From Desulfovibrio ferrophilus (GTDB lineage: Bacteria; Desulfobacterota; Desulfovibrionia; Desulfovibrionales; Desulfovibrionaceae), in NCBI RefSeq assembly GCF_003966735.1, contig NZ_AP017378.1, forward strand, positions 1,942,905 through 2,006,904: a stretch of DNA of 64,000 bases, read 5' to 3'. Positions within the stretch are counted from its first letter, which is position 1. Each line of letters begins with the position of its first letter. This document shows positions 1-64,000 of this stretch, piece by piece. Below the pieces are notes generated by a model, which searched no databases, was not told the DNA's origin, and was given only the letters and a program-made list of their open reading frames with translations. The position numbers and the translations under genes were made by a program.

Positions 1-776
1 GCATTCACCAGAAAATTCGCGTGGATCTCCGAAAAAATCATCCCGCCAAGGCCCTTTCCTCTGAACCCTGCCTGTTCCAGCAATCGACCGGCAGCATCGC
101 CTTCGGGATTCTTGAACACACAGCCAGCACTGGCCGCGCTGATGGGCTGCGAGGCCTTTTTCGTCGTCATATGCCGAGCCATGACCTCATCGACCAGAGG
201 CTTCTCGGCACGGATCACATCCAACTCCACACCCATAACGATGAAGTAATCGTCGTAGGTGCGCGGTGCGAAAAAGCGGTAGTCCATGCGCACATCCTCG
301 CGGCCAACCCAACGCAGTCCGCAGCAAGGACTGAACAGAAGGACCCGGGACAACACCTCGGCCATCTCGCAGCCAAAGGAGCCTGCGTTCATGGCGACAG
401 CGCCACCCACGCTGCCAGGAATGCCGACCAAACCCTCAAGACCAGAAAGGCCCTGCTTGGCACACCAGGTGAGAAGCCTGGGCAGACGCATTCCCGCGTC
501 GGCCTGCACCGTGACTCTTTCCCCGGTCTCATGAACGATTCTAGGGCCTCCGCCCTCGGGAACCCGCAACAGAACAATGGGCAGCGTGTCGTCCGACGCC
601 AAAATGTTGCTCCCCCATCCCAACACCATGGGACGGCCTCCGGCCTTTTCCAGCACGGCGGGCAACTCGTCCAGATCCCGTTCATGGCCGATGTGCACTT
701 CAGCCAGGGCGGGTCCGCCGAGTTTCAGGGTGGTTCGCTCACTCATGAGCGGTCCGGGCAACACTTTCAGTCCCAT
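1..776 (-). CDS. murB: UDP-N-acetylenolpyruvoylglucosamine reductase MurB (3' end outside window)
   Basis: MurB reduces UDP-GlcNAc-enolpyruvate to UDP-MurNAc with FAD and NADPH in the cytoplasm. Reading the minus strand from ATG 776 gives a protein starting MGLKVLPGPLMSERTTLKLG. It contains the FAD-binding segments GWGSNILASD and GIPGSVGGAVAMNAG and, further on, SAGCVFKNPEGDAAGRLL with the family's GxxFKNP-type motif. About 258 codons are present and the C-terminus lies beyond base 1. An AGAGGA ribosome site precedes the ATG. The gene starts 10 bases after the murC stop, so it is the last visible gene of the dcw operon. Confidence 0.93.
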   Translation of the reverse strand, partial: MGLKVLPGPLMSERTTLKLGGPALAEVHIGHERDLDELPAVLEKAGGRPMVLGWGSNILASDDTLPIVLLRVPEGGGPRIVHETGERVTVQADAGMRLPRLLTWCAKQGLSGLEGLVGIPGSVGGAVAMNAGSFGCEMAEVLSRVLLFSPCCGLRWVGREDVRMDYRFFAPRTYDDYFIVMGVELDVIRAEKPLVDEVMARHMTTKKASQPISAASAGCVFKNPEGDAAGRLLEQAGFRGKGLGGMIFSEIHANFLVN

Positions 777-786
777 GATCTTCCTC

Positions 787-2154
787 TTAGTTTCCCTTCA
801 GCCAGCCCGTGCCGACCTGCCAGATATTGCCTGCACCGAGGGTGATCAACAGATCATTCTCGCGCAGGACCTCGGGCAACGCCGCAGACATGGCGTCAAA
901 ATCATCAAAGAACAGCACCGGGGTCTCGGAGACCTGTCGGATACCCTGAGCCAGACTCTGTCCACTGACGCCGGGAATAGGCGCTTCGCTGGCCGGATAT
1001 ATCTCAGTCAACAGAAGCAGGTCAGCCTCGCTGAAAGCCTTGCAGAAATCACCAAACAGAGCTTGGGTCCGTGTAAAGCGATGAGGCTGAAAAGCAACAA
1101 CCAAACGCTTGCTCGGATAACATTGACGAGCGGTATTCAGGGTCGCAGCAACTTCTGTGGGGTGATGACCGTAATCGTCCACAACCGTCACGCCACCCCG
1201 TTCGCCTTTACGCTCAAAACGCCTGCCCACTCCTCCGAATTCGGCCAACCCTTCAAGGATTGCTTCCTTGGGCAGGCCGGCCTCCAGAGCGATACCGATG
1301 GCGCCCAGAGCATTCAGAACATTGTGTCGTCCGGGCTGGTTGAGGCGCGCCTCGGCCCAGAACTCACCGTCCAGATACACATCGAAACAGCTTTCAGCCT
1401 CACACTCGGTGAGCACGCCCTTGATCCTGGCGTTCTCGTCATCCAGGCCATAGGTCATCACCGGGCGGTTGATGCGAGGCAGAATCTTTCGTACCCCGGG
1501 ATCATCCAGGCAGACCACATTCAACCCATGGAACGGGACGGAATTCATAAACTCAACAAAGGAGTTCTCGATGGCATCCAGATTCGGGTAGAAATCCATA
1601 TGATCCATGTCCACATTGGTGACCACGGTGATGATGGGCATCAGGCACAGAAACGAGCCATCAGACTCATCGGCCTCGGCAATGAGGTATTCACCCTCAC
1701 CCAGCAGGGCGTTGGTTCCAAAGGTGTTCAACCTGCCGCCAATGATGACCGTGGGGTCAAGCTTGGCGGCGGTGAAGATGGAAGCCAGAAATGATGTGGT
1801 CGTCGTCTTGCCGTGAGTTCCCGCCACAGCAATCCCCGTGCGCAGGCGCATCAGTTCGGCCAGCATTTCAGCACGCGGGATGACCGGGATACCCATCTTG
1901 CGGGCCTGGGCAACCTCGGGATTGTCCTCGCCTACGGCTGTGGACTTGACCAGCACATCGGCCGCACCAAGGTTCTCGGCCAGGTGGCCCTTGTGGACCG
2001 TGGCACCCAATTCGACAAGCCGTTCGGTGACGCTGGAGCTGGCGAGGTCGGAACCGGCCACGTCGTAGCCCAGGTTCAACAGCACCTCTGCGATGCCGTT
2101 CATACCCGAACCACCGATGCCCACCATGTGTATTTTTTTGATCTTGTTTCTCAT
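787..2154 (-). CDS. murC: UDP-N-acetylmuramate--L-alanine ligase MurC
   Basis: MurC adds L-alanine to UDP-MurNAc, the first step of the peptide stem, using ATP. The 455-residue protein begins [18 protein letters not shown], with the family's N-terminal nucleotide-sugar-binding glycine motif. It carries the Mur ligase P-loop GTHGKTT at about residues 112-118 and the downstream [10 protein letters not shown] segment typical of MurC. The frame stays open upstream to 2319, but that extension lies in the murG coding end and has no Mur similarity, so ATG 2154 is chosen. The gene sits 31 bases after murG. Confidence 0.97.
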
Positions 2155-2185
2155 TGTATTACCTGTCGGTTCATGTTTCGGGAGA

Positions 2186-3277
2186 TCAGTTCCCGGCCAT
2201 CTCCTCGATGGCGTCCACCAGTCGCTTTGCAGCGTCCGGTCGCCCCAGGGAACGTGCCGCTTCGCACATCTGCGAGAGCCGTTCTGGAGCTTCGAAAATT
2301 TTGTATAACGAATCCGCAAGGTCTATTTCATCCAGCAGATTCTGCATCAGAATCACTGCGGCACCGCCACGCTCCAGATATTGGGCATTGGCTAGCTGAT
2401 GATTATGTGTGGCCTGCGGAAACGGAATCAGCACGCTGGCCTTGCCCACCACGGTCAGCTCGGCCACGGTTGTTGCACCAGCCCGGCAGAGCACCGCATC
2501 GGCCCAGGCATAGGCCTCGGCCATATTGTCGATAAAGGCATCAATCCGCGCGCTCTCGTCCTTCCAGCCAATCTGTGCATACGCAGCGCGGACCTCATTC
2601 AGATCCTGTTCACCAGTCTGGTGCCAGAGTTCAAAACCCTTGTCCCTCAAACTCTGTAAAGAACCGGTAACGGCTTTGTTGATGGCATGGGCGCCCTGAC
2701 TGCCACCCACGATGAGCAAGCGCTTACAATTGCCCTGCGCACTCTGGGGGGCAAGCTCTGCACCCTGTTTGACCAATGCTGTGCGCACCGGATTGCCCAT
2801 CATCTCCACCTTGGCCGCATCAAAAAATCCATGTGCATCCGGGAAGCTCGTGAAGACCCGGTTCACCCACTTGCCCAGCAAGCGGTTGGTACTGCCGGGA
2901 TAGCTGTTCTGCTCATGCACGGCACACGGAACACCGCGCAAGCAGGCAGCCAGCACAGGAGCAAAGCCCGCATAGCCACCAAAGCCCAACACAACCTGTG
3001 GCTTGAAACGAAGCATCAACCACCAGGAGCGCAATACAGCCAAGCCCAAACCAAACACCGCGCCAACGGCCCTGAATCCACGACCAATGACCCCACGTAC
3101 GGGCAAACCCAAAAAACGCAGCCCGGCACGCTCCGCAAATTCCCGCTCACGCCCGTGCTTGCCACCCACGAACAACACATCGCAATCCGGGTGGCGGCGC
3201 TTGATTTCCTCGGCCACAGCCAGGGCCGGGAAAATATGCCCACCAGTTCCGCCGGTGGTCAGCACGATACGCTGCAT
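2186..3277 (-). CDS. murG: UDP-GlcNAc:lipid I N-acetylglucosaminyltransferase MurG
   Basis: MurG makes lipid II by adding GlcNAc to undecaprenyl-PP-MurNAc-pentapeptide at the inner face of the membrane. The 363-residue protein starts [19 protein letters not shown], with the GGTGGH loop. It has a second glycine-rich loop, [11 protein letters not shown], and the UDP-GlcNAc-binding stretch [11 protein letters not shown], both typical of this GT28 enzyme. The ATG shares four bases (ATGA) with the ftsW stop, which fixes the start although the frame is open to 3508. Confidence 0.97.
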
Positions 3278-4410
3278 CAGGCACGCCTCCGGGAGAGGTT
3301 CAGCAACACGCCGATACAGAAGCAGGACACGATCAGGCTTGATCCGCCATAGGACAAGAAAGGCATCGGCACACCCTTGGGTGGAGCCATGCCCAGCACC
3401 ACGGCCATGTTCAGCACGGCACCGATGGCCAAAATCAGCGTCATGCCGTAGCCGATGAAACGATCCTGTGCATTGTCCTGGTCCAGAGAAACCTTGAATC
3501 CCCGCCACAGCAACAGACCCAGCAGCGTAAAAATCAGGGACACGCCGATATAGCCCAATTCCTCACCAACCACGGCCAGAATAAAATCATTGTGTGCCTC
3601 GGGCAGGAACAGCAGCTTCTGCTTGCCCGCACCCAGCCCCGCACCGAACCAGCCCCCTGAACCAAAGGCGAACAGTGACTGGACCAGCTGGTATCCGGTG
3701 TCCTGGGCATTGCCGAAGGGGTCCAGAAATGCTGTCCAACGCTTGATGCGATACGCCGACTGGGAGATGAGCAACCAGCCACAGCCCAATCCCAGAATCA
3801 CTGAAGACCCAAGATAAACCAGGCTTGTGCCACCCACGAGGCTGACCAGGAACAGGAGCAGGCACAAAAACACTGCCCCACCGAAATCCGGTTGCAACAG
3901 CAGCAGAAGACACAATGAACCGGTGACCATGACCGGCGGCAGAAAGCCCACACTGAAGGTCTTCACCTGGTCCTGCTTATGGCTGAAGAAATAAGCCAGG
4001 TAGAACACCAGAGCGACCTTGGCGGCTTCCAGAGGCTGCATGGAGAACGATCCCAGACGCAACCAGCGCTTGGCCCCACCTGCCTCAAAGCCCAAGGGCG
4101 TGACCAAAGTGACCACAAGCAGCCCAATCACCCCGAACAGAATCGGATACGTCAGGCGGTAGTAAATCTCACGCTTAGCAAAGGCAGCCAGCCCCATCAC
4201 AATCAGCCCGGTCAGAGCGAAGACGGCCTGGCGCCTGAAGAACAGATATTTATCGCCGAAGGAACGGTCAGCCATGATGCCACTAGCGCTCATGACCATC
4301 ACCAGCCCGGCACCGATAAGCGCCAGGGTGCAGACCACAAGCACCCAGTCTACGCGCCAAGTGATAGCGTGACGGGGCAATGCCCCGGCTTCGACCACGG
4401 CCGCTCTCAT
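3277..4410 (-). CDS. ftsW: Lipid II polymerase / division protein FtsW
   Basis: FtsW is the SEDS-family glycan polymerase of the divisome and works with FtsI. The 377-residue protein is strongly hydrophobic with about ten membrane segments. SEDS signatures are visible: SFSMQPLEAAKVALVFYLA, a PEAHNDFILAVVGEELGY loop, and GMAPPKGVPMPFLSYGGSS near the C-terminus. It overlaps murD by four bases upstream and murG by a few bases downstream, so translation is probably coupled. Its place between murD and murG supports FtsW over its elongation paralogue RodA. Confidence 0.96.
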   Translation of the reverse strand: MRAAVVEAGALPRHAITWRVDWVLVVCTLALIGAGLVMVMSASGIMADRSFGDKYLFFRRQAVFALTGLIVMGLAAFAKREIYYRLTYPILFGVIGLLVVTLVTPLGFEAGGAKRWLRLGSFSMQPLEAAKVALVFYLAYFFSHKQDQVKTFSVGFLPPVMVTGSLCLLLLLQPDFGGAVFLCLLLFLVSLVGGTSLVYLGSSVILGLGCGWLLISQSAYRIKRWTAFLDPFGNAQDTGYQLVQSLFAFGSGGWFGAGLGAGKQKLLFLPEAHNDFILAVVGEELGYIGVSLIFTLLGLLLWRGFKVSLDQDNAQDRFIGYGMTLILAIGAVLNMAVVLGMAPPKGVPMPFLSYGGSSLIVSCFCIGVLLNLSRRRA

Positions 4411-5702
4411 GAATCCAGCTCCTCGAAAACGCGCTGGAAGTGCTTCCCGCGCTCCTTGTAGTTGACATACTGGTCAAAACTGGCCGTCGCCGGCGAAAGC
4501 AACATCACGTCACCCTCTTCAGCCCAGGTCATGAGCCTGCGCATGGCATTGTCCAACGTGGCTTCCCAAGCCAGGGACACATGCCCGGCCCAGGCCTTCT
4601 CAAAGACTTCGCGGCTGTCACCAAACAGGCACACAGCCCTGGCCTTGCGCCGTAACAATGGTACGAGGGCTTCCAAATCGCCCCCTTTGTACACGCCCCC
4701 AGCCAGCAGCAGCACCGGGCTCTCGAATGTTTCCAGGGCAGCGCGCAAAGCTTCCACGGTGGTTGCCTTGGAATCATCCACGAACAACACCCCCGCCTTG
4801 GTGCCTATCCGCTCCAGACGGTGCGGATACGGCTCAAAACTCTCCAGAGCTTCCCGCATGCAGCGCTCGGTGGAACCGAAGCGTTTGGTGGCCTGGAACA
4901 CGGCCTCCATGTTAGCCTGATTATGCGTACCGGGCAGGCGTTCACATTCAAAACGATCCGTGGATTCAAACCATTTTATCCGCGCCTTGGTGAAGTGGTA
5001 TTCTTCCAGCGTATCCCGCATCTCCACGGGCAGTACGGCCAGATCATCGGTGGTCATGAAAGCAAACATATTCAGCTTGGCACGGAGGTATTCTTCCATG
5101 TCGGCGTGGTAGTCCTGATGGTCAGGACTGAAATTCAACAGCACTCCGACTTCGGGATGAAAGCTGGTGCAGGCCTGAGCCTGAAAACTGGAAACTTCCA
5201 GGGCAAGGACATCAACTTCACGCCCGGAAAGCACATGCTCGGACAGGGGGACACCGATATTGCCTCCCAGGAACACGTTGAGCCCTGCATTTTGCAGGAC
5301 ATGGGCAGCCAGCCCTGTGACCGTGGTTTTTCCATTGGTCCCGGTCACGGCCAGAATGTGGCCTCCGGCGTAGCGCGAGGCAAGCTCCAGTTCGGAGATG
5401 ATTTCCGGATTTTCGCCCACGGGCAGGAGCGCCTTGACGGTCCGCACCGGAATGCCCGGCGACATGACGATCAGTTGCAGACCGGCAAAGTCCTCGGTCT
5501 TGTGAGCACCAAGTCGCAATTCCACTCCCGCTGACTGGGCATCGTGCACATAAGTCTTGTCCAGCCCGTCTTCACTGCGTTCCAGCAGGCGAACCCTGGC
5601 CCCAAGGTCAGCCAGCAGCAATGCGGCCGCACGACCGGAGCGCCCTGCCCCGACCACCGCTGCCGTCACATTCTTCAAATTGCCTGCTTTCCTGCCGAAC
5701 AT
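4407..5702 (-). CDS. murD: UDP-N-acetylmuramoyl-L-alanine--D-glutamate ligase MurD
   Basis: MurD adds D-glutamate to UDP-MurNAc-L-Ala. The 431-residue protein has an N-terminal Rossmann-like motif (VVGAGRSGRAAA), the Mur ligase P-loop GTNGKTT at residues 121-127, and NFSPDHQDYH in the central domain. A C-terminal ligase domain has FVDDSKATTVEALRAAL. Length is normal for the family. A GAGAG ribosome site lies just before ATG 5702. The gene starts four bases after mraY ends and overlaps ftsW by four. Confidence 0.97.
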   Translation of the reverse strand: MFGRKAGNLKNVTAAVVGAGRSGRAAALLLADLGARVRLLERSEDGLDKTYVHDAQSAGVELRLGAHKTEDFAGLQLIVMSPGIPVRTVKALLPVGENPEIISELELASRYAGGHILAVTGTNGKTTVTGLAAHVLQNAGLNVFLGGNIGVPLSEHVLSGREVDVLALEVSSFQAQACTSFHPEVGVLLNFSPDHQDYHADMEEYLRAKLNMFAFMTTDDLAVLPVEMRDTLEEYHFTKARIKWFESTDRFECERLPGTHNQANMEAVFQATKRFGSTERCMREALESFEPYPHRLERIGTKAGVLFVDDSKATTVEALRAALETFESPVLLLAGGVYKGGDLEALVPLLRRKARAVCLFGDSREVFEKAWAGHVSLAWEATLDNAMRRLMTWAEEGDVMLLSPATASFDQYVNYKERGKHFQRVFEELDS

Positions 5703-5706
5703 CTCT

Positions 5707-6783
5707 CTACCTCAACTTCAATGTGGACAGGGCCATCATCCCGAGCAGGATGGACAGAATCCAGAACCGTGTAATGATCTTGGATTCAGGAATGCCCTTG
5801 AGTTCAAAATGATGATGCAATGGAGCCATGCGGAAGATACGTTTGCCGCCAGTGAACTTGAAATATCCAACCTGCAGAATGACCGAGAGAGTCTCCACCA
5901 CGAACAGTCCGCCCACGATGACCAGCATCAGCTCGTTCTTGCACAGCACGGCCACGAATCCGAGGCTGCTGCCGATGGACAACGAACCCACATCTCCCAT
6001 GAACACCTGGGCCGGATAGGCGTTGTACCAGAGGAACCCGAGCCCCGCGCCAACGAGTGCCCCGCAGAACACGGTCACCTCACCCATGCCCGCCACATAG
6101 GTAATCTGCAGATACTTGGCGATGGCAACGTGCCCGGTGACGTAGACAAAGATGGCAAAGCAGCCTGCGGCCACGATGGAGGGTCCGATGGCCAACCCAT
6201 CCAATCCGTCGGTCAGATTCACGCCATTGGACGATCCCACCACAACCAGTACGGCAAAGGGCAGATAGAACCAGCCCAGGTCAGGCCGCAGTCCCTTGAA
6301 GAAGGGGAATGCCAAATGTGTGTCGTAGGCCGGCTGCTGGATAAGCAGATACATGGCCGCACCGGCCACAAGAATCTGCAAACCGAACTTGGCCTTGGCG
6401 GACAGGCCCTTGTTGTGCTTCTTGACCACCTTCAGCCAGTCGTCCATGAACCCGATGGCTCCGAACCCCACAAAGACCAGCAAGGCCAACCAGATATACA
6501 CGTTGGTCAGATCGGCCCACATGAAGACAGCAACCAGAACACCAAAGCCCATGAGCAGACCGCCCATGGTTGGTGTCCCCGCCTTGTGCATGTGTGCGGA
6601 GACGTCCTCATGGATTTCCTGACCGAACTTGATGCGCTTCAACAAGCGGATGAATGCAGGACCGACGACAATGGTAATCAACAATGCGGTCAGCAGTGCC
6701 CACACCGACCGGAAAGTGATGTAGCGAAAGACGTTGAAGATACCGACATCACTAAAGAGTGGATACAGCAGATTATAAATCAT
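5707..6783 (-). CDS. mraY: Phospho-N-acetylmuramoyl-pentapeptide-transferase MraY
   Basis: MraY attaches phospho-MurNAc-pentapeptide to undecaprenyl phosphate, giving lipid I in the inner membrane. The 358-residue polytopic protein has the family motifs [10 protein letters not shown], the aspartate-rich [18 protein letters not shown] and the late-loop histidine motif [10 protein letters not shown]. Its ATG overlaps the murF stop (ATGA). The order murF-mraY-murD is the usual dcw order. Confidence 0.98.
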
Positions 6784-8180
6784 TTGCCGCAGTCCCCTTG
6801 GTTACCCGCCAATTCGCGCACGTAACGTTCCATTTTGCAGGAGCGGGATCCCTTGACCAGCACAACGCCGCCGTCAAGATCCAACTCCGCGAGATTTGAT
6901 TTAAGATTCCGGGGTTCATCGGTCTGCATGAAGATCCCGGGCCAATCACCGTTGCCCAATCCCTGGCGCACGGCATCAGCGTGACCGCCGAACCAGAGCA
7001 GCGCCCTGGCGCCTGTCTTGGCTGCAGCCAACCCCAGTTCGCGATGCAGGTCGGCTGCGCCGTCGCCAAGCTCCTTCATTTCGCCCAGGACCAGAACAAG
7101 AGGCCGCTGGCCTGCCAGTTCGGTTGCATTGTCCATGGATCTGCGCATGGACAGGGGATTGGCATTGTAAGCATCATCTATGACGGTCCACGGCCCGGCC
7201 TCGCAAATCTGAAAGCGGTGTTCAGGCACGCTGGCGGCCAGAATCCCCGCCTTGATGGCAGCGATGTCACTCCCCATCGAATGCGCTACAGCCGCAGCAG
7301 CGATCATGTTCTCCGCGAAATAGGTGCCCATGAACGGGGCCTCGAATTCCAACACATCATCTCGGAGAGTCAGGCGGAACCGACCACTCCCATTCTCCAG
7401 TGGGCCGAGGTACTCACCCTTGTAGGGAGTCTCTGCGCCAGCGGCGGAGAACCCGATCACGTCCGGTTTGATTTCCTTGGCGCAGTCCCAAAGCAGCGGG
7501 TAGTCCATGCACACAAAGGCCGCGCCGCCATCGGACAGATAGCGCAACAGGTCGGTCTTGGCCTTGGCCACACCTTCCAGACTGCCCAGCCCTTCCAGAT
7601 GTGCGGGGCCTATATTGTTGATCACCACCACGTCGGGCCGAACCATGGCCCCAAGCTCATCCATGTCATGAGCCTGGCTGATGCCAAGCTCCAACACCCA
7701 GAAGGCCTCGGCGCCGGTCAGCCCCATCATGCACTGAGGCACACCGAGCTGATTATTGAAATTCTTGTAATTCTTACCCGTCTCGCCCACGGCTTCGAGC
7801 ATCCCGGCCAGCATTTCCTTGACCGTTGTCTTGCCCGCCGAGCCGGTCACTCCCACCACAGTGGATTGCGCGGCCATGCGCCATGCTGCACCTAAGGCGC
7901 CCAAGGCCTGCAACACGTCTCGCACCATCAACACCGGAGCACGCCCGGCCAACTCGGGCAGAGGACGCGAAACAACCACGGCGGCTGCGCCTCCGTCCAT
8001 GGCCCGACCGGCAAACTCATGCCCATCGAAATTTTCGCCAGACAGGCAAAAGAAGATCTCGCCAGGTCGCAGCACACGACTATCCGTGCACACGCCCGAC
8101 AATTGAATGTCCTGGCCGTTCTCCACGTCGCCCAACGCGCCCATGGCGATAGCAGCCTGCGTCACTGTCAGATTCAACAC
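6780..8180 (-). CDS. murF: UDP-MurNAc-tripeptide--D-Ala-D-Ala ligase MurF
   Basis: MurF adds the D-Ala-D-Ala dipeptide and completes the UDP-MurNAc-pentapeptide. The 466-residue protein has the N-terminal [14 protein letters not shown] segment shared by MurE and MurF, the P-loop GSAGKTT at residues 113-119, and the MurF-type [14 protein letters not shown] motif. Translation appears to start at GTG 8180: a GGGAG ribosome site lies five bases before it, and no ATG is well placed. The start overlaps the end of murE by seven bases. Confidence 0.96.
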
Positions 8181-9619
8181 GCCAACTCCCGGATCACTTC
8201 GGCATCGTTGAACGGAAAACGCTCTCCGCCGATATCCTGATAGGTTTCATGTCCCTTGCCTGCCACGATGAGCACATCGCGGGGCCCCATCTCCGCAATG
8301 GCCTTGGCGATGGCCTGCCTGCGATCGGGATCCTCAATGACCTCGGCGCAACCTCCGAGCCCGGGCCGGACATCATTCATGATCTCCAGCGGAACCTCAT
8401 GGCGCGGATTGTCGGAGGTCAGAACGGCCACATCCGAGTGCCTGCACACGGCCTCTGCCATGAGCGGACGCTTGGCCTTGTCGCGGTTGCCGCCGCAACC
8501 GAACACACACAGCAGGCGTTTGAAATCGAGTTCTCGCACACCGGAGAGCACATTATCCAAGGCATCGGGGGTATGGGCATAGTCCACAAAGATGTTCAGA
8601 CCACGATTATTTTCGATACGCTCGAGACGCCCGGGAACGCCCATGAACTTTTCCAGTGCCTTGAGCTTCTTGGGTTTCAGGCCCAGAGCCAGACCGACGC
8701 CCTGCACGGCCAGCAGATTGGAGGCGTTGTGTCGTCCGATAAGCGGAGAGGACAACTCCCAAGAGTCGTCACCGAACTTCATCTTCAAGACCAGACCATT
8801 GGAGTTCATAGACCTGATCTCACCTGACAGTCCCTTGCCCTCGCCCACATTGGGGTAGCGCAAGCCGTAACCGATAGCGGGGTTGTAGCGCTGCAGCAGG
8901 ATGCGCCCGTAGGAATCGTCGGCATTGAGAATGGCGACCTTGCCGGGCTTGGAAATTTCCTCGAACAGTTTGGCCTTGGCCCGGAAATAACTATCCATGT
9001 TGCCGTGATAATCCAGATGATCCTGGGTAATGTTGGTCAGCACGGCCACATCGTAATCCAGTCCCCAGATACGATCCTGATCCAGAGCGTGGGAAGACAC
9101 TTCCATGACCACAGTATCCACACCGCTGCCAGCCATGTTGGAAACCAGCTCGTGCAACTGCCAGCAATCCGGAGTGGTCAGGGGAGCCTCGAGGGTGAAC
9201 CCTGGCCAACGGTAGCTCACCGTACCGATGACGCCGACCTTGTGCCCGGCATGGGCCAACAGATGCTCCAGCATGTAGCTGATGGTGGTCTTGCCGTTGG
9301 TTCCAGTGATACCGACGACAGTCAGGCCCTTTTCACGGGTCTTGAAATATGCAGCCGCCAACTCGCCCAAGGCACGGCGGGGATTTTCGTGCACGATCAG
9401 CTTGGCCTTGGTTCCGGCGGGCATGTGCTGTCCGCTGCGGGCAACCACATAGGCGGCACCACGAGCCACGGCATCGGGCACATAGGCCGTGGCATCCGTC
9501 GATGCACCGGGAATGGCAACAAAAACCTCACCGGGCTGCACAGCACGCGAGTCCGAACGGACCATCAGTCCATCCGCCACTTTGGCAAGCAATTCATCCC
9601 AGGTATATTCCGACTTCAT
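8174..9619 (-). CDS. murE: UDP-MurNAc-tripeptide synthetase MurE, meso-diaminopimelate type
   Basis: MurE adds the third stem residue to UDP-MurNAc-L-Ala-D-Glu. The 481-residue protein has GTNGKTT at residues 106-112, SSHALDQDRI in the central domain and DNPR at 403-406. DNPR is the motif that recognises meso-diaminopimelate (lysine-type enzymes differ there), so the cell wall should be DAP-based, in line with the lysA gene near 61 kb. ATG 9619 is chosen because it lies one base after the ftsI stop. The frame is open to 10210, but that part reads out of frame through ftsI. Confidence 0.97.
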   Translation of the reverse strand: MKSEYTWDELLAKVADGLMVRSDSRAVQPGEVFVAIPGASTDATAYVPDAVARGAAYVVARSGQHMPAGTKAKLIVHENPRRALGELAAAYFKTREKGLTVVGITGTNGKTTISYMLEHLLAHAGHKVGVIGTVSYRWPGFTLEAPLTTPDCWQLHELVSNMAGSGVDTVVMEVSSHALDQDRIWGLDYDVAVLTNITQDHLDYHGNMDSYFRAKAKLFEEISKPGKVAILNADDSYGRILLQRYNPAIGYGLRYPNVGEGKGLSGEIRSMNSNGLVLKMKFGDDSWELSSPLIGRHNASNLLAVQGVGLALGLKPKKLKALEKFMGVPGRLERIENNRGLNIFVDYAHTPDALDNVLSGVRELDFKRLLCVFGCGGNRDKAKRPLMAEAVCRHSDVAVLTSDNPRHEVPLEIMNDVRPGLGGCAEVIEDPDRRQAIAKAIAEMGPRDVLIVAGKGHETYQDIGGERFPFNDAEVIRELAC

Positions 9620-9620
9620 A

Positions 9621-11609
9621 TCAACTCCGGCCCGGATGTTTTCCGAGCCATAAAACGCAACGTTTGCTCCCGTCAGGCCATGCTCGTCCCGGCTTGGGGT
9701 CCTGACGTCGGACGACAACGCCTTCTCCCTCGAAATCGGGAACGGTTCCGGCAGTTGCGAGAATCTCAACTGCCCGCCGGAGGGACAGGCCCACAACATC
9801 TGGTACGGTCGAACCCGCCTGCCGAAGCGCAGTGCGCATCCGGCCTTTCTCATGCATTCCAAGAGCTGATCTACGAACAGTCCCATCCTTCCCACTCCTT
9901 GCTGCCGTTGCCAGGACTGCCTCAGCCGCAGGTTCCGGGAGCTTCCCCAGAAAAGCCAGCGTCTGTATGGCAATTTCCCTGACCGCCGGTGCCGCAACCA
10001 CGCTTCCGTAGTGATTGGGTTCCGGTTCATCAACCATGACCAGGACCAGATATTCCGGCTCCCCCGCCGGAATGAGGCCGACGAACGAAGCGACATACTT
10101 ATCGCCGTATCCGCCCTTGGCCGAGGCCTTCTGGGCCGTACCGGTCTTGCCACCGACATCGATCCCATCAATGCGAGCCACACGGCCCGTACCATCTTCC
10201 TCAACGACATCCCGCATCATGGACAGCACTTCGCGGGCGACGTCGACATCAAAAACTTTTCTTTCTGGCTCCTGGGACTGCTCCCCCTTGAGCAACTTCA
10301 GCGGAACCATGACGCCCTTGCGTGCCAAGCACAGATAGCCGCGCGCCACTTGCAACGGAGTCGCTGACATCCCCTGACCAAATGAAATGTTGGCCAGATC
10401 CACCTTCTGCCAGGCGCCTGGTTCGCGCAGGATGCCTTTACTCTCACCGGGCAGATCCAATCCCGGACGCGCCCCGAATCCAAGTTTGGACAAGTAACCA
10501 TGCAGCCGGGAGGCTCCCAGCTCGAGCCCGATCTTGGCCGCGCCGATGTTCGATGAGTAACGAAGAATCTTGTGTACCGGCAGGATGCCGTACTCATGAG
10601 TATCCCGAATGGTCGCTCCGCGCATCTCCCATTTGCCATTCTCGCAGTCAAAGCTGGAATCGCGAGTCACGGCTTTTTCCTGCAACGCCGCCGCGATAAC
10701 GAATGGCTTCAGGGTCGATCCAGGCTCAAGAGCATCCAGAGCGATGCGGTTTCGCCAAGACGAGGGACGATACTGACCGTAGATATTCGGATTAAAAAAG
10801 GGATACTGCGCCCAGGCCTTGATCTCACCGGTGGCAACCTCGATCACCAACCCGGTGCCATTGGAACCCTTGTTGCGGACAACGGCCTTTTCCAGAGCCT
10901 GTTCGGCCACGGCCTGAATATCTGCATCGATGGTCAGATGGACGTCTTCGCCTCGGACATCATCGCTATCCTCGGAACCATCCAGATAGAGCTTCCGGCC
11001 TCTGGCATCACGCTGGACAATGGTCTTGTCCTTCTTACCCACAAGGCGGAGCTGTAGTGACCGCTCCAGGCCTTCCAGGCCCTGACCGTCGTATCCATTG
11101 AACCCGAGGAGTTGACCGGCCAGATGGCCGTTGGGATAAAACCTCTTGTACTCGTCCACCAGTTCGATACCTGGCAGTTCAAGGGCCTCGACCAGAGACG
11201 CCTCGCGGTCATTGACCTGTCTGGAAAGCCAGACAAAAGGTCGTGTGGACTTGAGTTTCCCTGCGACCTGACTTCGGGGAATGCCAAGAATCCTTCCCAA
11301 CTCTCTCGAGACACGGGCCGAATCCTTCACATCCATGGGACGCGCATAAATGGAGCGACTCTGCACGCTTTGCGCGAGCATCCGCCCCTGGCTGTCAAAG
11401 ATCCTCCCCCGCTCACCACTGATGAATTCGGATGCCAAATGCTGACGCTTCGCCATCCGCGCCAGCTCGTCGCCCATGAGCACCTGGACCTGAAAGGCCC
11501 TGCCCCACAGCACCAGCCAAGTCGCCCCGAAGAGCAACGCAACGACAGTCAGCTTGATGCCGGCCCAATCCCGGCGTCTGACATGTCGTGGCGCGTACTT
11601 GGCAGCCAT
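9621..11609 (-). CDS. ftsI: Division-specific peptidoglycan transpeptidase FtsI (PBP3) with C-terminal PASTA domain
   Basis: FtsI cross-links septal peptidoglycan in the periplasm. The 662-residue protein has one N-terminal membrane anchor (about residues 18-36), a PBP dimer domain, and the transpeptidase motifs: active-site serine in SxxK (S298-TL-K301), SSN at 352-354 and KTG in GGKTGTAQ. After about residue 598 comes a roughly 60-residue segment opening STVPDVVGLSLRRAVEIL, which has the form of a PASTA domain. Enterobacterial FtsI lacks such a tail. A GAGGAG ribosome site precedes ATG 11609. Confidence 0.96.
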   Translation of the reverse strand: MAAKYAPRHVRRRDWAGIKLTVVALLFGATWLVLWGRAFQVQVLMGDELARMAKRQHLASEFISGERGRIFDSQGRMLAQSVQSRSIYARPMDVKDSARVSRELGRILGIPRSQVAGKLKSTRPFVWLSRQVNDREASLVEALELPGIELVDEYKRFYPNGHLAGQLLGFNGYDGQGLEGLERSLQLRLVGKKDKTIVQRDARGRKLYLDGSEDSDDVRGEDVHLTIDADIQAVAEQALEKAVVRNKGSNGTGLVIEVATGEIKAWAQYPFFNPNIYGQYRPSSWRNRIALDALEPGSTLKPFVIAAALQEKAVTRDSSFDCENGKWEMRGATIRDTHEYGILPVHKILRYSSNIGAAKIGLELGASRLHGYLSKLGFGARPGLDLPGESKGILREPGAWQKVDLANISFGQGMSATPLQVARGYLCLARKGVMVPLKLLKGEQSQEPERKVFDVDVAREVLSMMRDVVEEDGTGRVARIDGIDVGGKTGTAQKASAKGGYGDKYVASFVGLIPAGEPEYLVLVMVDEPEPNHYGSVVAAPAVREIAIQTLAFLGKLPEPAAEAVLATAARSGKDGTVRRSALGMHEKGRMRTALRQAGSTVPDVVGLSLRRAVEILATAGTVPDFEGEGVVVRRQDPKPGRAWPDGSKRCVLWLGKHPGRS

Positions 11610-11612
11610 GGT

Positions 11613-11918
11613 CTACTCCTCAGGCGGACCCTGTGGATCCTTGTCCCCGTCGGTGATTCGCCGCAGCCGTCCCTGGCCGGCTGGCCCGAGCCCTAGCTCG
11701 GTCGCCTTGGCCCGAAGCCTGTGCGGCGACAACAAATTGTTGCGCTCCAGTTCAAGCTTGCCGATCAGAGCTTCGACTCGCTCCAACTCCACCTGCTGCG
11801 TTTTCAGGCCGTAGGCCAGGTCCATGCGCTCAATATTGCACCAGACCAAACCCAAACCCAGCAGCAGCGAGAGAGCCAGAAGCCCCGCCGTCGCCCAGAC
11901 CCATTTCGCCCCGGCCAT
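11613..11918 (-). CDS. ftsL: Cell division protein FtsL-like
   Basis: This is a 101-residue bitopic protein: a short cytoplasmic start, one membrane segment (about residues 8-27), then a charged helical stretch rich in Leu, Glu and Lys that is likely to form a coiled coil. It ends in a Gly/Pro-rich tail. The sequence itself is poorly conserved, so the call rests on topology, size and the fixed position between rsmH and ftsI. FtsL normally bridges FtsQ, FtsB and FtsWI. The start overlaps the rsmH stop by one base (TAATG). Confidence 0.8.
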   Translation of the reverse strand: MAGAKWVWATAGLLALSLLLGLGLVWCNIERMDLAYGLKTQQVELERVEALIGKLELERNNLLSPHRLRAKATELGLGPAGQGRLRRITDGDKDPQGPPEE

Positions 11919-12904
11919 TATGCCTCCGGGGTGGGTGAAGCAAGCCTTTCGGCAACCCTCAACTTGGCGCTTCGCGCCCTGGGGTTGGATTCACGCTCAC
12001 TCTCACCCGCAGTCACGGGCTTTTTTGTCAGTATCTTCAGTTGCGGCACATGACCGCACTGGCAGATCGGCACTTCCCGGGGACAAAGACAGCCCTTTGC
12101 CTCCTTCTGGAACATGCGCTTGACGATCCTGTCCTCCAGCGAGTGGAAAGAAATGACCGCCAATCTGGCTCCCGGCTTCAGGAAAGGTAGTATCCGGTTG
12201 AGGTATTCCTGAAGTTCATCCAATTCCCTGTTCACTTCCATGCGCAGGGCCTGAAACGTCCGGGTAGCCGGGTGATTCCGCGCCGTGGCCCGCAATTTCG
12301 CGGGATAGGCGTTCTCTACAAGGGCCGCCAGTTCCAGGGTTGTTTCAATGGGCTTCTTGAATCGGGCCTCGATAATGGCCCGCGCAATACGCCCGCCCTG
12401 GGGTTCTTCGCCGTAGCGACCGATGATCATTTTCAACTGCTCGAATGACGCCTTATTGACGATCGAACTCGCAGGGGGTTGCCCATCGGCATGACCCATT
12501 CTCATGTCCAGCGGACCGTCCTGAATGAAGCTGAATCCACGCTCGGGATCGTCCAATTGAAGAGACGACACTCCGATATCGATCAATGCCCCATCCAGAG
12601 AGTCCCAGCCCAGTTCGTGAAGCGGTCCCTCGAATTCGCTGAAGCGGCTTTGTGCAAAACTGACTCGCTCGCCGAAGCGTTCCAGTCTCTGTGCCGCCAG
12701 CTCGAGGGCCTGCTGATCCCGATCCAGGCCCAACACTTCTGCCTTGCCGTCCGAACGCATCATAATGCCTTCGGTGTGCCCCCCCATACCCAGCGTGCCG
12801 TCCAAATAACGACCGCCCGGGGTGGGCTCGAGATACTCCATGACCTCTTCAAACAGGACAGGGATATGTCGGTCAGCGGGGCTTTTCTGATCTTGTTCGC
12901 TCAT
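11918..12904 (-). CDS. rsmH: 16S rRNA (cytosine-N4)-methyltransferase RsmH (MraW)
   Basis: RsmH methylates N4 of C1402 in 16S rRNA with S-adenosylmethionine. The 328-residue protein has the SAM-binding motif LDGTLGMGGHTEGI near the N-terminus, IDIGVSSLQLDDPERGFSF, and the signature AVISFHSLEDRIVKR, all typical of MraW. A cysteine-rich segment (CLCPREVPICQCG) near the C-terminus is also common in the family. GGAGGAG lies before ATG 12904. It is the second gene of the dcw operon, 13 bases after mraZ. Confidence 0.97.
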   Translation of the reverse strand: MSEQDQKSPADRHIPVLFEEVMEYLEPTPGGRYLDGTLGMGGHTEGIMMRSDGKAEVLGLDRDQQALELAAQRLERFGERVSFAQSRFSEFEGPLHELGWDSLDGALIDIGVSSLQLDDPERGFSFIQDGPLDMRMGHADGQPPASSIVNKASFEQLKMIIGRYGEEPQGGRIARAIIEARFKKPIETTLELAALVENAYPAKLRATARNHPATRTFQALRMEVNRELDELQEYLNRILPFLKPGARLAVISFHSLEDRIVKRMFQKEAKGCLCPREVPICQCGHVPQLKILTKKPVTAGESERESNPRARSAKLRVAERLASPTPEA

Positions 12905-12916
12905 CCCCGCTCCTCC

Positions 12917-13378
12917 CTACAAATGAAGCTCGAATCCCTTGTCGGCGAGCTCTGCCATGTCCTCATCAAAGGCCTCTTCCATCTCGCGGCGCTTGGCCTC
13001 AAACACATCCTGGTTCCAAATCTCAAACTTCTTCCCAACTCCGGCAACGACGACCTCCTTATCGAGTCCAGCGTACGAACGAAGGTGGGGAGGTATGAGA
13101 ATTCGCCCCTGCTTGTCCAGTGAGACTTCCATGGCTCCTGAAATAAAGAACCGCTGAAAGTTCCTGAGGCGCTTGTCCAAGACATTAATGCGGTTAAAGC
13201 TTTCTTCAATGCGCTCCCACTCGGGCAAGGGGTACCCAACCACACAACCATCAAAATTGGTCAGCATCAGAGCCCCATCGGAACCCAGGGAAGCCGCGGC
13301 TTTCCTGAACTCTGGCGGAATCATCAGCCGCCCTTTCGGGTCGAGGCTGCGGTTTGAATGTCCCCTGAACATGCGCAT
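12917..13378 (-). CDS. mraZ: Transcriptional regulator MraZ
   Basis: MraZ is the AbrB-fold regulator that controls its own dcw operon. The protein (153 residues from ATG 13378) begins MRMFRGHSNRSLDPKGRL and has the two family repeats: an N-terminal FRG...LDxKGR segment, and a second copy SLDKQGRILIPPHLR in the middle. The frame can also start at GTG 13387 or ATG 13372. GTG 13387 falls inside the fourth upstream binding box, so ATG 13378 is preferred. No ribosome site clearly settles the start. Confidence 0.93.
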   Translation of the reverse strand: MRMFRGHSNRSLDPKGRLMIPPEFRKAAASLGSDGALMLTNFDGCVVGYPLPEWERIEESFNRINVLDKRLRNFQRFFISGAMEVSLDKQGRILIPPHLRSYAGLDKEVVVAGVGKKFEIWNQDVFEAKRREMEEAFDEDMAELADKGFELHL

Positions 13379-13383
13379 GGCTT

Positions 13384-13438
13384 TCACTTATTCCCACTTT
13401 TTACCACCATCTACCACCAAGAGGCGGGTACATGTCAA
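13384..13438 (-). promoter_or_regulatory. dcw operon promoter with four MraZ boxes
   Basis: On the minus strand a TTGACA -35 box (13438 to 13433) is followed by four repeats of GTGG/GTGA at exactly 10-base spacing, with cores starting at 13417, 13407, 13397 and 13387. MraZ is known to bind short tandem GTGG-type repeats upstream of its own gene. The -10 box is weak (TAGATG or GTAGAT) and lies within the first two repeats, so bound MraZ would block RNA polymerase. This supports autoregulation of the whole cluster. Confidence 0.8.
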
Positions 13439-13793
13439 GGACATTTCAAATTGAGACCTTGTATTTTCTAGAGATTGTCTAAAAAATACCTTAAAAAGTA
13501 AAGAAGAGCGGTTGACAAGGTATTCAAAAAAAAGAAGGACTGTGGTGTCACACTCGTTCAACTGGCGGAGCAAACAATTGCAATGGTGGTTTTTCGAAGG
13601 GCGATGCGCCACACAGCGGGTGATGAAGACTCAGATCGACACTGAATGCAACGGCTGAACAAAGTATGTGCGATCAACATCCAGAGGGCAGGCTTGCCCT
13701 TCAGCGATGGAAGAGGGCCACAGCTTCCGAGCAGGGATGGATTATGATAGCCTCAGGGACTGCAACAGGGCATCACACAGGGAAGGGACAGAT
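13439..13793. other. Gene-free interval between dcw operon and HD-GYP-like gene
   Basis: I see no convincing gene. The part next to mraZ is AT-rich (13440-13550). A TTGACA at 13512-13517 on the plus strand has no acceptable -10 partner. A small hairpin (AGGGCA-GGCT-TGCCCT) lies near 13682-13699 in the probable leader of the HD-GYP-like gene. A 74-codon frame on the minus strand (13388-13612) has no ribosome site or recognisable features. Confidence 0.5.
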
Positions 13794-14801
13794 ATGTGCG
13801 CAATGAAAAATACGCTCAAATCCAGCATCATCGATAATCTCGACGAAGAATACTACCAGATCAGCACGGATATTCTCTCCAGCTTCCCGAAATTCAGACC
13901 ACCTTTGGATTTGTTCATTCTCAAGGAAGAAACCGCTCAGATACTGTTGCTCAAAAAGAAAGGCGACCGCATGGACAAAGACGAGCAGGAACGCGTCGCC
14001 GAACTGTGCAAGGAAGGAAACATCTTCGTTGCACGCAGCGATCATGCCGTCTATTCCAAACACATTGCCAAGCAGCTGGATCTGGTACTGGTGGACGAGA
14101 ACCTGAAGGAAGGGGAAATCGCGGAGATTTTCTGTTACGCCCTGACCGACCGTATCGAAGAATTCATGGAGCAACCAGTCAAGGCCGTATTTACCAAACT
14201 CTATAACGATCTGATGGTGCTTACCGAATACGTCTGGGAGGACCAGAATCGGGTAAAGAGCCTGGTACGACGACTGCATACCGGTGAGCATTCACTGGCC
14301 AAGCATTCCTTCAACACCGGCGCACTGGGCCTATGGCTTTTCGGAAAGGTTTTCCCCGGGGGCTTCAACCGCCGCGTTTACGACAAGACAGCCCTCGCCC
14401 TGTTCCTGCACGACATGGGCATGGGCAAGATTCCCGCCTTCATCCGTGACAAGGAAAAACCGCTGACTCAGGATGAGCGGACCAAGGTCAACATGCACCC
14501 GCTGTTGGGGTCCAAGATCGCCCTGAAACTGGGCCTCAAATTCGATGAGATGCAGCATTGCATCATGGAACATCACGAGCGCCTGGACGGAACCGGCTAC
14601 CCCAACAAGGTCAAGGAGATGTCCCCATTAGGGTCCATCTGTGCGGTGGCGGATTCCTACTGCGCCATGATCACCAAACGCCCCTACGCCGAGGCCATGG
14701 AGCCGCTGGCGGCGGCCAAGGAACTGGGACAGTCCACCCGAGCCTACAGCACGAAGGTCACAAAATTCCTTCTGGAGGCCGTGGTCAGCGAACGCTGGTG
14801 A
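13794..14801 (+). CDS. HD-GYP-like phosphohydrolase, non-canonical
   Basis: HD-GYP proteins usually degrade cyclic di-GMP. This 335-residue protein has an N-terminal region of about 120 residues without known motifs, then an HD domain with FLHDMGMGKIPAFI, the third-helix HP of NMHPLLGSKIA, and HHERLDGTGYP, the GYP signature. In canonical members HD is followed by IGK. Here it is MGMGK, so the usual lysine position holds methionine and a lysine lies two residues later. Activity is therefore uncertain. ATG 13794 follows an AGGGAC ribosome site; the frame extends upstream to 13668 without similarity. Confidence 0.82.
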   Translation: MCAMKNTLKSSIIDNLDEEYYQISTDILSSFPKFRPPLDLFILKEETAQILLLKKKGDRMDKDEQERVAELCKEGNIFVARSDHAVYSKHIAKQLDLVLVDENLKEGEIAEIFCYALTDRIEEFMEQPVKAVFTKLYNDLMVLTEYVWEDQNRVKSLVRRLHTGEHSLAKHSFNTGALGLWLFGKVFPGGFNRRVYDKTALALFLHDMGMGKIPAFIRDKEKPLTQDERTKVNMHPLLGSKIALKLGLKFDEMQHCIMEHHERLDGTGYPNKVKEMSPLGSICAVADSYCAMITKRPYAEAMEPLAAAKELGQSTRAYSTKVTKFLLEAVVSERW

Positions 14802-14826
14802 CACGGGCCCATCACAGACAACAAAC

Positions 14827-14853
14827 AAAAGGCTCCCCGACAGGGAGCCTTTT
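14827..14853. terminator. Bidirectional rho-independent terminator
   Basis: AAAAGGCTCCC pairs with GGGAGCCTTTT across a short loop, with A and T runs at the outer ends. It lies between the converging HD-GYP-like gene and the flavodoxin-ferredoxin gene and can serve both strands. Confidence 0.85.
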
Positions 14854-14901
14854 GCTTGCGCCAAACCAGTCTGCACAAGCGATTCTTCAGCAGACATTCA
14901 C

Positions 14902-15702
14902 TCAGTCTAAAAAATATTCCGGGGCTTTTCGTTCCACAAAAAGTGTGTTCACCCTTCGCCGAGCCTCCATGACCAGACCAGGCTTCATGGTTCTGGCTCC
15001 TTGTGGGCACTTCTTGATGCAGGCACAGCACGTGATACATTTTTCATGATCAATCCGCGCACTCTCGTGCGCATCGACAGCACCCACAGGGCAAACCTCT
15101 GCACACACACCGCACCGCACGCAGAGATCACTCACTGCAATAAAATCAACATCCCACAGCTTCGTAATCCCGCCATAGGGACGCGTACCCGGCACCACCA
15201 CATCGGAGACCTGCGAGAGGGACGAAATGGACTGGAGTTTTTCACGTATCTTCCGCCCAAAGCGTTCTGCATGGCCTAGATCTTCCTTATCGGGACGCCC
15301 CTTCGATGGTGTTTCGGAATTCGAGAACGAATGCTCACCTACATAGGCGGCACCGGCAATGGGAACACACCCGCGGCGTGTCACAATATCCTTGAGTTCG
15401 AGCAGTGCATTGTCATAAACCCGATTGCCATAGACAACAACACAGACCGTGGGAGTGTCGTGAGCCTGAATCGAATTCAGCCACTCGCTCAACAAGCCGG
15501 GGACCCTCCCCATATACACGGGGACGGCGACAATGAGCAGTTCCTCACCCGAGCTCAGCAACGGCATCTCCCGTGCCCGTGGCGTTGTAATATCAACTTC
15601 CTCGATGGTACACGGCCGAATTCCGGCCGCAATGCCATGAACAACCCTCTTTGTCGTCCCTGTCGGGGAAAAGTAGACGAGTTTCAGCAATTGAATTTCC
15701 AT
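14902..15702 (-). CDS. Flavodoxin-ferredoxin fusion (EFR1-type ferrodoxin family)
   Basis: The 266-residue protein joins a flavodoxin-like domain (about 1-165) to a bacterial two-[4Fe-4S] ferredoxin domain (about 190-245). The FMN phosphate loop is visible as YFSPTGTTKRV. The cluster ligands are CVRCGVCAEVCPVGAVD and CITCCACIKKCPQGA, each a CxxCxxCxxxCP motif. Such proteins act as cytoplasmic electron carriers; the partner is unknown. GGAGGGAG precedes ATG 15702. It is divergent from a TetR gene and separated from it by two palindromes, so that regulator probably controls it. Confidence 0.85.
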   Translation of the reverse strand: MEIQLLKLVYFSPTGTTKRVVHGIAAGIRPCTIEEVDITTPRAREMPLLSSGEELLIVAVPVYMGRVPGLLSEWLNSIQAHDTPTVCVVVYGNRVYDNALLELKDIVTRRGCVPIAGAAYVGEHSFSNSETPSKGRPDKEDLGHAERFGRKIREKLQSISSLSQVSDVVVPGTRPYGGITKLWDVDFIAVSDLCVRCGVCAEVCPVGAVDAHESARIDHEKCITCCACIKKCPQGARTMKPGLVMEARRRVNTLFVERKAPEYFLD

Positions 15703-15720
15703 TACACTCCCTCCAGCTAT

Positions 15721-15787
15721 TGTTCCCGCACTGGAGTCGGGAACAACGCGCTCCTAGTTTCGTTACGCAACGTAACGTAACGAAACT
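15721..15787. promoter_or_regulatory. Two palindromic operators in a divergent promoter region
   Basis: A perfect 12-bp inverted repeat lies at 15756-15767 and 15776-15787 (AGTTTCGTTACG...CGTAACGAAACT), and its centre contains a second, tighter one (CGTTACG-CAA-CGTAACG). A second palindrome lies at 15721-15728 and 15738-15745 (TGTTCCCG...CGGGAACA), just upstream of the flavodoxin-ferredoxin gene. The first has the size and symmetry expected of a TetR-family operator. Confidence 0.75.
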
Positions 15788-15843
15788 TGCCAACGGATGT
15801 CAAGCATGGCACAAAACACCTGGTTGAAACAAAGAGGTGGACG

Positions 15844-16449
15844 ATGGTGAAGGCAAATATTGGACGCCCCAGAAGCGAAAAATCGCGCGAAGCAATACTC
15901 AATGCGGCCCATGACCTGCTCCATGAGCAAGGAGGGACGGGACTGACCATCGAAGCCATCGCAAGGCGAGCCGAAGTCGGCAAACCGACGATCTACCGAT
16001 GGTGGCCCACGCTGGCTGATATCGTGCTGGAAGCGCTTCTTCGTCAGGCCAACTCAGAAATCACCGTTTCCGCATCCGAGCCATTGCAGGAAACGCTTGG
16101 CCAGTTCCTGAGGCAATCCATGAAGGTCATCGAGGATGGGGCCGGGCTTCACCTTCGCTTCCTGATGGCGCAGGCACAGCAGGACGAAGGCTTCCGCGAA
16201 AGATTTCGGACTCATTTCACCGCAAAGCGGCGCGCTGTGCTCCGCGCAATCTTCCTCCGGGCAGTGGAACAAGGAGACATCAGCGCCAGGCAAGACCTGG
16301 ACATGCTGGTGGATATTGTTTTCGGCACGATGTGGTATCGACTGCTCACGGGGCACGCCCCCATGGACGAATCCTTTGCGGATGAGCTGACTGAGATGAC
16401 CATTCGGTTATCTCGGACAACCCCAGCGCAGCAAGACGCGGTACCATAG
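15844..16449 (+). CDS. TetR/AcrR family transcriptional regulator
   Basis: The 201-residue protein has the TetR helix-turn-helix at about residues 12-58 (ILNAAHDLLHEQGGTGLTIE, then AIARRAEVGKPTIYRWWP). A helical ligand-binding domain with a TetR_C-like segment (LDMLVDIVFGTMWYRLLTGH) follows. ATG 15844 is chosen because GAGGTGG lies just before it. An upstream TTG (15787) would begin inside the operator palindrome. It is divergent from the flavodoxin-ferredoxin gene and probably represses that gene and itself; the ligand is unknown. Confidence 0.9.
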   Translation: MVKANIGRPRSEKSREAILNAAHDLLHEQGGTGLTIEAIARRAEVGKPTIYRWWPTLADIVLEALLRQANSEITVSASEPLQETLGQFLRQSMKVIEDGAGLHLRFLMAQAQQDEGFRERFRTHFTAKRRAVLRAIFLRAVEQGDISARQDLDMLVDIVFGTMWYRLLTGHAPMDESFADELTEMTIRLSRTTPAQQDAVP

Positions 16450-16515
16450 CCTGGCAACATCGCGCCATCCACCCGGTGGCCCTTGGCCGGCCCTACCGAA
16501 AACACCCCTCCCATT

Positions 16516-17292
16516 TCAGGGCCTTGGCAACCAATAAATCCTGCCCTGCATTGTACAATAAAACAGATTGCCATCCCGATCGCAGGCCATGCCAGTCACG
16601 TCCTGACCATCCGGTACAAGAAACCGACGATAGCCGCTCCCGGTCACGGAACGAATGACCTTCGTTTGCTGATCTGCAACATACACGGCCCCCGACGGTG
16701 CAACGGCCATCAGCACAGGGTCCACCGCCATTGACGTTCCGAAACGGATCCCAGGATGCAAGACATCCGCACATGAATCCGCAGCGTCCCAAGCCGCAGG
16801 ACTCACAGCACCGACCTGTTCCTGTGGGGACACGGCCTCGCGCAACGTTCCATCGCGCCCCAGACGCAACACCCGTCCCCGGCCACCTTCAAAGATGAGT
16901 AATCCACCAAAACGCTCGGCCAACAGCCCCTGCGGCTCATTCAAACCAGAGACCAGCACTGTCTGCTCACCCCGAGGCCCGATGCTCAGCACTTCCCCCC
17001 GGGATCTGGAAATCACAAGCACCTTGTTATCTCGATCAATCTCCACTCCGGCAAGCTGCTCGATGTTATCGGCCACTGTTACACGCTCATCGCCGTGTCC
17101 CAACGCAAGGACCCTGCCTTTCCCTGCTTCGGCTACATACAGCCGTCCCCGACCATCGAAGGCCAACCCACATGGATTTGCCAAGCCCTCGGTCATCAGC
17201 CTGGGAGCTTCAAAGTCATTCCCCCCGCATCCCGACACACCGATGGCACAAGCCATTACCAACAACCCGATGATCAATTCACGTGTCCGCAT
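16516..17292 (-). CDS. NHL/six-bladed beta-propeller lipoprotein
   Basis: The 258-residue protein begins with a lipoprotein signal peptide, MRTRELIIGLLVMACAIGVS, followed by GC, giving a lipobox VSGC. The mature part has repeated units of NHL or SMP-30 type: NPCGLAFDGRGRLYVAEAG, LAGVEIDRDNKVLVI, EPQGLLAERFGGLLIFEGG and VTGMACDRDGNLFYC. These make a beta-propeller at the membrane surface. The ligand is unknown. ATG 17292 is preferred to an in-frame start 30 bases upstream because TGGGGA precedes it and the signal peptide then starts cleanly. Confidence 0.82.
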   Translation of the reverse strand: MRTRELIIGLLVMACAIGVSGCGGNDFEAPRLMTEGLANPCGLAFDGRGRLYVAEAGKGRVLALGHGDERVTVADNIEQLAGVEIDRDNKVLVISRSRGEVLSIGPRGEQTVLVSGLNEPQGLLAERFGGLLIFEGGRGRVLRLGRDGTLREAVSPQEQVGAVSPAAWDAADSCADVLHPGIRFGTSMAVDPVLMAVAPSGAVYVADQQTKVIRSVTGSGYRRFLVPDGQDVTGMACDRDGNLFYCTMQGRIYWLPRP

Positions 17293-17374
17293 CACAATCC
17301 CCACTCTTTCGTTGCATGACAAAACGGATAAGAGTATTGCTAGCGGACCATCTGCTCATTGAACAGATACAAAA

Positions 17375-18850
17375 ATGCAAAATAGAAACCTTAACAGACA
17401 TCGACACTCCACTATGCCAAACACGATTCAGCCCTATCAGTATAAGAAGATAGAGGAACATGTTCTGAACCTTGTGGAATCAGGGGTCCTGCAACCGGGC
17501 GAGCGTCTGCCTTCGCTCAGGAAAATGGCCACCACCATCAGGGTCAGCGTGCCCACAGTGGCCCAGGCGTATGCAGAATTGGAAAGCCGGGGCATTCTGG
17601 AATCGCGCGAGCGCTCGGGCTTCTATGTCAGCCTCGATTACAAACGCCTGCCTGCCCCCAGCTTATGCCCCGAGGCCAGGCCCGGACAGATGGACATGAG
17701 CCGCCCAGCCCTGCTGGAAGCCGCCCTCAGAACCTGTCACGGCAACATCTGCGATGCCATGAATCGCTATTACCCGGAGAAATCCCTGCTGGCAGGACGT
17801 TGCTTGGGAAAGATTCTGCGTTCGGTCATTCAGGACGACCCCATCAGGGCTGTGTCCTACGAGCCACCCCAAGGCAACCTGGAGTTGCGCAAGCAGATTG
17901 CCCTGCGCTGCATGAATGCCGATCTGGCCGTGTCGCCCGACGAAATCGTCGTCACCCCTGGAACCATGAGCAGTATCGCCACGCTACTGACCTGCATCAC
18001 CCGCCCGGGCGACGCCGTACTCATCCAGTCTCCGGCCTTCATCCTGTACCTGCGGGTCATCGAAACGCTGGGCCTGCGGGCCATCGAGATTCCCTCCTGC
18101 CCGCAGAACGGCATCCCCGTGCAGCATGTGGCCGATGCCATCCGCGACTTCGACGTCAAGGCCTGCCTGCTCATTCCCAATTTTCACATGGACGGCAGCC
18201 TCACCCCGGACAGTTCCAAACGACAGATCGTTGAACTTCTGGCGGAAAAGAACATTCCTCTGGTGGAAGACGACGTCTACGGCGAGTTGTATTTCGGCCA
18301 GGACAGACCGAGCCTGTTCAAGACCTTTGACACAACAGGGCTTGTAGCCACGGCTTCGTCCCTGACCAGAACCGTTGCCCCGGGCTATCGCCTGGGCTGG
18401 GTCCTGCCAGGAGAATTCAAGGAGCAGGTTCTGGCGCACATGTCCATGACCGACGCCCGCCCCGCCACACCGATGCAGCTGGCTCTGGGCGAATTCTTGC
18501 GAAGGGGGGAATTCGACAAACACATGAAAGGGCTGCGCGCAGCCATTTCCCTGTCCATGGCCCGCATGCAGTGCGAAATCGGACGGCGCTTCCCCGAGGG
18601 CACTCAGGTCTCACGTCCGGAGGGTGGATTCTACATCTGGGTCCAGATGCCAAAACAGGTTGATTCCAAGGATGTCTTCGTCCGGGCCAGGGAAAAAGGG
18701 GTCGTCGTCTTCCCGGGCAGCCTGCTGTCCTTCTCGGACACCTTCAAGAACTGCATCCGCATCAACTGTCGTGGGGTCTGGAACGACGACGTGCGCAAAG
18801 CCCTTGGAACCCTGGGCAACATCGTCACGGCATTGGCCGAACAGAAATAA
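17375..18850 (+). CDS. MocR-type GntR regulator with a degenerate aminotransferase domain
   Basis: The 491-residue protein has a GntR winged helix (about residues 20-88, with LQPGERLPSLRKMA and VPTVAQAYAELESRGILES) joined to a fold-I aminotransferase domain. MocR proteins usually bind PLP through a Schiff-base lysine in SFSKTLAPG. Here that segment is SSLTRTVAPGYRLGW, with Arg332 (AGA at 18368-18370) in place of lysine. The asparagine of the NPxG loop is also lost (PNFHMDGS), while the Asp/Tyr pair (DDVY, 299-302) and the distal arginine (CIRINC) remain. It may bind another ligand. An alternative start is ATG 17414. Confidence 0.88.
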   Translation: MQNRNLNRHRHSTMPNTIQPYQYKKIEEHVLNLVESGVLQPGERLPSLRKMATTIRVSVPTVAQAYAELESRGILESRERSGFYVSLDYKRLPAPSLCPEARPGQMDMSRPALLEAALRTCHGNICDAMNRYYPEKSLLAGRCLGKILRSVIQDDPIRAVSYEPPQGNLELRKQIALRCMNADLAVSPDEIVVTPGTMSSIATLLTCITRPGDAVLIQSPAFILYLRVIETLGLRAIEIPSCPQNGIPVQHVADAIRDFDVKACLLIPNFHMDGSLTPDSSKRQIVELLAEKNIPLVEDDVYGELYFGQDRPSLFKTFDTTGLVATASSLTRTVAPGYRLGWVLPGEFKEQVLAHMSMTDARPATPMQLALGEFLRRGEFDKHMKGLRAAISLSMARMQCEIGRRFPEGTQVSRPEGGFYIWVQMPKQVDSKDVFVRAREKGVVVFPGSLLSFSDTFKNCIRINCRGVWNDDVRKALGTLGNIVTALAEQK

Positions 18851-18880
18851 CAGCCCAAGGACTTGCCCTGCAACCGACGA

Positions 18881-19831
18881 TCAAGAGGCCAGTGCGAGCC
18901 GTCCGGCAGCCAGATCAAACAGCGCGTGTCCAACGGATTTGAACAACACCGGCCCATGTCGATCGACGTCAACGCCCTTGGAAAGACAGCCTTTCGCGTC
19001 ACCAGTAGGCGTATGGCTCTGATTGTCTCGCAGGACATCAGCCAGGAGTTCCACTCCGCCCCAGTCCACTTCTGCCTGGATCAAATCGCCTGCCTCATGC
19101 CGGGTCTCCCAGGTGTCCACCACGACGCGACAGGAACGCACCAAGCGCGCCGGGATCTCCGCTGCCTGCGGCGTGAAGGAGCCCACGGCTGCGATGAAGG
19201 CCTGCGAGGCAACGACCTCTGGCAAGACCGGCACGCTGCTCGTGGTGGCGGTAACGACCAACGAGCACACCTTCACAGCTTCTTCCACTGAGTCCACGAC
19301 CGTGGCGTCCACACCCAAGTTCCGCGCGAATGCGACCATGCCCCCCGCACTTTCCCGCGAACGGGAACAGCAATGGACACGGCGGGTACCCAACCCGTTG
19401 GCAAAAGCTTCCAAGTGGGCCCGTGCCTGAACTCCCGCACCAACCAGCAACAACGATCCATCCTGTCGTGAAGCCAAGGTCTGTGCCGCAAGAAGGGAAA
19501 GGGCTGCCGTACGCCGCGCGGTCACCGTCGGGCCGTCGAGCACGCCGAGTCGCTTCCCGCTCACAGCGTCCATGACCACCATCTCCCCCTGAATCAGCGG
19601 CAGGCCCTGCGCCGGATTCCCCGGATGCACGGTCACCAGCTTGGTCACAGCCACTTTGTCATCCGAGGCTGGCATGACCAGCAAGGTACCACCTCCCGGC
19701 AACGAATCGTGCAACCGAGGCAGGGCCTCAAGCTTGCCGCAGGCCATTTCCAGCAGGACTCCGGCAATGGCCCTGGCAAGTTCGGGGTATGGCAGCAATG
19801 CCGCAGTTTCCTTGGGCGTAAACAGACGCAT
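18881..19831 (-). CDS. Ornithine cyclodeaminase / mu-crystallin family protein
   Basis: The 316-residue protein has the family's N-terminal substrate-binding region (VAVTKLVTVHPGN with the conserved lysine; GPTVTARRTAALS) and a Rossmann NAD(P) motif, LLLVGAGVQARAHLEAF. The late segment VVVDTWETRHEAGDLI carries the catalytic aspartate region. Members include ornithine cyclodeaminase, alanine dehydrogenase and ketimine reductase; the sequence alone does not decide between them. AAGGGGGA precedes ATG 19831. It converges with the MocR-type gene, which may regulate it, but that is only a guess from proximity. Confidence 0.85.
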   Translation of the reverse strand: MRLFTPKETAALLPYPELARAIAGVLLEMACGKLEALPRLHDSLPGGGTLLVMPASDDKVAVTKLVTVHPGNPAQGLPLIQGEMVVMDAVSGKRLGVLDGPTVTARRTAALSLLAAQTLASRQDGSLLLVGAGVQARAHLEAFANGLGTRRVHCCSRSRESAGGMVAFARNLGVDATVVDSVEEAVKVCSLVVTATTSSVPVLPEVVASQAFIAAVGSFTPQAAEIPARLVRSCRVVVDTWETRHEAGDLIQAEVDWGGVELLADVLRDNQSHTPTGDAKGCLSKGVDVDRHGPVLFKSVGHALFDLAAGRLALAS

Positions 19832-19972
19832 AAATCCCCCTTGAAACGATGAACGGCCCCCGCAGGGGCCGCTGCAAAATTCAAAAAACAATTCACAATT
19901 CACTCAACAAAACAGACGCCTGCTTTCGCTGTCCATGCCCCGCATACTGCCAATATCACGACCATGCTCCGC

Positions 19973-20097
19973 GCAGATTGCCTCAGGAGGGTCGGAGGCG
20001 AGGCACAAGAAAACGCCAAGGTCGACGCGTATTCATGTACGCGAGACTTTGACGTTTTCGCAGCAACAATGCAAACGGCCATGCTGAGGCAATCTGC
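19973..20097. repeat. 125-nt long imperfect hairpin element
   Basis: A perfect 13-bp inverted repeat (GCAGATTGCCTCA at 19973-19985 and its complement at 20085-20097) encloses a second, nearly perfect stem. The inner arms start GAAAACGCCAAGG and end CTTTGACGTTTTC, around a TTCATG loop. The outer arm abuts the stop codon of the CBS-domain gene. The symmetry resembles a REP/MITE-like element or a structured RNA more than a simple terminator, since no T-run follows. A 60-codon frame through it is probably not a gene. Confidence 0.6.
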
Positions 20098-20585
20098 TAG
20101 GTGAGTTGGGCCAGGACGTCTCGACTCACTTCCTTGAAAATATCGCTCTTGAAGACCACTCCCAGCACCTTGCCGCCTTCGCGCACCAGAGCCCAGCCAC
20201 GGCGATGCTTCAGGAATGATTCCACCACGACCACTAGGGGATCATTGGGCTGCACTGAGGGCACGTTGTCTTCCAGCAAGTCATCCACACCCTTGTCCGA
20301 GCAGGCCTTGCAGGCACGGGTAAACGCCCTATCCCAATCGCCGTCGCTATACTTGAGAAGCATGTCCTCGCTGAACACGCACTGCTCCAGCTTGCGCATC
20401 ACATTCCACATGGTGATCACGCCCTTGTATTTGCCTGTCTCGTCAACCACCACGGCGATGTGATTGTCCGCATCTTCCGAGACCGCATCCTTGAGAACCT
20501 GAATCAGGCTCACCAGACCGGAACCAGCCTCCACGCGGGTGTAATCGTCTCGCATGATATCCCAGGCACGCTTGCGCATCAGCAT
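20097..20585 (-). CDS. Tandem CBS-domain protein
   Basis: The 162-residue cytoplasmic protein consists of two CBS motifs, which usually bind adenosine nucleotides and act as energy or ligand sensors. The first runs from about residue 9 to 65 (AWDIMRDDYTRVEAGSGL; YKGVITMWNVMRKL) and the second from about 100 to 158 (LEDNVPSVQPNDPLVVVVES; VLGVVFKSDIFKEV). There is no fused effector domain. GGAG lies before ATG 20585. The stop codon touches the long hairpin element. Confidence 0.88.
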   Translation of the reverse strand: MLMRKRAWDIMRDDYTRVEAGSGLVSLIQVLKDAVSEDADNHIAVVVDETGKYKGVITMWNVMRKLEQCVFSEDMLLKYSDGDWDRAFTRACKACSDKGVDDLLEDNVPSVQPNDPLVVVVESFLKHRRGWALVREGGKVLGVVFKSDIFKEVSRDVLAQLT

Positions 20586-20801
20586 CAGATTTTCTCCTTT
20601 ACGTCTTGGCAGTCAAAACCGCCCATGCAAGTATCCATAATTTCTTTATATTTCATGTTTAGATAGACCGCAACCGCTAGGAGTCCCTTGCTCACCCTTG
20701 CACGGGCCGAGGGATTTACCTATCCTAAGGGTTGGGGTTCTCTCGCCACCCCCAAAAAAACCAAGGCGATCACCTCTCAAATCTCTTTTAAGGACCATAT
20801 C

Positions 20802-21326
20802 ATGCTACCTCTTCAAGGCAAACGCATCCTGATGTTTGTTGATGACATTTACGAAGACCTGGAACTGCTCTACCCCCAGCTGCGGTTCATCGAGGCCGGG
20901 GCCGAAGTGGTGATCGCCGCCCAGGAAAAGGGCCGCATATACACAGGCAAACACGGCTATCCCTGCAAGTCGGACGCAGCTCTGGATGAAGTCCGTGCCG
21001 AAGACTTCGATGCCCTGATCATTGCAGGAGGCTTCGCGCCGGACAAACTCCGCCGCTTTGATTCAGTGAAAAAACTGACTCGTGAAATCTTCGAAGCGGG
21101 CAAGCCTCTGGCGCACATCTGCCACGGGGGCTGGATTCCCATCTCGGCAGGCATCATGGAAGGCTACCGCTGCACCTCCACCCCCGGCATCAAGGACGAC
21201 CTCATCAATGCCGGTGCCACATGGGTGGATGAGGAAGTCGTTGTGGACCGCACCATGGTCTCCAGTCGCAAACCGGATGATCTCCCGGCCTATTGCCGAG
21301 CCATCATCGACATGATGACCGATTAG
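20802..21326 (+). CDS. DJ-1/PfpI family protein
   Basis: The 174-residue protein has the class I glutamine amidotransferase-like fold of DJ-1/PfpI: start KRILMFVDDIYEDLEL with the conserved glutamate, ALIIAGGFAPDKLR, and the nucleophile elbow AHICHGGWIPISAG with cysteine followed by histidine. Members include proteases, deglycases and chaperones, and the exact activity is not readable here. ATG 20802 follows AAGGA at good distance; an upstream extension to 20688 has no similarity. It lies 59 bases before the ArsS-like gene, probably in one transcript. Confidence 0.88.
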   Translation: MLPLQGKRILMFVDDIYEDLELLYPQLRFIEAGAEVVIAAQEKGRIYTGKHGYPCKSDAALDEVRAEDFDALIIAGGFAPDKLRRFDSVKKLTREIFEAGKPLAHICHGGWIPISAGIMEGYRCTSTPGIKDDLINAGATWVDEEVVVDRTMVSSRKPDDLPAYCRAIIDMMTD

Positions 21327-21385
21327 TCAGCCCCAATGCCAACCTTTGTCATACCCAAGCAGATCAAACAGGGAGAAATTCAGCA

Positions 21386-22327
21386 GTGAACGCTTTTGAC
21401 AGCAAGCTCGACGGAGTACTCCAGGCCGAAAAAGTAGACATCCTTCAGGTCAACGTGGGCCTCACCTGCAACCAGGCGTGCACCCACTGCCATCTGGAAT
21501 GTTCGCCCGAGCGCACCGAAAGCATGAGCTGGGAGACCATGGAAAAGATCATTCGCGTGGCCTGCACCCTGCGCCCCAGCCTGCTGGATATCACAGGCGG
21601 TGCCCCCGAACTGAATCCCAGCCTGAGACGCTTCATTGCGACAGCCCTGGAGCAGGAACTCCCGGTTCAGGTCCGGACCAACCTGACCGCCATGACCGAG
21701 GACTGCTGCACCAGCATGCCCCGTTTCTTTGCGGACAACGCAGTCAAGCTGGTGGCTTCCCTGCCCTGCTATCTGGATGAAAACGTCTGCAAGATGCGTG
21801 GCGCCGGAAGCTTTGACAAAAGCCTCTCCGTACTGCGCGAGCTGAATGAACTGGGCTATGGCAGCGAAGGTGGGCCGATCATCGATCTGGTCTTCAACCA
21901 TCCCCTTGGCCCCTACCTGCCGCCCGACCAGTGCGCACTGGAGGCCGACTACAAGCGTGAACTCAAGGACCGCTACGGCGTGGTCTTCAACCGCCTCTTA
22001 ACCATCACCAACATCCCCATCGGGCGCTACATGGAAGAACTCAGGCGCCAGGGCAAGGACCAGGAATACATGGAACTGCTGGTCAAATCCTTCAATCTGG
22101 ACACGGTTCCGGGGCTGATGTGCCGTCATCAGGTCAATATCGGCTGGGACGGCACCCTCTACGACTGCGACTTCAACCAGGCCCTGAAGCTGCCCATCAA
22201 GGACGGCCCGGCCACGGTTGACGACTTCGATGCCGACGACCTGGCCCTGCGTGATATTGTCACTGGCCAGCACTGCTTCGGCTGTACCGCTGGCGCAGGC
22301 TCCTCCTGCGGCGGGGCGCTGGCGTAA
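21386..22327 (+). CDS. arsS: Radical SAM/Cys-rich protein, ArsS-like
   Basis: The 313-residue protein has the radical SAM cluster motif CNQACTHC (Cys28, 32, 35), DITGGAPELNP, and a Cys-rich C-terminus (LMCRHQVNIGWDG, LYDCDFNQAL, CFGCTAGAGSSCGG). This layout matches the ArsS group (radical SAM plus DUF3641), some of whose members are selenoproteins and make arsenosugars. Here the position that is selenocysteine in some members is an ordinary Cys codon (TGC). No arsM is visible, so the arsenosugar role is unproven. Translation starts at GTG 21386 after GGGAGA. Confidence 0.8.
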   Translation: MNAFDSKLDGVLQAEKVDILQVNVGLTCNQACTHCHLECSPERTESMSWETMEKIIRVACTLRPSLLDITGGAPELNPSLRRFIATALEQELPVQVRTNLTAMTEDCCTSMPRFFADNAVKLVASLPCYLDENVCKMRGAGSFDKSLSVLRELNELGYGSEGGPIIDLVFNHPLGPYLPPDQCALEADYKRELKDRYGVVFNRLLTITNIPIGRYMEELRRQGKDQEYMELLVKSFNLDTVPGLMCRHQVNIGWDGTLYDCDFNQALKLPIKDGPATVDDFDADDLALRDIVTGQHCFGCTAGAGSSCGGALA

Positions 22328-22343
22328 TATTCGGGAATGATTT

Positions 22344-22430
22344 GTCGGGGAGGGGTGCTTTGAAAACGTCCCCTCCCCGACCACCTCCCCCAAAACTTTT
22401 CCACCGCCCCAACCGTGCACGGTTGGGGCT
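22344..22430 (+). terminator. Two successive hairpins after the ArsS-like gene
   Basis: A 12-bp perfect stem (GTCGGGGAGGGG at 22344-22355 with its complement at 22370-22381) is followed by a 22-base perfect palindrome centred on GTGCAC (22407-22428), then CTTGTTTGT. The second, GC-rich with a T-rich tail, looks like the working terminator. The first may also halt transcription or protect the 3' end. Confidence 0.7.
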
Positions 22431-22471
22431 TGTTTGTGCCAAAGACAACGCGCCACTATGGCCGCCTCGGA

Positions 22472-22674
22472 CTCAGGGCGTTTAGAGTGGTGTGGGGGCG
22501 AGGCGCGAGGATGAACCGAAACCAAGTACTATTCCACATAGGCGAGGGTCCGAAATCCCTGAGGAAACAGCGCAGACGCGCCGCTATAGACGCCCTGAGA
22601 GCTTGCAATCGGAACCCTTTTGGGTATGACATATCAAAACAACCGATAATCCTTGACCACCCAGTGAGGTGACC
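22472..22674 (+). promoter_or_regulatory. Structured leader before thiM (unrecognised)
   Basis: About 245 bases without a clear gene precede thiM after the double hairpin. A 10-bp inverted repeat (CTCAGGGCGT at 22472-22481, complement at 22590-22599) encloses other pairings, including GGGTCCGA with TCGGAACCC. TPP riboswitches are common before thiamine genes, but the conserved TPP core (GAACCTGAT...AATGCCAGCG) is not present. An 85-codon frame (22415-22672) overlaps it and is probably not translated. Confidence 0.4.
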
Positions 22675-23526
22675 ATGACTGACATCAGCACGATTTTCGA
22701 AAACCTCGAAGAGGTACGGGCCACCACGCCGCTGGTGCACAACATCACCAATTTTGTGGTCATGAACACGACGGCCAACGCCCTGCTTGCCCTGGGGGCC
22801 TCGCCCATCATGGCACACGCTCCCGAGGAAATGGACGACCTGATCGGTATTGTCGGCGGGTTGGTCATCAACATCGGCACACTGCGCGGACCGTGGATCG
22901 AAAGCATGATCAAGGCTGGCACTGCGGCCAGCGAACGTGGCATCCCCGTGGTCTTCGACCCCGTTGGAGCAGGCGCGTCCAGACTGCGTACTGACACGGC
23001 CGTGACCATCATGAACGAGTGCAACCCGACCATTCTGCGCGGCAATGCCTCCGAAATACTGACCGTTGCCGCAGCCACGGGCGCGGCAGACAAGCAACGT
23101 GTTGCTGCGGCTCTTGCCGCTGCAGGTGGAGCGAATCGCGGGGTGGACAGCACACATTCCGGCGAGGGCATTTCGGATGTCGCCAGTGACCTTGCGAACG
23201 AATACGGCTGCACCGTAATTATCAGTGGCCCGTCCGACACAATCACCGATGGCGACTCCCTGATCACCGTTACCGGAGGCCATAATCTGATGACCAAAGT
23301 CACGGGCATGGGCTGCACGGCCTCCGCCCTGTGCGGGGCTTTCGCCGTAACGGCAGGTGATCCCTTTGATGCCTCCGTCTCGGCCATGGCCGTGATGAGT
23401 GCCGCCGGAGCCGTGGCAGCCGCCCAGTCCCAAGGTCCTGGCACCCTGCAGATGCATTTCTATGATGCCCTGCACAACCTGACCCGCGAGCAGTTGGAAC
23501 AGGCCATCGAACTGGAGTGGATGTGA
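22675..23526 (+). CDS. thiM: Hydroxyethylthiazole kinase ThiM
   Basis: ThiM phosphorylates 4-methyl-5-(2-hydroxyethyl)thiazole in thiamine salvage. The 283-residue protein has PLVHNITNFVVMNTTANALL, the ASPIMAHAPEE segment, DPVGAGASRLR, the NASEI loop and MGCTASALCGAF with the catalytic cysteine. ATG 22675 follows GAGG; a GTG six bases upstream is in frame but too close to the ribosome site. It overlaps thiE, giving a salvage and coupling pair for thiamine phosphate. Confidence 0.96.
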   Translation: MTDISTIFENLEEVRATTPLVHNITNFVVMNTTANALLALGASPIMAHAPEEMDDLIGIVGGLVINIGTLRGPWIESMIKAGTAASERGIPVVFDPVGAGASRLRTDTAVTIMNECNPTILRGNASEILTVAAATGAADKQRVAAALAAAGGANRGVDSTHSGEGISDVASDLANEYGCTVIISGPSDTITDGDSLITVTGGHNLMTKVTGMGCTASALCGAFAVTAGDPFDASVSAMAVMSAAGAVAAAQSQGPGTLQMHFYDALHNLTREQLEQAIELEWM

Positions 23527-24164
23527 CCCAGGCCACGGTGGACTATTCCGTCTATCTGGTCACGGACACCGCCCTGTGCGGTTCGCGTGGCGTGCCCGAA
23601 ACTGCCCGATTGGCTGTGAAGGGTGGAGCAACCGTGATTCAGGTCCGTGACAAGAACGCTTCCACGTCAGAGTTCATTGCGCTGGCCAAGGCTGTTCAAA
23701 CCGCCATCACCGGAACAGACGCCAAGTTGATCATCAATGACAATGTTGAAGTGGCACGTGCCATCGGAGCCGATGGCATCCACATCGGACAGAGCGATCT
23801 GCCGTATCACGAAGCCCGGGCCATCATGGGCCCGGAGGCCATCATCGGCCTGTCCGTGGAAACCATGGAGCAGGTCATTCAGGCCGAAGGTTGGGGCGTT
23901 GACTACATGGGCATCAGCCCCGTTTTCGACACCCCCACCAAGACCGACACCGCCGCAGCCTGGGGCCTGGACGGACTTGCTCTCGCCCGACACGCCACGA
24001 GCCGCCCCCTCGTAGGTATCGGTGGCATCGGCCCGGACAATGCCGCTGATGTCATCCGTGCAGGGGCGAACGGTGTTGCCGTGGTTTCAGCCATCTGTGC
24101 CGCCCAAGACCCCGAAGCTGCCGCTCGCAATCTGCTTGATCAGGTCCGCGCGGCGCGAGTTTGA
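23523..24164 (+). CDS. thiE: Thiamine-phosphate synthase ThiE
   Basis: ThiE joins HMP pyrophosphate and thiazole phosphate to make thiamine phosphate. The 213-residue TIM-barrel protein has GGATVIQVRDKNAS, KLIINDNVEVARAIGADGIH with IGQSDLP, YMGISPVFDTPTKTD, and the phosphate-binding ending VGIGGIGPDNAADVIRAGAN. GTG 23523 is chosen because GGAG lies six bases upstream; an in-frame GTG at 23517 is an alternative. It overlaps the end of thiM. Confidence 0.95.
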   Translation: MTQATVDYSVYLVTDTALCGSRGVPETARLAVKGGATVIQVRDKNASTSEFIALAKAVQTAITGTDAKLIINDNVEVARAIGADGIHIGQSDLPYHEARAIMGPEAIIGLSVETMEQVIQAEGWGVDYMGISPVFDTPTKTDTAAAWGLDGLALARHATSRPLVGIGGIGPDNAADVIRAGANGVAVVSAICAAQDPEAAARNLLDQVRAARV

Positions 24165-24238
24165 ACAAACGACATACGTACTCAACAACCTCAACCACGA
24201 TATTTATTATTTTCGTCAAGACCGTTCAAGGAGCTCTC

Positions 24239-25423
24239 ATGTCTCATAATTTCGCCAACCGTATGCAATCCGTACCTCGCTCATTCATCCGCGAGATCTT
24301 GAAAGTCACCCAGGACCCCACGGTCATCTCTTTTGCTGGGGGCCTGCCCAACCCGGCCCTGTTCCCCAGCGAAGCGCTGGCCGAAGCAGCACGCACTGTC
24401 ATTGCCGACCACGGCGGTGAGACCCTGCAGTACTCCACCACCGAGGGACACCCCCCTCTGCGTGAGTGGATTGCAGCCCGCTACCGTGAGCGTGACGGAC
24501 TCGATGTTTCCGCCGACGACATCATGATCACCACCGGTTCGCAACAGGCCCTGGACCTGATGGCCAAGGTGCTCATTGATCCGGGCGACACCATTGTCAT
24601 GGAATCTCCTGGCTATCTGGGAGCCATTCAGGCCTTCTCAATGTTCGAGCCGAAATACGAGACTGTGAATGTCACAGCCGACGGACCGGACCTGGATGCC
24701 CTGGAACGCGCCCTGGCGAAGAACCCCAAGCTGTTCTACGCTGTCACCAGCTTCCAGAACCCCTCGGGTCTGACCTACTCGGACGAAAAACGCCAAGCTG
24801 TGGCCGAGATGCTCAAAGGAACCGACACCGTCTTTGCCGAGGACAACCCGTATGGCGACCTGCGCTTTGCCGGAGAGCGCCAACGCCCGCTCATGGCCTA
24901 CCGCCCCGAGAAGAGCCTGCTGCTGGGAACCTTCTCCAAGATCGCCGCACCGGGCTTCCGCATCGGCTGGGTCGTTGCCGACCCCGACCTGCGTCACAAG
25001 CTGGTCACCGCCAAGCAGGCCGCCGACCTGCACACATCCACGGTATCCCAGCGCATCGTGCACCGCTGGCTTGAAGACAACGACCTGGACGAACACATCG
25101 CCAAGATCTGCGACTGCTACGGAACCCAGTGCAACGCCATGCTCACCGCGGCGGATGAGTTCTTCCCCGAGGAAGTCACCCTGACCCGCGCCGAAGGCGG
25201 CATGTTTCTCTGGGCCGAAATGCCCGAGGGCTGCTCGTCCATGAAGCTCTTCGACCTGGCCATCAAGGAAAAAGTCGCCTTTGTGCCCGGCAATCCATTC
25301 TACGTGGATGGCCGCGACGCCAACACCTTGCGCCTGAACTACACCAACGCCGTCCCTGAAACCATCACTGAGGGCATGAAACGGCTTGGCAAGTGCATGA
25401 AGGATTACATCGCCAGCCTGTAA
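24239..25423 (+). CDS. Fold-I PLP-dependent aminotransferase (LysN/MocR-like family)
   Basis: The 394-residue cytoplasmic enzyme has the class I/II aminotransferase features: VISFAGGLPNPALFP, ITTGSQQALDLMAKVLIDPG, the SFQNPSGLTYS loop with its asparagine, EDNPYGDLRF, and GTFSKIAAPGFRIGW with the PLP lysine. The family includes 2-aminoadipate transaminase and other broad aminotransferases, so the substrate is uncertain. ATG 24239 follows AAGGAG. It is 74 bases after thiE but has its own terminator, so it may share the thi transcript. Confidence 0.9.
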   Translation: MSHNFANRMQSVPRSFIREILKVTQDPTVISFAGGLPNPALFPSEALAEAARTVIADHGGETLQYSTTEGHPPLREWIAARYRERDGLDVSADDIMITTGSQQALDLMAKVLIDPGDTIVMESPGYLGAIQAFSMFEPKYETVNVTADGPDLDALERALAKNPKLFYAVTSFQNPSGLTYSDEKRQAVAEMLKGTDTVFAEDNPYGDLRFAGERQRPLMAYRPEKSLLLGTFSKIAAPGFRIGWVVADPDLRHKLVTAKQAADLHTSTVSQRIVHRWLEDNDLDEHIAKICDCYGTQCNAMLTAADEFFPEEVTLTRAEGGMFLWAEMPEGCSSMKLFDLAIKEKVAFVPGNPFYVDGRDANTLRLNYTNAVPETITEGMKRLGKCMKDYIASL

Positions 25424-25473
25424 CAGACCGTTTCTAAGCGGACTTCGGCTTAATCATCCCGCTTAATCATCAA

Positions 25474-25502
25474 GGGAGGAACCACAGGTTCCTCCCTTTT
25501 TT
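25474..25502 (+). terminator. Rho-independent terminator
   Basis: A perfect 10-bp stem, GGGAGGAACC-ACA-GGTTCCTCCC, is followed by six T residues. It ends the aminotransferase transcript. Confidence 0.93.
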
Positions 25503-25541
25503 AACGTCTCAGGTACGACGGACATCGCCCGAATATTTAGC

Positions 25542-25585
25542 TTGACTATCAAACTATTCGACAATAGAGCTTTTCGTGTCACGAA
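25542..25585 (+). promoter_or_regulatory. Promoter and palindrome upstream of the metal transporter
   Basis: TTGACT (25542-25547) and a weak TAGAGC (25565-25570) at 17-base spacing suggest a promoter. Just downstream, TTCGTG-T-CACGAA (25573-25585) is a perfect 13-base palindrome before the ribosome site. This would suit the MarR-family regulator encoded in the same operon. Confidence 0.5.
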
Positions 25586-25600
25586 CAAAAAGGAGCACTC

Positions 25601-26371
25601 ATGGACCTCTCGATATTCTCTGTCGCCCTGCAATCAAGCTTTGTCATCGGCCTGATCCACGGCATCAATCCCTGCGGCCATTCATGGTTGGTGCTGGCCC
25701 CCTTCGTCAGTGGTGAACGACGCGCCTCCCGTGTTGCATGGCTGACCTTCATGTTCCTCTCGGGCACGGCTTTGGCCTGCGTGGCGCTGGGTTTGAGCCT
25801 GGGAGCCATTTCCGGCTGGATACCTGCGGGCTATCAAAACCACGTGGACTGGGTCGTCAACGGTATCATTATCGCTCTGGGCCTCGCTTTGATGATTCGC
25901 CCGGAGCTGTTGCACAGCCATGACCATGAGCACGGGCACCACGATCACGGAAATCATGAAGCTCATGACCACGAACAGCACTCAGCCTGCTGCAATCACG
26001 AACATACAGAGCATAACAACCATGCACATTGCGGCTGCGACCACAAGAAAGGACTCCTTTCCCGTCTCAGGAAGGCCACCGGCCCGGCCATGTTCGGTTT
26101 CGGATTCGTAAACATGATCATCCCCTGCCCCACGGCTGCCATCATGTTCAAATACTCCATCGAGTCAGGCGACCCGACAACCAGCGCCATGGTCTTCGGC
26201 AGTTACGCCATCGGCACCGCACTGAGCGTGGGGCTGGTCATTGCTGGATTGTACAAGGCTGCGTCCTGGATGCGCGGGCTGGAGAAACCCTGGTTGGAAA
26301 GCGCCATCATGCGGGGAGCCGGTGCGCTCATTGTCATCGTCGGGGTTTACTCACTGCCCACGGGCGCGTAA
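25601..26371 (+). CDS. His-rich multi-pass metal transporter (NicO/RcnA or TauE/DsbD-like fold)
   Basis: The 256-residue protein has about six membrane segments and a very His-rich loop at about residues 106-148 (blocks such as HSHDHEHGHHDHGNHEAHDH, with CC and CGC). The first segment has GLIHGINPCGHSWLVLAP and the fourth has MIIPCPTAAIMF, a pair of proline-cysteine motifs at corresponding places, as in NicO- and DsbD-like transporters. The loop suggests binding of nickel, cobalt or zinc. Export is likely but not shown. AAGGAG precedes ATG 25601, and a MarR regulator follows. Confidence 0.75.
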   Translation: MDLSIFSVALQSSFVIGLIHGINPCGHSWLVLAPFVSGERRASRVAWLTFMFLSGTALACVALGLSLGAISGWIPAGYQNHVDWVVNGIIIALGLALMIRPELLHSHDHEHGHHDHGNHEAHDHEQHSACCNHEHTEHNNHAHCGCDHKKGLLSRLRKATGPAMFGFGFVNMIIPCPTAAIMFKYSIESGDPTTSAMVFGSYAIGTALSVGLVIAGLYKAASWMRGLEKPWLESAIMRGAGALIVIVGVYSLPTGA

Positions 26372-26391
26372 AACCCGCTGAGGAGGCCACC

Positions 26392-26808
26392 TTGCAACGC
26401 AACGAAAGACTGACCAATCTTCTCACGGAATTCTTTGAGCGCTTCTCGTCTTGGGAACAGTGCGTGGTCAAAGACAAAGGCTTGACCCTGCCCCAGATGC
26501 ACACCATCGAAATCCTCGGTGTCCATGGCCGAATGCGCATGAAGGAACTGGCCGAGAAGATGGGCATCACTACCGGGACGCTCACCGTGCTGGCCGATCG
26601 ATTGCAGGACAAGAACCTCATCGAGCGCACCCCGCACGAACAGGATCGGCGCTCCATCCTTGTGGGCCTGACCCAAAAGGGGGAGCGCCATTTCGAAGAG
26701 CACCATCGCCTGCACCTGCGCCTGACCGAAGAATTGTTAACCGGACTGGACGAAGGCGAAGCCGAAACACTGGAAAACCTGCTCTCCAAAATGATCCCAC
26801 GACTTTAA
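26392..26808 (+). CDS. MarR family transcriptional regulator (TTG start)
   Basis: The 138-residue winged-helix protein has the MarR core: TLPQMHTIEILGVHGRMRMK, ELAEKMGITTGTLTVLADRL, and a wing segment ending HEQDRRSILVGLTQKG. The start is TTG 26392, five bases after a strong AGGAGG and 20 bases after the transporter stop. No ATG in frame is placed before the conserved region. It probably regulates the transporter operon through the palindrome upstream of that gene. Confidence 0.9.
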   Translation: MQRNERLTNLLTEFFERFSSWEQCVVKDKGLTLPQMHTIEILGVHGRMRMKELAEKMGITTGTLTVLADRLQDKNLIERTPHEQDRRSILVGLTQKGERHFEEHHRLHLRLTEELLTGLDEGEAETLENLLSKMIPRL

Positions 26809-26858
26809 GCACTACTGCCCCCGGGCCATTTTCACTCTGTTGCATTGCCTCCTATCTG

Positions 26859-26887
26859 TTGCCTCGCGCCCAACTCCTTGCTATACA
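26859..26887 (+). promoter_or_regulatory. Sigma-70-type promoter for the solute-binding protein
   Basis: TTGCCT (26859-26864) and TATACA (26882-26887) are separated by exactly 17 bases, about 70 bases before the ATG. Confidence 0.55.
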
Positions 26888-26957
26888 AGCTAAAGTAGGG
26901 TTCTCATGGGCCCTCCCTCCCTCCAGTTGCCTAAACACTGCAGACAGGAGACGACAG

Positions 26958-27716
26958 ATGCGCATTTTTTGCGCAATGATCATCGCCATCATACTTGCAC
27001 TGCCGCTCAAAGCTGCCGTCGCCCAGGATCAGGATGTCCTCATCGTGGCGCTCAGTTCGCTGCCGCCCTGGAAGATGATGTTGGAATCAAGACCGGCGGG
27101 CATTGATGTTGATATTCTCAATGAAGCCGCTGCCCGGATGCGCGTCGGCCTGGAGTTCCGCCCCGCCGACTTCGGGACCTGCCTAAAATGGATGAAGAAT
27201 GGTCAGGCCGACATCATGACCGGTCTGCTAATGACACCCGCCCGGGAACAATACCTGACCTACGTCACTCCACCCTACGCCACCCAGACGGCGTCGGCTT
27301 TCTACGCCCTCAAGCATCGCGCCAAGGGGATCACCAGCTATGAGCACCTGCGGGCCCTGCGCGTCGGGGTCAAACGCGGTGAAAAACACTTCCCCCAATT
27401 TGATATCGACTCCGCGCTACGCAAATCACAAGTAGCCTCCATGGATGACGGCTTCAAGCGACTCACCGGAAACCGTATCCAAACCTTTATCGCCAACGAA
27501 ACCCAGGCCGATTGGTGGCTGGCTGCGCACCCGAAAACAGATGCCCTGGTCAACAAAGCACCGCTCAAATACCAGGGCTATCAGCCCATGCACTTTGCTT
27601 TCTCCAAGAAGTCGCGGCACGCAGACCGCGCCGATCAATTAAGCAAGATGCTGGTGCGGCTCATCCAGGACGGCACCATCGACGCCGTGCTGCGCCGTTA
27701 CTCTCCCAGGCAGTAG
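26958..27716 (+). CDS. Periplasmic solute-binding protein family 3, orphan
   Basis: The 252-residue protein begins with a cleavable signal peptide (MRIFCAMIIAIILALPLKAA, then VAQ). The mature part has the family 3 layout: PPWKMMLESRPAGIDVDILN, CLKWMKNGQADIMTGLLMTP and a C-terminal helix LVRLIQDGTIDAVLRRYSP. Such proteins bind amino acids or act as sensors. No permease or ATPase gene is adjacent, so it may feed a transporter elsewhere. AGGAG lies seven bases before ATG 26958. Confidence 0.82.
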   Translation: MRIFCAMIIAIILALPLKAAVAQDQDVLIVALSSLPPWKMMLESRPAGIDVDILNEAAARMRVGLEFRPADFGTCLKWMKNGQADIMTGLLMTPAREQYLTYVTPPYATQTASAFYALKHRAKGITSYEHLRALRVGVKRGEKHFPQFDIDSALRKSQVASMDDGFKRLTGNRIQTFIANETQADWWLAAHPKTDALVNKAPLKYQGYQPMHFAFSKKSRHADRADQLSKMLVRLIQDGTIDAVLRRYSPRQ

Positions 27717-27792
27717 GCTTGCACTAAAGGCAATGGTCTTTCCGCCAATCTCGCTTCGAAAGAGCAATCACCTCGAAGAATTCGATCTGCAC

Positions 27793-28269
27793 TCATTCCG
27801 GTAGGCCATCGACCACTTCGCAGGCATAATCCGGAATCAACTCAAACGCCCCCGCAACCCACGGTTCCACCCGAAACCAATTCCGCCAGCCACCGTTGAC
27901 GTGGTAGACAACATTCTCCCCGCCTCCCCGAGACATCAAAACAAGACTCCATTGCAGACTCTGCTTGCGAGTCGCCTTGAACGTTCCTCTTTTCAGCACC
28001 ACGGAGCGAAATATTGTCTCAAAAACAAGGCCATCTCGCACCGGCACCACCCGCAGCACAGTCACCCACATGCGCGCATTCAGCACTCCCAACCACAAAA
28101 TCATGATCAACACTCCGGGGAGAACACCAGAAGCCATCGTCCCCCACAGAGAGAAAAGCCCGACACCGTTGAACAGGTAGAACATGACAACATAGACGTT
28201 TCGAGCCAGTCGTCTCTTTCTGTAGAAGTGGGCCCCCAAAACCAAGGCGATGATGACAACCGCAAACAT
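27793..28269 (-). CDS. Hypothetical membrane protein
   Basis: I do not recognise this 158-residue protein. It has three hydrophobic segments in the first 75 residues (at about 1-13, 27-49 and 50-68) and then a soluble region of about 90 residues with VRDGLVFETIFRSVVLKRGT, which looks like a short beta-rich PH-like (bPH) domain. ATG 28269 is preferred over an upstream ATG at 28296 because AGGAGG lies just before it. It stands alone. Confidence 0.65.
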   Translation of the reverse strand: MFAVVIIALVLGAHFYRKRRLARNVYVVMFYLFNGVGLFSLWGTMASGVLPGVLIMILWLGVLNARMWVTVLRVVPVRDGLVFETIFRSVVLKRGTFKATRKQSLQWSLVLMSRGGGENVVYHVNGGWRNWFRVEPWVAGAFELIPDYACEVVDGLPE

Positions 28270-28350
28270 TCCGCCTCCTAAAACAACGCAACTCATTGAT
28301 TAATTTAGTTTTTAATATGAAATTTCTACCTCATCCCAACACAAAGAACA

Positions 28351-28382
28351 ACAGCCCCCGAACAGTTGTCCGGGGGCTGTTG
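28351..28382 (-). terminator. Rho-independent terminator of the metallo-beta-lactamase gene
   Basis: AACAGCCCCCG pairs with CGGGGGCTGTT. On the minus strand it lies about 35 bases after the stop and is followed by TTGTTCTTTG. Confidence 0.8.
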
Positions 28383-28417
28383 CACATTATAAACAGTAAT
28401 CAAATCACAAAGTTCAG

Positions 28418-29374
28418 CTAGAGCTCCACCACCAGACCATCATAAGCCATCAGGACTTCCAATTCAGCCTCCGGCATAAACAACTGTGCATAGCGCGCGG
28501 TGTCCCGCTGGAAGCTCTCGATGGAAGCATCATCCAGAGTGGGTTCCTGATGAAACAGGCAGATGCGCTTCACCCCGGCGCGCTTGGCCAGCTCCACCCC
28601 GACAATGTTGGAGGAATGCCCCCAATCCTTCTTGCTGGTGTTGGCGGCATGGAAGGTATACTGCGCGTCGAAAATCATCAGGTCTGCGTCGCGCACGTGA
28701 CTCAGGAAGGGATAATCCGCGTCGTCCGCACCTTCATGGTGCTCACTGTCAGTGGACATGACAAAGGCCTTGCCGTCCTGCTCAAAGCGATAGCCGTACG
28801 AACGGCCCGGATGATTCTGCTCGAAAGGCGTGACCGTGGTCCCTCCAAGCTCAACGGCCTTTCCCGGCTCCAGGATGTTGAACTCCACCTGCGCGCCAAG
28901 GTCATCGAAGGTGACCGGAAAAAACGGCTCTGACTGCTGAGTGCGAAACACATGCTCGATCTGATCGTGACAGCCCCAGAAACGAATCACATTCCCGGGG
29001 ATGTAGGCAGGGATGAAGAACGGGAATCCCATCAGATGGTCCCAGTGCAAATGGCTCATCAGGATATTATAGACATGCGGGCGAGGCCCCTTGGTGGCGA
29101 TGATGCGATTGCCAAAATCCCGCAACCCCGAACCGGCATCCACCAGCAGGTACTCGTCGCTGCCAGCGGCAATCTGCACGCAGGTGGTGTTGGAGCCATA
29201 GGAACCCCACACGGAAAAAGGCAACTCCCGGTCAATGAAATCCTGAATATTGGTGGACTCATCCACTCCGCGTTTCACTGCGGATTCCAGAGCCCTCACG
29301 ATCTTGGTGCGAATCAGGGGCACATTGGTGGATGCAGGCAACGAGCCACGACATCCCCACACGGTCACTTGCAT
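28418..29374 (-). CDS. Metallo-beta-lactamase-fold hydrolase
   Basis: The 318-residue protein starts MQVTVWGCRGSLPAS and has the metal motif MSHLHWDHLMGFPF (HxHxDH). It also has GSNTTCVQI, a late STDSEHHEG with aspartate and histidine, FDAQYT and LFHQEPTLDD. This pattern is close to the cyclic-nucleotide phosphodiesterase/RNase Z-like branch of the fold (CRGS and GSNTTCV segments). The substrate is unknown. GGAAGGAG precedes ATG 29374; an ATG 21 bases upstream is in frame but worse placed. Confidence 0.85.
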   Translation of the reverse strand: MQVTVWGCRGSLPASTNVPLIRTKIVRALESAVKRGVDESTNIQDFIDRELPFSVWGSYGSNTTCVQIAAGSDEYLLVDAGSGLRDFGNRIIATKGPRPHVYNILMSHLHWDHLMGFPFFIPAYIPGNVIRFWGCHDQIEHVFRTQQSEPFFPVTFDDLGAQVEFNILEPGKAVELGGTTVTPFEQNHPGRSYGYRFEQDGKAFVMSTDSEHHEGADDADYPFLSHVRDADLMIFDAQYTFHAANTSKKDWGHSSNIVGVELAKRAGVKRICLFHQEPTLDDASIESFQRDTARYAQLFMPEAELEVLMAYDGLVVEL

Positions 29375-29482
29375 GGCGATCTCCTTCCCGGTCACGGGAT
29401 CATGAAATCCAAAGGATTAGCAATGATATACATGCTGCACGGGAACGGGTCAAAGCAGCAATAAAGGAGAGAAGGGGCGGGG

Positions 29483-29821
29483 TTATTCAGGATCTTGGTC
29501 CAACGCCCGTCTGACACGATCAAGGGCGTTCACTGCCTGATCGCGTTCATGGCGTAGCCGCTCAATGCCGGACAGACTGTCCTTGGCAAATAGAATCTCG
29601 AAGACTTCGGCTGGATCAATATCAAGGGCTTGAATGATCTTCAGAATACTAAGCAAACGGACGTGACCACGACGCTCGCCCTTAAGCCAACAACTAATCG
29701 AATTCTGAGAAACGCCAATTTTCCTGGCTAATGAATCCTGGCTTTCACCCCCGCGCAATGCCTTATGAAGATGCCGATCCAGAAGCACCCACAACTCGTC
29801 ATGATTCCCTTCAATAGTCAT
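29483..29821 (-). CDS. XRE-type helix-turn-helix protein
   Basis: The 112-residue protein has a lambda-repressor-like HTH at about residues 20-70 (RGGESQDSLARKIGVSQNSI with SCWLKGERR and LLSILKIIQALDIDPAEVFE). A short charged helix, ERLRHERDQAVNALDRVRRA, follows and may form a coiled coil. ATG 29821 follows GGGGGA; the longer frame upstream reads through the neighbouring HD gene. It is 25 bases after the HD gene and probably co-transcribed with it. Confidence 0.82.
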   Translation of the reverse strand: MTIEGNHDELWVLLDRHLHKALRGGESQDSLARKIGVSQNSISCWLKGERRGHVRLLSILKIIQALDIDPAEVFEILFAKDSLSGIERLRHERDQAVNALDRVRRALDQDPE

Positions 29822-29846
29822 CAATCCCCCAACAAAATGCCGCGAA

Positions 29847-31088
29847 TCAATCGAAGTCCGCCAGCAAAGCCCCCACGTGCAGGTCACCGAAGGAAAACGC
29901 GTTGTAGCGCTTGCGGATACGCCACACGGCCTGCTGCAACTGGTCGGAGGAGATACCGTTCCTGAGCGCGGTATAGGCCTCCACAAAGGCCGCCAGACTG
30001 TCGCAGGCCTTGAGCATGCGCCCATCCTTGGGGTCGTACCGATCCTCATTGCAGCGCTGCTGCAGGGTCTCGAAGTCCACGGCCTGGGGCCGCCCGCCAC
30101 GGATGATGGCAGACTTGAATTCACTGCCCACTTCCACACCCAGAAAATACGACAACCGCTCGGCCACGTCGCCATAGCCGCCTGCGGTCAGGGGACCAAA
30201 GACACGAGTCTCCAGCTCACTATCCTCGTACTGGCGGATCAAATCGGCGATAGGCTGGGCGGATTTCTTGACCGGGGAGATAATGTCCCGGGTCAGGACT
30301 TCGGGCAGATCATGGAACAGGCCGGTAAAGAAGTTATTCTGACGGCGCAGCGGGCATGCGTCCACCGCGAGGCTGAAGAAATACGAATACGCCGCCACAA
30401 TGAAGAGGTGGCCCAGCACCGAGGTCTCGGGGATGCGCGGGGTCTGCGACCAGCGGGTCTGAAACCTGAGTTGCCCGCATAGATGTGCAAACCGGCCCAG
30501 AGCAGTGCTCGGCCCCTGCCGCAGTTCCTTGACTCCCACCAGATGATCGTACCGTTTGAGCCCGTCGGTGAAGGACTGGTCAATACTTTCCTTTTCGTCA
30601 TCCCAGGGTCCAAGGTCCTTGATCAGGTCAAACTCCCAGCCCGAGGCATAGGTATGCGCGGCGTCCAAAATTTCATCCGCCAGGCCGTGGGTGCCGGGAT
30701 TCTTGAGGCGGGTCGTCAGTTTGTCCCAGTAGTCCTGCCCCAAAGGCTGCATGGTCGGGCGCAGCTGGTCCAGAACCCATGACGTCAGCAGCGCGTAATG
30801 CGCAGGGTTCTCTTTGATACGGTAATAGATGGGAGGCTTGATGTCCGTGATCACCAGGCGATAGAAATAATCGAAGATACCGCCTTCCACCACGGATTCG
30901 CCAAGCTCACGGCGCTGTTCAGAGGTCATGCCGCGCGAATTGAGCATAAGCAGCAACCAGGCGACCATCATCTTGTGGGCCTGTTTGTCCACCTCCAGAA
31001 GTGCCACGGGCCGGAGCTTGTCATTCCAGCGTTGCATATAGGCACCGGAAAATATAAATTGAAGCAGGCTTTTTCTGATGATGGGCAT
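29847..31088 (-). CDS. HD-domain hydrolase
   Basis: The 413-residue cytoplasmic protein has an HD hydrolase core around residues 230-290: a histidine in SVLGHLFIVAAYSYFFSLAV, then NNFFTGLFHDLPEVLTRDI with the HD pair, and ISPVKKSA. A later aspartate lies in KACDSLAAFVEAY. This resembles the YfbR-like group of nucleotide hydrolases but is much longer; the substrate is unknown. GGGAGGA lies before ATG 31088. The XRE gene lies immediately downstream on the same strand. Confidence 0.8.
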   Translation of the reverse strand: MPIIRKSLLQFIFSGAYMQRWNDKLRPVALLEVDKQAHKMMVAWLLLMLNSRGMTSEQRRELGESVVEGGIFDYFYRLVITDIKPPIYYRIKENPAHYALLTSWVLDQLRPTMQPLGQDYWDKLTTRLKNPGTHGLADEILDAAHTYASGWEFDLIKDLGPWDDEKESIDQSFTDGLKRYDHLVGVKELRQGPSTALGRFAHLCGQLRFQTRWSQTPRIPETSVLGHLFIVAAYSYFFSLAVDACPLRRQNNFFTGLFHDLPEVLTRDIISPVKKSAQPIADLIRQYEDSELETRVFGPLTAGGYGDVAERLSYFLGVEVGSEFKSAIIRGGRPQAVDFETLQQRCNEDRYDPKDGRMLKACDSLAAFVEAYTALRNGISSDQLQQAVWRIRKRYNAFSFGDLHVGALLADFD

Positions 31089-31252
31089 GAATCCTCCCTG
31101 AACTATGGACGTTACCCCTCCCGGAAACAAAGCTCAAGGCCCGGAATGACTGGGTTTTGAAGAGGTTGAAAATTAGGGGTTCACAAAGCTATCCATTTTG
31201 TTTATATTGCGCGCCCCCGTGATGATTTTCGGCAGAACCAATGGTTTTGTCA

Positions 31253-31281
31253 TTGACAGCCGGTTCGATACCGCTTATCGC
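31253..31281 (+). promoter_or_regulatory. Promoter of the rplM-rpsI operon
   Basis: A perfect TTGACA (31253-31258) is followed after 17 bases by TATCGC (31276-31281), about 35 bases before the rplM ATG. Confidence 0.7.
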
Positions 31282-31315
31282 GTTTCGTTCCGACACTGAT
31301 TTCAGGAGCAGCAGA

Positions 31316-31744
31316 ATGAAGACATATACCCCCAAAGAAGGCGACGTCGCACGCGAATGGTACGTGGTCGACGCAGAGGACAAGATCCTCGGCCGCCTGG
31401 CAACTGAGATTGCCACCCGCCTTCGCGGCAAGCACAAGCCCGAATTTGCCCCTCACGCTGATGTGGGTGATTTCATCGTGGTGATCAACGCCGAGAAGAT
31501 CAAGGTAACCGGCAACAAGCTGGAAGCCAAAAAGTACTACCACCACACCGGCTACCCGGGCGGTATCCGCGAGATCTCCTTGAAGGACCTGCTCGCCACC
31601 AAGCCCGAAATGGTCATCGAAAAGGCTGTGCGTGGCATGCTGCCCAAGAACAAGCTTGGCCGTGCCCAGCTGAAGAAGCTCAAGGTCTACGCTGGGACCG
31701 ATCACCCCCACGCTGCCCAGGGCCCCAAAGAGCTCGAATTTTAA
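31316..31744 (+). CDS. rplM: 50S ribosomal protein L13
   Basis: L13 is an early-assembling protein of the large subunit. The 142-residue protein begins [20 protein letters not shown] and has [37 protein letters not shown] and [20 protein letters not shown], the L13 signature. ATG 31316 follows AGGAG. It is followed after 23 bases by rpsI, the universal bacterial pair. Confidence 0.99.
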
Positions 31745-31767
31745 GCACCGCCAAGGAGTAGGATCAA

Positions 31768-32160
31768 ATGAGCGAATTTTATTACGGTACCGGCCGGAGA
31801 AAAGCCTCCGTCGCCCGCACCCGCATGTATGAAAATGGCACTGGCCAGATCACCATCAACGGTCGCCCCTACGACGAGTACTTTCCTCGTGCGACCCTAC
31901 AGATGATCATCCGCCAGCCCCTGAACCTGACCAAGACCATTGGCAAGTTCGATATCAAGGTCAACGTCGCTGGTGGCGGCATCGCCGGGCAGGCTCAGGC
32001 CGTCCGTCATGGCATCACCCGCGCCCTTCTCGAGTTCGACGGCGATACCCGTCCCGTGCTCAAGAAAGCCGGCCTCGTCACCCGTGACGCTCGCGTCAAG
32101 GAACGCAAAAAGTACGGTCAGCGCGGCGCACGTGCCCGCTTCCAGTACTCCAAGCGTTAG
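31768..32160 (+). CDS. rpsI: 30S ribosomal protein S9
   Basis: S9 binds the small-subunit head, and its C-terminal arginine/lysine tail reaches the P site. The 130-residue protein has [40 protein letters not shown] and the ending [23 protein letters not shown] precedes ATG 31768. It shares the rplM promoter. Confidence 0.99.
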
Positions 32161-32189
32161 ACAATACGCTTCAAGCGGTGCTATTCAAG

Positions 32190-32220
32190 GGCGGACCTGC
32201 CATGCGGGTCCGCCTTTTTT
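32190..32220 (+). terminator. Rho-independent terminator after rpsI
   Basis: GGCGGACC pairs with GGTCCGCC and is followed by at least six T residues. Confidence 0.93.
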
Positions 32221-32262
32221 CTATGCCGGGGTCTTGCCCCACAAGCCAAGGAGAGGCCGCAC

Positions 32263-33528
32263 ATGGCCACCAAGGTTCAGCCCAGACTGCTCTTCGCCGA
32301 CGAGAAAGGCCAGATCTACGACCATCCCGGTCTGCTCATGCTCTGTCGCCGTGGCGAGGAACTGGCCCTGCCGCGTCCGCAGGACCTGACTCCACTGCCC
32401 CCCGGCTCCGATGTCTTCCTGCTGCCCGGGCGCCACGCCGTGGGCATGGATCCCGACTCTGGCGAAGCCGTGGCCCTGTCAGAAAACGCCGTCTCCGCCT
32501 TTGTCTGCCCGGCCTACACCATCACCGGCATCACGGCCTACGATACCGCAGACGATGCACCTCACCTGCCCCTGGTCGCGTACGGAGCAGTGGGCTACGC
32601 CAATGGTCAATTCTGGGTTTGCGCCAAGAAGGTGGACGAGGACAGGCGTCAAATTTTCACCAACGTCCCGCAGGAACGTATCGATCAGGGCGCCCATGCA
32701 TGGTTGCGCAAGTATCCTGACAACCGCCTCGTGGCGCATTTGGCCAAATGCGCCCTGACCTACTGCTGTCCGGCTGCCAAAAACCTGGCCCTGGGGCGTT
32801 TCGAAGCCCCGCTGCCCACCTCTCAGGTCTGCAACGCACGCTGTGTTGGCTGCATCTCGTACCAGCCCGAGGACTCGGGCTTTGTCTCCCCGCAGAACCG
32901 CATCGACTTCCGGCCCAAGCCCCAGGAAGTGGCCGAGATCATGGCCGAGCATTACCGGCGCGAAAAGAAGCGCCCGGTCTATTCCTTCGGGCAGGGGTGC
33001 GAAGGCGAGCCCCTGACCGAGGCCAAGCTCATCGAGAAGGCCGTGACCCTTTTTCGCAAGGGCGGGGGCAAAGGCACCGTGAACGTCAACACCAACGCCA
33101 GTCTGCCCGAGGCCATAGGCCCGTTGGCCGCAGCCGGGGTGTCGTCCATCCGTGTCTCCATGAACAGCGCCGATCCCAACCTGTATGCGGCCTATTACCG
33201 GCCCAATGGTTACGACGGCTTGGAATCCGTCAGGAATTCCATCCGCGAGGCCAAAGCCGCCGGACTGTTCGTGTCCCTGAACTATCTGTTCTTCCCGGGT
33301 GTCTCGGATACCGAAGGCGAACTGGACAAGCTCCAGGCCTTTGTAAACGAACTCAAGGTGGACTTCATCCAGCTGCGCAACCTGAACCTGGACCCCGAGC
33401 TGTACCTGGACCTGTCAGCCTCTCATGTCTCCGGGCCAAGCATGGGTTTCGACAATTTCAGAAAGCGCCTGCGAAAGCAGAACCCCTGGCTGAAATTCGG
33501 CTACTTCAATCCCTATCTCGACGATTAA
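32263..33528 (+). CDS. Uncharacterised radical SAM protein
   Basis: The 421-residue protein has an N-terminal domain of about 180 residues with its own cysteine cluster (CALTYCCP at 163-170), then a radical SAM core with CNARCVGC (Cys190, 194, 197), FGQGCEGEPLTEAKLI, VNVNTNASLPEAI and SIRVSMNSADPNLYAAYYRP. I do not recognise the product. The GEP-like segment and the MNSA.P.Y motif resemble enzymes of the tRNA- or peptide-modifying branch. AAGGAGAGG precedes ATG 32263. It is a single gene between two terminators, next to the rplM-rpsI operon. Confidence 0.85.
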   Translation: MATKVQPRLLFADEKGQIYDHPGLLMLCRRGEELALPRPQDLTPLPPGSDVFLLPGRHAVGMDPDSGEAVALSENAVSAFVCPAYTITGITAYDTADDAPHLPLVAYGAVGYANGQFWVCAKKVDEDRRQIFTNVPQERIDQGAHAWLRKYPDNRLVAHLAKCALTYCCPAAKNLALGRFEAPLPTSQVCNARCVGCISYQPEDSGFVSPQNRIDFRPKPQEVAEIMAEHYRREKKRPVYSFGQGCEGEPLTEAKLIEKAVTLFRKGGGKGTVNVNTNASLPEAIGPLAAAGVSSIRVSMNSADPNLYAAYYRPNGYDGLESVRNSIREAKAAGLFVSLNYLFFPGVSDTEGELDKLQAFVNELKVDFIQLRNLNLDPELYLDLSASHVSGPSMGFDNFRKRLRKQNPWLKFGYFNPYLDD

Positions 33529-33550
33529 GCTCACCCACATCACGCACGAC

Positions 33551-33586
33551 AAAGGCGGTTGCCGGAATTTCCGACAACCGCCTTTT
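33551..33586. terminator. Rho-independent terminator
   Basis: AAAGGCGGTTG pairs with CAACCGCCTTT, with a T run on the plus strand and A residues on the other. It separates the radical SAM gene from the converging PPC-domain gene. Confidence 0.85.
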
Positions 33587-33635
33587 CATATTTCTGCCCG
33601 ACTCTCTATCATTTGAGAGCCAAGTGATCATATCT

Positions 33636-34055
33636 CTAAAATTCAAGCAGATTCAGACCCACAGTCTCGCTAAGCATTCGATCAACAGCCCCTTCCACAA
33701 CGTCGATCCAGATTTCGGCCGTGGCACTGACACGGGCCTCGTTCAGATGACCGCCAAAAGCATTGTGCTCCACATCGGCCAGGGTGGCGTGCAGGTGCAG
33801 ATAGAGCTTTCCGTCCATCTCGGAAATATTACCGACCAGGCTGGTGATTTCGAAGAGTTTTTCCAGAGTGGTAGACAGGTATTCCTTGGTCACTGTGTTG
33901 AACAACCCTACTGTTGCCTTGTCCACTGCGCCGATACCAGATACGGCACCGAGGCGGACGCCTTCCTTCTCACAGACAGCAGCCACACCGGCAACAACTT
34001 CTTCACCGGGATCCAACCGGACCAGAATCTTTGAACCGTAACGCTTGTATTCCAT
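33636..34055 (-). CDS. PPC-domain protein (DUF296)
   Basis: The 139-residue protein is a single PPC domain: SKILVRLDPGEEVVAGVAAV, GAVSGIGAVDKATVGLF, and the metal-binding block LHLHATLADVEHNAFGGHLN with several histidines, then ATAEIWIDVV. In plants the domain joins AT-hook proteins; in bacteria it stands alone and its role is unclear. GGAGAGG lies before ATG 34055. Confidence 0.88.
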   Translation of the reverse strand: MEYKRYGSKILVRLDPGEEVVAGVAAVCEKEGVRLGAVSGIGAVDKATVGLFNTVTKEYLSTTLEKLFEITSLVGNISEMDGKLYLHLHATLADVEHNAFGGHLNEARVSATAEIWIDVVEGAVDRMLSETVGLNLLEF

Positions 34056-34199
34056 GCCCCTCTCCTACTCTTGGTTGTTTAATCAAACAATTCCTAACGA
34101 ACAGTACCTTCTCAGGTCAACGGAAATCTCTTTCACCACTCCATCATCCCACCCCGGACGAAATGCCGCGGCTGCAACATCAAAAGAAGCTGAAGGTTT

Positions 34200-36325
34200 T
34201 TACTCCTTCACCCCACCGCCCACTGGCAGTTGCACCGAGAAGCAGGTCCCTTCTCCGAGCTTGCTTCGCACAGACATGGTCCCGCCATGATTCTTGGTCA
34301 CAATGAAATAGGACACCGAAAGCCCCAGACCAGTCCCCTCGCCCGGTTCCTTGGTCGTAAAGAACGGTTCAAAGACACGGTGCATATTCAATGCGGTCAT
34401 GCCCGGCCCGTTGTCCTCTACCTCCAGCAGGGCATGGTCATCATCATGTCGAAGGCGGACGACAATACGCGGGGCGGCAACATCCCTGATCGTTGATCCA
34501 ATGGCCTGTGCTGCATTCATCACCAGATTCAAGACAACCTGTTCGATGTCCGAACGCACGCATAACACCATCGGCATTTCTTTTTGATAATCCCTGATGA
34601 TTTGAATCGTCTTGAAATCATATGATCTGGTCAGGTCATAGTCCGTGGAGGCCAGAGCAAGGGCATCATCCGCGACTTCATCAAGTTTGCAGGTTGTTCG
34701 CTCCATACCCTGCCTATTGCTGAACGACAGCATATTGCCCACCACCCGGGCAGCCCGTTCACCAGAGACCTTGATCCCCTCCAGCATGAAGTCGATCTTG
34801 CGCTCCTTCAAATACCCCTGCATGGCTTGCGCATCCAGCTTATGGTTCTTCAGGGCCTGGGCGTTGGCACTCAATGCGGGGTCCAACCGCCGTTGGATAT
34901 TCTGGACACTTTGCAGCACCCCCCCAAGGGATTGTTGATCTCATGAGCCATACCGGCGGCAAGTCCTCCCAGGGAGACCATCCGCTCGGTCTGAATCATC
35001 CGCTGCTCGATACCCACACGCTCAGTCACATCATCAATGCGGATCACGACCTCATGACGCTCACTTCCCAACGGGTAAACCGTAACATCCTCAATAAGTC
35101 CTTCTTCGGCATCAAGCCTGTGCCTTCGCAAATCGCGCTGTACCTCTCCCGTCTCCAACGCTCTTCCCACCATACTCATGTATTCGACAATGCCAGGGGC
35201 CACATCTTTCAATTGGCTGTTGACAGCATCTCGAGCCATGATGCCCAACTCATCGGCTGCCCGCAAATTCCAGAGTTTGATCACGCCGTCCGCAGTGACA
35301 CCCACAATCATGGACGGCATTGAATCGATAATATCCTGAATATATTCCTGCTGCCTGCTCATCAAGGCTTCGGTCTCACGCCGCCTGGTATTCTCCAACT
35401 TCAAATCAGCATTGAGCGTTGAGAGTTCGTCGGTCCTCTCCACCACGGCCAGGGTCAGGTGTTGTTGCCTGTTGGAGAGTAGGTAGGCACTGGTCCCGGC
35501 CAACAGCACAATGGCAAGAGCCAACCCCCTGAAGATGGCAATGGCAAAGTCAAAACTTACTCCCCAGCCCCGCTTGGGCACCACACCAAGCTCCCAGGCA
35601 CCCTCGGGCAACAGCACCTTGACCAGAACGGGAGACAACGAAAAAACTTCCGGGCTGCCATAAAAAAGCTTGCCCCGCACATCGTGCAGGCCCAGCACCA
35701 GGCCTTCTGGAATTTCAAGCACTCCGGCCTCTTCGAGCACAGGGGGCATGTCGATCACCATGGAAACCAACCCCCAGAGCGCATCCCCAAGGTACACCGC
35801 ATCCCGAACAACCAGCCCCAACCCGCCCTGGCGCAATTCATACGGTCCACTGAGGGCAGGCATACGGGTCTCTACTGTTCGTTGCACATCGCGCCGTACG
35901 GTGGGCCGCTGGTCGGCCATGATATTATGTCCCAGAGCCTTTTTATTGCGCTCCAGAGGATACACGTACTTATTCACCCCTGCCGGGGCGACGATGAAAT
36001 TGCGGACACCTGGAGTGGAGTGGTACAGTCCCGTGGCAAACCCTTCAAAGGACGAGTTCAAGGCCTCTGCGTTACCGTCCTTTATTGCGATGGAAACAAC
36101 ATGCGCCTTGAGCCCTGCAAGCAGAGCCAACCGCCTACTGACCGAAGTACCCAACGCCGCACCCAACCTAGCACTCCACACCTGAACCCGATCACGCTCC
36201 TGAGTTGCAAGCAATCGATAATACGGCCTTTCCACCAAATACAGAACACCGCCGAGCAGTATGCCAACCAAAGTGGCAATCAGCAGTGATTTCAAACGAA
36301 TCGTTCGGGATACCCGTCTATCCAT
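34200..36325 (-). pseudogene. Membrane sensor histidine kinase with a one-base frameshift
   Basis: Read with one extra G, this is one protein of about 708 residues: a membrane segment (about 12-32), a periplasmic sensor region to about 265, a second membrane segment, a coiled coil, a PAS domain (IIDSMPSMIVGVTADGVIKL), the phosphoacceptor box LAAGMAHEINNPLGG, then the ATPase domain with NLVMNAAQAIG, EDNGPGM and TGLGLSVSYFIV. The frame breaks just after NPLGG in a tract of seven G residues (34919-34925). Eight G would continue as VLQSVQNIQRRLDP. The break may be a sequencing error, slippage-driven switching, or a real mutation. ATG 36325 follows GGAG. Confidence 0.85.
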
Positions 36326-36410
36326 ACGTCTCCGCTCCCAGCCCCAGGGACGATAGAGTGAGACAAGCACTATACAGACAATTTGATTTAGCTGTCCATA
36401 TCAATGAAAA

Positions 36411-36439
36411 AACCCCGCTCGGAAATCCGAACGGGGTTT
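36411..36439 (-). terminator. Rho-independent terminator of purM
   Basis: On the minus strand AACCCCG...CGGGGTT forms an extended hairpin (the inner part TCGG/CCGA also pairs) followed by a T run, about 80 bases after the purM stop. Confidence 0.85.
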
Positions 36440-36517
36440 GATTTGTTTGAATCACTCTACCAGTTGCCAAAGCACCCTCGTAAAGGGGCTCCAATCAACC
36501 TGGAGATAAAACCTCAA

Positions 36518-37582
36518 CTAGCAGGCGGCATCCTCGAAGTTCACGATCACCTGCTCGGCATCATCACCCTTCAGGCGCTCGACCGTGCCGATAACATAGG
36601 CCTTTTCACCCATACCCTCCACACGGGAAACGACGTCTTCGGCCTGCTCCTGGGGCACCACGACGATGTAGCCGATGCCGCAGTTGAAAATCTGGAGCAT
36701 CTCGGGCCAGGTCAGCTTGCCCTGGTTCATGAGCCACGTGAACACGGGCAGGATGTCCCAGGTACCAAAATTGATCTCGGCCTTGGTACCACGGGGCAGG
36801 ATACGCGGGATATTGTCGTAGAACCCGCCGCCGGTCACATGGCACATGCCGTGGATGTCCATCTCGCGCATCAGGGCACGCACGGTCTTGACGTAGATAC
36901 GGGTGGGCTCGAGCAGCACCTCGGCTGCGGTCTTGTCCGTCCCCGGGAAGGCATCGTCCTTACCAAAGCCAGCTTCCTTGGCCAACTTGCGGACCAGGGA
37001 GTAGCCATTGGAATGCACACCCGAGGAGGCCAGGCCGACGATGGCGTCGCCAGCACGGATAGCTGATCCGTCCACGATATTGGCGTTGTCGACAACCCCC
37101 ACGCAGAAGCCGGATACGTCGTATTCACCGGGCTTGTAGAAGTCCGGCATCTCGGCGGTTTCACCACCCAGCAGCGCACATTCGCCCTGCTTGCAGCCTT
37201 CCACGATCCCCGCGAGCACCTGGGTGGCTCGGTCGCCTTCCAGCTTACCTGTGGCGAAATAGTCCAGGAAGAACAGCGGCTTCGCACCCTGAACCAGAAT
37301 ATCGTTGACACTCATGGCCACAAGATCGATACCGATGGTATCGTGGACGTCATACTCGAAGGCGAGATTCAGCTTGGTGCCCACACCATCTGTTCCAGCC
37401 ACGAGGACGGGCTCTTCCATGGAGCTGGTATCCAGCTTGAACAGCCCGCCAAAGCCGCCGATGTCGGTGATGACCCCGCCGGTAAAGGTGGAGGCCACCA
37501 TATCCTTGATGCGAGAGACGAATGCATTTCCGGCGTGAATATCCACTCCGGCTTCGGTATAGGCTTTGGCCCTGTCAGTCAT
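36518..37582 (-). CDS. purM: Phosphoribosylformylglycinamidine cyclo-ligase PurM
   Basis: PurM closes the imidazole ring to make aminoimidazole ribotide in purine synthesis, using ATP. The 354-residue protein has DIGGFGGLFKLD, VAGTDGVGTKLNLAFEYD, SVNDILVQGAKPLFFLDYFA, GGETAEMPDFYKPGEYDVSG, LASSGVHSNGYSLVR and THE-type HVTGGGFYDNIPRILP. ATG 37582 follows AAGGAG; an in-frame ATG 18 bases upstream is less well placed. The gene stands alone. Confidence 0.98.
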   Translation of the reverse strand: MTDRAKAYTEAGVDIHAGNAFVSRIKDMVASTFTGGVITDIGGFGGLFKLDTSSMEEPVLVAGTDGVGTKLNLAFEYDVHDTIGIDLVAMSVNDILVQGAKPLFFLDYFATGKLEGDRATQVLAGIVEGCKQGECALLGGETAEMPDFYKPGEYDVSGFCVGVVDNANIVDGSAIRAGDAIVGLASSGVHSNGYSLVRKLAKEAGFGKDDAFPGTDKTAAEVLLEPTRIYVKTVRALMREMDIHGMCHVTGGGFYDNIPRILPRGTKAEINFGTWDILPVFTWLMNQGKLTWPEMLQIFNCGIGYIVVVPQEQAEDVVSRVEGMGEKAYVIGTVERLKGDDAEQVIVNFEDAAC

Positions 37583-37676
37583 GGGGTATGCTCCTTGCAA
37601 AAGAAAGACTAAACGGCTTTGCGCCGAGGTGTGCTTTATAGGGATTTACGCCCCGAAATTCAAGGGAGCAATTATA

Positions 37677-37997
37677 ATGAAAAAATCCACGCTATTCTCT
37701 ATGATTCCTGTATCAGCCATATTGCTGACCATCTGCCTGTTATCCATACCTGTTCTGGCTGCGGATGACCAACCGGCCTCGCAGGGGTTCGGCACCAGCA
37801 GCACAGGCAACAATGACCGCAAGGACAATGTTTTTGGCACGGTGCACGAGAATATGTATCTGGGCCGCGACCCGCAAAGCGGCAACAACGTAATCAGCGT
37901 GCAGCCCAAACCAAAGCCCAAGCAGGACTATGAGCTGCCACCCATCACCGTTGAGCCGCAAATCAATATCAAAAATCCGGCCCACGGCAACGACTAG
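37677..37997 (+). CDS. Small secreted protein, unknown function
   Basis: I do not recognise this 106-residue protein. It has a cleavable signal peptide (MKKSTLFSMIPVSAILLTIC, ending near LAADD). The mature part is polar, Pro/Asn/Lys-rich (VQPKPKPKQDYELPPITVEP) and probably unstructured in the periplasm. AAGGGAG precedes ATG 37677. It stands alone between purM (divergent) and amrS. Confidence 0.7.
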   Translation: MKKSTLFSMIPVSAILLTICLLSIPVLAADDQPASQGFGTSSTGNNDRKDNVFGTVHENMYLGRDPQSGNNVISVQPKPKPKQDYELPPITVEPQINIKNPAHGND

Positions 37998-38107
37998 TCG
38001 CAACGAGCGACGATGACGGCAACATTTCCCGGAGACAGGTGCCGTGGGATTGATGCCTCTGGTATAGACAATTTCACCAACCATCTCATTCTTTCGGAGC
38101 TATCTCC

Positions 38108-39121
38108 ATGCGCGAAGCCGAGCTGTACAAGACTTTGACGGACCAGCGGGTCCAGTGCCGCTTGTGCAACCACTTCTGCATCGTGGCCAAGGGCGAAGCC
38201 GGGACCTGTGGGGTCCGCACCAATCGCGACGGCAAATTGTTCACCCTCGTGGATGACAAGGTAGCCGCTCTTGGCGTGGATCCAGTGGAAAAGAAACCGC
38301 TCTTTCATTTCATGCCCGGTACGCGCACCCTGTCCTTCGCCACCATGGGCTGCAACCTGTCGTGCTCCTTTTGCCAGAATTTCTCGCTCTCCCAGCCACC
38401 ACGAAACGGTCAGATGCCCATGGGGCAGGCTGCCTCACCCGCCCAACTGGTCGCCAGCGCCCTGGAGCACGATTGCGGCTCCATCTCCTACACCTATTCC
38501 GAGCCCACGGTCTTCTTCGAACTGATCGAACCCACCGCCACCCTGGCTGTGGATAAGGGCCTGAAGAATATCATGGTCTCCAACGGTTTCATGAGCCCGG
38601 AATGCCTGGACCGGCTGGGGCCGATCATCCACGCAGCCAACATAGATCTGAAAAGTTTTTCCGAGGACTTCTACAAGGACCAGTGCGGGGCGCGCCTTGC
38701 GCCAGTGCTGGAGAACCTGAAACGCATCCGCGAGTTGGGCTGGTGGCTGGAGGTGACGACCCTGGTCATCCCGGGCCTGAACGATTCCGATCAGGAACTG
38801 GCGGACATCGCCGGATTCATCGCAGAGGAGTTGGGCATCGATGTACCGTGGCATGTCTCGCGCTTTCACCCGGACTTCGAGAAACAGGATGTCGGCCCCA
38901 CCTCGGTGGCAACGCTGGAGCGGGCCTGGGCCATCGGCGAGGCCGCCGGGCTTCAGTATGTGTATACCGGCAACGTTCCAGGACATGATGCCGAATCCAC
39001 GCGTTGCCCCGGCTGCGGGACTGTGGTCGTCAGCCGCCGAGGCTTCACCATCACAGGTAGCGATCTGAAAGATGGAGCCTGCGCCAAGTGTGGGCAGATT
39101 ATCGCCGGGGTTGATCTATAA
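38108..39121 (+). CDS. amrS: AmmeMemoRadiSam-system radical SAM enzyme
   Basis: The 337-residue protein has an N-terminal cysteine set (CRLCNHFCIVAKGEAGTCGV), the AmrS-type radical SAM motif MGCNLSCSFCQNF (Cys82, 86, 89), SISYTYSEPTVFFE, NIDLKSFSEDFYK, and a C-terminal zinc-like CPGCG...CAKCG pair. These match the radical SAM partner of the AmmeMemoRadiSam system; its MEMO and AMMECR1 partners are not adjacent. The substrate is unknown. CGGAG lies before ATG 38108. Confidence 0.92.
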   Translation: MREAELYKTLTDQRVQCRLCNHFCIVAKGEAGTCGVRTNRDGKLFTLVDDKVAALGVDPVEKKPLFHFMPGTRTLSFATMGCNLSCSFCQNFSLSQPPRNGQMPMGQAASPAQLVASALEHDCGSISYTYSEPTVFFELIEPTATLAVDKGLKNIMVSNGFMSPECLDRLGPIIHAANIDLKSFSEDFYKDQCGARLAPVLENLKRIRELGWWLEVTTLVIPGLNDSDQELADIAGFIAEELGIDVPWHVSRFHPDFEKQDVGPTSVATLERAWAIGEAAGLQYVYTGNVPGHDAESTRCPGCGTVVVSRRGFTITGSDLKDGACAKCGQIIAGVDL

Positions 39122-39264
39122 GAACATCTGCCTCCTCAGCAGAAGGCGACAGGTTCGTTTGCTCGCAGCAAGCCCGCTGATCTCCGACCCCGGCAATTCG
39201 AATCTATTGTAAGATGTTGATGGACAAGCCCATAGGGTTTGGCGTAAGTAACCATTCCTTCAAT

Positions 39265-39341
39265 CGGGGCGTGGCGCAGTCTGGTAGCGCGCCTGCTTTG
39301 GGAGCAGGATGCCGGGAGTTCAAATCTCTCCGCCCCGACCA
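39265..39341 (+). tRNA. tRNA-Pro (anticodon UGG)
   Basis: A complete 77-base cloverleaf is visible. The acceptor stem is CGGGGCG paired with CGCCCCG, then A and an encoded CCA. The anticodon arm is CCTGC-TTTGGGA-GCAGG with anticodon TGG, and the T arm is GGGAG-TTCAAAT-CTCTC. It stands alone and is followed by its own terminator. Confidence 0.97.
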
Positions 39342-39350
39342 TGAAAAATC

Positions 39351-39385
39351 AGCGGTTTCAGGTAATCACCTGAAACCGCTTTTTC
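39351..39385 (+). terminator. Rho-independent terminator of tRNA-Pro
   Basis: A perfect 13-bp stem (AGCGGTTTCAGGT with its complement) around an AATC loop is followed by five T residues. Confidence 0.93.
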
Positions 39386-39504
39386 ATTTTGCGTTCTGCA
39401 CACGCTTATCAAAAGGATTGTAGCACTTTCAAAATAGCAATACGGCTGGCATTGGCCTAGAGGAAAAACATTCTACCACATGAGCAAGTCTCTTCATACC
39501 ACTG

Positions 39505-40401
39505 CTAATAGATCTTTCGTCTGGAGAAGCTTGCCCCCAATACCGAAAAGGTATTTTCCACGATGAACAAAGCCTTTTCGTCGTGCCCGAAGGTAATCTC
39601 CTCCAGCTTCTTCAGCTGCAGATTATTGACCACTGTCATCAGCACATTCTTTTCCTGACGCGAAAAGGCCCCAAATCCCTTGAGGAATGTCGCGCTCTGC
39701 TTCAGGGAATGCAAGACGTCATGACTTATTTCATCAGCGGCATTGGAAATGATGAACACAACCTTCCGTTGGTTGAACAGGGAAAGCGTATTTTCCATAA
39801 CCACAGCTGTGATGAACACCATGATCAACGATGCAATGACCAGATCCAGCGAGAAATAGGCCAAACTCGCCGCATACAGCACCCCGTTGAAGACCAGATA
39901 CACCTTGCCGATTCCAATGTTGTACCGCTGAAAAAGATAGACCCCGATCACATCAAGTCCGCCATTGGAGCCCAGTGATCGGAGCACGATGCCCGCACCA
40001 AAGCCAGCCAACGCTCCACCTGCCACGCTGGCATACAGCTGATTCTTCACGGGCATGGGGATCGTCAGAACCTCATAGAACACCGTGGTAGCGACCATGG
40101 CGAAGGCGCTGTAATAGAAAAAACGCCGACTGACCTTGACCCAGGCAAAGACAAACAAAGGGACATTCAGCAACAGGTACAGCCAACCGGGCGAGAATAC
40201 ATCCGTCACATAATATACAAGCGAGGCCAGCCCGAACAATCCCCCGGTGACCAGTTCATGAGGGACGGCGAGGCTCTTGAAGGCGATGGCCAGAAAAAGG
40301 GAACCCGTTGAAATGAGCAACAGGTTCCACCAGATGGAGAAGGTGAAATCCACCCTGAAACTCGGTCCCTTACCTAGAAATGATCTGCTTGTACCAGACA
40401 T
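39505..40401 (-). CDS. YitT family membrane protein
   Basis: The 298-residue protein has about five to six membrane segments, with the family features LAVPHELVTGGLFGLASLVY, LNVPLFVFAW and GGALAGFGAGIVLRSLGSNG with GLDVIGVYL. The C-terminal domain (about 215-298, with NVLMTVVNNLQLKKLEEIT) is the DUF2179 cytoplasmic regulatory domain. The transported substrate is unknown. The start overlaps the end of ablB by 32 bases and CTGGAG lies before it, so it belongs to the ablA-ablB transcript. Confidence 0.87.
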   Translation of the reverse strand: MSGTSRSFLGKGPSFRVDFTFSIWWNLLLISTGSLFLAIAFKSLAVPHELVTGGLFGLASLVYYVTDVFSPGWLYLLLNVPLFVFAWVKVSRRFFYYSAFAMVATTVFYEVLTIPMPVKNQLYASVAGGALAGFGAGIVLRSLGSNGGLDVIGVYLFQRYNIGIGKVYLVFNGVLYAASLAYFSLDLVIASLIMVFITAVVMENTLSLFNQRKVVFIISNAADEISHDVLHSLKQSATFLKGFGAFSRQEKNVLMTVVNNLQLKKLEEITFGHDEKALFIVENTFSVLGASFSRRKIY

Positions 40402-41212
40402 TCATGCTCTCCAGTTTGCCCCCGATTTGCGTATTGTTCTTCAAGGTGCCACCAAATTGATAACAGGCACTTGAAAACACGATATTCATCCCCGGGCTTT
40501 CGGCTCGGGCAATCGTGTATGCTGTGCGGATACCCCGCGCCCGAACCTGTCGCTCCATGTATGCCAGCAACTTTCCGGCCAGCCCCTGCCCCCGACACTC
40601 CCGAAGCGTGGCAAAATCAGTCATCTCGGCGCAGCGCCAATCGGTATCAATCTCTGCCGAGGCAGCTGCAATCAGCTTCCGGCCCAAACGAACACCATAG
40701 AACAAAACATTCGAGGCCATAATCTCACGCAGGTAGTCCGTCTGCATGATAGGAAACGGGTACGTCTCGAACACGTTCTTGTAAAGCGCGGCTAGCTCTT
40801 CCGTGTTGTCCGGCCCTAGCGATTCGAGCCCGCGGAGATCGCCAACCTCGAGAATCTTTTCAGGCGCTTTACTGTGAGCCAAATCCAGCACCCTGGAGAC
40901 CAGCGGCGCGTTGCGCGAACGCTCCCGCCCAGCATCCAAATATCGGCTCATGAAATAGCCGGTCTCGCATCCTTTTCGCATTCCTGCCACTCGTGCCTCT
41001 GGCACAAAACCCCTGGCTTTGAACAACGAAGACTCTCGGGCTGAAACCCTGACAAACAGCTTGGAATAACCGCGAGACCGTCCAAGATTGATCAGATCAT
41101 CCACGATGCCGGGCATATCGCCCTCATCCAGTTTCATCAGGTACACGCGATCACTAGCGGGACCATGCTGGATGGTTGAATTGCCAAGGCGTGTGACCTG
41201 ATCAGGCTGCAT
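40370..41212 (-). CDS. ablB: Beta-lysine N6-acetyltransferase AblB
   Basis: AblB acetylates L-beta-lysine to N-epsilon-acetyl-beta-lysine, a compatible solute. The 280-residue protein has an N-terminal region typical of the family ([36 protein letters not shown]) and a C-terminal GNAT domain with [20 protein letters not shown] (acetyl-CoA loop) and [20 protein letters not shown]. The start is ATG 41212 or 41215, just after GGAGGG; both overlap the end of ablA, so translation is coupled. Confidence 0.88.
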
Positions 41213-42515
41213 CATCCCTCCGCCCCACCCGTTCGTTGCCTCTGGGTGTAAGGCTGGTGGTATCGTCCCAGTCCGAAAGCAGTTTCTCGATACCCACCGC
41301 ATTCTCCTCGGCATCATCTTCCTTGAGTTGAAGATTACACTTGGAGCATTCGCGATCGCAGTATTTTGAGTCATAAGTTTTTGGCTCATTATAGGTGGTA
41401 ATGACTCCCTCGAAATTGCGCAGCACGACTTTGTTGGGCCCCCATGAAACAATGTAGTTGGGCATTACGGGAATCTTGCCACCTCCCCCCGGAGCATCCA
41501 CCACATAGGTGGGCACGGAAAAACCACTGGTATGTCCGCGCAGGCTCTCCAGTATCTCGATCCCCTTGCCGATGGGAGTTCGGAAATGAGAAAGCCCTTC
41601 GGACATATCGCACTGATACAGATAATAGGGCCTGACTCGATTCTTCACCAACTTCTGATTCAATGTCTTGATCAGTCGCTGGCAGTCATTGACTCCCGCC
41701 AGCAGTACGCTCTGATTGCCTAAAGGGATGCCTGCATCCGCAAGGCGCATGAGCGCCCTGCGAGAGGATGCCGTCAATTCCCGAGGGTGGTTGAAATGGG
41801 TATTGATCCACAAGGGGTGATGCTTCTTCAGCATTTCCACTAGATCTTCCGTGATGCGATAGGGCAACACGACCGGCGTCCTGGTGCCGATACGCACCAC
41901 TTCGACATGATCAATCTTGCCGACCTCGGTCAGAATCCAATCCAACCGGTCATCAGACAGCAGGAACGGATCCCCCCCGGAAAGAAGCACGTCGCGAACT
42001 TGCGGGGTGTTGCGAATATACTCAATGCCCTGCTCAATAACCTCGCGCGTGGGAATGCAGTCATTGTCGCCAACCTTGCGCTTGCGCGTGCAGTGACGGC
42101 AGTACATGGCGCAAGTATTGCTCACATGAAAAAGGACACGGTCTGGATAGCGGTGGGTAACGCCCGGCACCGGACTATCCTTGTCTTCGTGCAGGGGGTC
42201 GGTCATGTCATAACGACCAATCTTCAACTCTTCGATACTGGGGAAGGACTGCATGAAGACCGGATCGTTCTCAAAGTCATCCACATCAATGAGTGACAGA
42301 TAATATGGTGTCACGGACATGGGGAACTTCCTGAGTGTCCGCTCAAATATCTTTTTCTTCTTCTCCGGAAAATCGACCCCCAGAATCCTCTCGAAATCAT
42401 CGACCGACTTGATGGAATTGCGCATATGCCACTTCCAATCTGTCCAGTCCGATCGGGAAGCCGAGGGACGTAGCGTTTCTGCCATCTCCTGCTGATGCTG
42501 CGTGAATATCTTCAA
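41202..42515 (-). CDS. ablA: Lysine 2,3-aminomutase AblA (KamA family)
   Basis: The enzyme converts L-lysine to L-beta-lysine with radical SAM chemistry and PLP. The protein (437 residues from the chosen start) has CAMYCRHC (Cys135, 139, 142), [53 protein letters not shown] with the PLP lysine, and zinc ligands in GVNDC and [11 protein letters not shown] 42515 is preferred, since GGGAG lies five bases upstream; ATG 42485 has its ribosome site too close. It forms an operon with ablB and the upstream ABC transporter. Confidence 0.93.
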
Positions 42516-42528
42516 AAAAACTCCCTGG

Positions 42529-43266
42529 TTACAATATCTGGCCCAAAAACTCCTGCGTGCGGGCCTCCTGAGGAGCATCGAACAGCCTGGTGGGGCAGTC
42601 TTGCTCCAGAATTACTCCGTCATCCATGAAGGCGACAGAATCAGCCACTTCACGGGCAAACCCCATCTCATGGGTCACGACCATCATGGTCATGCCATCC
42701 TCGGCAAGCCGCTTCATCACGGCCAACACCTCACCAACCAATTCAGGATCCAAAGCCGAGGTGGGTTCATCGAACAACATGACCTCGGGCTCCATGGCCA
42801 AAGCACGTGCGATAGCGACCCGCTGCTTCTGTCCGCCCGACAAGGTTTCAGGATAGGCGTCTTCCTTGTCTCCCAAACCAACCTTATCCAAATAATATCG
42901 CCCGACCTCGCGAGCCTGTTTCTTCGGCATCTTCAGCACCTGAGTAGGGCCTTCAATCACGTTGCCCATAACCGTCATGTGGGGAAAGAGATTGAAATGC
43001 TGAAAGACCATCCCCACCCTCGCGCGCAAGGCATTGATGAAACGCTCACCTCCATGGACGAGCTTCCCGGAGACTTTGATCTGACCTTCATCGTAGGTTT
43101 CCAGATAGTTCACGCAGCGCAGCAAGGTACTCTTTCCAGAGCCACTGGCGCCGACAACAACCACCACGTCGGAGGGCATGACGCTCAAGTCGATCCCCTT
43201 GAGCACATGATTGTCACCAAACCACTTGTTCAATTCCGCTATTTCGATAACTGGCTGATCTTGCAC
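42529..43266 (-). CDS. Polar amino acid ABC transporter ATPase
   Basis: The 245-residue ATPase has Walker [11 protein letters not shown]-loop [12 protein letters not shown], signature [16 protein letters not shown], Walker [13 protein letters not shown] and the switch histidine in VVTHEMGFA. It belongs to the GlnQ/HisP group. It lies between the permease and ablA with a gap of only 13 bases to ablA, so the imported substrate is probably lysine (inference from context). Confidence 0.94.
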
Positions 43267-43274
43267 ATAATCTC

Positions 43275-43931
43275 CTAGGCGTTACTCACATCCAGGCGGG
43301 CTTCCAGGCGATGGAAGAACCAGCTGAAGATGGCGGTATAGAAAAGGTAAAAAAGCGCCGCGAGAGTCAGCATCTCCATCATCAGAAAGTTCGACGAGGC
43401 GAGTTGCTGCGACTTGAGCAGCAATTCATTGATAGTGATGGTGCTCGCCAACGAGGAATCCTTGAGCGCGATGATGAACTGGTTGCCCAAGGCAGGAATC
43501 GCCCGCTTGAAGGCTTGCGGCAGGATGATGCGAATCATGGCCCGTGAATAGGTCATGCCGAGGCTCCGGGCTGCCTCCATCTGACCGCCAGCGATGGAAA
43601 CGATGGCCCCACGAAAGATCTCGGCGATGTAGGCCCCATTGTGAATACCCAAAGCAAGTACGGCTGAACTCAGCGCTTCCAGCCCCGCCAGACTTCGAAG
43701 GCCGAAATAGATAAACAGCAATTGCAGCAGCAACGGGGTGCCTCGAATAAAATAGATATAGGCGCGTGCAGGAAGATTGAACAAAGCCTTGTCCGAGATA
43801 CGCATAAAAGCGGTCCCGAGTCCGAGCCCCAATCCCAAAAGGATTCCCAACGCTGAGACCTTGAGCGTCATCCAGGCCGCAGGAAGGAAATAAGGCAGGT
43901 ACTTCGGAAGAACAGCAATATCGAAATACAT
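43275..43931 (-). CDS. Polar amino acid ABC transporter permease
   Basis: The 218-residue inner membrane protein has about five membrane segments and the family's amino acid permease features: [20 protein letters not shown] and the EAA-type loop [20 protein letters not shown] with [18 protein letters not shown]. It lies eight bases before the ATPase gene. Only one permease gene is present, so the channel is likely a homodimer. Confidence 0.93.
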
Positions 43932-43962
43932 TCATCGTCCGGTAGTTTTCAGAAAATTAACA

Positions 43963-43985
43963 GAGTGCGGCGCAAGGCCGCACTC
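43963..43985 (-). terminator. Intercistronic hairpin between solute-binding protein and permease
   Basis: GAGTGCGGC pairs perfectly with GCCGCACTC around a five-base loop and is followed on the minus strand by TGTTAATTTTC. Such a site would end part of the transcripts or protect the upstream mRNA, giving more binding protein than membrane components. Confidence 0.65.
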
Positions 43986-44006
43986 CAAACTTTGTTCAGG
44001 CCAAGC

Positions 44007-44795
44007 CTATCTGGTGGTGATGTCCGCCTTGAGCCACTTCTGACTCAATTGCGCCAGGGTCCCGTCGGCATGCATCGCAACAAGCGCGGTATTGACCTCG
44101 TTCAACAGAGTGTCGTCCCCCTTCTTGAAGGCAACGGCAATATCCTCACTCCTGAGCGGAAAACCGAGCATCTCAATATCAAACTTCCCGGAATTCATTG
44201 CATTGACGCCCACAATGCGATCGGTAATGACCCCGTCCACAACTCCACTATTCAGCTCCATCAAGGTCTGAGTGTCGTCCTTGTAAAGCCTCACATCGCC
44301 GGCACCTAGCTTAGCGGCGTCGTCAGCGAACGTAGTGCCAGTGACCACGCCAAGAGTCTTGCCTGCCAACTCCTTGGGAGCAGCAAAAGAAGAACCTGTC
44401 TTCACCATGATTTGGGCGCCGGAATAATAATAGGGAGTAGAGAAATTAACGACCTTCAATCGATCCTCAGTCACGGCCATGCTCCCGAGAATGCCATCGT
44501 AGACCCCGGCTCGCAGCCCCTCGATGATGCCACTCCACTCGGTGGTCACGGGCTTCAGTTCCGCACCCAGACGCTTGGCCACTTCGCGGGCAACATCGAC
44601 GTCAAACCCGACAAGTTCGTTTTTGTCGTTATAGAAATTAAACGGAGGATAGCCTCCGCTCATGGCAAAGCTGATTTCACCCGCTTCCTTCACGCGGGAC
44701 AGGGAATCCTTCTTGGTTTCGTTACACCCGGCAACAAACATCGTCGAAAGGACGAGCACAACAAAGAACAACGGAATCTTCCGCCAACAACACAT
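44007..44795 (-). CDS. Amino acid ABC transporter solute-binding lipoprotein
   Basis: The 262-residue protein has a lipoprotein signal peptide (KIPLFFVVLVLSTMFVAGC; lipobox VAGC). The mature SBP family 3 domain has SFAMSGGYPPFNFYNDKNEL, GFDVDVAREVAKRLGAELKP, IIEGLRAGVYDGILGSMAVT and VDGVITDRIVG. It is the outer subunit of the transporter encoded downstream. No hypothesis on substrate comes from the sequence itself; context suggests lysine. Confidence 0.92.
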   Translation of the reverse strand: MCCWRKIPLFFVVLVLSTMFVAGCNETKKDSLSRVKEAGEISFAMSGGYPPFNFYNDKNELVGFDVDVAREVAKRLGAELKPVTTEWSGIIEGLRAGVYDGILGSMAVTEDRLKVVNFSTPYYYSGAQIMVKTGSSFAAPKELAGKTLGVVTGTTFADDAAKLGAGDVRLYKDDTQTLMELNSGVVDGVITDRIVGVNAMNSGKFDIEMLGFPLRSEDIAVAFKKGDDTLLNEVNTALVAMHADGTLAQLSQKWLKADITTR

Positions 44796-44815
44796 ACATA
44801 CTCCTGGGAAAATGA

Positions 44816-45133
44816 TTAACGGAACTTCAGGACGATGGGCCGGTCCCCTGTATCAAAGGTCTTTCGGGCCCAAATCTTCAGGGCTCGCAGCGACTGTTCG
44901 TCACCGCAAGGCGCACAGCCGGTCAGGGAAGGGCAATCACGGATATCCAGACTGCCCTCCAGCTTATAGCTCGGGTGCGAAAAATGTCCGCTCCTGGTCA
45001 CGGCAGCAATGCTCAAGACGTCAACCTGCCCCTCGCAATTCGAGGATTCGGCAACAGCCAGCACCCCGCCAGCCACGGCAACCAGCGCAAAAACGACTAC
45101 AAGTATTTTAAACAATTGCCAGCCGCCTTTCAT
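44816..45133 (-). CDS. Small cysteine-containing secreted or anchored protein
   Basis: I do not recognise this 105-residue protein. It has an N-terminal signal or anchor (LFKILVVVFALVAVAGGVLA) and a mature part with four cysteines (one in NCEGQ, three in CPSLTGCAPCG), which might form disulfides in the periplasm. A short gap of 20 bases separates it from the downstream solute-binding protein gene, so it may be the first gene of the operon. Confidence 0.65.
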   Translation of the reverse strand: MKGGWQLFKILVVVFALVAVAGGVLAVAESSNCEGQVDVLSIAAVTRSGHFSHPSYKLEGSLDIRDCPSLTGCAPCGDEQSLRALKIWARKTFDTGDRPIVLKFR

Positions 45134-45640
45134 AACAAGCCCCCCACCACAAAACCGAATTCAAACTTGTACCTCAAGACATAAAGCTTCTATTATTCAA
45201 ATATTAAAATGTCAAATAATCGAAAAAAATGAAAACAAAGATAAAATCTAAAATATACAACAAGCACTACAATCAATTTCATAGCAAACAACTACAACAA
45301 ATTCATTATTAGAACACTAGAATACACAACAAATCATAACACCAATCATAAAACCACAGTCATGTAATAAATTGATTTTTGATTCAGATACAAATTCAAT
45401 ACATATTACCATCAATTTTACACAGACACAGACAGACTACCGGGATAACCCTTGCGAAGTCACAAAAAGCTTACATATTCTCGACTATCCTGAATCATCC
45501 TCGATATCCCTATGAAAAACACACATAAGATAGACACAAACCTACTGCATTGTTTCGCGATCAATAAAAATTCATCCACAAATCTTCGGGAGACCATTAT
45601 CCGCCAAATCAAACACAACTGTCCTCATCGCCTAGACTCC
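45134..45640. other. Very AT-rich gene-free stretch
   Basis: This interval is far richer in A and T than anything else in the window, with many short poly-A and TAAAA-like runs. I see no gene with a ribosome site and no clear inverted repeats. A 64-codon plus-strand frame (45512-45706) runs into the tRNA fragment and terminator and is unlikely to be real. It probably contains the promoter of the minus-strand transporter operon and may be a decayed island end. Confidence 0.6.
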
Positions 45641-45645
45641 AGTCC

Positions 45646-45686
45646 TTTGGAACAGAATGCCGAGATTCGACTCTCTGCGCCCCAAC
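45646..45686 (+). other. Decayed tRNA 3' half (tRNA-Pro-like remnant)
   Basis: The sequence from TTTGG to CGCCCCAAC matches the 3' half of tRNA-Pro at 39297-39339 at about 34 of 43 aligned positions by eye, with two gaps. It keeps ATGCCG, a canonical T loop (TTCGACT) and CGCCCC. The 5' half is absent. It has the same orientation as the intact tRNA, so the two could mark the ends of an old insertion. Confidence 0.6.
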
Positions 45687-45727
45687 AAACAAGGGGCTTG
45701 TGGTGATTCACCACAAGCCCCTTGTTT
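45687..45727. terminator. Strong hairpin terminator, used by sodB
   Basis: A perfect 19-bp stem (AAACAAGGGGCTTGTGGTG with its complement) with a three-base ATT loop. It follows both the tRNA fragment on the plus strand and sodB on the minus strand. Confidence 0.85.
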
Positions 45728-45750
45728 CATTGTTGATCGAAATCAAATTT

Positions 45751-46341
45751 TTACAGATTCGCGTTGGCAAAATCCCAGTTCACAAGGTGCGCCAGGAAGG
45801 CTGCCAAAAAGTCCGCACGGCGGTTCTGGTAATCCAGGTAGTAGGCGTGTTCCCAGACGTCGCAGGTTAACAGCGGCTTGATGCCTAGCGCCAGGGGGAG
45901 TTCCGCATTGGGAGTTTTCATGATTTCCAGCTTCCCACCCTTCTCCACCAACCAGGCCCAGCCACTGCCGAACTGGGTCATTCCAGCGGTCTTGAAGGCT
46001 TCGGCAAACTTGTCGTAGCCACCGAAATCGGTCTCGATACGCGAAGCGATGGCCCCGGTGGGAGCGCCGCCCCCCCCTGGTTTCATGGAGTTCCAGAAAA
46101 AGGTGTGGTTCCAGACCTGAGCTGCATTGTTGAACAGCCCAGCCTTGGAGGCATCGCCAGCTGTTTTCTTAACGATGTCCTCAAGGGACGCTCCCGCCAG
46201 ATCGGTGCCTTCAATCATGTTGTTGACGTTGGTGACATAAAGATTGTGATGTTTTCCATGATGAAAATCCAACGTGTTTGCACTGATGTGTGGCGCCAAG
46301 GCATCCTTAGCAAAAGGCAATTGGGGCAGAGTTATACTCAT
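45751..46341 (-). CDS. sodB: Superoxide dismutase (Fe type)
   Basis: The enzyme removes superoxide in the cytoplasm. The 196-residue protein has metal ligands His27 (DFHHGKHHNLYV), His79 (VWNHTFFW) and the DVWEHAYY segment, which supplies Asp and His. NSMKPGGGG and MTQFGSGWAWLV are seen in iron-type enzymes; manganese use cannot be excluded. ATG 46341 follows AGGAGG. The Fur-controlled feoAB genes lie in the next divergent unit. Confidence 0.95.
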   Translation of the reverse strand: MSITLPQLPFAKDALAPHISANTLDFHHGKHHNLYVTNVNNMIEGTDLAGASLEDIVKKTAGDASKAGLFNNAAQVWNHTFFWNSMKPGGGGAPTGAIASRIETDFGGYDKFAEAFKTAGMTQFGSGWAWLVEKGGKLEIMKTPNAELPLALGIKPLLTCDVWEHAYYLDYQNRRADFLAAFLAHLVNWDFANANL

Positions 46342-46476
46342 AATGGTGTCCTCCTGCCAATCACATACCCGATTTATCGATTCATTCATAGTTCTTGATC
46401 ACATTACCAAGGCATTCCGCCTACTCCCCCCCCTTGTGACGGAAGAAGGATAACAGTAGGCAACCGGGGCTGCTCG

Positions 46477-47412
46477 CTATTGCGCTCTCATCTCTGGTGG
46501 TCTCTGCCCGGCCAGAATCACTCGATCCTTTCCGCCGTTCTTGGCGGCATACACAGCCAGATCCACGCGCTGCTTCAGCTCCTCAACTGCCGCCTCCGCA
46601 TCTACGGCCCATTCAAATCGACCAACTCCAATGCTCAGCGAGCTGTCCCCTACGCGCACATCATGAAACCGCTCCCTAATCCGTTCGGAAATTCGCATGA
46701 CCGCATCCTGCTCCACGCAGGTAAAGATCACTCCGAATTCATCCCCCCCGTACCGGAAAGGATAATCCACACCCTCGCGGGTAAAACGCTGCAGAATGCC
46801 AGCCAACCGCACCAAAAGTGCATCCCCGGCCTGATGCCCAAACACATCGTTCACGGCTTTGAACCCGTCGCAATCGAGCATCATCAGATAAAAACTTTCG
46901 CCTTTGTTCATGGCCTGTTCTGCCAATTCCAACAGTCGCTCATCAAAAAAACGCCGGTTGTAGATACCGGTCAATCCATCCATGTATGACATGCGTTCAA
47001 ACCGTTCCTTAGTCTCGGCGGTTTCGCTCAGACGACTTTGCAACCAATCCTCACGGCTCGAGATAGCATGCACCATCCAAAACAGGTTGCGCTTAAGCTG
47101 CAACAATTCATGCTCATCTTCCTGTTCGTCAGGCAGAGGCCAGGCGGCGTTGTACTTCCCCTGTTTCACCTGCAGACAAAACCGGTTCATGGCTTTGATG
47201 TCACGCATGAAAATCACATTGGCCAGCAGGCTTGCCAAAGGCTTGAGCATCAAGAACGACGCAATAGCGCTCACAGACAAAAACAATTCGCCAAGCTCAC
47301 CATATCCCTCATGAATCAACACAAGGGCCGTAGCCAATGGTGCCGTTACCAGCGAAAACAAAATCAAAAACAACTTGGTATCAACCTTCACTCTTTCCCC
47401 CGAAACACGCAT
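46477..47412 (-). CDS. Membrane-bound diguanylate cyclase (GGDEF)
   Basis: The 311-residue protein has two N-terminal membrane segments (about 13-31 and 44-63), a short HAMP-like linker and a GGDEF domain from about residue 145 (YMDGLTGIYNRRFFDERLLE; RYGGDEFG). The active-site signature is intact. The usual RxxD inhibitory site five residues before GGDEF reads EGVD, so product inhibition may be lost. An in-frame GTG at 47391 with GGGGGAAA before it is an alternative start. It is divergent from feoAB. Confidence 0.93.
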   Translation of the reverse strand: MRVSGERVKVDTKLFLILFSLVTAPLATALVLIHEGYGELGELFLSVSAIASFLMLKPLASLLANVIFMRDIKAMNRFCLQVKQGKYNAAWPLPDEQEDEHELLQLKRNLFWMVHAISSREDWLQSRLSETAETKERFERMSYMDGLTGIYNRRFFDERLLELAEQAMNKGESFYLMMLDCDGFKAVNDVFGHQAGDALLVRLAGILQRFTREGVDYPFRYGGDEFGVIFTCVEQDAVMRISERIRERFHDVRVGDSSLSIGVGRFEWAVDAEAAVEELKQRVDLAVYAAKNGGKDRVILAGQRPPEMRAQ

Positions 47413-47491
47413 TCACGCTTTTTGAAATAGCACATATCAAAACAATCATTCTGGTTCATTCAGCTTCTGGCTTTGTCTGAGACGGGATATT

Positions 47492-47510
47492 GAAAATGAC
47501 AATCATTGTC
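47492..47510. promoter_or_regulatory. Fur box 1
   Basis: GAAAATGACAATCATTGTC matches the 19-base Fur consensus at 16 positions. It lies between the GGDEF gene and the feo promoter and could act on either. Confidence 0.75.
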
Positions 47511-47595
47511 AAATAACTATTTTTTCGCTCCATGCCCATCCCCCCTCTCCGCGATCCAAACGCTTGGGCAAAATTCTTTTTCATTCACTTTTGAG

Positions 47596-47624
47596 TTGAC
47601 ATTGAAATCCATTCTCATTATCAG
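47596..47624 (+). promoter_or_regulatory. feoAB promoter overlapped by Fur box 2
   Basis: TTGACA (47596-47601) and TATCAG (47619-47624) are 17 bases apart. A second Fur-like site (47604-47622, ending CTCATTATC, about 13 of 19 matches) covers the spacer and part of the -10 box, which is the usual position for repression by Fe-Fur. Confidence 0.7.
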
Positions 47625-47753
47625 CGTGTTTCCGGCACGATGTTGAAAAACATTCACGCCCTATTCCGCCTGCACAATTGTAAGCAACTAGCGGTCCATT
47701 TCATCCGGCCCAGCAGAGGTGCCCCTGGAACAGGCCCGCTTTTTTAATACACA

Positions 47754-47772
47754 TGCAATGATAATGAATTTC
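47754..47772 (+). promoter_or_regulatory. Fur box 3 (weak)
   Basis: The core AATGATAAT is followed by a partial inverted half ending ATTTC. It lies in the feoA leader, so it may reinforce repression. Confidence 0.4.
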
Positions 47773-47837
47773 AACTTCATAAACTCACCCTTGTCCTGGG
47801 GGCAGGCTCCGCAGGGAAAGACACGAGGAGGACAGCA

Positions 47838-48080
47838 ATGACCAACGAAATCGGACTTCGCCAACTGAAGGTGGACACAAGCGCCACCATCTCCAACATC
47901 ACTGCCCAAGGCGAATTGGGCCGTCGAATCCGCGACATGGGGTTGGTCCCCGGTACGGAAATTCAGGTCATTGGCAAAGCGCCTCTGCGCGACCCTGTGG
48001 CCATTCGACTCAGGGACTTCACCCTTACCCTGCGCAGCAACGAAGCCGATCACATCACTGTCACCACCGCGGAGGCCTAA
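47838..48080 (+). CDS. feoA: Ferrous iron transport protein FeoA
   Basis: FeoA is a small SH3-like cytoplasmic protein that supports FeoB. The 80-residue protein has AQGELGRRIRDMGLVPGTEI and APLRDPVAIRLRDFTLTLR, the usual FeoA signature. GAGGAGG lies before ATG 47838. It is followed three bases later by feoB. Confidence 0.95.
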   Translation: MTNEIGLRQLKVDTSATISNITAQGELGRRIRDMGLVPGTEIQVIGKAPLRDPVAIRLRDFTLTLRSNEADHITVTTAEA

Positions 48081-48083
48081 CCC

Positions 48084-50270
48084 ATGTCTGACAAACTCAC
48101 CATCGCCCTTGCCGGCAACCCCAACTCCGGCAAAACAACCATGTTCAATGCCCTGACCGGCGCTCGCCAACACGTGGGCAACTACCCCGGCGTGACCGTC
48201 ACCAAAAAGGAAGGCAGCCTCAAAGCCATGGACCGCGACCTGCGCATCGTTGACCTGCCCGGCACCTACTCGCTCACTCCCTATACCGAGGAAGAACTGG
48301 CGGCCCGCAATTTTCTGATCCATGAAAAGCCCCACGCAGTCATCGACATCCTGGACGCCAATACGCTGGAGCGCAGTCTGTATCTGGCTGTTCAGTTTCT
48401 GGAGCTCGGCGCGCCTCTTGTTCTGGCCCTGAATATGATGGACGAGGTCAAACGCCGTAAAATGAGTATCGACTCCAAGCTGCTCTCCAAACTGATGGGA
48501 GTGCCCGTAGTCGAAACCGTGGCCCGTTCCGGTGACGGCAAGGACGAGATGCTTAAGGCGGCGGTGGAATTCGCGGCCAACAACCGAGGCAAAGTAGAAC
48601 CACTGGCCATTTCCTACGGGCAGGATATCGACGCGGCTCTGAATGAGATGGAACCTCTGATCACTGCCGACAGATTCATGACCGATCGCGTCCCCGCTCG
48701 TTGGGTGGCACTGAAATACCTGGAAGGCGACGAAGAAATTCTGGAACTTGGCCGCAAGACCGGAACCCTGGCAAGAAGCCTGGAGGACATCTCCGCACGA
48801 GTGGCCGACCACCTGCAAAAGACCTTGGGCACCAGCCCAGAATCGGTCATCGCAGACCAGCGCTACGGCTACATCGCCACCCTGATGCGCGAGGGCGTCA
48901 TCGCCAAGGACGTCACTGCCGACCGTATCCGCACCTCGGACCGCGTCGACAAGGTGCTGACCAACGCCTTTCTCGGCCCCATCATCATGCTCACCGTGCT
49001 CTACGGCATGTTCCAGATGACCTTTGCCGTGGGTGAAATCCCCATGGGCTGGCTTGAGGTCTTCTTCGGCTGGCTGGGCGGTGTTGCCGAGGCAACCATT
49101 CCCGAAGGGCTGTTCCAGTCACTGGTGGTCTCGGGCATGATCGACGGCGTGGGCGGCGTACTGGGCTTTTTACCTCTCATTCTGGTCATGTTCTTCTGCC
49201 TCTCCTTTCTGGAGGACCTGGGCTACATGGCCCGTATGGCCTACATGCTGGACAAGGTCTTCAAGATCTTCGGGCTGCACGGCAGTTCGGTCATGCCGTT
49301 CATCATCTCTGGCGGTATTCCGGGTGGCTGCGCCGTGCCCGGTGTCATGGCCGCACGCACCCTGCGCAGCCCGCGCGAGAAGCTGGCGACCATCCTGACC
49401 GCTCCATTCATGGCCTGCGGTGCCAAGGTACCTGTCTTCATCCTGCTCATTGCCGCCTTCTTCCCCGAAAGCGGAGGGAACGCCCTGTTCATGATTACCC
49501 TCGGTGCCTGGGCCGTGGCCCTGCTCGTGGCCAAGGGCCTGCGCATGACTTGCATCAAGGGCGAGGCAACCCCCTTCCTGATGGAGCTGCCGCCGTACCG
49601 CATCCCCACCCTGCGTGGCGTGCTGATCCACACCTGGGAACGCGGCTGGCAGTATGTAAAAAAGGCCGGTACCGTGATTCTGGCCATCTCCATTCTGCTC
49701 TGGGCTGCCATGACCTTCCCGGGACTTCCCGATCAGCAGGCCGAGCAGTTCGAAACGCAACGTCAGGCCGTTCACACGGAAATGAACCTGGCTCAGCAAA
49801 ACGGTGCCTCCGAGGGAGCACTGGCAACCTTTAATGACCACTTGTCCGACGTGGACAACGCCGAGGCCGAGGCAGCGCTCAAGAACTCGCTGGCAGGACG
49901 CCTGGGCACCACTCTGGAAGGCATTACCAAGTACGCAGGCTTTGACTGGCGCACCAACATTGCGCTGGTGGGTGGTTTCGCCGCCAAGGAAGTCATCGTC
50001 TCCACCTTGGGCACATCCTATTCTCTGGGCGAGGTTGATCCCGAGGAATCCGAAGGCCTGTCCTCAAGGCTGGCCGCCGATCCTGGGTTCTCATCCTGGA
50101 GCGCCATCGCGCTGATCATCTTCACCCTGCTCTATGCGCCCTGCTTTGTGGCCGTGGTCGCCATGGCCAAGGAAAGCTCCTGGAAATGGGCAGGCTTCTC
50201 CATGGTCTTCAACACAGTCCTGGCCTATGGGCTCTCCGTGGCGGTGTATCAGATCGGTTCGTCATTGTAA
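48084..50270 (+). CDS. feoB: Ferrous iron transporter FeoB
   Basis: FeoB imports Fe(II) across the inner membrane. The 728-residue protein has an N-terminal G domain (G1 GNPNSGKTT at 11-19; GNYPGVTVTKKEG; DLPGTYSLTPYTEEE; NMMDEVKRR) and a helical spacer. Two gate-domain halves follow, with GGIPGGCAVPGVMAARTLRS and FMACGAKVPVFILL, and later GFAAKEVIVSTLG. Length is typical. GGAGG lies before the ATG. No FeoC follows. Confidence 0.97.
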   Translation: MSDKLTIALAGNPNSGKTTMFNALTGARQHVGNYPGVTVTKKEGSLKAMDRDLRIVDLPGTYSLTPYTEEELAARNFLIHEKPHAVIDILDANTLERSLYLAVQFLELGAPLVLALNMMDEVKRRKMSIDSKLLSKLMGVPVVETVARSGDGKDEMLKAAVEFAANNRGKVEPLAISYGQDIDAALNEMEPLITADRFMTDRVPARWVALKYLEGDEEILELGRKTGTLARSLEDISARVADHLQKTLGTSPESVIADQRYGYIATLMREGVIAKDVTADRIRTSDRVDKVLTNAFLGPIIMLTVLYGMFQMTFAVGEIPMGWLEVFFGWLGGVAEATIPEGLFQSLVVSGMIDGVGGVLGFLPLILVMFFCLSFLEDLGYMARMAYMLDKVFKIFGLHGSSVMPFIISGGIPGGCAVPGVMAARTLRSPREKLATILTAPFMACGAKVPVFILLIAAFFPESGGNALFMITLGAWAVALLVAKGLRMTCIKGEATPFLMELPPYRIPTLRGVLIHTWERGWQYVKKAGTVILAISILLWAAMTFPGLPDQQAEQFETQRQAVHTEMNLAQQNGASEGALATFNDHLSDVDNAEAEAALKNSLAGRLGTTLEGITKYAGFDWRTNIALVGGFAAKEVIVSTLGTSYSLGEVDPEESEGLSSRLAADPGFSSWSAIALIIFTLLYAPCFVAVVAMAKESSWKWAGFSMVFNTVLAYGLSVAVYQIGSSL

Positions 50271-50305
50271 CAATTCTCCCCTGCTTCCCATCACACTCCT
50301 GACCA

Positions 50306-50340
50306 AGAATCCCGTGCGATCTCCCGACGCACGGGATTCT
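50306..50340 (+). terminator. Rho-independent terminator after feoB
   Basis: A 13-bp perfect stem, AGAATCCCGTGCG with its complement, is followed by CCCTTTT. Confidence 0.88.
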
Positions 50341-50387
50341 CCCTTTTACAATATTGAAAATTCCAACCCGACCTGAGCAAGACAATT

Positions 50388-50480
50388 GACCTTTTTGTCA
50401 GCAAGACCAAAAAGTCCACACCGGCAACACCCCTAATATATTGATGATAAGCTGACACTTTCCCTGGCACGACAGTTGCT
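50388..50480 (+). promoter_or_regulatory. Sigma-54 promoter with a candidate activator site
   Basis: CTGGCACGACAGTTGCT (50464-50480) matches the sigma-54 consensus TGGCACG-N4-TTGCW, with GG (-24) and GC (-12) twelve bases apart. About 75 bases upstream of it, GAC(C)TTTTTG-N10-CAAAAAGTC (50388-50416) is an inverted repeat that could bind an enhancer-binding protein. No such activator gene lies in the window. A TATAAT at 50515-50520 without a good -35 is less convincing as a promoter. Confidence 0.8.
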
Positions 50481-50586
50481 GTATTGATGCCTCAGTTTAC
50501 ATTGCATTGCTGTATATAATGGTGGTCAGTGGGGAGACCGAAAGGCCACCATCCCATCAATTTGTCAGCCCATGTGGAGGGGTGTG

Positions 50587-51585
50587 ATGATCAAGTCCCG
50601 TCTGATCCGTTTCCTGTGTCTTGTTGCCGTAGCCACGGCGCTGCTTCTGCCCGGCACGGCCTTCGCCAAGAAGCTCAAAGTCGCTGGCATCTACACCCAG
50701 CCCATTCAGCAGAAATGGGATGCCTGCCTGCACAAGGCACTGGTCAAATACGCCGAGCAGGGCGCCATCGAGTACGTGTACTCCGAAAAAGTTTCCAATA
50801 CCGATTACATCCGCGTGCTGCGCGAATACTCAGAAGCTGGCGTGAACCTGATCGTGGGCGAGGCCTTCGGCATCTCCCGTGATGTGCGCAAGGTTGCCGA
50901 TGACTATCCCGAAGTGGCTTACCTGATGGGTGATTCCTTCGGCCCTCACGGCAAGAACATGTCCGTGTTCGACAACTACATCCACGAGCCCTGCTATCTG
51001 ATGGGCATGATCGCGGGCAAGATGACCAAGTCCAACAAGATCGGCATGGTCGGCGGCTACCCCATCGGCGAAGTCAACCGTCTGTTCAATGCGTTCATGG
51101 CTGGAGCCAAGGCCACGAACCCGGCCGTACAATTCAAGGTTTCCTTCATCGGTTCCTGGTATGATCCGCCGAAGGCCAAGGAATTTGCCTACGCCCAGGT
51201 CGAGTCCGGTGTGGACGTGCTGTACGCCGAGCGTGCCGGTGTGGTCGATTCTGCCCGCGAAAAGGGCATCATCGCCTTCGGTAATGTCAACGACATGAAC
51301 AAGGAAGAGAACGGCACCAACGTGGTCGTGACCTCCGCTCTGTGGAGCATGGATTCCGCCATCGGCCACGCCATCGAGCGTGTCGAAGCTGGCACCTTTG
51401 CTGCCGAGGACTACAAGGAGTGGACCATGATGGCCAAGGGTGGATCTTCCCTGTCCCCCTACTACGAGTTCGACGCCAAAATCCCCGCTGAAGTAAAGGC
51501 CGAAGTTGCCAAGACCGCTGCCGCCATCAAGGCCGGTTCCTTCACCGTCGAGATCAACGACAACGAACCCAAGTCCACCTTCTAG
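50587..51585 (+). CDS. BMP-family solute-binding protein (nucleoside/nucleobase ABC transporter)
   Basis: The 332-residue periplasmic protein has a signal peptide (LIRFLCLVAVATALLLPGTA, cut near AFA-KK). The BMP domain follows: KVAGIYTQPIQQKWDACLHK, NLIVGEAFGISRDVRKVADD, MIAGKMTKSNKIGMVGGYPI, ADPPKAKEFAYAQ-like segment and GIIAFGNVNDM. BMP proteins bind nucleosides or purines. ATG 50587 follows GGAGGGG. The next genes encode the ATPase, both permeases and a cytosine deaminase. Confidence 0.93.
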   Translation: MIKSRLIRFLCLVAVATALLLPGTAFAKKLKVAGIYTQPIQQKWDACLHKALVKYAEQGAIEYVYSEKVSNTDYIRVLREYSEAGVNLIVGEAFGISRDVRKVADDYPEVAYLMGDSFGPHGKNMSVFDNYIHEPCYLMGMIAGKMTKSNKIGMVGGYPIGEVNRLFNAFMAGAKATNPAVQFKVSFIGSWYDPPKAKEFAYAQVESGVDVLYAERAGVVDSAREKGIIAFGNVNDMNKEENGTNVVVTSALWSMDSAIGHAIERVEAGTFAAEDYKEWTMMAKGGSSLSPYYEFDAKIPAEVKAEVAKTAAAIKAGSFTVEINDNEPKSTF

Positions 51586-51600
51586 GCACTGAAATCCCAA

Positions 51601-51629
51601 GGGCCGCCTCTTTCCGGGGCGGCCCTTTT
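51601..51629 (+). terminator. Intercistronic hairpin after the BMP gene
   Basis: GGGCCGCC pairs with GGCGGCCC and is followed by four T residues, 15 bases after the stop and before the ATPase gene. It may act as partial terminator and let the binding protein be made in excess. Confidence 0.7.
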
Positions 51630-51646
51630 CACGTTAAGGAACCTGG

Positions 51647-53221
51647 ATGTATACACCAAAGCCTGCCTTGCGATTGAGCAACATCACCAAACGCTTCGGG
51701 TCGCTTGTCGCCAACGACGCCATCTCCCTGGAATTGGGAAAGGGCGAGATGCTGGCCCTGTTGGGCGAAAACGGCGCCGGCAAGACCACATTGATGAACG
51801 TCCTGTTCGGGCATTACGTGCCCGACGACGGCCGAGTGGAAATCCACGGCAACGTTATCCCGCAGGGATCACCTCGTGAAGCCTTGCATGCCGGAGTGGG
51901 CATGGTGCACCAGCACTTCACTCTGGGCGAAAACATGTCTGTGCTTGAAAACATCATCCTGGGCACCGAACCGACGCTGAGCCTGAGCCTGGAAACCGGC
52001 GCAGCACGCAAACGATTGGCCGAACTGATGGAACAATTCGGGCTCACCGTCACCCCCGATGCCCTGGTCCGCGACCTGTCCGTGGGCCAGCGCCAGCGCG
52101 TGGAAATCCTGAAGGCCTTGTTCCGGGACACCAGCGTACTGATTCTGGACGAACCCACCGCCGTGCTCACCCCCCAGGAGAGCGACAAACTTTTCGAGAC
52201 CCTGCGCCTGCTGGTGGACAAGGGCCTGTCCGTCATCTTCATCACCCATAAATTGCGTGAGGTCATGGCTGCCAGTGACCGCTGCGTGGTCCTGCGCCAT
52301 GGCAAAGTGGTGCTGACCACCCCCACCGCCGAGACCGACGCCGAAACCCTGGCTCGGGCCATGGTGGGTGGCGAAGTTCCCAAAACCGAACGCGTTCCAA
52401 GCCTAACAGGTAAAGAACTCCTGCGTATTGATGGTGTGACGGTCCAAAGTCCCGAAGGCCGGGCGCTGTTGGATAACTTGAACCTTTCACTGCATGCCGG
52501 AGAAATCCTGGGCATCGCTGGCGTATCCGGCAATGGGCAGGCCCAATTGGCAGACCTGATTTCCGGACTGACCCCCCCTGATTCCGGGAGCATCGCCGTA
52601 AATGGCAAGACCATTGCCCGCCCCACCCCCGCCGGGATGGTTGCCATGGGCGTGGGACGCATACCCGAGGACCGCACAGGAACCGGACTGATCGGCGACA
52701 TGACCGTACAGGAAAATCTGGGGAGCGAGGTCTATCGCAACAAGGAATTTTCACGCTTTGGATTCCTGAATTTCAAGAGTCTGCGCCGCCGGGCCAAGGA
52801 ACTCATAGAGCGCTTTGATGTGCGTTGTCCCGGACCGGGAGCGGCCACGCGCAAGCTTTCGGGCGGCAATATGCAGAAGCTCATCCTGGCCCGTGTGCTG
52901 TCAGGCAAACCATCGGTCATCCTGGCCAGCCAACCCACCTGGGGGCTGGACGTGGGCGCTGCAGCCTTCGTGCACCGCTGCCTGATGGAAGCCGCAGAAC
53001 GTGGCGCCGGAGTGCTGCTCATCTCCGAGGATCTGGACGAGCTGTTCCAGGTCACGGATCGCATCCAGGTCATGCATTGTGGACGTCTCTCAACTCCGGT
53101 ACGCCCCGGTGAAGTGGACGCCGCACAACTCGGCCTGGCCATGAGCGGACATCGTGCCGCCCCACACACCTCCGACACCATACATTCCGCGTCAGCCACG
53201 ACCGGGGAGACCCTGCAATGA
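51647..53221 (+). CDS. Double-domain ABC transporter ATPase (BMP-type importer)
   Basis: The 524-residue protein has two fused ATPase modules. The first has GENGAGKTT, LSVGQRQRVEILKAL and VLILDEPTAVLTP; the second has GVSGNGQAQL, KLSGGNMQKLILARVL and SQPTWGLDVG, with the degenerate second-site features usual in sugar/nucleoside importers. The segment RIPEDRTGTGLI also fits. AAGGAA lies before ATG 51647. The stop overlaps the start of the first permease. Confidence 0.94.
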   Translation: MYTPKPALRLSNITKRFGSLVANDAISLELGKGEMLALLGENGAGKTTLMNVLFGHYVPDDGRVEIHGNVIPQGSPREALHAGVGMVHQHFTLGENMSVLENIILGTEPTLSLSLETGAARKRLAELMEQFGLTVTPDALVRDLSVGQRQRVEILKALFRDTSVLILDEPTAVLTPQESDKLFETLRLLVDKGLSVIFITHKLREVMAASDRCVVLRHGKVVLTTPTAETDAETLARAMVGGEVPKTERVPSLTGKELLRIDGVTVQSPEGRALLDNLNLSLHAGEILGIAGVSGNGQAQLADLISGLTPPDSGSIAVNGKTIARPTPAGMVAMGVGRIPEDRTGTGLIGDMTVQENLGSEVYRNKEFSRFGFLNFKSLRRRAKELIERFDVRCPGPGAATRKLSGGNMQKLILARVLSGKPSVILASQPTWGLDVGAAAFVHRCLMEAAERGAGVLLISEDLDELFQVTDRIQVMHCGRLSTPVRPGEVDAAQLGLAMSGHRAAPHTSDTIHSASATTGETLQ

Positions 53222-54267
53222 GGCTTGAACCACGCGAAAACGTCTCCCTGGCACTCAAGGCATTGGGACCGATCCTAGCCATTGCCGTGGCCATGGGTTT
53301 CTGTTCCCTGCTCATCATCTGGTCCGGGGCCTCTCCCATGGAAGCCTGGGGCTTGCTGCTCAAAGGTTCATTGGGCTCCACCTTTGCTCTGACCGAAACC
53401 CTGACCCGCGCAACCCCCTTGATCTTCACCGGGCTGGCAGCGGCCATTGCCTTCCGGGCCAAGCTCTGGAACATCGGCGGTGAAGGACAGCTGTACGCCG
53501 GGGCCTGCATCGCCACCTGGCTGGGCACCGGGATGCTCGACCTCCCGGTCTGGCTGATGGTCCCTGTTCTGTTCCTGGCCGGAGCTCTGGCTGGTGGACT
53601 GCTGCTACTCGGCCCGACTCTGCTCAAGACCAAACTGTCCGTGGACGAGGTGGTCACGACCCTGCTTCTGAATTTCATCGTACTGCTGTTCGTGAACTGG
53701 CTGGTCTTTGGGCCCTGGAAAGACCCCATGGCCATGGGCTGGCCCCAGGCCGCGCCTGTCGTCGACTCCGCAGAGTTGGGGCAGATGGTCGCCAAGACAC
53801 GCCTGCACTGGGGATTTGTCATCGCCTTGGCCTGCGCCGTGGGAGCCTGGGCCTTGATGCGCTTCACCACCTGGGGATTCGAAATCCGCGCTGTGGGGCA
53901 TAACCAGCAGGCCAGCCGCTTTGCTGGCATCCCGGTCAACGCCGCCATTGTCCGCACCGCGCTCATCTCCGGCGGACTAGCCGGCTTTGCGGGGGTGGCC
54001 GAACTGTGCGGACTCAAGGGCTACCTGACCCTGGACCTGTCCCCGGGCTTCGGCTATTCGGGCATCGTGGTCGCCATGCTTGCAGCACTGCATCCTCTGG
54101 GAGTCGTGATCTCGGCCATTTTTGTCGCCATCGTCTCCATCGGGGCCGACTCCATGAGCCGCTCCCTGAATATTTCCAACTACATTGCAGACGTGGCCAC
54201 CGCCGCCGCGCTGCTGGCCGTCTTGGTCAGCATGCTCGTCTCGCGCTACCGCATCAGGTGGAGGTAG
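53218..54267 (+). CDS. BMP-type ABC transporter permease 1
   Basis: The 349-residue inner membrane protein has about nine to ten membrane segments and the family segments TPLIFTGLAAAIAFRAKLWN, IGGEGQLYAGACIATWLG, LKTKLSVDEVVTTLLLNFIV and RAVGHNQQASRFAGIPVNA. It overlaps the ATPase gene by four bases and is followed after three bases by the second permease, so the two form a heterodimer. Confidence 0.94.
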   Translation: MRLEPRENVSLALKALGPILAIAVAMGFCSLLIIWSGASPMEAWGLLLKGSLGSTFALTETLTRATPLIFTGLAAAIAFRAKLWNIGGEGQLYAGACIATWLGTGMLDLPVWLMVPVLFLAGALAGGLLLLGPTLLKTKLSVDEVVTTLLLNFIVLLFVNWLVFGPWKDPMAMGWPQAAPVVDSAELGQMVAKTRLHWGFVIALACAVGAWALMRFTTWGFEIRAVGHNQQASRFAGIPVNAAIVRTALISGGLAGFAGVAELCGLKGYLTLDLSPGFGYSGIVVAMLAALHPLGVVISAIFVAIVSIGADSMSRSLNISNYIADVATAAALLAVLVSMLVSRYRIRWR

Positions 54268-54270
54268 CCC

Positions 54271-55212
54271 ATGGATATTCTGAATTTTCTACTTGAAACC
54301 GGCTTCTGGCTGGCAACGGTCCGCATGGCGACTCCCCTTGTCTTCGGCACGCTGGGTGAACTGATCTGCGAGCGCGCCGGGGTCCTGAATCTGGGCATCG
54401 AAGGCATCATGGCTGCGGGCTGCATGTCCGGCTGGATGTGGGTTTACATGGGCGGAAGCTTGTGGGGTGGCGTCATGTTTGCCGCGCTGGTGGGCGCGAC
54501 CTTCGGCCTGTTGCATGCGGCTTTCACCGTGCATCTGGGACTGTCACAGCACGTCACCGGGCTGGGCATCACCATGCTGGCCTCGGCCTGCTCGTCCTTT
54601 GTGTTCCGCATGCTGCTGCCCAAAGCCACAACTCCACCCAAAATCATCCCCTTCGAGAACATCAACATCCCCGGCCTCTCGGACCTCCCGTTCGTGGGAC
54701 CGGTGTTCTTCCAGCAATCACCCATGACCGTTTTGGCCATCGTGGCCGTCATTGTTGTCAGCTACGTGTTGTACCGAACCCCGGCGGGGCTGGCCCTGCG
54801 CATGACCGGTGAGAATCCCATGGCCGTGGAGTCCCAAGGCCTTTCGGTCTTCTCCATCCGCACCTGGGCCGTGGTCTCGGGCAGCGCTCTGATGGCCGTG
54901 GGTGGAGCATTTTTGACGTTGTCGGCCTTTGACGCCTATTACATCGGCATGGTCAACGGACGCGGCTGGATTTGCATCGCACTGGTGGTCTTCGCCTCAT
55001 GGCGACCGGGCAAGGCGCTCTTGGGCGCAACCCTGTTTGCCGCCTTTGACGCCGTGCAGATGCGCGTGCAGCAACAGGCAGCCATGGCCATACCGTACCA
55101 GTTCTATCTGATGATGCCCTACGTGTTCTCCATCGTCGCGCTGATCATCATGTCGCGCCGGGCAGCCTATCCCAAGGCCCTGCTGGTGCCTTTCCGAAAA
55201 GGCGAACGATAA
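54271..55212 (+). CDS. BMP-type ABC transporter permease 2
   Basis: The 313-residue protein has about eight to nine membrane segments and the family segments VRMATPLVFGTLGELICERA, GVLNLGIEGIMAAGCMSG, GLSQHVTGLGITMLASACSS and RMTGENPMAVESQGLSVFSI. It is the shorter partner of permease 1, as in other nucleoside importers of this group. Confidence 0.94.
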   Translation: MDILNFLLETGFWLATVRMATPLVFGTLGELICERAGVLNLGIEGIMAAGCMSGWMWVYMGGSLWGGVMFAALVGATFGLLHAAFTVHLGLSQHVTGLGITMLASACSSFVFRMLLPKATTPPKIIPFENINIPGLSDLPFVGPVFFQQSPMTVLAIVAVIVVSYVLYRTPAGLALRMTGENPMAVESQGLSVFSIRTWAVVSGSALMAVGGAFLTLSAFDAYYIGMVNGRGWICIALVVFASWRPGKALLGATLFAAFDAVQMRVQQQAAMAIPYQFYLMMPYVFSIVALIIMSRRAAYPKALLVPFRKGER

Positions 55213-55283
55213 ACAGACCATGCACGAAGTCGTTTGTTCCGTGGCAACTCCCCACAGGATCAACAATCAAAGAGGTCACTCCC

Positions 55284-56576
55284 ATGCTGGATCTACTCGT
55301 CAAGAACGCCACGCTTCACGGCCATATCGAGCCACATGACATCGCCGTTCAGGATGGAAAATTCATAGAGATCGCCCCACGCATCGAGGCTCAGGCCACT
55401 GAAACCATCGATGCCAGCGGACGTCTGGTGACCCCTCCATTTGTGGACAGCCACTTCCATATGGATGCCACCCTGTCCACGGGGCTACCTCGCTTCAATG
55501 AAAGCGGAACCCTGTTGGAAGGCATCAAGATCTGGGGCGAACTGAAACCCGATCTCACTGCCGAGGCCGTCAAAGACCGTGCTCTGGAACTGCTGACATG
55601 GTCCGTGGCGCGAGGCACTCTGGCTGTGCGCACCCATGTGGATGTGACCGACCCCACCCTGATGGCCGTGGACGTCCTGCTGGAAGTGCGCGAGCAGATG
55701 AAGGACTACGTGGACATTCAATTGGTGGCCTTCCCCCAGGACGGTGTGCTGCGCACCCCCGGCGGCAAGGAGTTGCTGCAGCGGGCTCTGGACAAGGGCG
55801 TGGATGTGGTGGGTGGTATCCCGCATTTCGAGCGAACCATGAACGAGGGACGTGAATCCGTACAATGGCTCTGCGAGCAGGCCGCCCAGCGGGGCCTCCT
55901 GGTGGACATGCACTGCGACGAATCCGACGACCCCCTGTCGCGACACGTGGAGGCTCTGGCCTTCGAGACGCAGCGGCTCGGACTGCATGGCCGGGTCACG
56001 GGCTCGCATCTGACAAGCATGCATTCCATGGACAATTATTATGTCTCCAAGCTGATCCCACTCATGGCCGAAGCCCGGCTGAATGTGGTCTGCAACCCGC
56101 TGGTGAACATCACTCTCCAGGGCCGCCACGACACCTATCCCAAGCGCCGGGGGCTGACCCGGGTGCCGGAACTGATGGCCGCGGGATTGATCGTGGCCTT
56201 GGGGCAGGACGACATCATGGACCCCTGGTATCCCATGGGCAGTCACGACATGCTGGAAGTGGCACACATGGGCGCGCACTGCCTGCAGATGATGGGAATC
56301 TCCCAGTTGAACACCCTATTTGATGCAGTCACATCCGATGCCGCGCAGGTCATGCAGCTGGACGGCTACGGCCTGAAGCCAGGAACTGATGCGGACTTTG
56401 TGATCCTTCAGGCCAAGGACGCCATCGAGGCCATCCGCCTGCGCTCGGCGCGGTTGACTGTTGTCCGACGGGGCAACATCGTGGCCGAAACCCCTGAGAT
56501 CACCTCCAAGGTCCGGATGGGAGACAACGACCACCGGGTTGATTTTTCCCTGAAGCGGACAGCTACCGGTCAATAA
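55284..56576 (+). CDS. codA: Cytosine deaminase (CodA-like)
   Basis: The enzyme deaminates cytosine to uracil and ammonia and needs a metal ion. The 430-residue amidohydrolase has FVDSHFHMDATLSTGLPRFN (metal histidines), RTHVDVTDPTLMAV, QLVAFPQDGVLRTPGGKELL, VDMHCDESDDPLSR and GQDDIMDPWYPMGSHDML. These match the E. coli CodA pattern closely; only the GHDD histidine is Gln here. Isoguanine or related pyrimidines are possible substrates. It follows the transporter by 71 bases, so import and deamination probably go together. Confidence 0.88.
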   Translation: MLDLLVKNATLHGHIEPHDIAVQDGKFIEIAPRIEAQATETIDASGRLVTPPFVDSHFHMDATLSTGLPRFNESGTLLEGIKIWGELKPDLTAEAVKDRALELLTWSVARGTLAVRTHVDVTDPTLMAVDVLLEVREQMKDYVDIQLVAFPQDGVLRTPGGKELLQRALDKGVDVVGGIPHFERTMNEGRESVQWLCEQAAQRGLLVDMHCDESDDPLSRHVEALAFETQRLGLHGRVTGSHLTSMHSMDNYYVSKLIPLMAEARLNVVCNPLVNITLQGRHDTYPKRRGLTRVPELMAAGLIVALGQDDIMDPWYPMGSHDMLEVAHMGAHCLQMMGISQLNTLFDAVTSDAAQVMQLDGYGLKPGTDADFVILQAKDAIEAIRLRSARLTVVRRGNIVAETPEITSKVRMGDNDHRVDFSLKRTATGQ

Positions 56577-56618
56577 CACCGGGCAGCTTTTTCCACCTGC
56601 ACACAGCCAAATCATTAC

Positions 56619-56649
56619 AAAGGCATGGGTTTTCAGCTCATGCCTTTTT
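56619..56649 (+). terminator. Rho-independent terminator of the codA operon
   Basis: AAAGGCATG pairs with CATGCCTTT around a loop and is followed by a T run. Confidence 0.8.
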
Positions 56650-56852
56650 CATTTCCCTGTAATCACAAGCCCTTCTGTAATTTCTCTAGACTTTTTCCAA
56701 CTCTGCATCGCTATCGGGAACAGCTCTTGCTTTCCTCACAAAACACCTCGGAACAGGGAACATGTTTCCTGACTGAGGGCGGCGCGATCAGGGACTGTGC
56801 GGCGGGCCAATCCACGGTCCCACAACGACCACTGTGAGGAGGATACCAAACC

Positions 56853-57050
56853 ATGAACAACGGCAACGCTCGCAACTGCGACCGTCCCCTGAGCCTCGAC
56901 ATCAACACTCCCCATCCGTCGGACTACGCCCATCGATATCGCATGGACCTGACCGACAGTGACGACACATGCAAAATCAAAGAGATCTTTGGCATGCTCG
57001 TTTTCACTTTGAGTGTTCTGTGTTTTGCTCTTGGGGTCTACCTGATCTAA
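56853..57050 (+). CDS. Small single-pass membrane protein, unknown function
   Basis: I do not recognise this 65-residue protein. A polar N-terminal part of about 45 residues has two cysteines (NCDRPLS and DTCKIKE), and the C-terminus is one membrane segment (IFGMLVFTLSVLCFALGVYL), so it is probably tail-anchored. GGAGG lies 11 bases before the ATG and a terminator follows, which supports it as a real gene. Confidence 0.65.
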   Translation: MNNGNARNCDRPLSLDINTPHPSDYAHRYRMDLTDSDDTCKIKEIFGMLVFTLSVLCFALGVYLI

Positions 57051-57080
57051 CGGCTATCCGCCCTGCACTGAACTCTTGAG

Positions 57081-57105
57081 CTGCCCGTCTTCCCCTGACG
57101 GGCAG
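57081..57105 (+). terminator. Rho-independent terminator
   Basis: CTGCCCGTC pairs with GACGGGCAG around a seven-base loop, followed by TTTAC. It ends the small membrane protein transcript. Confidence 0.7.
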
Positions 57106-57188
57106 TTTACGTATCCAGGATTGACCCCTCACCACGATCCTCATATGTTTGCCCTCCCCGTGACATATCTGGAACCCATGAAGGACCT

Positions 57189-58295
57189 ATGGACAATCTC
57201 GACGAACTCATCGCACTGACCTCGAAACTCATCCGTTTCAAATCCACCAGCTCCCGCCCTGAAGAAATTGACTCCTGCGCGGCCTACATTCACGCCTGGC
57301 TCAAAGCCAACGGCATTGCCAGCCAACTGACCCACAATAATGACGTGCCCTGCGTTTCAGTTCTTCCCAAGGACGACGCTGTACCCGTGCTGCTGATGGC
57401 CCACTTCGATGTGGTTGAAGCCGAAGACGACTCCCTGTTCGAGCCCAAGGTGGAAAACGGAAGTCTCTGGGGTCGCGGAAGCCTTGACGATAAATACGGC
57501 GTGGCGATGTCCATGCTTCGGTATCGGGATTCACTTCGCGAAGTCGTGGCGCAGGGAGGAACACAGGCTGACATGCCCTTTGGCCTGCTGCTGACCGGAG
57601 ATGAAGAATCCGGAGGTCACGACGGAGCCAGGACTCTGCTAAAACAGGTGCGCACGAATTTCTGCATTGCTCTGGACGGTGGCGCACCGGACACGGTGAT
57701 CATCAAACAAAAGGGAATCCTCAACCTGCGCCTGACGGCCCAAGGAAAGGCGGCTCATGGAGCCCGCCCTTGGCGGGGCGAAAATGCTGCGGATCTGCTT
57801 ATCGAAGATTACCTGCGACTCAAAGAGTTGTTCCCGGACAAGGGTGGCGAACACTGGCATCGAACACTGAACCTGGGTGCTCTGCATACGGGCTCAAACT
57901 CCTTGAACCAGGTCCCCGCAGAAGCCCATGCCCTGTTCGATGTTCGCTACACGGAAGAGGACACTCCCGACGAACTCGTAAAGGCCATGCGCGCCACAAT
58001 CCGGGGAACACTGGAAGTTCTGGTTCAGGAGCCCCAACTCATCCCGTATGAAACCCCATACCTTGGCTTGCTGCTTGAGCAGCACCCCGACATGCACCCC
58101 GGCTGCGCGCACGGTGCCAGTGACGCCCGTTTTCTTACCGAACGTGGCATTCCCGGAGTGGTCTGGGGCGCCTGGGGCAGTTCCACAGCCCACAGCCTGG
58201 CCGAACACGTCACGCTCGAGAGCCTGAACACCCTGTCCCGACGCCTGCAATCCTTCCTGCAAGCCATCCCCATCAACATCCCGATAAAAAACTAA
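57189..58295 (+). CDS. M20 family metallopeptidase
   Basis: The 368-residue cytoplasmic hydrolase has the M20 di-zinc motifs: LLMAHFDVVEAED (His, Asp), LWGRGSLDDKYGVAMSML (bridging Asp), LLLTGDEESGGHDGA (Glu pair) and IALDGGAPD. A dimerisation lid with KGILNLRLTAQGKAAHGARP lies in the middle. The family includes dipeptidases, acetylornithine and succinyl-DAP deacylases; the exact substrate is not set. AAGGACC lies before ATG 57189. Confidence 0.9.
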   Translation: MDNLDELIALTSKLIRFKSTSSRPEEIDSCAAYIHAWLKANGIASQLTHNNDVPCVSVLPKDDAVPVLLMAHFDVVEAEDDSLFEPKVENGSLWGRGSLDDKYGVAMSMLRYRDSLREVVAQGGTQADMPFGLLLTGDEESGGHDGARTLLKQVRTNFCIALDGGAPDTVIIKQKGILNLRLTAQGKAAHGARPWRGENAADLLIEDYLRLKELFPDKGGEHWHRTLNLGALHTGSNSLNQVPAEAHALFDVRYTEEDTPDELVKAMRATIRGTLEVLVQEPQLIPYETPYLGLLLEQHPDMHPGCAHGASDARFLTERGIPGVVWGAWGSSTAHSLAEHVTLESLNTLSRRLQSFLQAIPINIPIKN

Positions 58296-58460
58296 ACATC
58301 TTTTCGACACTATATCGGCACAAAATTGCAACATTATTGCAGTGTTCTGAGTTTTACGCCTATTTACAGGCCAATACAGAGGGAAAAAAGCACTGTACAT
58401 TTGTTACCCCCCCCTATATACAGAGCTTGCTTTTTTTGGTAAACTATATGTTTGCCCGAA

Positions 58461-58578
58461 GGGGCACCGGGAGTGTGGGAGATTTATCGCCGTCTTTGGC
58501 GGCGTCATATGTGAGTACCAACTGCGAACCGCAAAGGCAGAGCCTTCTGCTTGCGGTGACTATGGGCTGGTGCGCCCC
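58461..58578 (+). promoter_or_regulatory. Structured leader before the HD-GYP gene
   Basis: GGGGCACC (58461-58468) can pair with GGTGCGCCCC (58569-58578), enclosing a hairpin GCC-GTCTTT-GGC near 58489-58501 and a strong stem-loop at 58529-58556 (CCGCAA...TTGCGG). It ends about 40 bases before the HD-GYP start. The shape resembles a riboswitch or leader RNA, but I cannot match it to a known class; the c-di-GMP-I core is not present. The rest of the interval (58296-58460) is AT-rich and shows no gene. Confidence 0.4.
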
Positions 58579-58619
58579 GCCCTCCCTCTGACTCGGCAAT
58601 CAACCGGACCAGAGGAACC

Positions 58620-59603
58620 ATGCACAACGAAAACGCTGCTCAGCTCCAAGAGAGCTACATCTCCATCTCTCCGCTCATGCTTGTGCCGGGGAAATGTGGC
58701 CGATTCAATGTGCACCTGCTCCAGGGCAGGGAGTTCGTCCTCTACACAAAAGCCGATGAGCAATTCACCCAAGCACATCGCAACAAGCTTTGCGATCACG
58801 GCGTTTGCGAAGTCTACATCCAGAAAGAACACGAAGTCTTCTACAAGGAATATGTGGAGGACAATCTTGGCCACGTCCTGATGGATGACAACGCAGCCTA
58901 TGAAGAACGCGCCCGCATTCTGCATGAAGCCTCTCTTGCCATTGTACAGGAAGCCTTTGATCGTCGCCTGCCCGAGCACATCGTCCGCCAACGCAACTTC
59001 CAGCGTATCGTCGAGACCGTTCAGGAAACCGTACGTCTGCTTGCCCAAGGCCAATCCTTCAAGGCCATAGCGCAGTTCATCTCTCACGATTACAGCACGT
59101 TCTCTCATTGCGTGCATGTGTTCCTCTATTCCTCGGCCCTGCTCCAGACCTATGATCTGGATGAGGAAACCATGGTCCAGGCTGGAATCGGAGCCATGTT
59201 GCATGACATTGGCAAATCCGTAATTCCCAGCGAAATCCTCCTGAAGCCAGGAGTCCTGACCAATCAGGAACGAAACATCATCGAGACACATACCACTCAG
59301 GGTTTGAAACTTTGCAGGCTATTTCCCCTCGGCCAGATTGCCACAGACTGCATCCAGCACCACCACGAGAAACTCGACGGCAACGGCTACCCCATGAACC
59401 TGCGCAAAGAGCAAATCTCGCGCCCGGTTCGCGCCGTGACCATTGCTGACATCTACGACGCCATGACCACCAATCGTTCCTACTGCAAAGCCATGAACCC
59501 CTTCCAGGTCCTCAGGATCATGCGTGACGAAATGTACGGCGAATTGGACATCAACATGTTCAAGCGCTTCGTTCAGGTGCTCTCCGGCGCCGACATCGTC
59601 TAA
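58620..59603 (+). CDS. HD-GYP domain phosphodiesterase
   Basis: The protein is predicted to hydrolyse cyclic di-GMP. The 327-residue cytoplasmic protein has an N-terminal DUF3391-like domain (about 1-125) and a canonical HD-GYP domain: ISHDYSTFSHCVHVFLYSSA, AMLHDIGKSVIPSEILLKPG, ETHTTQGLKL, CIQHHHEKLDGNGYP and VTIADIYDAMTTNRSY. All the usual metal and GYP residues are visible. AGAGGAA lies before the ATG. It stands alone behind a structured leader. Confidence 0.95.
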   Translation: MHNENAAQLQESYISISPLMLVPGKCGRFNVHLLQGREFVLYTKADEQFTQAHRNKLCDHGVCEVYIQKEHEVFYKEYVEDNLGHVLMDDNAAYEERARILHEASLAIVQEAFDRRLPEHIVRQRNFQRIVETVQETVRLLAQGQSFKAIAQFISHDYSTFSHCVHVFLYSSALLQTYDLDEETMVQAGIGAMLHDIGKSVIPSEILLKPGVLTNQERNIIETHTTQGLKLCRLFPLGQIATDCIQHHHEKLDGNGYPMNLRKEQISRPVRAVTIADIYDAMTTNRSYCKAMNPFQVLRIMRDEMYGELDINMFKRFVQVLSGADIV

Positions 59604-59658
59604 TCCCCTCAGCCTCACCCCGCTTCATCCTCAGCTTCCATTATTGATATTCACCCGC

Positions 59659-59707
59659 TTGACATTCGCTGATCCAAATCATAGTAGTACTTCTTAGAAC
59701 TACTATG
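59659..59707 (+). promoter_or_regulatory. Promoter and palindromic operator of the TrmB-like regulator
   Basis: TTGACA (59659-59664) is followed by an inverted repeat CATAGTAGT (59680-59688) and ACTACTATG (59699-59707), which covers the expected -10 region and reaches to 10 bases before the probable start codon. It is well placed for autorepression of the regulator-lysA operon. Confidence 0.65.
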
Positions 59708-59716
59708 GAGATACGC

Positions 59717-60409
59717 ATGGACACCATCGAGGCACTCAAAACCTTCGGGCTGACCGGACAAGAAGCGGTCATGTACATCACGCTACTGACCCATGGGCCA
59801 CTCAGCGGATACGAATGTGCCAAACGGGCAGGAATCTCCCGCTCCAATGCCTATGCCGCCCTGGCCGGATTGGCTGAAAAAGGCGGAGCCATGCGCAGCG
59901 AGCAAAAGACCAGCAAGCATCTGCCCACCCCCAAGGATGAATTCCTGAAGCTGCTGCGTAAACGCAGTGAAAAAACGCTGAAAATGCTGGACAAGGAGCT
60001 GCCTGACCGTGTCAGCGAAACAGCTCCGTACCTCACCCTCACCGGCCACGAAAGCGTTGCCGAACGGATGCGGAGCATGCTGGATGGAGCACAAAGTCAT
60101 GTCTACATCTCTGCGCATTCCAGCGAAGTCCCGGCCATGTCACAGGCCCTCGAAGGATGTGTATCCCGAGGCGTAAAAACCGTACTCATCTCCGATGCCT
60201 GCCCTGTCGCTGGAGTGCACCATCACTCCAAACCCAAAGAACTTGGGCAGGTCAACATCATCGCCGACACCAGTGCGGTACTCACGGGCACCCTGCTCCC
60301 CGAGGCCACTGCGCAGTGCCTGTATTCCAGGAACAGCCAACTCGTCCGCCTCATGCGCGAGGCTTTTCTGAACGAACTTGAACTCATCGAGCGAGACACA
60401 CGATCATGA
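59717..60409 (+). CDS. TrmB-like winged-helix regulator
   Basis: The 230-residue protein has an N-terminal TrmB helix-turn-helix (ALKTFGLTGQEAVMYITLLT, PLSGYECAKRAGISRSNAYA with ALAGLAEKG) and a C-terminal phospholipase-D-like sensor domain (SVAERMRSMLDGAQSHVYIS; VKTVLISDA). TrmB is best known from archaea, and bacterial members often sense sugars or other small molecules. GGAG lies six bases before ATG 59717; an ATG at 59705 is in frame but lies in the operator. The stop overlaps lysA (ATGA). Confidence 0.82.
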   Translation: MDTIEALKTFGLTGQEAVMYITLLTHGPLSGYECAKRAGISRSNAYAALAGLAEKGGAMRSEQKTSKHLPTPKDEFLKLLRKRSEKTLKMLDKELPDRVSETAPYLTLTGHESVAERMRSMLDGAQSHVYISAHSSEVPAMSQALEGCVSRGVKTVLISDACPVAGVHHHSKPKELGQVNIIADTSAVLTGTLLPEATAQCLYSRNSQLVRLMREAFLNELELIERDTRS

Positions 60410-61680
60410 GCAACGATAGATACCATATCCATGGCGGTTTCACTGCCCAGACCCAATTTTACGGAGACAGCACTCCAGCGGAATTGATGCAGGCCTATGG
60501 CAGCCCTCTGTATGTTTACAACGAAGACATCCTGCGCCGTCGCTGTCGGGAACTGACCGGGCTGGTGGATCATGAACGATTCGAGGTCAACTACTCGGCC
60601 AAGGCCAACAGCAACCCGCAACTGCTTTCCATCGTAAAAGAAGAAGGCCTGCGCGTGGATGCCATGAGCCCGGGTGAGATCCACATCGAACTGACCGCCG
60701 GTTTCAAGCCTCAGGACATCCTGTATATTTGCAATAATGTTTCCGCTCAGGAGATGCGCTTCGCCACGGAACGTGGCGTCCGGGTCTCCGTGGATTCCCT
60801 GTCGCAACTGGAGCTGTTCGGCCAGACCAATCCGGGTGGGGAAGTGGCCATCCGCTTCAACCCCGGCTCCGGTGCTGGACACCACGCCAAGGTTGTCACT
60901 GCCGGGAAGAAGACCAAATTCGGAGTTTCCCCAGACGACATCCCCACGGTTAAGGCCATCCTGGCCCGACACCGCCTGCGGTTGGCGGGCGTGAACCAGC
61001 ACATCGGCTCGCTGTTCATGACCGGTGAGACCTATCTGGAGGCCGCCCAGACACTGATGACCATTGCAACCAGCTTTGACGAAATAGACTTCATCGACTT
61101 CGGTGGTGGCTTCGGGGTTCCCTACAAAAAACTGTCGGGGCAACCCCGACTGGATCTGAAAGAACTGGGCAAGGGCCTGACCCGCACAATCGAACGATTC
61201 GAAGCCGAAACCGGATGGACCCCGCGTTACCATGTGGAACCAGGTCGGTATATCTGCGCGGAATGCGGGGTTTTGCTGGGCACAGTGCATGCAGTCAAGG
61301 ACGTTGCCGGAAACGCCTATGCCGGAACGGACCTCGGCTTCAATGTCCTCTCTCGCCCGGTGCTCTACGATTCGCACCACGACATCGAGGCCTATCGCGG
61401 CGGCGACACTCCCTTCGGTGAATCCACTCCCGTCACCGTGGTCGGCAATATCTGCGAGACCGGAGACATCATCGCCAAGGACAGAATGCTGCCTGAACTG
61501 ATCGAAAACGATATCCTGGCTGTGCTGGATGCCGGCGCCTATGGTTATGTCATGAGTTCCAACTACAACTGCCGCCTGCGCCCGGCTGAAGTGCTGATCC
61601 AGTCAGACGGTCAGCCAAGGCTCATCCGCAGAGCCGACACCCTCGAGGACCTTTTGGCTCCATACGGACTGGCGAGCTAA
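60406..61680 (+). CDS. lysA: Diaminopimelate decarboxylase LysA
   Basis: LysA decarboxylates meso-diaminopimelate to L-lysine with PLP. The 424-residue protein has FEVNYSAKANSN with the PLP lysine (Lys66), VNQHIGSLFM, DFGGGFGVPY, VEPGRYICAECGVLLGTVHA and the active-site VVGNICETGDIIAKD cysteine segment. The Tyr of AGAYGYVMSSNYN also fits. It is coupled to the TrmB-like gene by a four-base overlap. A DAP-type murE (8174-9619) needs the same precursor, so LysA also sets how DAP is shared between cell wall and lysine. Confidence 0.97.
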   Translation: MSNDRYHIHGGFTAQTQFYGDSTPAELMQAYGSPLYVYNEDILRRRCRELTGLVDHERFEVNYSAKANSNPQLLSIVKEEGLRVDAMSPGEIHIELTAGFKPQDILYICNNVSAQEMRFATERGVRVSVDSLSQLELFGQTNPGGEVAIRFNPGSGAGHHAKVVTAGKKTKFGVSPDDIPTVKAILARHRLRLAGVNQHIGSLFMTGETYLEAAQTLMTIATSFDEIDFIDFGGGFGVPYKKLSGQPRLDLKELGKGLTRTIERFEAETGWTPRYHVEPGRYICAECGVLLGTVHAVKDVAGNAYAGTDLGFNVLSRPVLYDSHHDIEAYRGGDTPFGESTPVTVVGNICETGDIIAKDRMLPELIENDILAVLDAGAYGYVMSSNYNCRLRPAEVLIQSDGQPRLIRRADTLEDLLAPYGLAS

Positions 61681-61755
61681 ACACAGCATTAACGAATTTT
61701 GATAGTTCGAATGATTGAGGGGGACCAGGCACCCCCTCATCGAACACCTCCGTGG

Positions 61756-61790
61756 AAAGCCCCGGTCCCATCGTGGGGCCGGGGCTTTTT
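61756..61790. terminator. Bidirectional terminator between lysA and the MscS gene
   Basis: AAAGCCCCGG pairs with CCGGGGCTTT, with an inner TCCCA/TGGGG pairing, and T or A runs on both sides. Confidence 0.85.
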
Positions 61791-61816
61791 CTCTGGCACG
61801 GAAGAATGATTCGGAA

Positions 61817-63106
61817 TTATTCTGAGATGATGTGCACATCTCTTTGAGGGAAGGGAATCTGAATTCCTTCTGCGCGAAAGACATCCAGAATGGCCACATT
61901 GATCGCGCTCGTTATATTGGCCACACCATTTTGAGGATCCTTGATCCACACTCTGAGTTCCAGATTCAATGAGCTGTCGCCAAACTCCAGAAACAAGGCC
62001 ACAGGTGCCGGGCTCAATAACACTCGCGGCAATCCCTGAACGGCCTGTTCCATGAGTTTCAGAGCCCGCTTGATATCCGTCCCGTAGGAGACTCCCACTG
62101 GCACCTTCAGACGCACGTTACTGTCCGAGAATGACCAGTTCACCACTTGGCTGGTGATCAAATCCTCATTGGGAATCAGATATTCCTTGCCGTCACGGGT
62201 CACAACAGACACGAACCGTCCCCGCAGTTCAGTAATCCAGCCATAGACCCCGCCTATTTCGATAACGTCCCCTGGCTTGATGGACTTGTCCATCAGCAGG
62301 ATGAGACCGCTGATCAGATTGGCAAAGACATTACGCAACCCAAAGCCAACTCCCACACCAATGGCCCCGGAAAAAACGGTCAGAGCGGTAAGGTCAATGC
62401 CTACGCTATTCAGAGCGAGCAGGGTGGCCAGGACATAAAAGCTTATCCGTGCCGTCTTGGAAAGCAACACTCGGGTCGAAGGAGTCAACTCCGATACACC
62501 CTCAAGACGACGCTCCACAAAGATAGAGGCCATCCCTCCCAAGCGAAAGAAAATCAATAACAGCAAGGCTGCTTTGGCCAAGACAAGCAGAGTGACCCGG
62601 GTTCCACCAAGGTCAAACCCCACACTGTCCAGAACCTGCATGACAGGACCCAAAATTCCCAACACATGCAGGGTCGCAGCAATCACGGCAAGAGTGGCAA
62701 AGCAACGTCGCCAGAATCGAGAACGAATAATTGAGGAGCCAAGAATAATCACGGAAGAGACGACCAGCAGCGTCAGCACCGAATCCAGTAGCACCCCTCC
62801 GTAACCTGAGAGTTTGAGCCCCTCGCGAGCGGCAGCCGCCAGTAAAGCACTGACCATGGCCGGCAAGGCACGCACCAGGGTTCGCGCAAGCCGGGGCAAT
62901 GGCAAATCACCTTCCATGCCTCCGGGGAACCGCGCCCGCACAGCCTGCTTGAGCGGCAAAGCCAGCAGCCACCCAAGAAGCACAACCCCGAGCACCACAG
63001 CAGCCTGCATCGCGCCACTGCCCACTGTCAGCCATTTCCAGGCCTGCAACGGCAACTCCAATCCCCAAGCGATGAAAGCTTCCAGCGAAAAGGGCTGCTG
63101 TTGCAT
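61817..63106 (-). CDS. MscS-family mechanosensitive channel
   Basis: The 429-residue protein has about five membrane segments and the MscS pore helix GAIGVGVGFGLRNVFANLIS with GLILLMDKSIKPGDVIE, then the beta domain (RGRFVSVVTRDGKEYLIPNE, LITSQVVNWSFSD). Such channels release solutes upon hypo-osmotic shock. It is longer than E. coli MscS, with extra N-terminal membrane segments. AGGAG lies seven bases before ATG 63106; the frame reaches 63217 only inside the neighbouring gene. Confidence 0.93.
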   Translation of the reverse strand: MQQQPFSLEAFIAWGLELPLQAWKWLTVGSGAMQAAVVLGVVLLGWLLALPLKQAVRARFPGGMEGDLPLPRLARTLVRALPAMVSALLAAAAREGLKLSGYGGVLLDSVLTLLVVSSVIILGSSIIRSRFWRRCFATLAVIAATLHVLGILGPVMQVLDSVGFDLGGTRVTLLVLAKAALLLLIFFRLGGMASIFVERRLEGVSELTPSTRVLLSKTARISFYVLATLLALNSVGIDLTALTVFSGAIGVGVGFGLRNVFANLISGLILLMDKSIKPGDVIEIGGVYGWITELRGRFVSVVTRDGKEYLIPNEDLITSQVVNWSFSDSNVRLKVPVGVSYGTDIKRALKLMEQAVQGLPRVLLSPAPVALFLEFGDSSLNLELRVWIKDPQNGVANITSAINVAILDVFRAEGIQIPFPQRDVHIISE

Positions 63107-63116
63107 GAAACAACTC

Positions 63117-64000
63117 CTAGGTGGGAATGCGAACCGTAAAGCGGGTACCACCGGAACGAGACAGTTCAAGGGTCCCGCCAACCTGGGCGACCAATCCGCG
63201 GACCAGTTCCAACCCAAGAGACTTGGGATGGTTCAGGTCCACATCGTCGGCCAGGCCCACACCATCATCCATGACCACCAATTCGTAGTTGCCTACGACC
63301 TTGCTGAATACAATGGAAATGGTACCCGGACCTCCTTCGGGGAAGGCGTATTTCAACGAGTTGGTCAAAAATTCAGTCACGATCAGGCCCACAGGCATGA
63401 CCTTGTCCGGCTCCAATTCCATCTCCTCGCAATCCAGTTTCAACTCCACTCCCGGAGGAAAAACATAGGACCGCAACAATGAATCCGTCAGGCTTTCAAA
63501 ATAATCCCTGGCGGCGATTGTATCAAGATGTTCCGAACTGTAGAGCTTCTCATGAACCTTGGCGATGGAGACCACGCGACTGCGCACGGCCTTCAGAGCC
63601 TCCACGCAGGCTTCATTCTCGATATGCATGGATTGCAGAGCCAGCAGTCCGCAAATCATATTCAGATTGTTCTTGATGCGATGATGAATTTCCTTGAGCT
63701 GCAGCTCCCGGTCCTCGGCCTGAGAACGGAAACCGACCATCATGTCGTCGAGGTTGCGCTCCATGGCTTTTTTCTCGAGGACAATCTCAATCACGGCTTT
63801 GATCTGATCATTCTGGCTGGGCTTCAAGATATAACCATAGGGATGAACAACCTTGGCCCGATCAACATGAGCATCATCGCCATAGGCGGTGAGCAGGATC
63901 ACCGGAATATCCATCTTATCCTGAATCTCGCCACAGGCGGTGATTCCATCCTTTTCACCCGGCATCACGATATCCATCAGCACCAGGTCCGGCCGCAGCT
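63117..64000 (-). CDS. Response regulator/sensor histidine kinase (HisKA_2 type), 5' end outside window
   Basis: About 294 codons are visible. The N-terminal part is the end of a receiver domain (LMDIVMPGEKDGI with the phosphoacceptor aspartate, VILLTAYGD, YILKPSQ). Then comes a HisKA_2 phosphoacceptor segment, LKEIHHRIKNNLNMICGLLA, typical of HWE/HisKA_2 kinases, and an ATPase domain (VTEFLTNSLKYAFPEGGPG, DDGVGLADD, SLGLELVRGLV). The start is beyond base 64000. It is ten bases upstream of the MscS gene and may be co-transcribed with it. Confidence 0.9.
   Translation of the reverse strand, partial: LRPDLVLMDIVMPGEKDGITACGEIQDKMDIPVILLTAYGDDAHVDRAKVVHPYGYILKPSQNDQIKAVIEIVLEKKAMERNLDDMMVGFRSQAEDRELQLKEIHHRIKNNLNMICGLLALQSMHIENEACVEALKAVRSRVVSIAKVHEKLYSSEHLDTIAARDYFESLTDSLLRSYVFPPGVELKLDCEEMELEPDKVMPVGLIVTEFLTNSLKYAFPEGGPGTISIVFSKVVGNYELVVMDDGVGLADDVDLNHPKSLGLELVRGLVAQVGGTLELSRSGGTRFTVRIPT

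Follow-up and report, generated by a model that had tools for sequence, protein, structure and literature searches.

An arginine in place of the Schiff-base lysine in a MocR-type regulator of Desulfovibrio ferrophilus: a candidate PLP-uncoupled repressor

MocR regulators such as GabR and EnuR hold PLP on a lysine and are switched by the external aldimine formed with an amine (PMC8739950, PMC6522883). The Schiff-base lysine is present in all 278 EnuR proteins compared (PMC8739950), and a 2019 classification finds this Lys and an Asp conserved across the MocR clusters that it compares (PMC6677901). When the lysine of EnuR is exchanged for histidine (Lys302His), the protein cannot hold PLP and behaves as a constitutive repressor (PMC8739950). 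One gene in the window analyzed here, meaning the whole stretch of 64,000 nucleotides, appears to have undergone a comparable loss in nature, and the question is what such a regulator can still do. An earlier note on this DNA had reported Arg at the lysine position and the absence of the NPxG asparagine, and had concluded that an internal aldimine could not form.

The MocR-like open reading frame at 17375-18850 is genuine, and the AGA codon at 18368-18370 and the surrounding SSLTRTVAPG motif were verified in the window. The start at 17375 assumed in the earlier note has to be given up, however: the ATG there is TTA in the sister species and the position falls within a conserved operator upstream of the gene, while the ATG at 17414 is common to both species. 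The comparison places the true start at 17414, giving a predicted protein of 478 aa. With this start, the residue at the Schiff-base position becomes Arg319, and the other pocket residues become Asp286, Tyr289, Arg326, and Arg449 (Arg332, Asp299, Tyr302, Arg339, and Arg462, respectively, when counted from 17375). The features are collected in Table 1, and the protein and its counterpart in the sister species are referred to below as the Arg type.

Table 1. Features of the Arg-type locus (window positions; residue numbers count from the start at 17414).
Feature	Position	Strand	Basis or remark
Divergent predicted lipoprotein gene, NHL-like repeats	16516..17286	-	Shares the operator-bearing 127-bp intergenic region; sister copy 56% identical
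Predicted three-box operator CTGC-N7-ACAGATACA-N21-AACAG	17352..17397	+	Layout as upstream of Lys-type members
Arg-type MocR-like regulator CDS, 478 aa	17414..18850	+	Start from sister-species comparison; Pfam GntR + Aminotran_1_2
GntR-type winged helix-turn-helix domain, residues 10-72	17441..17629	+	PF00392, E=6.9e-16
Aminotransferase class I/II-like domain, residues 148-465	17855..18808	+	PF00155, E=2.2e-29
73-residue block, residues 194-266, holding the altered NPxG loop	17993..18211	+	73/73 identical in the two species
Altered NPxG loop HMDG, residues 258-261	18185..18196	+	NNPDG in relatives; family alignment
Asp286 kept, pyridine-N Asp position (GabR Asp279)	18269..18271	+	Asp in 133/133
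Arg319 codon AGA, Schiff-base lysine position	18368..18370	+	Lys in 131/131 relatives; CGG Arg in sister species
Arg326 kept, phosphate-binding Arg of PGxRxG motif	18389..18391	+	Arg in 133/133
Arg449 kept, carboxylate-binding Arg position	18758..18760	+	Every letter in the alignment column is Arg
Ornithine cyclodeaminase/mu-crystallin family gene, convergent	18881..19831	-	PF02423, E=4.9e-40; same position in sister species

The C-terminal domain aligns with GabR and with aminotransferases of fold-type I in the PDB. The models for PdxR (NF052282), GabR (NF052285), and EhuR (NF052286) score 208.6, 93.2, and 156.3 bits on the Arg-type protein, below their curated cut-offs of 320, 600, and 480, respectively. 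A structure prediction based on the two Arg-type sequences only reached a pLDDT of 33.5. The protein shares with GabR, PdxR, and PtsJ the combination of a GntR winged helix with a fold-type I aminotransferase domain, as well as repeated-box operators near its own gene. Those three are PLP-dependent; in the Arg type, the Schiff-base lysine expected of a MocR regulator (GabR Lys312) is Arg in both species. To judge from its sequence, the protein has the MocR architecture but lacks the PLP lysine that marks the family.

The assignment of this position follows from an alignment in which SSLTRTVAPGYRLGW of the Arg-type protein matches, without gaps, the SxSKxxxPGxRxGW motif of solved fold-type I enzymes and of 131 relatives, so that the reading of the AGA codon in the earlier note stands. 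The asparagine of the NPxG loop is also gone, as had been claimed: the relatives read PNFNNPDGSL, the Arg type PNFHM-DGSL, with Asn changed to Met and, in addition to what had been noticed, the Pro deleted. The pocket had been described as partly kept on the strength of Asp286, Tyr289, and a late arginine. In the alignment of the 133 family members, Asp286, Tyr289, the phosphate-binding Arg326, and the carboxylate-binding Arg449 do remain. The description needs qualifying in that the pair has lost further residues that are invariant elsewhere in the family's aminotransferase domain: Glu199 is now Ser, Tyr222 is Phe, Ser331 is Thr, and Lys356 is Met (numbered from 17375).

The family set consists of 133 members from 348 searched genomes of the order. 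Lys and the loop Asn are each found in 131 of the 133, the two exceptions being the Arg-type pair. A clade sharing the Arg, for which a search had been proposed, exists but among these members is limited to this gene and its 86% identical copy in a congener (loci L014/L043, one contig). The 18 additional loci from a phylum-wide sample all have Lys; a 47% identical protein from another class (G704, L171) was considered as a relative of the Arg type and rejected, since it is Lys-type. The sister species encodes Arg319 by a different codon and has the same HMDG loop, which, together with the Lys in all 131 other members, shows that the loss is more than chance or a sequencing error.

The gene also shows no sign of decay. 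Over the two species, the dN/dS of the Arg pair is 0.106 overall, similar to that of the Lys-type paralogue pair described below and of the neighboring genes, and 0.054 in the winged helix. The winged helix keeps 16 of 17 family-invariant positions, the aminotransferase domain 52 of 67. The two pairs have also diverged to the same extent between the species (86.6% identity for the Arg pair and 86.7% for the Lys paralogues; tree distances of 0.27 and 0.28), and a long stem branch precedes the Arg pair. Residues 200-266 of the Arg pair have a dN of 0 at a dS of about 0.6 (shuffle p=0.0007), while 62 of these 67 residues are identical in the Lys paralogues. The identity of the entire 73-residue block despite such a dS points to strong selection on the altered pocket region. 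Taken together, the comparisons indicate a gene that is not decaying and whose DNA-binding domain is conserved and selected. With the Lys and Asn losses real, common to a small clade, and under selection, an internal aldimine would be out of reach for the Arg-type protein, in line with the conclusion of the earlier note.

That note had overlooked the paralogue, the shared operator, the right start codon, and the other lysine-less MocR clades of the order. The Lys-type paralogue (G000:C1:3440513-3441934, locus L002) is 44% identical to the Arg-type protein and also occurs in the sister genome. Its divergent neighbor is an AzlC-family transporter gene (PF03591), and azlC is found in the same divergent arrangement near 43 of the 50 Lys-type loci with long flanks; inspection of the Arg-type loci (L001/L014) revealed no azlC. 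The azlC-linked Lys-type family and the Arg type are alike in their domains, three-box operator, and operator spacing. The family, however, keeps the Lys, the NNPDG loop, and the divergent azlC, all of which are missing from the Arg type. The best reading of these sequences is that the Arg-type gene is a duplicate of an azlC-linked MocR. Where the duplication branches off is uncertain: the Arg pair is sister to one long branch in one tree and to the whole azlC-linked family in a 90-row tree.

In the order and beyond, the Lys-type family (L002, L015-L042, L045-L146) is divergent from azlC and has the strongly conserved operator CTGT-N7-ACAGAYACAG-N20-AACAG; a literature search for AzlC with MocR did not find a description of such a three-box regulon. 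Upstream of about 100 members the operator, in the form CTGT-N7-ACAGAYACA(G)-N21-AACAG, stands directly before the start codon. A pattern search of the 3.72 Mb genome gives only two sites with zero mismatches, one in the promoter shared by the Lys paralogue and azlC and the other in the Arg-type promoter, and the two corresponding promoters of the sister genome fit the pattern with 0 and 1 mismatch. At 2-3 mismatches, the number of sites is at background level, close to that of a reversed-pattern control. A third match, at G000:C1:502050, was rejected as chance, since it falls inside a multihaem cytochrome ORF and the sister genome has no equivalent of it.

The operator of the Arg type, CTGYTCATTGAACAGATACA, has drifted; by a count made by eye, its three boxes agree between the species at about 88% identity. 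The second ACAG has become ACAA, and box 3 reads AACAA in the sister. The recognition helix of the Arg type also differs, with Ser replaced by Pro at residue 47 and Asn/Ser by Ala at residue 50. The drift and the changed helix together suggest that the DNA specificity may have shifted.

The repeated boxes are located, as in other MocR systems, in the intergenic region between the regulator and a potential target, and the divergent lipoprotein gene appears to be the likeliest target among the neighbors. This lipoprotein is much less conserved between the species than the other neighbors compared. On its far side, between it and an HD-domain gene, the window contains a flavodoxin/ferredoxin-like gene and a TetR-type regulator (14902-16449) that are absent there in the sister species. 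The linkage to the ornithine cyclodeaminase gene, which had been suggested as worth following, is indeed conserved in both species. It is weak evidence for regulation, however, because the two genes are tail to tail, and no operator match was found at the cyclodeaminase gene, which was therefore set aside as a target.

Lysine-less MocR proteins also occur elsewhere in the order. Among 32 other MocR-like loci, a non-random set mostly from the order, the Schiff-base position is Lys in 25, Ser in 4, and Glu in 3. Follow-up searches gave Glu in 26 of 26 genomes of the Glu-type clade and Ser in 8 of 8 of the Ser-type clade, and the 90-row tree resolves the Arg, Ser, and Glu forms into three distinct clades with full support, corresponding to three changes from Lys. 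In the Glu-type clade (L232-L257; L198, L199, L209), the motif is IAATSEILGGGLR, and pdxS adjoins the regulator in 23 of 26 loci, divergently where inspected; none of the five nearest Lys relatives of this clade shows such linkage. The Ser-type clade (L194-L197, L224-L231) has the motif GSLSSYxGxxxRAGW, with pdxS beside the regulator in 6 of 8 loci. All three forms have replaced the Lys and kept the Asp. The Glu and Ser clades retain the Asn of the NPT loop, with one exception (QSPTL), whereas the Arg type has lost it. No pdxS was found at the Arg-type loci, including 11 kb around the sister copy. Among the three lysine-less forms, the Arg type has changed the most. With three losses, lysine-less MocRs are perhaps a recurrent theme in the order, in which covalent sensing through the PLP aldimine may have been traded for non-covalent sensing. 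What is sensed would be PLP itself in the pdxS-linked Glu-type and Ser-type clades and a new ligand in the Arg type; we hold this view tentatively, at somewhat less than an even chance.

What, then, would the Arg-type protein do? Lacking the internal aldimine, it would not be switched by an amine-PLP external aldimine, so that the ancestral signal should be unusable. Since the DNA-binding half and the operator are retained, the likeliest mode, to which we give an about even chance, is that of an operator-bound, autoregulatory repressor uncoupled from PLP. The protein is probably either constitutive as far as the amine-PLP signal is concerned or controlled by a ligand bound non-covalently, and would act on its own promoter and on that of the divergent lipoprotein gene. 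The shared operator makes azlC a candidate target as well, and at this promoter the protein may compete with the Lys paralogue or form a pair with it. The overall explanation, a duplicated azlC-linked MocR-type repressor that has kept DNA binding and operator and lost its PLP-aldimine gating, we judge to be evenly balanced between right and wrong. It is favored by the Arg being encoded by different codons, by the shared loop deletion, and by the Lys and Asn of all 131 relatives; against it, the operator of the Arg-type promoter could be read by the Lys paralogue alone.

We have also considered that the pocket has been repurposed. The Asp, the Tyr, and the two Arg residues that remain would then sense a ligand without a covalent bond, either free PLP/PMP or an amino or keto acid, and Arg319, in place of the Lys, would hold a phosphate or carboxylate. 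This main rival is possible, if clearly the less probable reading. The fully conserved block around the altered loop argues for a ligand over a purely constitutive protein, and Asp286, Tyr289, Arg326, and Arg449 are in place, with Arg319 maintained across a codon change. That other lysine-less MocRs are mostly beside pdxS suggests further that this fold could sense PLP without a covalent bond. However, the Asn that contacts the PLP O3' is lost, the sister species has in addition lost the Tyr at position 162 (Asn there), no pdx gene is near the Arg-type gene, and EnuR Lys302His did not retain PLP (PMC8739950).

Less probable still, and in our view unlikely, is a dominant-negative role, in which the Arg-type protein forms a heterodimer with one dead site with the Lys paralogue. 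MocR dimers do form via the aminotransferase domain (PMC8739950), and the 44% identical paralogue is available in both genomes, but the long stem divergence of the Arg pair does not fit well with such a partnership. That another lysine near the pocket makes the Schiff base, leaving an ordinary PLP-dependent MocR, is highly improbable. In its favor, two lysines that are rare in the family, K336 and K419, occur in both members of the pair, yet they are distant from Arg319 in sequence. A sequence scan shows the 15 residues on either side of Arg319 to be free of Lys, which speaks against the objection raised beforehand as far as proximity in sequence goes; the nearest are K336 and K303, the latter a position that is mostly Lys among the Lys-type members as well, and the PLP-contacting Asn is lost too. 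A decaying pseudogene or a sequencing error, which the loss of family-invariant positions mostly from the aminotransferase domain might suggest, is refuted for practical purposes by the two-species data: an intact ORF in both, a dN/dS of about 0.11, and two different Arg codons.

No natural lysine-less MocR was found in the literature accessible to a search, and an earlier description is possible. Surveys describe MocR regulators as PLP-dependent with a conserved lysine (PMC6677901, PMC8739950), a description from which the Arg type departs at the lysine position. The nearest likeness is to the Lys302His mutant of EnuR/EhuR, which also has the MocR architecture without the Schiff-base Lys (PMC8739950); it differs in being an engineered point mutant with an otherwise intact pocket and another regulon. 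A selected lysine-less copy beside a Lys copy with the same operator amounts to a natural version of this mutant. Such a copy opens a direct way to ask whether MocR function as such depends on PLP chemistry, or induction only. In the Glu and Ser clades linked to pdxS, a regulator of PLP synthesis would have given up the covalent bond on two further occasions.
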